A DNA stretch of 23,241 bases from a virus. The stretch lies in IMG/VR virus record IMGVR_UViG_3300025138_000380, positions 1 to 23,241 of that record; one strand, 5' to 3'. Both the position numbers and the translations under genes were made by a program. Below, piece by piece: positions 1 through 23,241 of this stretch. The first letter of the stretch is position 1, and every line of letters begins with the position of its first letter. The notes beneath the pieces were generated by a model, which saw only the letters and a list, made by a program, of their open reading frames with translations, made no database searches and was not told the DNA's origin.

Positions 1-73
1 GATGGAAGCTTTAGGTAAACCAGCTCTTATGATGAAAAAAGGTATTGCTTCAATGTGTGGCATGAAAAAATAA
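1..73 (+). CDS. C-terminal end of an unidentified protein (5' truncated)
   Basis: An open frame enters from the left edge and stops at TAA 71-73. The last 23 codons read MEALGKPALMMKKGIASM followed by CGMKK. The short stretch is lysine- and methionine-rich and hydrophilic. It is too short to assign a family, and the real start lies outside the window. An in-frame ATG at position 2 is probably internal. The same strand and the close spacing to the next gene suggest it belongs to the phage gene cluster. Confidence 0.5.
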   Translation, partial: MEALGKPALMMKKGIASMCGMKK

Positions 74-147
74 AACAGTAGAGGACTGTACAAAACTCAA
101 AACAATAGTAAACCAAACCAGGCTTAATAGCCAAAAACAAAAACAAA
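74..147 (+). promoter_or_regulatory. A-rich leader before the small structural gene
   Basis: This 74-base gap has no Shine-Dalgarno match and ends in an A-rich run (AAAAACAAAAACAAA) directly before the ATG. Such leaders are typical of well-translated genes in Bacteroidetes and their phages. It also holds two short dyads: ACAGT/ACTGT at 75-89 with a 5-base loop, and GGCT/AGCC at 121-132 with a 4-base loop. Both are weak. No convincing promoter hexamers were recognised. Confidence 0.35.
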
Positions 148-573
148 ATGTCAAAATTTTTAAAATTCAACATTGTTAACACAGCAGCACCATTAACACA
201 AGGTGTTCAATTAATTAACGTAGAACAAATTCAAAGCGTAGTGTATAATGCTGGAGCATTAACAATCGTATTAGAAGGCGCTGTAAGCAGCCAAGCAACT
301 TACACGCTAGCCGGAGGCGGCGATGCTGTTGTACCAGCTACAAGTCTAAGTCAAAGAGTAGTAACTCTTACTGTAGTAGCTACTAAGAATGGTGCTGGCG
401 GTGCTCCAATTATCACTAATGGAGCTAAGTCACCACAAAAAGCTGTATACGCAGCAATGACTGCTAACCCAGGAGGTGTGCAATCAACTGTTCAATTAGG
501 ACTTGATGAGTCTGCAACTCCAGATCAAATGTATTTTTCTGCTTTTTCAATTGCAACTGCAATAATAGCATAA
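148..573 (+). CDS. Small beta-rich virion-type protein, 141 aa, function unknown
   Basis: The protein is rich in Ala, Val, Thr, Gly and Gln and nearly free of charged residues after the first 30 positions. It has alternating hydrophobic/polar stretches expected for beta strands, no signal peptide and no membrane helix. No catalytic motif is visible. This composition fits a small capsid decoration, head-fibre or other surface structural protein, but I cannot name a family. It sits between its own A-rich leader and a strong hairpin terminator (591-621), so it may be a separate, highly expressed transcript, as expected for a structural protein made in many copies. The start is set by the leader and the absence of an upstream in-frame alternative. 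A second small protein of similar character is encoded at 3912-4262. Confidence 0.7.
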   Translation: MSKFLKFNIVNTAAPLTQGVQLINVEQIQSVVYNAGALTIVLEGAVSSQATYTLAGGGDAVVPATSLSQRVVTLTVVATKNGAGGAPIITNGAKSPQKAVYAAMTANPGGVQSTVQLGLDESATPDQMYFSAFSIATAIIA

Positions 574-590
574 CTAACCAACCTAAATAT

Positions 591-621
591 CCCCGTAGCT
601 ATATAGTTGCGGGGTTTATTT
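591..621 (+). terminator. Rho-independent terminator
   Basis: A 24-base hairpin lies at 591-614. The outer stem is CCCCG/CGGGG, continued inward by U-G, A-U, G-U, C-G and U-A pairs to an ATAT loop, giving 10 pairs in all, two of them wobble. It is followed by TTTATTT. It stands 18 bases after the stop of the 141-aa gene and is among the few G/C-rich stretches outside genes, so it is a convincing terminator. Confidence 0.85.
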
Positions 622-633
622 AATCTTCCATAT

Positions 634-960
634 ATGGCATTTAAAATGAAAGGGGCACCGTATTGTGAGTGCACATTAAATACTCCTATATTACATGTTG
701 ATATGGATGAAAATACACTAGGAATGGCCACAAACAAAGGCGGTATACTAGTTAATAAAGACATTAAAGACCCTAGTAAAATTCAAGATGTAGTAGATCA
801 CGAGATGGTTCATGTAAACCAAATAAAACGTGGAGACTTAGATTATGACGATGATACAGTATTTTGGAAGGGCAAAGAATACCCAAGATCTTCAATGAAA
901 GAAGGCGCTAAGAATTTACCTTGGGAAAAAGAAGCCTACAAAGAATCTAAAAACGCATAG
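634..960 (+). CDS. Small HExxH zincin-like putative metallopeptidase, 108 aa
   Basis: The clear feature is HEMVH at residues 56-60, preceded by the helix-like VVDH and followed 38-40 residues later by PWEKEAY, where Glu98 or Glu100 could be the third zinc ligand of a gluzincin-type site. The protein is small for a peptidase, about the length of a bare catalytic core, and has no signal peptide. The ATG at 634 is chosen because the longer TTG start at 607 lies inside the terminator hairpin. Two bases separate its stop from the next gene, which also carries HExxH. A role in virion maturation, host-protein cleavage or cell-wall degradation is possible; none is shown by the sequence. Zinc binding is inferred from the motif only. 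Confidence 0.65.
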   Translation: MAFKMKGAPYCECTLNTPILHVDMDENTLGMATNKGGILVNKDIKDPSKIQDVVDHEMVHVNQIKRGDLDYDDDTVFWKGKEYPRSSMKEGAKNLPWEKEAYKESKNA

Positions 961-962
961 AT

Positions 963-2999
963 ATGGCATTAAAAAAAGGTTTTTTTAAAGGATTACAAGG
1001 TGGTGTTAATCATAGCCCACTTAGAATGCATGATGGAACAAAAAATACTGGACCAGGTCATAGTAAAAAAACAGTAAATATACAACAACAAGTAAATAAC
1101 GATCAGTTACAGTTTGATGGACAAAACTCTATAGATCCTAAATCATCTCAATACAGACAAATGTACAATCAAGGTGATATATTTAATCCTAGTTTAGATG
1201 AGGTTGTAATAGATAGTCGTGTAGATTATGATAAATTTCCTTATTACGATGATTTAACAAAGCAAGAAAAAGAAATTTTTCATAACGATCAAAGTCCAAT
1301 AGGTGATGCTGTAAGAAGACGAGGTTATACAAAAAAAGGTTTAGCTGAGGATACTACAAAAATGGTTACAGATATGTTAGTAAAACAACCTTTATCTGCA
1401 CTTCAAGTTCCTCAATCACTTTTAGTTGAAGGTGTAGAAGCTTTGAGAGGTAACGATTATAATTTTGCAAATGCAATAACAAATGATACACAAAGACTAC
1501 CTTCTGAAACAATAGGTTTTGAAGATAAACCAGGTTGGGATTTAGGTGGATCATTAAACACGATTATGGACGTTGCAGCAGATCCTTCTAACTTAGTTGG
1601 TGCTGGAGCAGCAACAAAAGGATTAAAAACACTTACTAAACTAAAAAATGTTCCTAAAAATTTTTCTAATCTTGCGAGCAGTATTGGTAAAAATACTGAT
1701 AATGCAGTTACACAATTTGGCAGAGAAAATGCAAGTCTTTATAACAAATTTGCTGGAAGGTTTAAGCCTAAGGTTAAAGAAGATATGTATAATACTTTAG
1801 AAAGTTTAGCTGAAGGAGCGGATATGAGTAAAGCTCAAAGAACAGCTATGATTGAAAGAATTAATTCACCAGAAGGTAAGAAAAGATTATTTAATCAAGA
1901 GCTTGGTTATTTAGAAAACCAACTTAAATCTACAGAAAAATTAATTAAAAATGATAGAGCACATTATCATCCTTGGGTAAGAAATCAAGATCCTTTAAAT
2001 CCAAGTTTAGATATTACGGAAAAAAAATTAGGTGGTTTATTTTCAAGTGATAAAAAAATATTTAAAGGAGATTTAAGTGATCAAGCTAAAAAGAACGTTG
2101 AATTTAGAATAGAAGAATTAAGTAAACCTAATGTAAACGAATTAGCAAAAGAAGCAATAGAAGGTGGTAAATTAAATTATAGCAAAGGATCGGATTTATT
2201 ATATAGTGACAAACTTCCAGAAAATTATTTAAATAATAATGCAACTTTTGGTGGTCAAATAGATGGTAGAACATCAAGAGCTATGAATAACCCTATAGGT
2301 GAAGCTATATACGGGCCTCAACAAGGTTCACAAGTAAACGACGGGGTTTTTGTATTAGGAGGTAAAGGAACTAAAAATAAAGCAACGTGGGCACATGAAA
2401 CTCAACATGGTGGTCAAGCGGGTCGTGTAACACCTCTTGATAAAGAGCTTTTACAAATTGAACCAAATCAAGCTATAAAAAAATACGAACAAACAGTCAG
2501 AGAACTTACAGAAGCTAGAGATAAGTATGTTGGTTTAGGAGAAAAAGATGGATGGGGAATAGGTGGTTACCACGATGCGCAAAACGCTATAAATACTTAT
2601 AAAGAAAATTCTAAAAAATTTATAGGAGATCAGTTACTTGATTATAATTATTTTAAAAGTGGCTCTGGAGGAAAAGAACCATTGGCTTTTGCAGGTGAAT
2701 TAAGGCAAAGCCTAATGGATGGTGGTTTTTTGAAAAATGAATATGATAACATAACACCAGATATTTTATTAAAAGCAAAAAATCATTTTAAATCAAACCC
2801 AGTGGTTAATACAGCTACTATTTCTCCTGGCAAAACTACAAATATTAGTTCTCATAGAATTTTTGATTTCATGAATGATTCAATGGAAAACCTTACAAAA
2901 TTATCAGGCTCATTAAACAAGTTACCATTATCTGTAGCTCCAATAATAGGTGCTGGAGCTATGCTTTCGCAAAACAAAGAACAAGAACAAGAACAATAG
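963..2999 (+). CDS. Large protein with HExxH metallopeptidase-like domain, 678 aa
   Basis: The N-terminus (1-40) is basic and rich in Gly, His and Lys. Residues 40-230 are polar with an Ala/Gly-rich segment, 230-400 look helical and charged, and a putative zincin domain occupies about 430-610. It contains WAHETQH with His478, Glu479 and His482, and GELR with Glu579 as a possible third ligand. A hydrophobic stretch near 655-670 precedes a Glu/Gln-repeat C-terminus. Size and mosaic build recall polyvalent or virion-carried effector proteins that phages bring into cells, but I do not recognise the full family. Other possibilities are an internal virion protein or a tail-associated peptidase. It follows the smaller HExxH gene with a 2-base gap, so the two are probably cotranscribed and may act together. 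Confidence 0.6.
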   Translation: MALKKGFFKGLQGGVNHSPLRMHDGTKNTGPGHSKKTVNIQQQVNNDQLQFDGQNSIDPKSSQYRQMYNQGDIFNPSLDEVVIDSRVDYDKFPYYDDLTKQEKEIFHNDQSPIGDAVRRRGYTKKGLAEDTTKMVTDMLVKQPLSALQVPQSLLVEGVEALRGNDYNFANAITNDTQRLPSETIGFEDKPGWDLGGSLNTIMDVAADPSNLVGAGAATKGLKTLTKLKNVPKNFSNLASSIGKNTDNAVTQFGRENASLYNKFAGRFKPKVKEDMYNTLESLAEGADMSKAQRTAMIERINSPEGKKRLFNQELGYLENQLKSTEKLIKNDRAHYHPWVRNQDPLNPSLDITEKKLGGLFSSDKKIFKGDLSDQAKKNVEFRIEELSKPNVNELAKEAIEGGKLNYSKGSDLLYSDKLPENYLNNNATFGGQIDGRTSRAMNNPIGEAIYGPQQGSQVNDGVFVLGGKGTKNKATWAHETQHGGQAGRVTPLDKELLQIEPNQAIKKYEQTVRELTEARDKYVGLGEKDGWGIGGYHDAQNAINTYKENSKKFIGDQLLDYNYFKSGSGGKEPLAFAGELRQSLMDGGFLKNEYDNITPDILLKAKNHFKSNPVVNTATISPGKTTNISSHRIFDFMNDSMENLTKLSGSLNKLPLSVAPIIGAGAMLSQNKEQEQEQ

Positions 3000-3019
3000 T
3001 AATGTAATAAACTTAACTA

Positions 3020-3061
3020 ATATGTAATTATTTACATAGAGATTACATATTTAATCTCTAT
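3020..3061 (+). promoter_or_regulatory. Overlapping alternative hairpins before the GldL-like gene
   Basis: The gap 3000-3080 contains a 10-pair inverted repeat, ATAGAGATTA/TAATCTCTAT (3036-3045 with 3052-3061, 6-base loop). It overlaps a second dyad, TATGTAA/TTACATA (3021-3027 with 3032-3038), and a third possible pairing of 3020-3028 with 3042-3050. The pairings exclude one another, as in an attenuator or operator, but all are AT-rich and no U-run follows, so this could also be chance. Confidence 0.4.
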
Positions 3062-3080
3062 AACAATTAAATTAAATATT

Positions 3081-3503
3081 ATGTTAAAAAATCTAAGTAC
3101 AACAAACATGCTTTATGGTATTGGAGCAGCGGTAGTAATTATTGGAGCGCTTTTCAAAATACAACACTGGTCAGGTGGTAATTTATTGTTAACAATAGGT
3201 ATGATAACAGAAGCTATTGTATTTACTTACTCTGCTTTTGAAAAAAAAGAAGATAAAATAATTAGTAGTGATCCATACGATCCTTCTGCTATTATTAAAG
3301 CTCAAAAAGAATACATTGAAACAATAGAACAAGCAACTAAAAATATTTCTTTAATAAATAAAAACCATAAAGAACAACTTAGATTAACTATTAACTCTAA
3401 CAAAGCTTATAAAAAAATAAATACTGAAGCTAAATCTTTAGCTAATAATACTTATTCTATAAGTAAAACTTATTATTCAATATTAAAAGCAATGAAAGGC
3501 TAA
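3081..3503 (+). CDS. GldL-like two-helix membrane protein (gliding/T9SS motor family), 140 aa
   Basis: The N-terminal 54 residues closely match my memory of the transmembrane part of GldL, the inner-membrane motor protein of gliding and type IX secretion in Bacteroidetes. TM1 contains YGIGAAVVIIGALFKIQH (12-29) and TM2 contains TIGMITEAIVFTYSAFE (38-54). Tyr12, Lys26, His29 and Glu44 appear to be the counterparts of the charged and polar membrane residues studied in host GldL. Residues 75-140 form a lysine-rich, probably coiled-coil tail. Host GldL is about 215 aa, so this copy is shortened. Its stop overlaps the holin start by one base (TAATG), implying translational coupling. It might be a lysis-cassette membrane protein, a blocker of the host GldLM motor, or a proton-channel-like regulator. 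Family assignment is fairly sure; the role is inferred. Confidence 0.78.
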   Translation: MLKNLSTTNMLYGIGAAVVIIGALFKIQHWSGGNLLLTIGMITEAIVFTYSAFEKKEDKIISSDPYDPSAIIKAQKEYIETIEQATKNISLINKNHKEQLRLTINSNKAYKKINTEAKSLANNTYSISKTYYSILKAMKG

Positions 3504-3901
3504 TGAAAAAAATATGGGAATGGTTAAGCGGTAACGTTATCAAAGACGTTGGTGACGTTATCGATAAACTAACAACTACAGAGGAAGAAAAACTTGAGAT
3601 TAAAAAAGAAATTCAAGTTATAGTAGAAAAAGCAGCTGCAACAGCAGAGGACCAAATAACAAAACGCTGGGAGTCGGATATGACATCTGATTCTTGGTTA
3701 AGTAAAAATACGCGTCCTATGGCGCTTATATTCTTATCTTTCATGGCTATAGCTTTTATATGGGTTGATAGTCATCACGAAATATCTTTTACTGTAGAGC
3801 AAGAGTGGATAGAATTATTAAAACAACTATTAACAACTGTGTATGTAGCCTATTTTGGCTCGCGTGGTTTTGAGAAATATAAATCAATAAGTAACAAATA
3901 A
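3503..3901 (+). CDS. Holin, GTA/3TM-type holin family, 132 aa
   Basis: The arrangement matches the gene-transfer-agent release holin family. An amphipathic N-terminus (WEWLSGNVIKDVGDVIDKL) is followed by a charged helix (26-58), then KRWESDM, a NTRP motif (69-72) leading into TM1 (73-88), and TM2 (103-120) ending in YFGSRGFEKYK. The predicted role is to form lesions in the inner membrane at the end of infection so that lysis enzymes reach the wall. Only two strong membrane helices are obvious; the N-terminal amphipathic segment could supply the third. Its ATG overlaps the stop of the GldL-like gene. No recognisable endolysin lies beside it; the HExxH proteins upstream are the only candidate hydrolases in the window. 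Confidence 0.75.
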   Translation: MKKIWEWLSGNVIKDVGDVIDKLTTTEEEKLEIKKEIQVIVEKAAATAEDQITKRWESDMTSDSWLSKNTRPMALIFLSFMAIAFIWVDSHHEISFTVEQEWIELLKQLLTTVYVAYFGSRGFEKYKSISNK

Positions 3902-3911
3902 ATAAAAAACA

Positions 3912-4262
3912 ATGGGACAATTTCCAACAAATGACGGCATAATAGGACAAGCTATGCCTTTAACAGCAGCTATGATAGCTGGTATAGACGTTAGACCGGC
4001 TTGGTTATTTCAAAACGACAGTGGAACACTAGGTACAAATTTAGATTCTTCAGTAATATACTGTGGAGTTATGCCAGTAGACGCAACTATTAGCGTTATA
4101 CTACCAGGTGTAACAGCGGCTGGAGGTGGACCACCAGTGCCTGGACAAGCTATAACTTTTGCTGGTTTACAGTCTGGATCAATAATTCCAGTGTGTGTAG
4201 ATTACGTTACGGCTATATCAGGTACTGACGTAACTGTAGATGACTTTATAGTAGGTAAATAG
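3912..4262 (+). CDS. Small hydrophobic beta-rich protein, 116 aa, unknown
   Basis: No family is recognised. The chain is low in charge, rich in Gly, Ala, Val, Ile and Pro, and has two Cys (about positions 51 and 96). Its strand-like pattern resembles the 141-aa protein at 148-573 in character, though no clear alignment is seen. No signal peptide or continuous transmembrane helix is evident. The TTAACAGCAGC region near the start codes for an Ala-rich turn. The gene begins 10 bases after the holin with an A-rich leader (AATAAAAAACA) and no Shine-Dalgarno site. A minor capsid, decoration or fibre role is plausible by composition. Confidence 0.6.
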   Translation: MGQFPTNDGIIGQAMPLTAAMIAGIDVRPAWLFQNDSGTLGTNLDSSVIYCGVMPVDATISVILPGVTAAGGGPPVPGQAITFAGLQSGSIIPVCVDYVTAISGTDVTVDDFIVGK

Positions 4263-4320
4263 TTTAAAAACAAGTGAATATATAAATAAGTAAATGTTAA
4301 TAATTAAATAAAATTAAATT

Positions 4321-4584
4321 ATGAGTAAAGTAAAAGAAATGGTAAAAGCAATGATTACTGAAGAGCAATTAAAAACTGTTCAAGAGCAACAAGCTAAATT
4401 AACTGAAGGACTAAGAACACTAGGAGTGTTAGACGTTCAAAAACAGAATGTTCACGGTCAAATAGCTGAGTTATCTAAAGAGATAGAAGCTACTAAAAAA
4501 GAACTAGAAAATGAGTATGGTCAAGTAAATATTGATTTAAAAGACGGTTCTTATACTGAGATCGAAAAAGAAGATGAAAAATAA
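4321..4584 (+). CDS. Small coiled-coil protein, 87 aa, unknown
   Basis: Almost the whole protein is predicted helix with heptad-like spacing from about residue 12 to 65 (QLKTVQEQQAKLTEGL and AELSKEIEATKKELENEYG). It ends in an acidic tail (EIEKEDEK). There is no membrane segment or catalytic motif. It may be a structural adaptor or assembly factor. The next gene begins inside its last four codons (ATG 4574), in another frame, so the two are probably translationally coupled. The leader 4263-4320 is AT-rich, with nothing else recognisable in it. Confidence 0.65.
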   Translation: MSKVKEMVKAMITEEQLKTVQEQQAKLTEGLRTLGVLDVQKQNVHGQIAELSKEIEATKKELENEYGQVNIDLKDGSYTEIEKEDEK

Positions 4585-4801
4585 TATTAGAAAGATAAGC
4601 ATTGGTTCAGATTATAAAAATGAAGCAATGCATTATTCAGTTGGTCAACAAGTTTATGGTGGACATGAAATCTCTCATATACTTTTAGACGAGTCTGACA
4701 AATCTTATAATATACATATAAAGAAAAACAATGAGGTAATGCCGTGGAAGAAGTTTAATTCTAACATGGCTATATCTGTTGAGTATGATTTAGAATACTA
4801 A
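4574..4801 (+). CDS. Small conserved-type phage protein, 75 aa, unknown
   Basis: A compact charged protein with mixed alpha/beta character. The stretch GGHEISHILLDESDKSYNIHI contains HEISH at about residues 31-35, which formally fits HExxH. However, it lies on an apparent beta strand and lacks a nearby third ligand, so I do not call it a peptidase. Its start overlaps the coiled-coil gene by 11 bases, and its stop shares a base with the co-chaperonin start (TAATG at 4799-4803), which supports expression as part of one operon. Confidence 0.6.
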   Translation: MKNNIRKISIGSDYKNEAMHYSVGQQVYGGHEISHILLDESDKSYNIHIKKNNEVMPWKKFNSNMAISVEYDLEY

Positions 4802-5406
4802 TGAATAGTTTGTATGATTTTATTGTAGAACCAATTGGTGACAAATACAATAATAAAATTAAAGTTGGAGATAAAGATTTAGTTGTAAACAGTAAAGTTG
4901 AAAGCTTTAAGTTTGTAAATAGACAAGCTATAGTTATAGCTACGCCTTTAGCTTTTGAAACAAACATAAGAATTGGTGATACTATAATTATACACCAAAA
5001 TGTGTTTAGAACTTTTTATGATTCTAGAGGTAAGAAAAAAAAGAGTAGATCTTTTTTTAAAGAAAACCTTTACTTTTGTGCTTTAGATCAAATATATTTA
5101 TATAAAAATAAAGACGGCTGGAACTCTATTAATAATAGATGTTTTATAAAACCTATAAAAAACACAAACAGTCTAGTCAATGATAAAGAGCAAAGCCTTG
5201 TTGGTATATTAAAATATGGAAACAAGTCTTTAGAAGCTCTTAAAATAACACCAGGAGACTTAGTTGGTTACACGCCTGGTGGTGAATGGGAGTTCTTGAT
5301 TGACAAAGAAAGAATTTATTGTATGAAATCTAATGATATTGTAATTAAGTATGAATATAAAGGAAACGAAGAAGAATATAATCCTAGCTGGGCATGTAGC
5401 AGTTGA
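4801..5406 (+). CDS. GroES-like co-chaperonin (head assembly), 201 aa
   Basis: The N-terminus (YDFIVEPI, residues 5-12) and the INIRIGDTIIIH-type strand around Gly59-Asp60 follow the chaperonin-10 pattern. So does a second GD at 152-153, followed by a strand and EFLIDKERIYCMKSNDIVI, which resembles the last strands of GroES. At 201 aa it is about twice the length of bacterial GroES, with an extra basic segment (about 75-145) between the two halves. By analogy with T4 gp31 and related phage co-chaperonins it would pair with host GroEL to fold the major capsid protein. Its place just ahead of the packaging and head genes fits that. The distance from true GroES is large, so a different beta-barrel protein is possible. 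Confidence 0.6.
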   Translation: MNSLYDFIVEPIGDKYNNKIKVGDKDLVVNSKVESFKFVNRQAIVIATPLAFETNIRIGDTIIIHQNVFRTFYDSRGKKKKSRSFFKENLYFCALDQIYLYKNKDGWNSINNRCFIKPIKNTNSLVNDKEQSLVGILKYGNKSLEALKITPGDLVGYTPGGEWEFLIDKERIYCMKSNDIVIKYEYKGNEEEYNPSWACSS

Positions 5407-5626
5407 AGAATTAATAAAAGTAGCTAAAGAGGCTATTGTTGATTCTGGAGAGGATATAACTGCTGATAGATTAAAAAATGCAGCAGCTACTAAGAAACTA
5501 GCTATATTTGATGCTTTTGAAATATTAAATAGAATACAAGACGAAGAGAACTTGTTAAACGAAAAACCTAAAGAAGTTAAAGAAGAGAAAACTTTTAAAG
5601 GTTTTGCTGAAGGTAGATCTAAATAA
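5351..5626 (+). CDS. Small helical protein directly upstream of the large terminase, 91 aa
   Basis: A mostly helical, acidic protein. An N-terminal helix (GHVAVEELIKVAKEAIV) is followed by ITADRLKNAAATKKLAIFDAF, a second helix, and a charged tail. There is no known motif. The position just before terL makes it a candidate for the small terminase subunit, but I see no clear helix-turn-helix, so this is only positional. Its first 56 bases overlap the end of the co-chaperonin gene in another frame. No later in-frame ATG exists, so the overlap is likely real. Its stop overlaps the terminase start (TAATG). Confidence 0.6.
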   Translation: MNIKETKKNIILAGHVAVEELIKVAKEAIVDSGEDITADRLKNAAATKKLAIFDAFEILNRIQDEENLLNEKPKEVKEEKTFKGFAEGRSK

Positions 5627-7839
5627 TGTACGAGCAAACTCTATATAAAGTATTAAAAGACCACATTAAACCTAAAGTTTTAAAAAGAAATAATAGGTAT
5701 AAAAAATGGGAGTATGGATATAACGAAGACCATGATGTCATAGTTATAAGTAAAACAGGTAAAATAGGTGAAATATATGAAATACAAAACCTAAAAATAG
5801 CTTTACCTAAACAACAAGATGTTACTAAATTTGAAGAAAACAAATGGAGTCACACCGCTTATCCTAAAGAATTAAATAGAATAAAATCAGTATTTGATTG
5901 GGAAGAGTATCCAGCAGAATTTAAAGAAAAATGGTATGACTATATTGACAAAGAATTTATTAAACGTGAAGAAGGTTTTTGGTTCTATAACCAAGGTAGT
6001 CCTACTTATATTACTGGCACTCATTATATGTACCTGCAGTGGTCCAAGATTGATGTTGGGCAACCAGACTTTAGGGAATCAAATAGATTATTCTACATTT
6101 TCTGGGAAGCTTGTAAAGCAGATACCAGGTGTTATGGAATGTGTTATCTTAAAAACCGTAGGTCAGGATTTTCATTTATGTCCTCAGCTGAATCGGTCAA
6201 CCTTGCTACAATATCAACAGATTCACGGTTTGGAATATTGTCCAAATCTGGTCCCGATGCTAAGAAGATGTTCACAGATAAGGTCGTACCAATTTCCGTC
6301 AATTATCCCTTCTTTTTCAAACCAATACAGGACGGGATGGACAGGCCTAAGACCGAACTTGCCTACAGAGTCCCTGCCTCCAAATTTACCCGTAGAAAAC
6401 TTGATTCCAATGAAACCCTTAAAGAAATTACCGGTTTGGACACCACGATCGATTGGAAGAACACCGGTGACAACTCCTACGATGGTGAAAAGCTCAAACT
6501 CCTCGTCCACGATGAATCAGGGAAATGGGAAAAGCCCAACAACATCCTCAACAACTGGCGTGTTACGAAAACCACCCTTAGATTAGGTAGTAAAATAATT
6601 GGTAAGTGTATGATGGGAAGTACATCTAACGCCTTAGACAAAGGTGGTGATAACTTCAAAAAATTATATTATGACTCAGATGTTAACGAAAGAAATGCCA
6701 ATGGACAAACTCGTTCAGGATTATATTCTTTATTCATACCTATGGAATGGAACTACGAAGGATACATTAATTCTTATGGAATACCTGTCTTCGACGCTCC
6801 AAAAAAAGATACCTTTGGACCTCATGGTCAACAAATAAGAAAAGGTGTAATAGAATATTGGCAAAACGAAGTAGATGGTCTTAAGAAAGATCAAGATGGT
6901 TTAAATGAATTTTATAGACAGTTTCCAAGAACTGAGCAACATGCTTTTAGAGATGAAGCTAAACAATCTATATTTAATCTAACTAGAATATATGAACAAA
7001 TTGATTTTAATGAAGACTGCAAAAGTGAATCGTTAATAACAACAGGTTCTTTTAATTGGCACAATGGAATAAAAGATAGCCCAAACGGTGTTATGTTTGT
7101 TCCAAACAAAGATGGAAGATTTAAAATCTCTTGGATACCACCTATTCAATTACAAAATAGATTAATATTAAAAAACGGATTAAAATATCCTGCTAATGAA
7201 CACATGGGTGCTTTTGGTTGTGATAGCTATGATATATCAGGTACGGTTGATTCTCGTGGTTCTAACGGATCACTACACGGTTTAACTAAGTTTTCTATGG
7301 AAAACGCTCCTATGAATAGCTTTTTTTTAGAGTACATAGCTAGACCACAAACAGCAGAAATGTTTTTTGAAGATGTTTTAATGGCCTGTATTTTTTATGG
7401 CATGCCAATATTAGCTGAAAACAACAAACCAAGACTTTTATATTATTTTAAAAGAAGAGGTTATAGAGGTTTTTCTATGAACAGACCAGACAAAGCTATA
7501 GCAAAGTTATCTGTAACAGAAAGAGAAATTGGCGGAATACCTAACTCTAGTGAAGACATTAAACAAGCTCATGCTGCGGCAATTGAATCTTACATAGAAA
7601 CTTATGTTGGAAATTTAGGAGAATCATATGGTGATGTTTATTTTCAAAGAACATTAAATGATTGGGCTAGATTTGATATAAATAACAGAACAAAGCATGA
7701 TGCATCAATTAGTTCTGGTTTAGCTATAATGGCTTGTAACAAAAACAAATATAATCCAATTTTTAAAAGAAAATTAGAAACAAAACCATTAGGTTTTAAG
7801 AAATATAATAACGAAGGATTTAGTTCAAAAATAATATAA
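5626..7839 (+). CDS. terL: Large terminase subunit, 737 aa
   Basis: This is the DNA-packaging motor ATPase and headful nuclease. The ATPase core has a deviant Walker A (RRSGFS at 178-183, with no Lys before the Ser) and a clear Walker B (LKLLVHDE, 290-297, with Asp296 and Glu297). The RuvC-like nuclease domain has FGCDSYD (Asp533), a MPILAEN strand (Glu598) and KHDASISS (Asp692) as the likely metal-binding triad. The length and the long N-terminal region before the ATPase fit terminases of crAss-like and related phages. The start is fixed by the TAATG overlap with the preceding gene. A block from about 6040 to 6580 uses markedly different, GC-richer codons than the rest. Two tandem stops (7837-7842) end the gene directly before the portal ATG. 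Confidence 0.9.
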   Translation: MYEQTLYKVLKDHIKPKVLKRNNRYKKWEYGYNEDHDVIVISKTGKIGEIYEIQNLKIALPKQQDVTKFEENKWSHTAYPKELNRIKSVFDWEEYPAEFKEKWYDYIDKEFIKREEGFWFYNQGSPTYITGTHYMYLQWSKIDVGQPDFRESNRLFYIFWEACKADTRCYGMCYLKNRRSGFSFMSSAESVNLATISTDSRFGILSKSGPDAKKMFTDKVVPISVNYPFFFKPIQDGMDRPKTELAYRVPASKFTRRKLDSNETLKEITGLDTTIDWKNTGDNSYDGEKLKLLVHDESGKWEKPNNILNNWRVTKTTLRLGSKIIGKCMMGSTSNALDKGGDNFKKLYYDSDVNERNANGQTRSGLYSLFIPMEWNYEGYINSYGIPVFDAPKKDTFGPHGQQIRKGVIEYWQNEVDGLKKDQDGLNEFYRQFPRTEQHAFRDEAKQSIFNLTRIYEQIDFNEDCKSESLITTGSFNWHNGIKDSPNGVMFVPNKDGRFKISWIPPIQLQNRLILKNGLKYPANEHMGAFGCDSYDISGTVDSRGSNGSLHGLTKFSMENAPMNSFFLEYIARPQTAEMFFEDVLMACIFYGMPILAENNKPRLLYYFKRRGYRGFSMNRPDKAIAKLSVTEREIGGIPNSSEDIKQAHAAAIESYIETYVGNLGESYGDVYFQRTLNDWARFDINNRTKHDASISSGLAIMACNKNKYNPIFKRKLETKPLGFKKYNNEGFSSKII
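6040..6580 (+). other. GC-rich, codon-shifted block inside terL
   Basis: Within one uninterrupted reading frame the codons switch abruptly to TCC, GTC, CTC, ACC, CCC and AAG, then back to the AT-ending codons of the rest of the window. By hand count, 6361-6420 has 27 G/C in 60 and 6481-6540 has 29 in 60, against 17 in 60 at 7321-7380. The block covers terminase residues about 139-318, which is the ATPase core with both Walker motifs. It suggests a recombined segment from a phage of different base composition, or an assembly chimera. Confidence 0.8.
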
Positions 7840-7842
7840 TAA

Positions 7843-10257
7843 ATGATTTATACTAATTACGTAGGTTCATTTCCAAGTCAAGTAGTATCAGACGAAGAGA
7901 AGCAAGGTTATGAGTACGGTTACGCTGTAGCTCGTGCTATTGAAGGCGAATGGTTCTCAGGAGACAGAGGTGGTATGGGAAATAGATACCAAAACAGTTG
8001 GTTAAATTTTCATAGACTAAGACTTTATGCTAGAGGTGAACAGCCTGTTCAAAAATATAAAGATGAATTGTCTATTAATGGCGATTTGTCTTATTTAAAT
8101 TTAGACTGGAAACCAGTTCCTATTATACCAAAATTTGTTGATATTATAGTTAACGGTATGTCTCAGAAAATATTTGACATAAAAGCTTATGCTCAAGATC
8201 CAGAATCTTTAAAGCAAAGAACAAAGTATGCAGACGCTATAATGAGAGATATGTATGCTAAAGAAATAATCCAAGCAACAAACGACGCTACGGGTATGAA
8301 TTTCTTTAATAGTAATGACCCTAATAATATACCAGAATCTCAAGATGAATTAGACCTTCATATGCAGTTATCATATAAGCAGTCTATAGAAATAGCAGAA
8401 GAAGAAGCTATTGAAAACGTATTAGCAGCTAACAAATACGAATTAATAAAAAGAAGATTAATAGCTGATCTTACCATTATAGGCATAAGTGCTGTTAAAA
8501 CAGATTTTAACTTATCCAACGGTGTTACTTTAAACTATGTTGATCCATCTAATTTAGTTTATTCTTATACAGAAGATCCTAACTTTGATGATATATACTA
8601 TGCTGGTGAAGTTAAGTCTATAAGTTTAGTAGAACTTAAGAAACAATTTCCTGGTTTAACGGATGAAGAATTAAAAGAAATAGAAAAGTTTCCTGGTGAT
8701 GTAAATTATACTAGAAATTTTTACGCGCAACAAGATTCTTACAACCAAGTTCAAGTATTGTATTTTGAATACAAAACTTATACTAATCAAGTTTTTAAAA
8801 TAAAACAAACTGATCAAGGTTTAGAAAAAGCTTTAGAAAAGCCAGACACATTTAATCCACCTGAAAGTGACAACTTTGAAAGAGTTGGTAGAGCTATAGA
8901 GGTTTTATATACTGGCGCTAAAATATTAGGCCATGAAATGATGCTAGAGTGGAAGTTGTCAGAAAACATGACAAGACCTAATGCCAACGTCACTAAGGTT
9001 AACATGAATTACTCTATATGTGCTCCTAGAATGTATAAAGGTATGATAGAGTCAACTGTTAGTAGAATAACCGGTTTTGCTGACATGATTCAGTTAACTC
9101 ATTTAAAGCTACAACAAGTGTTATCTAGAATGGTTCCAGACGGTGTTTTTGTAGACGTTGATGGTTTAGCTGAAGTAGACCTAGGTAATGGAACTAATTA
9201 TAACGCTCAAGAGGCTCTTAATATGTACTTCCAAACTGGTAGTATTGTAGGTAGGTCTATGACTCAAGAAGGAGATCCTAATAGAGGTAAAGTTCCTATT
9301 CAAGAACTTCAAACTTCTTCAGGTAACGCAAAAATAGGTTCATTAATACAAACATATCAGTACTACTTACAGATGATAAGAGACGTAACTGGATTAAACG
9401 AAGCAACAGATGCTAGTACTCCAGACGCAAACGCATTAGTAGGATTACAAAAAATGGCAGCTGCAAACTCTAACACAGCGTTAAGACATGTTATGCAAGG
9501 TGGTTTATACCTTACCTTAAGAACATGCGAAAATATAGCGTTGAGAATAGCAGATGCCTTAGACTATCCTTTAACTAGAGCCGCTTTAATAGATTCAATA
9601 TCATCTTATAATACTGGAACACTAGAAGAGTTGCAAGAAAAAACTTTGATGGACTTTGGTATATTTTTAGAATTAGAACCAGACGATGAAATGAAAGCGC
9701 AACTAGAACAAAACATACAGACAGCACTTGCTTCTGGTGGTATTGATTTAGATGATGCTATTGATATTCGTCAAGTTAAAAATATAAAACTAGCAAACGC
9801 TTTATTAAAACAAAAAAGAAAAGCTAAAGCAGCTAAAGATCAGGCTAATCAGCAAGCTAATATACAGGCTCAAGCTCAAGCAAACTCTCAAGCAGCTCAA
9901 CAAGCTATTGAGGCAGAAATGCAAAAACAACAAGCTTTAGCAGAAACAACTATACAAATAGAACAAGCGAAAATACAGTTTGAAATAAATAAAATGCTTC
10001 AAGAAGCTAAAGTTAAAAAAGAACTAATGGCGGAAGAGTTTAGTTACAATATGCAATTAGCTCAAATGAAAGCTAAAGGCGAAACTCAAAAAGAACAAGA
10101 GATTGAAGATAGAAAAGATAGTAGAATACAAAAACAAGGAACACAAGAATCTCAATTAATAAATCAAAGACAAAACAACACTTTACCTCAAGACTTTGAA
10201 TCCGCTGGGTTTGATGGCTTAGGAGGGTTTGGACTAGAGCAATTTAATCCTAGATAA
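7843..10257 (+). CDS. Portal protein, crAss-like type, 804 aa
   Basis: The protein forms the dodecameric DNA entry ring. The segment from IPESQDELDLHMQLSYK (163-178) through SIEIAEEEAI (180-189), and then VDPSNLVYSYTEDP (233-246), matches the portal pattern I associate with crAss-like phages. The length is also typical of them. Residues about 657-770 form a long Gln/Ala/Lys-rich helix, expected for the barrel or C-terminal crown inside the head. The end is Gly/Phe-rich (GGFGLEQFNPR). It lies directly after the terminase, with no gap beyond a second stop codon, the usual packaging order. The tail-like C-terminus could contact internal virion proteins, an inference from other podovirus portals. 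Confidence 0.9.
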   Translation: MIYTNYVGSFPSQVVSDEEKQGYEYGYAVARAIEGEWFSGDRGGMGNRYQNSWLNFHRLRLYARGEQPVQKYKDELSINGDLSYLNLDWKPVPIIPKFVDIIVNGMSQKIFDIKAYAQDPESLKQRTKYADAIMRDMYAKEIIQATNDATGMNFFNSNDPNNIPESQDELDLHMQLSYKQSIEIAEEEAIENVLAANKYELIKRRLIADLTIIGISAVKTDFNLSNGVTLNYVDPSNLVYSYTEDPNFDDIYYAGEVKSISLVELKKQFPGLTDEELKEIEKFPGDVNYTRNFYAQQDSYNQVQVLYFEYKTYTNQVFKIKQTDQGLEKALEKPDTFNPPESDNFERVGRAIEVLYTGAKILGHEMMLEWKLSENMTRPNANVTKVNMNYSICAPRMYKGMIESTVSRITGFADMIQLTHLKLQQVLSRMVPDGVFVDVDGLAEVDLGNGTNYNAQEALNMYFQTGSIVGRSMTQEGDPNRGKVPIQELQTSSGNAKIGSLIQTYQYYLQMIRDVTGLNEATDASTPDANALVGLQKMAAANSNTALRHVMQGGLYLTLRTCENIALRIADALDYPLTRAALIDSISSYNTGTLEELQEKTLMDFGIFLELEPDDEMKAQLEQNIQTALASGGIDLDDAIDIRQVKNIKLANALLKQKRKAKAAKDQANQQANIQAQAQANSQAAQQAIEAEMQKQQALAETTIQIEQAKIQFEINKMLQEAKVKKELMAEEFSYNMQLAQMKAKGETQKEQEIEDRKDSRIQKQGTQESQLINQRQNNTLPQDFESAGFDGLGGFGLEQFNPR

Positions 10258-10270
10258 AGAATTATCAATT

Positions 10271-10290
10271 TTTAATTATATTATATTATG
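10271..10290 (+). repeat. 20-base start-codon element, copy 1
   Basis: The sequence TTTAATTATATTATATTATG ends in the ATG of the scaffold-like gene. An identical 20-base string ends in the ATG at 13020. Outside these 20 bases the flanks differ, so the match is confined to the region abutting the start codon. It may be a promoter or a translation-initiation element; no Shine-Dalgarno site is present. Confidence 0.6.
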
Positions 10291-11469
10291 TCAAAAGAAA
10301 CAAAAGTAAAAGAACCTGTTAAACAGGAAGGTGATTTTAAAGTAAAAAAGAAAATACCTAAAAAATTAATTGTACCAGAAGAAACCGTTAAAATGGATTT
10401 TGCTGCAGTTAATAAAAAAGAAGAACCAATAAAAATAGATTTAGATGCCGTTCAAAAGCAAAGCTCAGAGGAAAGCGTGTTACTCAAAGAAGGATCCAAG
10501 GTGGAATTGCAAGCAGTGGGACAAGGAGACGAAAAACCCGTTGAGAATGTTATTAAAGAAATATCAGACTCAGAAATAGATACTAAAGAAATACAAAAAG
10601 AAGTAAAAGAAGCTGTAAGAGATCAAAAGGTATTGGGTAAACCTTTACCTGAAAACATTGAAAAGCTGGTTTCTTTTATGGATGAAGTACCGGGTTCTAC
10701 AATTGAAGATTATGTTAGATTAAATGCTGACTACTCAAATGTTGATAATAGTACTTTGCTTAGAGAATATTATAAAAACACACGTCCACACTTAGATTAT
10801 GATGAAGTTAACTTTTTATTAGAAGATAATTTTAAATATGATGAAGAGGTAGACGAAGAACGCGAAGTTAGAAAAAAGAAACTAGCGTATAAAGAAGAAA
10901 TTGGAAAAGCTAAAAGCTATTTAGATGGTCTTAAGGATAAGTATTACGATGAAATCAAGTTGAAATCAACCGTTAATCCTGATCAAAAAAAAGCTGTTGA
11001 CTTTTTTAATAGATATAATGAAGATGAAATATTGAGAACCAAGCAGCGTGCAGAATTTGAACGCATAACTAAAGACACTTTTAATAAAGATTTCGAAGGT
11101 TTCGATTTTGATTTAGGAGAAAAGAAATTTAGATATGGTGTTAAAAATCCAAGCGATGTAGTTGAAAATCAATTAGACATAACCAATTTTGTTACGAAGT
11201 TCTTAGCAGATGATGGCAGTTTAAAAGATCCAAAAGGTTATCATAAAGCCATGTATGCTGCGCGAAACGCAGATACTATAGCACAACACTTTTATGAACA
11301 AGGAAAAGCAGATGCAGTTAAAGATGTAGTTGCTAAGTCTAAAAACATTACAACTGAAGCCCGAAAAGAGGGTAATGCTGGTAGTGTTTTTGTTAATGGA
11401 ATTAAAGTTAAGTCTATAAGTGGTGCGGATTCTTCTAAATTAAGAATAAAAACAAAAAAATTTAACTAA
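10288..11469 (+). CDS. Scaffold-like protein between portal and capsid genes, 393 aa
   Basis: No enzyme motif is visible. Residues 1-110 are disordered-looking and rich in Lys, Glu and Val. Residues 120-260 are charged helices (including EEVDEEREVRKKKLAYKEE, 188-206), and 260-393 end in a basic tail (KLRIKTKKFN). Strong charge, helix content and position between portal and major capsid protein are what is expected of a capsid scaffold, which is present during assembly and later removed. The gene uses CGT, CGC and CGA for Arg more than its neighbours, which mostly use AGA. Bases about 10445-10545 are also GC-richer (25-26 G/C per 60), hinting at partly different ancestry. An alternative is another assembly or cargo protein. 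Confidence 0.6.
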   Translation: MSKETKVKEPVKQEGDFKVKKKIPKKLIVPEETVKMDFAAVNKKEEPIKIDLDAVQKQSSEESVLLKEGSKVELQAVGQGDEKPVENVIKEISDSEIDTKEIQKEVKEAVRDQKVLGKPLPENIEKLVSFMDEVPGSTIEDYVRLNADYSNVDNSTLLREYYKNTRPHLDYDEVNFLLEDNFKYDEEVDEEREVRKKKLAYKEEIGKAKSYLDGLKDKYYDEIKLKSTVNPDQKKAVDFFNRYNEDEILRTKQRAEFERITKDTFNKDFEGFDFDLGEKKFRYGVKNPSDVVENQLDITNFVTKFLADDGSLKDPKGYHKAMYAARNADTIAQHFYEQGKADAVKDVVAKSKNITTEARKEGNAGSVFVNGIKVKSISGADSSKLRIKTKKFN

Positions 11470-11485
11470 AAAAATTTAAACAATT

Positions 11486-12934
11486 ATGAGTTTACAACCT
11501 CAATTTGGGAGTTTAATCCCATCTCAAGCACAAGAAGTATTGAACAGCAATTACCTACAATGGAATAATGCTGCAGGTGCTAACTTCGTGGATTTTGCAC
11601 AGCAATATCTACCTGAAGTATACGAACAAGAAGTAGAGCGTTATGGAAACAGAACGTTATCTGGCTTTTTAAGAATGGTTGGCGCTGAAATGCCAATGAC
11701 TTCTGATCAAGTAATTTGGTCTGAACAAAATAGATTACACATTGCTTACGACGGGCTTACGCCTGCTTATGGAGCTAGTAATGTTATTAACTTTGGAGGA
11801 GCTATTGCTGCTTCTGTAACAAATGTTATATCTGTTGGAGCTACTGTTGTAGTAATGGATGACTTTGGTGGTGAAGTAAAATGTTATGTTAGTGCTTCTA
11901 CCCCAGGTGGTGCAGGTGTTGGTGCAATTACTGCTTTACCTTACACAGCTGCTACAATTGCTCTTGCTGGTTTAGCTGGTAATGTTAAAGTATTTGTATA
12001 TGGTTCTGAATATCAAAAAGGATCTAGTACTCCAAACTTTAATGCTGCTACTCAACCAACTGGTTATATCAGTGTTGATCCACAATTTACTCAATTTTCT
12101 AACTCACCTATTATTATCAGAAATAAATACGTTGTAAACGGATCTGATATGGCACAAATTGGTTGGGTTGAAGTTGCTACTGAAGACGGAACTTCTGGAT
12201 ACTTATGGTATTTAAAAGCTGAATCTGAAACTAGATTACGTTTTGAAGATTACTTAGAAATGTCATTAGTAGAAGGTGAAATTGCTGCTGCTGGTTCAGG
12301 TGCTCTTGCTGCTGCAAACGGTACACAAGGTCTTTTTGCTGCTATTACTGCAAGAGGTAATGTACAAACAGGATTTACTGCTGCTGCAGGACTTGATTCT
12401 TTTGACGCTATTTTGAAAAACTTAGATACTCAAGGAGCAATTGAAGAAAACATGTTATTCTTACAAAGACAAACAGCTTTGGATTTTGACGATATGTTAG
12501 CTTCTATCTCTGGTGGATATGCTGGTGGTACTGCTTTTGGATTATTTGAAAATTCTGAAGAAATGGCTTTAAACTTAGGGTTTAGCGGATTCCGTAGAGG
12601 ATCTTACGATTTCTATAAGACTGATTGGAAATACTTAAATGATGCTTCTACAAGAGGTGCTATGGTAGGACCTTCTTCTATCGAAGGTGTATTAATTCCT
12701 GCTGGAACTTCTACAGTTTACGATCAAATCTTAGGAACTAACATCAGACGACCATTCTTACACGTGCGTTACAGAGCTTCTCAAGGAGATGACAGACGTA
12801 TGAAGTCTTGGTTAACTGGTTCTGCGGGTGGAGCTTTCACTTCAGATCTTGATGCTATGGAAGTAAACTTCCTATCAGAAAGATGTTTAGTTGTTCAAGC
12901 TGCTAATAACTTCGTGTTATTTAAAGGACTATAA
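11486..12934 (+). CDS. Major capsid protein, HK97-fold type, 482 aa
   Basis: The protein should form the shell of the head. Supporting points are the place after portal and scaffold, the size near 480-500 aa, and an N-arm (LIPSQAQEVLN) followed by FAQQYLPEVYEQEVERYGN and RTLSGFLRMVGAEMP (56-70), which resembles the start of crAss-like capsid proteins. A Gly/Ala/Val-rich insertion lies near 105-180. The protein ends in the conserved-looking CLVVQAANNFVLFKGL. Codon use is biased to GCT, GGT, TCT and AAC, consistent with very high expression. The start follows an A-rich leader (AAAAAAATTTAAACAATT) with no Shine-Dalgarno site. A strong hairpin follows the gene, so capsid mRNA probably ends there. 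Confidence 0.87.
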   Translation: MSLQPQFGSLIPSQAQEVLNSNYLQWNNAAGANFVDFAQQYLPEVYEQEVERYGNRTLSGFLRMVGAEMPMTSDQVIWSEQNRLHIAYDGLTPAYGASNVINFGGAIAASVTNVISVGATVVVMDDFGGEVKCYVSASTPGGAGVGAITALPYTAATIALAGLAGNVKVFVYGSEYQKGSSTPNFNAATQPTGYISVDPQFTQFSNSPIIIRNKYVVNGSDMAQIGWVEVATEDGTSGYLWYLKAESETRLRFEDYLEMSLVEGEIAAAGSGALAAANGTQGLFAAITARGNVQTGFTAAAGLDSFDAILKNLDTQGAIEENMLFLQRQTALDFDDMLASISGGYAGGTAFGLFENSEEMALNLGFSGFRRGSYDFYKTDWKYLNDASTRGAMVGPSSIEGVLIPAGTSTVYDQILGTNIRRPFLHVRYRASQGDDRRMKSWLTGSAGGAFTSDLDAMEVNFLSERCLVVQAANNFVLFKGL

Positions 12935-12956
12935 TAAGTCAACATTAATGTAATTC

Positions 12957-12990
12957 TTACCCTCGTTGTATTAACGGGGGTAATTATTAC
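12957..12990 (+). terminator. Terminator hairpin after the major capsid gene
   Basis: TTACCCTCGTT (12957-12967) pairs with AACGGGGGTAA (12973-12983) across a 5-base GTATT loop, giving 11 pairs with one U-G wobble. TTATTAC follows. It lies 23 bases after the capsid stop codon. It would end, or protect the 3' end of, the capsid transcript. The downstream U tract is imperfect. Confidence 0.75.
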
Positions 12991-13002
12991 TTTTACAAAC
13001 TA

Positions 13003-13022
13003 TTTAATTATATTATATTATG
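13003..13022 (+). repeat. 20-base start-codon element, copy 2
   Basis: An exact second copy of TTTAATTATATTATATTATG, again ending in a gene's ATG (13020). It starts 20 bases after the capsid terminator hairpin, so transcription would need to restart or read through about here. That makes it a candidate promoter or initiation element. Confidence 0.6.
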
Positions 13023-13775
13023 AAAACAGAACAAAAAAGTAATTGGGAAATTAAAGACAGAAGATATATTCTATCAAATAATTTAGAACCATTAACGTTT
13101 ACTATTCCGTCTAAACACACGAGAAAGCACGCGCTTCTTTATTTTGACGAACAAACAGGTAAACAAAAAGAATTAAGATATGCAACTAATCAAGACTCTC
13201 CTTTTGTAGAAGATCAAAAAGGTGAAGTAACGTTGGGACATATTATATTTCAAGATGGGGTTTTGTTTGTGCCAAAAGCTAAACAAAATTTACAAAAACT
13301 ATTATCATTATATCACCCATCAAGATTAAAGAATTATGTTGAATTTAACGCTGTTCAAGAAGCTACAGATGAACTTGGATTACTTGAATTACAAGTAACA
13401 GCAATGACTTATGCTAAAGATATAGATATTGATCAAGCAGAAGCAATATTAAGAGTTGAAATTGGATCTAAGGTATCAGACATGAGTTCTAAGGAGCTTA
13501 AAAGAGATTTGTTGATATTTGCAAGATCAAACCCTCAACTGTTTATAGAGCTCGTTAATGATGAAAACGTACAGCTAAGAAACTTTGCTATAAAAGCTAC
13601 AGAAGCTAACATAATTAACCTATCTCAAGATCAAAGATTTTTTACTTGGGCAACTAATGGAAAGAAACTAATGACAGTTCCTTTTGATGAAAACCCTTAC
13701 TCAGCAATGGCTGCTTTCTTCAAAACAGACGAAGGCGTAGAAATATTTAAATCTATCGAGAAAAAGTTTAAATAA
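13020..13775 (+). CDS. Conserved phage assembly-type protein after the capsid gene, 251 aa
   Basis: I do not know a named family. Residues 1-95 look like a beta-rich domain (RRYILSNNLEPLTFTIPS, then HIIFQDGVLFVP). Residues 95-150 hold LYHPSRLKNYVEFNA and an acidic helix. From 150 the protein is helical, with SSKELKRDLLIFARSNPQLF and a C-terminal FFKTDEGVEIFKSIEKK. Similar charged two-part proteins occur after capsid genes in marine phages, where they are usually annotated as hypothetical. It could be a head-completion or assembly factor. The gene stands alone between two hairpins (12957-12983 and 13787-13818) and carries the 20-base element at its start, so it may be a single transcription unit. 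Confidence 0.6.
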   Translation: MKTEQKSNWEIKDRRYILSNNLEPLTFTIPSKHTRKHALLYFDEQTGKQKELRYATNQDSPFVEDQKGEVTLGHIIFQDGVLFVPKAKQNLQKLLSLYHPSRLKNYVEFNAVQEATDELGLLELQVTAMTYAKDIDIDQAEAILRVEIGSKVSDMSSKELKRDLLIFARSNPQLFIELVNDENVQLRNFAIKATEANIINLSQDQRFFTWATNGKKLMTVPFDENPYSAMAAFFKTDEGVEIFKSIEKKFK

Positions 13776-13786
13776 CATGTAATACT

Positions 13787-13818
13787 AATATAGGGCTCGT
13801 TTACTCGGGCCCAATATT
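13787..13818 (+). terminator. Hairpin between the 251-aa gene and the connector genes
   Basis: GGGCTCG (13793-13799) pairs with CGGGCCC (13806-13812) around TTTACT. Outside an A-A mismatch, AATAT (13787-13791) pairs with ATATT (13814-13818). A classic U run is missing (ATAATAAAAAAT follows), so it may be a transcript-stabilising or processing hairpin rather than a simple terminator. Confidence 0.6.
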
Positions 13819-13834
13819 ATAATAAAAAATAAAA

Positions 13835-14779
13835 ATGGCAATAAACGTAGATCAGGTCTATAAAACAGTCTTGTTAATTATAAACAAAGAGCAAAGAGGC
13901 TATTTAACTCCTAATGAGTTTAACAAACTGGCAACGCAAGTTCAGCTAGAGATTGTTGACGGTTACTTTGAAGCTATTAATCAACAAATGAGATTGCCAC
14001 AAAACGACAGCGAATATGCTAATCGTTACAAAGGTGTACAAGAAAAACTAGATGCTTTTAAAGATATAGGTTCTTGTGCTTTTACCGCTGCAACTTTAAC
14101 AGAGCCAGCTTTTTTTACACCACCATCTTCTTCAGGTGTAGCAAGCGGAACACAAACTTTCGCTACAACAACAACTACAATATCTTATCCACTAACAACA
14201 ATAACACAAGCACAAGTAGAAAACAGTAACGTGGTAGTTACATTAGAAACACCAACTGGATCAGCGGGTGTTCCTTATACTACTTTTACAATAACAGGTG
14301 GTGCTCTACAATTAACCGCGGGCGCTATAAACACTGGTAATACACTAAGAATTGTTTTATATCCTCAAGATTTTTATAAATTAGGAACTGTCTTATATAA
14401 GAATGATAAAGCAGTAGAACCTGTTCAAAGAAATGAATTAGCTTTACTTAATCTTTCTACAATAACTAAACCTAGCGAATATTTTCCAGTATATTTGTTT
14501 AATGAAAACAAAATAATAATACATCCTCAAACAATAGTTTCTAATGTTGAAGCTACTTATGTTAGAAAGCCAGCCGACGTTATGTGGAACTTTGATTCAA
14601 CAGCGGGTTATTATGTTTATGATCCTACAACTTCTGTGAATTTTGAATTAGCAATAACTGAGCAGGCTAATGTTATTTTACAGATACTTTTATACGCTGG
14701 AGTTGTTATAAAAGATCCTATGATTATACAAGCGGCATCTGCTGAAATACAGAGAGATCAACAAAACGAAAGAACTTAA
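13835..14779 (+). CDS. Head-tail connector/ring-type virion protein, 314 aa
   Basis: An N-terminal helical domain (INKEQRGYLTPNEFNKLATQ, 17-36, through about 80) is followed by a Thr/Ser-rich beta insertion (85-185) and a return to a mixed domain (LYPQDFYKLGTVLY, then KIIIHPQT). The C-terminal helix region has NFELAITEQANVILQILLYAGV and RDQQNE. Such two-helical-end proteins placed after the capsid gene are connector or ring proteins of crAss-like podoviruses, sitting under the portal. I base this on resemblance and order, not on a single diagnostic motif. The beta insertion may protrude from the neck. The next gene follows after 6 bases. Confidence 0.6.
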   Translation: MAINVDQVYKTVLLIINKEQRGYLTPNEFNKLATQVQLEIVDGYFEAINQQMRLPQNDSEYANRYKGVQEKLDAFKDIGSCAFTAATLTEPAFFTPPSSSGVASGTQTFATTTTTISYPLTTITQAQVENSNVVVTLETPTGSAGVPYTTFTITGGALQLTAGAINTGNTLRIVLYPQDFYKLGTVLYKNDKAVEPVQRNELALLNLSTITKPSEYFPVYLFNENKIIIHPQTIVSNVEATYVRKPADVMWNFDSTAGYYVYDPTTSVNFELAITEQANVILQILLYAGVVIKDPMIIQAASAEIQRDQQNERT

Positions 14780-14785
14780 TATAAA

Positions 14786-16060
14786 ATGGCTATACAACCA
14801 CAAAATAACGGATTAATAACTGAGAACAATGAGCAATACTATGCTGGATCTCAAGGATTTAGAGGTGATGCTGGTAATACTCAGAATCAATTACTTCTAA
14901 CAGACTTTAACACGGATCTTATATTAGGTAGCACCACTAGCTGGAACCCTAATGACGTTGATTATGCTTTGAATAATTTTAAGGTATATACAAGTACTAG
15001 CGGTATATCTGGTTCTTGGAGCGAATGGATTACTGCTTTAGAAGTTATTAATAACGGTAGAACAATAAAACTAGCAGCTTCACCAGGAGCCAACGTGTTT
15101 ATAGTTGTTCAACTTACTATGCTTACAGGTGGTAAATATGGAAATACAGAAGCAGAAAAAGCTTATGGCCAAGCCGTAGAGGATAATTATGGTAGTTATC
15201 AATACATAAAACTAAATGATGTTATTAATAATTTTGCCGTAGGTTATGTAGGACAAGATAAATTACTACCTAATGTAAAAAGAAGTGATATAATATTTTT
15301 TGCAAAAAGAGCTATGCAAGAATTTAGCTACGATACTTTAAAAAGTATTAAATCAGCAGAACTAACAATACCTCCATCTTTAACTTTAGTTATACCACAA
15401 GACTATGTAAACTATGTTAGATGTTCTTGGATTGATTCTTTAGGTGTTAAACATATAATATATCCTACAAACAACCTAACTATAAGTCCTTACTACACTC
15501 AAGTTCAAGACTCTACAGGTATACCTACGCAAGATAACTTTGGCAATGATGTAGAAGGAACGCCAATAACTCAAGAAAGATGGCACAGCAATAGCTCTAG
15601 TTTATCAACAGAATTAAACGGCAATTTAATACCAGATGCGGCTAATGCAGCGGAATATGGATATGGTTGGGAAGGACTTTTTGGGTTTGGATTTGGTCAG
15701 TTATATGGTCTTGATCCTCAAACGGCGCAAGGTAATGGTTGGTTTAATATAAATGAAAGAGAAAACAAGTTATCTTTTTCTAGCAATTTAGTTGGAAGAC
15801 TAATTGTTTTTGAATACATATCAGATGGATTAGCTTATGACTTAGATAGTAGACTACCTAAAATGGCAGAAGACGCTATGTATGCTTCTATACTTTATTC
15901 TTTAATGTCTACTAGAATAAATCAACCAGAGTATGTTGTTCAAAGATTAAAAAAAGATAGAAGTGCTAAATTAAGAAACGCCAAGATAAGATTATCTAAC
16001 ATTAAATTAGACGAAATATGTCAAGTTATGAGAGGTAAATCTAAATGGATAAAACACTAA
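14786..16060 (+). CDS. Connector/tail adaptor-type virion protein, 424 aa
   Basis: Residues 10-130 form a beta-rich domain (LLLTDFNTDLILGSTTSW, then GRTIKLAASPGANVFIVVQL). The core then begins with YIKLNDVINNFAVGYVG and VKRSDIIFFAKRAMQEFSYD, a helix pair typical of crAss-like and P22 gp4-like neck proteins. It is followed by IPQDYVNYVRCSWID and a beta section with aromatic/Gly-rich loops (GYGWEGLFGFGFGQLYG). The C-terminal part is helical (MYASILYSLMSTR, then RLKKDRSAKLRNAKIRLS). Its likely job is to join portal ring and tail hub. It is next to the ring-type gene and 3 bases from the giant tail gene. The N-terminal beta domain may be a lineage-specific addition. Confidence 0.65.
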   Translation: MAIQPQNNGLITENNEQYYAGSQGFRGDAGNTQNQLLLTDFNTDLILGSTTSWNPNDVDYALNNFKVYTSTSGISGSWSEWITALEVINNGRTIKLAASPGANVFIVVQLTMLTGGKYGNTEAEKAYGQAVEDNYGSYQYIKLNDVINNFAVGYVGQDKLLPNVKRSDIIFFAKRAMQEFSYDTLKSIKSAELTIPPSLTLVIPQDYVNYVRCSWIDSLGVKHIIYPTNNLTISPYYTQVQDSTGIPTQDNFGNDVEGTPITQERWHSNSSSLSTELNGNLIPDAANAAEYGYGWEGLFGFGFGQLYGLDPQTAQGNGWFNINERENKLSFSSNLVGRLIVFEYISDGLAYDLDSRLPKMAEDAMYASILYSLMSTRINQPEYVVQRLKKDRSAKLRNAKIRLSNIKLDEICQVMRGKSKWIKH

Positions 16061-16063
16061 TAC

Positions 16064-19000
16064 ATGGCAGAAGCTAAAAACAGTTTCATTAAGTCTAAAA
16101 TGAATAAAGACTTAGATGAAAGATTAATTCCAAATAACGAGTATAGAGATGCTTTAAATATAGCTGTTTCTAGATCAGAAGGTAGTGATGTTGGTGCTGT
16201 TGAGTCTATACTTGGTAATGTAATTACTGCTAGATCTACTGAAAGTGGTTTTACTATAATAGGAACTTATTCTGACGAAGGTAATAATAGACTTTATTAT
16301 TTTAGAACAAACCATACACGTTCAGGAAAAGCCCCATTAAACGCTGTTTGTACTATAGGGTATTTAAACACTTTAACTCAAGGTGACAATGTTTTGGTTA
16401 GTGGAAGTTTTTTAAACTTTAGCACACAAAGTCGTATGTATGGTATAAGTTTGATAGAAAATCAACTTTTTTTTACTGACAATAGAAATCAACCTAGAAA
16501 AATAAATATAGACCAATCTTTGGGTCACTATACGAATGAAGACCAAATATCTGTGGCTAAATTTGCACCATACTCTCCACCTTCTTTCATAAACTTAAGA
16601 TCTGGTGCTTCTTATTTTCAAGACTTAGGACCTAACGTTCCATTAAAACCTTCTACAATGTCAGACGCTCAAGATCCGTCTATTGTAGAAATAGGTATAT
16701 ATAAGTTATCTCAAGAAAACTTAGCTGTTAAAAAATACAGAAATGGTGACGAAATACCTCAGGCAACTTTATTGTCTGATTGGGTTTTAGCTGATACAAA
16801 CCAACAAGGTCGATGGTGTTATTATGAAAACTATAATGGAAACGGTGTTACTTATGGGTTACTTTATAATAAGTGGGCTGTTGTTGACCCTAGAGGTTTA
16901 GCGCCTATAGGTCACAGAATACCTACGATTGCTGATTGGAATGGCATTATTGCAGTTAATTCTACTGCTCCTGCAGCTAGTTATAAAAGTCAATTTTTAT
17001 GGGATGAAGATGATCCATCGTATGTTGCTGGTGATAACATACTAGGAACCAGTATTCTTCCTTCAGGTTACAGAGAAAATGTAGCTTCTCCAAACGCTAG
17101 AGGTTTTTACAATTTAACGACTCAAACTAAATTTTGGACTTCGGATGCTGTAGATGCAGCAAACAATAATGCTTCTGTAAGTTTTGATGTTACCAACACT
17201 ATAGACACTACAAGCGTTATACCTACGGTAGATGGTTGTGCTGTAAGAGTTTTAAGAGATGACAATTATAACGGCTGGAACGGTGATCCTGATTTTTTAT
17301 CAGACAGGTTTGTTAAGTTTTCTTATAGATTTAAATTTGAAGATAACGAATATTCTACAGTCGCTCCGTTTAGTCAAGACGTTTTTATACCTTATCAAGA
17401 AGGAGAGTTTGTTAATCAAGACGAAAACCAAGCTTTTATAACTAGTATTGTTGAGTTTATGCAAAACTCAATAAACAATGCTGTATTAAATATAGAATTA
17501 CCTTGTATAGATATTATAACTAATTATAAGATTTCAGCTATTGATATTGTTTTTAAACAATCAGATATGCAAGCTTATCAAATAATTGAAACAATAAAAG
17601 TAGATTCTAATTTTATATCTGCGTTGAATTATACTAACATATATCAATACTCTTATCAATCTACAATTCCAATAAGAACTCTTCCTGCAGTTCAATCTGT
17701 TAGAGTTTTTGATAAAGTACCAGTAAAAGCTCTTGCTCAAGAAAGCAGTGGAAACAGAATAATGTATTCAAACTACTTAGAAGGATATAGTGCACCTGTT
17801 GGTTTAGATTACTATGTTGGTGTTACTGATAAAAGTGCTCAAGAGTTTATAGAATATCCTCAGCATTCTGTAAAACAAAATAGAAATTATCAAGTAGGTA
17901 TAGTTTTATCAGATAAATATGGAAGACAAACAGATGTTGTTTTATCAAACTATGATGGATTATTAGATTCTAATGGAGATCCACAACCAGGTTCTAATTA
18001 CTACAGTGATTACAATCCAGTAAGTTTTAGTAATTCTTTACAAGCATGGACCGGTGACAATTTAGCTTTGTATTATTTACAACAAATACCTGAAGAGGCT
18101 AACGCTGGTGCTATATCTGGTTATCCTGGGGCATATGCTCAAGGAGATTACTATGAAGTTGACACTGAATTTGCAACTCCGCCAAGTGCTTTATACCCGT
18201 TTTTTAACAGTATAGGAACACAGTGCCTAATAGCCACTGCTGCACAAACTACTTTTACAACTATAATACCATACGCAGACGCTACAAATGCGGCTAATAC
18301 TTTTAATATTTTAATAGACAAAGGTAATGGATGGTTGCTACAAGAGCCTTCTACGTATTCTGTAAATCAAGACGGAACAAATGTAAAGCTTGTTTTTAAC
18401 ACAGGATTATTAGTTGGTGAAGTTGTTAAGTTTGAAGTTTTATATACTTCTAATAAATATTACAAATATTATACTGGAGCTGGATCTAGCACTGTTAGAC
18501 CTTTGTTTCCAGGCTGGCCAACCAGTTATAAAAAGTATTATGACATAGGAAGAAAACTAAAAGGTCTATATATAGATTATACTGAAATAGTTAGCATAGA
18601 TACCGTTAGTGATAGTGGTGGTGTTAGAGCTGTTACTTTTTTCACAAAAGAAGAAGTTGCTTCTAATTATTTATTTGATGACACACCTGCAACAAGACCT
18701 GAACCTAGTAAACTTGGTCAAAAAAACACCTACGCAACATACAGTATAAACGTAAATGGTTTTTATATATATAAATCTGTAGTAAAACAACAACAACAAG
18801 ATTATTATAATGTTTATCTTCCAGGTATTGTAAATGGATATCCTATAGATGGTGAAACCAAAGAACAAAACGAAATAGCTTTTGTAGCATTAATAAATGA
18901 TAATATAAATAAAATACCTAGAAATTTACAAAGCGTAGGGCCTAGTCAAGAGCAATTTACTAGCGACGTTTCAATGTGGCCTAGAATAACTAATATTATA

Positions 19001-21142
19001 GAAAAGTCATCAACAACTATAACTTACTCTACGTTTAATCAACAAATAGACCCTGAGTCTTCTTCTGATAAAGTAGATTTAATAGGTACTGTTAGAGACT
19101 TGTTTCCAGGTTTAGAAGATCTTACGGTTCCACCAGCATCTATTCCTGGAAAAGTAAATCCATTTTCAATTTATAGTTATCAAACTAAACCGTATTTAGC
19201 TAAAGTTTCTACTCAAAAATCTGTAGGTTTAGGAGAAAGTTCTTATTCAGCACCTAACACAAACACTGGTAATTATCCATATCCACAAAATATGGGTCTT
19301 GCTGTTTATGAAACAACACCATATGTTTCACCTTTAGAATTATTTTACGAATCTTCTACCGCTGACTTAATATCAGATTTAAATTTAAGTATAGAAAACG
19401 AAAATACTAATATAACAGGTATTAGCGCTTTTAGTTATAGCTTTTTAGAAAGCATGGCTTTAAATACTCAACTAACAACTGACTTTTTTCCAGTTGCTGG
19501 TGGTGTTAATTTAACAAACACTACTTTAAATCCTAACTTTACGTGTTTTAGTTATTCTTTAGATGGAAGTTTAGACACAAGTACACCTCAAGCTTCTAGA
19601 TTTGTTGTAAACTCAGGTTCTCAATCCGGTAGTTATATAATAAAAACAAACGATAGGTTTTATGCTGGATCTTCTGCAGAACCAGCTACATTTGTTGATT
19701 TTAGAGGTAAGTTTTTATTTACTTTAACGTTTATACAAAGTAATGGAGTTCAAGTAAGTCAGTCTTTAACATTACAACTAGAAAATGTTGCTCCAATTGT
19801 TGAAGTTCCTGTCATTGATATAACTGGTCTTGTAACAACAAGCAGCCCAACTATAGTCGTAATGACCAGTGGAAATCCAAAGGAATCTAACAAAGGTCAA
19901 AATGGTTCTGCTAGAAGCAACGCTGCTGGTGATCTTGAACCTTGGAACACAACGTTTGCGCCTGTTGGGTTTACTTCTGGTTGGTCAATAGATAGAATAG
20001 AAAAACTATCTGCTATAACAGGAAACACAGAAATAGCAAGAGCAACAATTGAACCTAACTCAGGTACTACAAACTTAATAACTGATTGGGTTCAGGTTGC
20101 TCAGGGTTCTAATAATTATCCTACATTTCAAAATGGTACTGCAGGAGGACCGGCGACAGATGAATGGTCTAATTTTGCTATAACTGGACGATTAAACTCA
20201 AGTAATGCTAATCCTGGTCCTTTAAACGAGGCTGGCTTTACTTATACTATATATATGAATCTTAGAGACACGCTTCAAGCACAGAGTTTACAAGTAGACA
20301 ATGCTAATAGCGCTAAAATTTCATATAGTGTTGGAGCACCTAATTATAGTACTCAGGTTACAATACTAGCATACAGTTCAAATCCCACATCAAGTTTAAA
20401 CGGGCAGTCAATGCAAGCTAGTGGTACTAATAATAATAGAGATTATAAGTTTCAATTTCAAAACTGGACTAATCAAAGAGTTTATTTATACATGGACTGC
20501 AGTATATCTAGTGCTGGTGTGCCAGGTTCTCAGGTTAACGCTTTAATGACTACTCAATTTGGTAGCGGCGCTAGTTATGGTGATGGCAATGCAACTTCAT
20601 TCACAGATGATAATGGAGCCGTGTTTAACATACAATCAAACACAGCTAATAGTTTTACTACTAATCAAAATATTCCTAACACCAACCAAGCTTCAGGTAG
20701 TTCTTCTGCTTTTATAAAAAGAGTTCAATTTGCAAGTTTACAACCTTTTGATGCGGCTTCTGGTGGATTAAGCCCCACAAACAATGATTTTACTAACTTA
20801 AAAGCTTCTGGTTTACAACCTGGTCAAAAAAGTGAAACTCCTCCAGTAACTCAAGTTTATGATTTTAGCGGTGGCGCTATTGTTAATTTAAGCACTCGTT
20901 GTAGTATTCAAAATGCTAACCCAAGTTCTCAGGGTATTTTTAATATTTACTGGTCTTATTTACCACAAGCATCTTTTTTACCAACTAATGATCCGTCTTA
21001 CGTGGATAACAGTAATCAGTTGTTTGGATGTTCTTATGTAGGCAATATAAGCCCTCCTTTTTATACAAATCAAACTGGACAGCCGGATGGTTACCCAACA
21101 GTAGGTATGGGAACCAGTCCTAGTCAATTTGATGGACCATAG
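16064..21142 (+). CDS. Giant tail stabilisation protein (P22 gp10-like, N-terminal part) with inserted lectin-fold domain, 1692 aa
   Basis: It begins with FIKSKMNKDLDERLIPNNEY (8-27) and DVGAVESILGN, the mark of crAss-like tail stabilisation or hub propellers. A Fib_succ_major (C-type-lectin-like) domain is inserted at about 208-399: ENLAVKKYRNGDEIP, TYGLLYNKWAV, LAPIGHRIPTIADW, ILPSGYR, FWTS, DGCAVRVLRD, with Cys252 and Cys392. The propeller core resumes with FLSDRFVKFSYRFKFED (411-427). A second conserved-looking motif, YETTPYVSPLELFYE, is at 1082-1096. From about 1110 to the end are Thr/Ser/Asn-rich beta domains, including a cadherin- or Ig-like strand set near 1195-1245 (FLFTLTFIQSNG, LTLQLENVAP). 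The 425-aa gene next door appears to hold the rest of the propeller. The inserted and C-terminal domains are likely to bind the host surface. Confidence 0.8.
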   Translation: MAEAKNSFIKSKMNKDLDERLIPNNEYRDALNIAVSRSEGSDVGAVESILGNVITARSTESGFTIIGTYSDEGNNRLYYFRTNHTRSGKAPLNAVCTIGYLNTLTQGDNVLVSGSFLNFSTQSRMYGISLIENQLFFTDNRNQPRKINIDQSLGHYTNEDQISVAKFAPYSPPSFINLRSGASYFQDLGPNVPLKPSTMSDAQDPSIVEIGIYKLSQENLAVKKYRNGDEIPQATLLSDWVLADTNQQGRWCYYENYNGNGVTYGLLYNKWAVVDPRGLAPIGHRIPTIADWNGIIAVNSTAPAASYKSQFLWDEDDPSYVAGDNILGTSILPSGYRENVASPNARGFYNLTTQTKFWTSDAVDAANNNASVSFDVTNTIDTTSVIPTVDGCAVRVLRDDNYNGWNGDPDFLSDRFVKFSYRFKFEDNEYSTVAPFSQDVFIPYQEGEFVNQDENQAFITSIVEFMQNSINNAVLNIELPCIDIITNYKISAIDIVFKQSDMQAYQIIETIKVDSNFISALNYTNIYQYSYQSTIPIRTLPAVQSVRVFDKVPVKALAQESSGNRIMYSNYLEGYSAPVGLDYYVGVTDKSAQEFIEYPQHSVKQNRNYQVGIVLSDKYGRQTDVVLSNYDGLLDSNGDPQPGSNYYSDYNPVSFSNSLQAWTGDNLALYYLQQIPEEANAGAISGYPGAYAQGDYYEVDTEFATPPSALYPFFNSIGTQCLIATAAQTTFTTIIPYADATNAANTFNILIDKGNGWLLQEPSTYSVNQDGTNVKLVFNTGLLVGEVVKFEVLYTSNKYYKYYTGAGSSTVRPLFPGWPTSYKKYYDIGRKLKGLYIDYTEIVSIDTVSDSGGVRAVTFFTKEEVASNYLFDDTPATRPEPSKLGQKNTYATYSINVNGFYIYKSVVKQQQQDYYNVYLPGIVNGYPIDGETKEQNEIAFVALINDNINKIPRNLQSVGPSQEQFTSDVSMWPRITNIIEKSSTTITYSTFNQQIDPESSSDKVDLIGTVRDLFPGLEDLTVPPASIPGKVNPFSIYSYQTKPYLAKVSTQKSVGLGESSYSAPNTNTGNYPYPQNMGLAVYETTPYVSPLELFYESSTADLISDLNLSIENENTNITGISAFSYSFLESMALNTQLTTDFFPVAGGVNLTNTTLNPNFTCFSYSLDGSLDTSTPQASRFVVNSGSQSGSYIIKTNDRFYAGSSAEPATFVDFRGKFLFTLTFIQSNGVQVSQSLTLQLENVAPIVEVPVIDITGLVTTSSPTIVVMTSGNPKESNKGQNGSARSNAAGDLEPWNTTFAPVGFTSGWSIDRIEKLSAITGNTEIARATIEPNSGTTNLITDWVQVAQGSNNYPTFQNGTAGGPATDEWSNFAITGRLNSSNANPGPLNEAGFTYTIYMNLRDTLQAQSLQVDNANSAKISYSVGAPNYSTQVTILAYSSNPTSSLNGQSMQASGTNNNRDYKFQFQNWTNQRVYLYMDCSISSAGVPGSQVNALMTTQFGSGASYGDGNATSFTDDNGAVFNIQSNTANSFTTNQNIPNTNQASGSSSAFIKRVQFASLQPFDAASGGLSPTNNDFTNLKASGLQPGQKSETPPVTQVYDFSGGAIVNLSTRCSIQNANPSSQGIFNIYWSYLPQASFLPTNDPSYVDNSNQLFGCSYVGNISPPFYTNQTGQPDGYPTVGMGTSPSQFDGP

Positions 21143-21184
21143 TTGTTAGTAATTAATATAAAAAATAAGTAACTATAATATAAT
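21143..21184 (+). promoter_or_regulatory. Gap splitting the two propeller genes
   Basis: The two tail genes lie in the same frame. The 42-base gap, after TAG at 21140-21142, contains further in-frame TAA codons at 21170-21172 and 21176-21178, then ATG at 21185. Three in-frame stops make simple readthrough very unlikely. The gap is AT-rich and ends in ATAATATAATATG, similar to but not identical with the 20-base start element. Confidence 0.55.
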
Positions 21185-22462
21185 ATGGCAGTAATAACCC
21201 CAGTTAAATACTACAATACCTTTGTTTTAAAAAAATTAATACAAGGAGATCTTTCAGCTGCCTATAATTGGTACGTTGAAGAGTCTAGAATAAAAGGTGG
21301 TTATAACGATCCTCAAACAGGTTTATCACCAAGAGCTTTCTTAAGGTCAGAAGACAATAAACAAGAAACTCTAGGTAATTCTATAATATATTCAGGTGTA
21401 TTAAATTCTAGAACAGGTATAAATCAAACAAATCAATTTCCATCAGGAGAAGATATAACTAGATCTGTTGACCCTTCTAGAGGTAGTATTCAAAAACTCT
21501 ATGCAGAAGATACTAACTTAATTATATTTCAAGAAAATAAAGTTAATAGAGCTTTAATAGACAAAGACGCTATATTTACTCAAGAAGGTCAACCTATGCA
21601 AACAACTTCTAATGTAGTTATAGGAGCAATAGTCCCCTATGCTGGTGAATTTGGTATTAGTACAAATCCAGAATCATTTGCCGTATATGGTTATAGAAAA
21701 TACTTCACAGACGCTAACCAGGGCGCTGTTTTAAGACTGTCTCAAGACGGTATAACAGAAATATCTGCTTATGGTATGTATGATTACTTTAGAGACAGAT
21801 TTAGCACCTTACAAGGAGGTGAAGCTGTTGGAGGATGGGACATACACAATAAATGTTATACTCTTTCTTTAAAATCTAAATCTGAAAACATAGCTGTAGA
21901 AACACTTAGTTTTGATGAGCAAGTTCAAGGATGGACTAGTAGATATAGTTATAGTCCTAAAAACTTAAACAGTGTTCAAAATAATTTTTATTCTACTAAT
22001 AGTGGTGGAATATTTTTACACAATTCAACAAGTGTTAATAAAGCTACTTTTTATGGAATAACATATAATTCAACTGTAACAACTATATTTAACAAACAAC
22101 CTTCTTTGATTAAAAGTTTTAAAACAATCAACTATGAAGGTGGAGCAAATTGGGCATTGACATCTATATCTACAAATTCAGGAGATTCTGCTAATTTTGT
22201 TAATCCTTTTGTAATGCCAACAACTTTAGCTGATTTAGAGAATCAATTATTTAAAAATGAATTTAAGAAAAAAGAAGATAAGTATTTTGCTGATTTAATA
22301 AACACAACATTGTTTGCTCAAGGTGAGGTTGTTTTTGGCTCTTCAGTATCAGGCATAAAAGGTTATACAGCAAAAGCTTTGTTTACCGCTACAAATACCG
22401 CGACATCAGGAACAAATGAATTATTTGCGGTATCAACAGATTATAAAGAGTCATCTTATTAA
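21185..22462 (+). CDS. Tail stabilisation protein, C-terminal part (propeller half), 425 aa
   Basis: The sequence contains the blocks I associate with the second half of crAss-like stabilisation proteins: YNWYVEESRIKGGYND (28-43), NSIIYSGVLNSRTGINQTNQ, DPSRGSIQKLYAEDTNLIIF, NRALIDKDAI, VVIGAIVPYAGEFGISTNPE, SFAVYGYRKYF, LRLSQDGITEIS, and GGWDIHNKCYTLSL. In relatives I remember these follow the N-terminal propeller part in one chain; here they start a separate gene in the same frame 42 bases later. It probably assembles with the 1692-aa partner into the tail hub or plug beneath the connector. The last 70 residues, after KKKEDKYFADLINT, look like a small added beta domain. The next gene starts on the base after the stop. 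Confidence 0.75.
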   Translation: MAVITPVKYYNTFVLKKLIQGDLSAAYNWYVEESRIKGGYNDPQTGLSPRAFLRSEDNKQETLGNSIIYSGVLNSRTGINQTNQFPSGEDITRSVDPSRGSIQKLYAEDTNLIIFQENKVNRALIDKDAIFTQEGQPMQTTSNVVIGAIVPYAGEFGISTNPESFAVYGYRKYFTDANQGAVLRLSQDGITEISAYGMYDYFRDRFSTLQGGEAVGGWDIHNKCYTLSLKSKSENIAVETLSFDEQVQGWTSRYSYSPKNLNSVQNNFYSTNSGGIFLHNSTSVNKATFYGITYNSTVTTIFNKQPSLIKSFKTINYEGGANWALTSISTNSGDSANFVNPFVMPTTLADLENQLFKNEFKKKEDKYFADLINTTLFAQGEVVFGSSVSGIKGYTAKALFTATNTATSGTNELFAVSTDYKESSY

Positions 22463-22870
22463 ATGATAGAAATTAAAGACATAGACATAGATTCTTGTTT
22501 TGAAACAATAAACAAATGGTGGAAGTTTTATAACAAGGTTGGTATAAACAAAATGATGTTACCAGGTAATGGCAATAGCGGGTTAAGTGCTTTTGTAGAT
22601 AATAAACTTGTTGCGTCTGTTTTTATATTTGAAACAAACTCACCTATATGGTATTGCGATTTTTTATGTGCGGATCCAAGCTATAAAGAAAATAATAGAC
22701 AAGAGGTTTTAACAGCTTTAATAGATAAAGCAGTTGTTAATTGTTTTAAAAAAAAAGCATTAAGCGTTTGGTGTACAACTCCATACGACAGTGTTTTAAG
22801 TAAATTAAAAGATTTAAATTATAATGTTGAAGATAAAAAACATTATGTAATATGGAAAACAAAAAAATAA
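22463..22870 (+). CDS. GNAT-like acetyltransferase, 135 aa
   Basis: The order of strands and helices fits a short GNAT fold. An N-terminal helix (CFETINKWWKFY) is followed by LSAFVDNKLVASVFIFET (strands 2-4), WYCDFLCADPSYKENNRQEV (strand 4 and the acetyl-CoA-loop region) and a helix (LTALIDKAVVNCFKKK). Strand 5 is LSVWCTTP, followed by LKDLNYNVEDKKHYVIWK. The usual Q/RxxGxG/A pyrophosphate loop is not clear (KENNRQEV stands there), so CoA binding is uncertain. Similar small acetyltransferases are seen among phage tail genes, where they may modify a virion or host protein. It starts directly after the stop of the propeller gene, so it is in the same operon. Confidence 0.6.
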   Translation: MIEIKDIDIDSCFETINKWWKFYNKVGINKMMLPGNGNSGLSAFVDNKLVASVFIFETNSPIWYCDFLCADPSYKENNRQEVLTALIDKAVVNCFKKKALSVWCTTPYDSVLSKLKDLNYNVEDKKHYVIWKTKK

Positions 22871-22874
22871 AAAT

Positions 22875-23241
22875 ATGGGAGCAGCAGCACCAATAATAGG
22901 TTTTGGCCAAGGAATACTTGGAATGGTAGGCGCTAATCAAGCAGAAAAAGCAGCTAAAGGCGAAAGAAATAGAGCAAGAAATGAAAAAGCTCGTTTAGCA
23001 GCAGAACTAGAATCACTTGAAAACTCTAGACAACCTATAATAAATCCATACGAAAACGTAACTGATCTAAGTGATCAAATGAGTAATCCTTATGCTAATT
23101 TAGGGGTTGCGACTCAAGCGGCAGAGTTTCAAGCAGAGCAAGCTGAGGTTGGTTTAGCAAACACGCTAGATACGTTAAGAGCTACTGGAGCAAGTGCTGG
23201 TGGCGCTACAGCTTTAGCACACGCCGCTTTAGCAAGTGAAA
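22875..23241 (+). CDS. Internal virion protein, N-terminal part (3' truncated)
   Basis: The frame opens at ATG 22875, five bases after the previous stop, and runs off the window after 122 codons. It starts MGAAAPIIGFGQGILGMVGA, a Gly/Ala-rich hydrophobic segment. A charged helix rich in Lys, Arg, Glu and Ala follows, then NPYENVTDLSDQMSNPYANL and an Ala/Gln-rich helix (TQAAEFQAEQAEVGLANTLD) ending in LRATGASAGGATALAHAAL. These features, and the place after tail genes, match ejected internal (pilot) proteins of podoviruses that form a channel across the envelope. Confidence is limited by the truncation. Confidence 0.65.
   Translation, partial: MGAAAPIIGFGQGILGMVGANQAEKAAKGERNRARNEKARLAAELESLENSRQPIINPYENVTDLSDQMSNPYANLGVATQAAEFQAEQAEVGLANTLDTLRATGASAGGATALAHAALASE

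Follow-up and report, generated by a model that had tools for sequence, protein, structure and literature searches.

The muzzle of an environmental crassvirus-related phage carries an inserted Fib_succ_major domain. We analysed a single 23,241-nucleotide stretch of viral DNA (the window; IMG/VR record IMGVR_UViG_3300025138_000380, positions 1 to 23,241). The explanation that we favour, and consider probable, is that a host-type domain was captured in the loop of the muzzle's IG1 domain, where it would serve as an adhesion module. The insert is a candidate means by which uncultured crassvirus-like phages could recognise Bacteroidota cells, and it marks crassvirus muzzle IG1 as a site where phages plug in foreign domains. 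The relevant features of the window are as follows.

14786..16060, + strand: virion structural protein, probably a tail ring protein, adjoining the muzzle upstream (PHROG_13977; position)
16064..21142, + strand: muzzle (tail nozzle) protein, first part, 1692 aa (PF25731, PHROG_14478, alignment to the gp44 and phi38:1 N-terminus); layout: ring-joining region, blades 1-2, IG1 with insert, then IG2 and tip domain, these last two assigned by analogy with gp44
16097..16606, + strand: N-terminal muzzle region, comprising the ring-joining region and first propeller blades (PF25731, aa 12-181)
16679..17269, + strand: inserted Fib_succ_major domain, aa ~206-402 (empty-site comparison with relatives; AF2)
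16712..17194, + strand: PF09603 profile match proper, aa 217-377
17270..17569, + strand: IG1 continuation after the insert (WNGDPDFLSDRFVKFSYRFKFEDNEYS...), conserved in relatives without the insert
21185..22462, + strand: muzzle protein, second part, 425 aa, most of the remaining propeller blades (PF25729, profile alignment, AF2)

The insert is carried by the crassvirus muzzle

A sequence-only reading of this DNA had taken the carrier for a tail hub protein. The carrier is instead the crassvirus muzzle, the nozzle at the tail tip, because muzzle profiles (PF25731, PF25729, PHROG_14478), alignments and a structural match to 7qok_A identify it as such. The crassvirus tail hub is a separate protein pair, THA/THB (PMC10172136). 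With the first 502 aa as query, PF25731 (crAss_MUZ) matched aa 12-181 at E 1.1e-9 (37.4 bits against a cut-off of 27); with the full 1692-aa ORF as query, PF09603 was the sole Pfam family listed. The 1692-aa ORF matched PHROG_14478 at E 1.2e-43, its start aligned by profile with that of both phi-crAss001 gp44 and the phi38:1 muzzle, and its AF2 model has strands at aa 64-148. ORF 21185-22462 matched PF25729 (crAss_MUZ_C) at E 4.1e-8 (34 bits against a cut-off of 27), and the profile alignment placed it on residues 1035-1352 of gp44 and 876-1201 of phi38:1. The top PDB match of its AF2 model (mean pLDDT 54) was 7qok_A, the crAss001 muzzle, at E 2.9e-7. The product of 14786..16060 occupies the position of gp43 (R1), as upstream of gp44 in crAss001.

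In the window the muzzle is encoded by two ORFs, of 1692 and 425 aa, separated by 42 bases. Two ORFs also encode it in those IMG/VR relatives that were inspected (L003-L073), whereas a single gene does so in phi38:1, elemoA, ctfjg026 and crAss001. Both window ORFs were assigned to the muzzle by homology, not by gene fusion. Given the split genes, the propeller would be built from two chains. The initial view that the propeller continues on both sides of the insert needs amending, as the next ORF, 21185-22462, codes for the bulk of what remains of the propeller. In L045 (6001-10921) and L049 (6001-11028) the first muzzle frame is itself split into two ORFs, possibly through assembly error.

Among named systems, phi-crAss001 gp44 (PDB 7QOK; PF25731/PF25729) resembles the window muzzle in its N-terminal family, in following the gene of a ring-type protein and in the C-terminal model match. 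It differs in lacking Fib_succ_major, in its short IG1 loop and in being one gene instead of two. Cellulophaga phage phi38:1 (Pervagoviridae) and Flavobacterium phage elemoA share the order of genes flanking the muzzle and ~31-33% identity over the first ~180 aa, but theirs is a single gene with no domain in the loop.

The insert is a Fib_succ_major domain

The segment at aa ~206-402 is a genuine Fib_succ_major domain, as had been proposed from motifs that are indeed present in the translation. PF09603 matched ORF 16064-21142 at E 6.7e-19 with 69 bits, where the gathering cut-off is 33.9. A search of the record returned 16712-17194 at E 2.6e-22, and across searches the window domain scored 69-74 bits, above the 33.9 cut-off. 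The match covers positions 10-167 of the 187 in the profile; those of L014 and L012 reach 187. The span first noted, 16682-17260 (aa 207-399), lies within a few residues of the empty-site boundaries (about aa 206-402).

AF2 modelled aa 201-400 with pLDDT mostly 75-93 by block. The best predicted viral structure match was an uncultured phage protein annotated as a Fibrobacter succinogenes major paralogous domain (E 5.6e-15, 188 columns). The top 50 PDB matches of the 502-aa model, which combines the domain with the muzzle N-terminus, were mainly propellers (Foldseek). Sequence searches of solved structures with the domain gave none at E <0.05. A C-type-lectin-like fold has been reported for a wider group of targets of diversity-generating retroelements (DGRs) (PMC8143477). 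The conserved residues of the domain, mostly at G/W/Y/N positions, look like a fold core.

By sequence, the insert lies in an IG1 loop that is an insertion hotspot

IG1 is an Ig-like domain that spans gp44 residues 163-292, between propeller blades 2 and 3 (PMC10172136). Read by eye, the gp44 counterpart of the insert site is KIEVSKVNGSGAFGQGVIQYAFTYYNKYGKETN, inside IG1, so the insert seems to lie in the loop that joins the first two IG1 strands. The automatic profile alignment to gp44 ended before this stretch, and placement was made by sequence instead of gp44 coordinates. Also by eye, IG1 after the insert matches the gp44 stretch VIQYAFTYYNKYGKETN, and Y421, R422, D427, E429 and S431 are invariant columns in the alignment of relatives. 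The segment is an insertion in a propeller-bearing protein, as the sequence-only reading held, but on these comparisons it would interrupt IG1 between blades 2 and 3 and not a propeller blade.

Relatives without the insert pass from ...ISVAKYAPYxPI... to ...GDPxFLEDKFVRFSYRFKFDDxEYS..., and what separates the two is other domains or next to nothing. phi-crAss001 has a short loop, as do cultured Cellulophaga and Flavobacterium phages; in phi38:1, elemoA, ctfjg026 and L070 no more than a short linker occupies the site. Because the loop is short in cultured phages and is filled by different domains in some other relatives, the alignments indicate that it is an insertion hotspot. Muzzle length variation has been ascribed to insertions in the crass and IG2 domains (PMC10172136), and the IG1 loop would be an additional site beyond these.

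Other occupants of the loop were also seen. In L055-L062 a different stretch of 60-70 aa (about 6500-6800) lies there, and in L065-L073 still others, L070 having almost nothing. In L046 and L047 (about 6950-7200), and also in L051, a glycine-rich domain of ~65 aa with GSGYT.G-type repeats is nested inside Fib_succ_major.

The domain was gained once and inherited mainly vertically

Scored by its entry motif, the insert is present in 53 of 72 IMG/VR relatives. It is missing from the other 19 of the 72 and from the cultured relatives, a presence/absence pattern that bears out its initial description as an insert. These counts agree with profile searches of subsets; PF09603 matched 21 of 33 aligned relatives, and exactly one copy was found in each of 32 of 44 contigs, with none in 12 outgroup contigs, a recurrence that far exceeds chance. 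A search with the domain itself found 98 relatives, from which 80 loci were kept, many being contigs already in the relative set. The domain lies within the muzzle N-terminal ORF at 79 of the 80; the remaining locus, L086, has an interrupted frame upstream. No close copy turned up in annotated phage records, where the lone match was a Microcystis phage at 26% identity. A search of the literature turned up no report of a lectin-type tail domain in a marine crAss-like phage.

In a quick domain tree the phage domains group together among the bacterial ones (SH-aLRT 98), and insert carriers form one group in a quick muzzle tree built without the insert (SH-aLRT 99). Domain and core distances are correlated (Mantel r 0.82; 0/999 permutations as high), with the domain evolving faster (mean distance 0.58 vs 0.35). 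These data indicate that the domain was gained once and then inherited mainly vertically. Fast swapping of the domain between phages is rejected by the Mantel correlation and the single clade, with some pairs deviating from the fit.

The closest non-phage relatives are domains of predicted Bacteroidota lipoproteins

By sequence, the nearest non-phage relatives of the insert are C-terminal domains of Bacteroidota lipoproteins. The closest clearly bacterial match is the C-terminus of a 657-aa Flavobacterium limnosediminis protein with a lipobox-like start (L159/L168), which belongs to the Fib_succ_major family and is 51% identical over query aa 13-97. The domain is C-terminal in this predicted lipoprotein, whereas it is internal to a tail protein in the window phage. 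PF09603 occurs in 28 of 151 genomes of the F. limnosediminis family. Among 34 bacterial ORFs counted, the domain stands at the end in 27, and a simple pattern picks out a lipobox-like start in 20.

Because the nearest non-phage relatives are lipoprotein C-terminal domains, there is good support for one capture event, with a host-type surface protein as the source. The origin in host surface proteins first suggested for the domain thus gains support, from the closest bacterial relatives and the tree, for host-type surface lipoproteins. The domain tree with bacteria is a quick one, with several long bacterial branches and many weak forks. Because the trees are quick and those branches long, we infer the direction of transfer, from bacteria to phage, from the wider spread of the PF09603 family in bacteria.

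The closest full-length match in genome contigs was a 28.8-kb contig of a Flavobacteriaceae metagenome-assembled genome (MAG). This contig is itself probably phage, because it encodes a muzzle. L157 (CALKFR010000081.1), binned in a Flavobacteriaceae MAG, encodes a muzzle with the insert and gives a weak hint at the host.

The domain shows mostly ordinary variation and no signs of a retroelement

Hypervariability of the retroelement type had been anticipated, and one reading would make the domain a receptor binder that is a current or recent DGR target in these phages. DGRs target members of the Fib_succ_major family in human-gut metagenomes and Bacuni phages (PMC4159848, PMC8143477), and L006 and L008 differ at 10 domain residues vs 0-3 in flanking regions. 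However, a reverse transcriptase (PF00078) was found in none of 38 related contigs, a set that excludes the window record and in which contigs may be incomplete; four of the insert carriers among them measure 59-66 kb, vs about 60-73 kb for cultured relatives. Domain DNA was repeated neither in the window nor in 20 of 21 loci. Synonymous and nonsynonymous changes occurred at about equal frequency, L006/L008 included, and the C-terminal tip is more variable than the domain. The negative reverse-transcriptase and self-repeat searches and the ordinary ratios largely refute the DGR hypothesis, which we regard as extremely improbable. The targets of Bacuni phages, with their DUF1566/Fib_succ_major motifs, share the family's proposed use as a phage adhesin but are diversified through a DGR (PMC8143477), whereas the window phage lineage has no DGR signs. 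The exception among the 21 loci, L047, has at 11134-11186 a 53-base, 77% identical repeat of part of the DNA of its extra nested insert.

Between close pairs, nonsynonymous changes in the domain generally did not exceed synonymous ones in the rows used, those that count about 200 domain codons. Exceptions, on small numbers, were L013/L049 (4 vs 1), L006/L008 (10 vs 9) and the window/L002 (1 vs 0). For L015-L021, L027, L028 and L038 mis-set boundaries (the end placed at the first GDP following STM, or a misplaced start) left only 31 domain codons counted, which understates the domain in those rows. Pooled over pairs that are not independent, 125 of 245 close-pair domain differences fall within aa 336-395, vs roughly 27% expected by length, and this segment is a possible contact face.

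The insert would most likely act in adhesion

We propose that the ancestor of one environmental crassvirus-related phage lineage, probably on Flavobacteriia-like hosts, acquired a Fib_succ_major domain like those that end Bacteroidota surface lipoproteins. This domain would have entered the short IG1 loop of the muzzle, a hexameric tail-tip protein, with mainly vertical inheritance since. It is most likely an outward-facing adhesion module contacting a ligand on the host surface, present in six copies per virion if the muzzle is hexameric as in phi-crAss001. Such contact would help to dock the tip or to sense contact ahead of nozzle opening. The tip of the muzzle is believed to touch the cell (PMC10172136), and elsewhere the family is a putative phage adhesin or DGR target (PMC8143477, PMC4159848). 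An extra domain of ~195 aa in the IG1 loop would be expected on the outside. Adhesion is the best reading because of this tip-cell contact, the family's occurrence on lipoproteins and among putative adhesins, and the expected exposure of a loop domain; a receptor- or glycan-contacting role is plausible. We consider it quite doubtful, if conceivable, that the captured domain binds the surface partner of the host's own Fib_succ_major lipoproteins and that this contact, rather than a tail fibre, triggers muzzle opening.

The main rival to adhesion is a structural role, which we judge unlikely. The loop may simply tolerate domains, and this one may serve as stiff filling or bracing, lending the muzzle stability or packing on neighbouring subunits and tail fibres, without any host ligand. 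That several different or unidentified domains fill the same loop in relatives, with none in some, agrees with such a role, as does vertical retention under ordinary purifying selection. Against it, the relatives of the domain are C-terminal surface-lipoprotein domains, its family is a known adhesin and DGR target, and the close-pair differences concentrate in aa 336-395. We also weighed a depolymerase or other enzyme acting on surface polysaccharide during penetration. A weak phmmer match to 5aoh (E 0.056) runs across a GYRLPTLAEW-like motif, presumably one associated with formylglycine-generating-enzyme-like proteins. No Pfam enzyme family matched the domain, even at E 10, and the predominance of core-like G/W/Y/N among its conserved residues also argues against catalysis, so that an enzyme seems very unlikely.

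Counting against adhesion, the insert varies less between close relatives than does the C-terminal tip, a more obvious determinant of specificity. Mean pairwise identity among 18 members is 47% in the domain, 61% in the first 195 aa and 37% in aa 901-1692, with a drop to roughly 20-35% across aa 1320-1690. The C-terminal tip of the first muzzle product (window 20024-21139, aa 1321-1692) is the most variable muzzle region between relatives and is a candidate host-range determinant.
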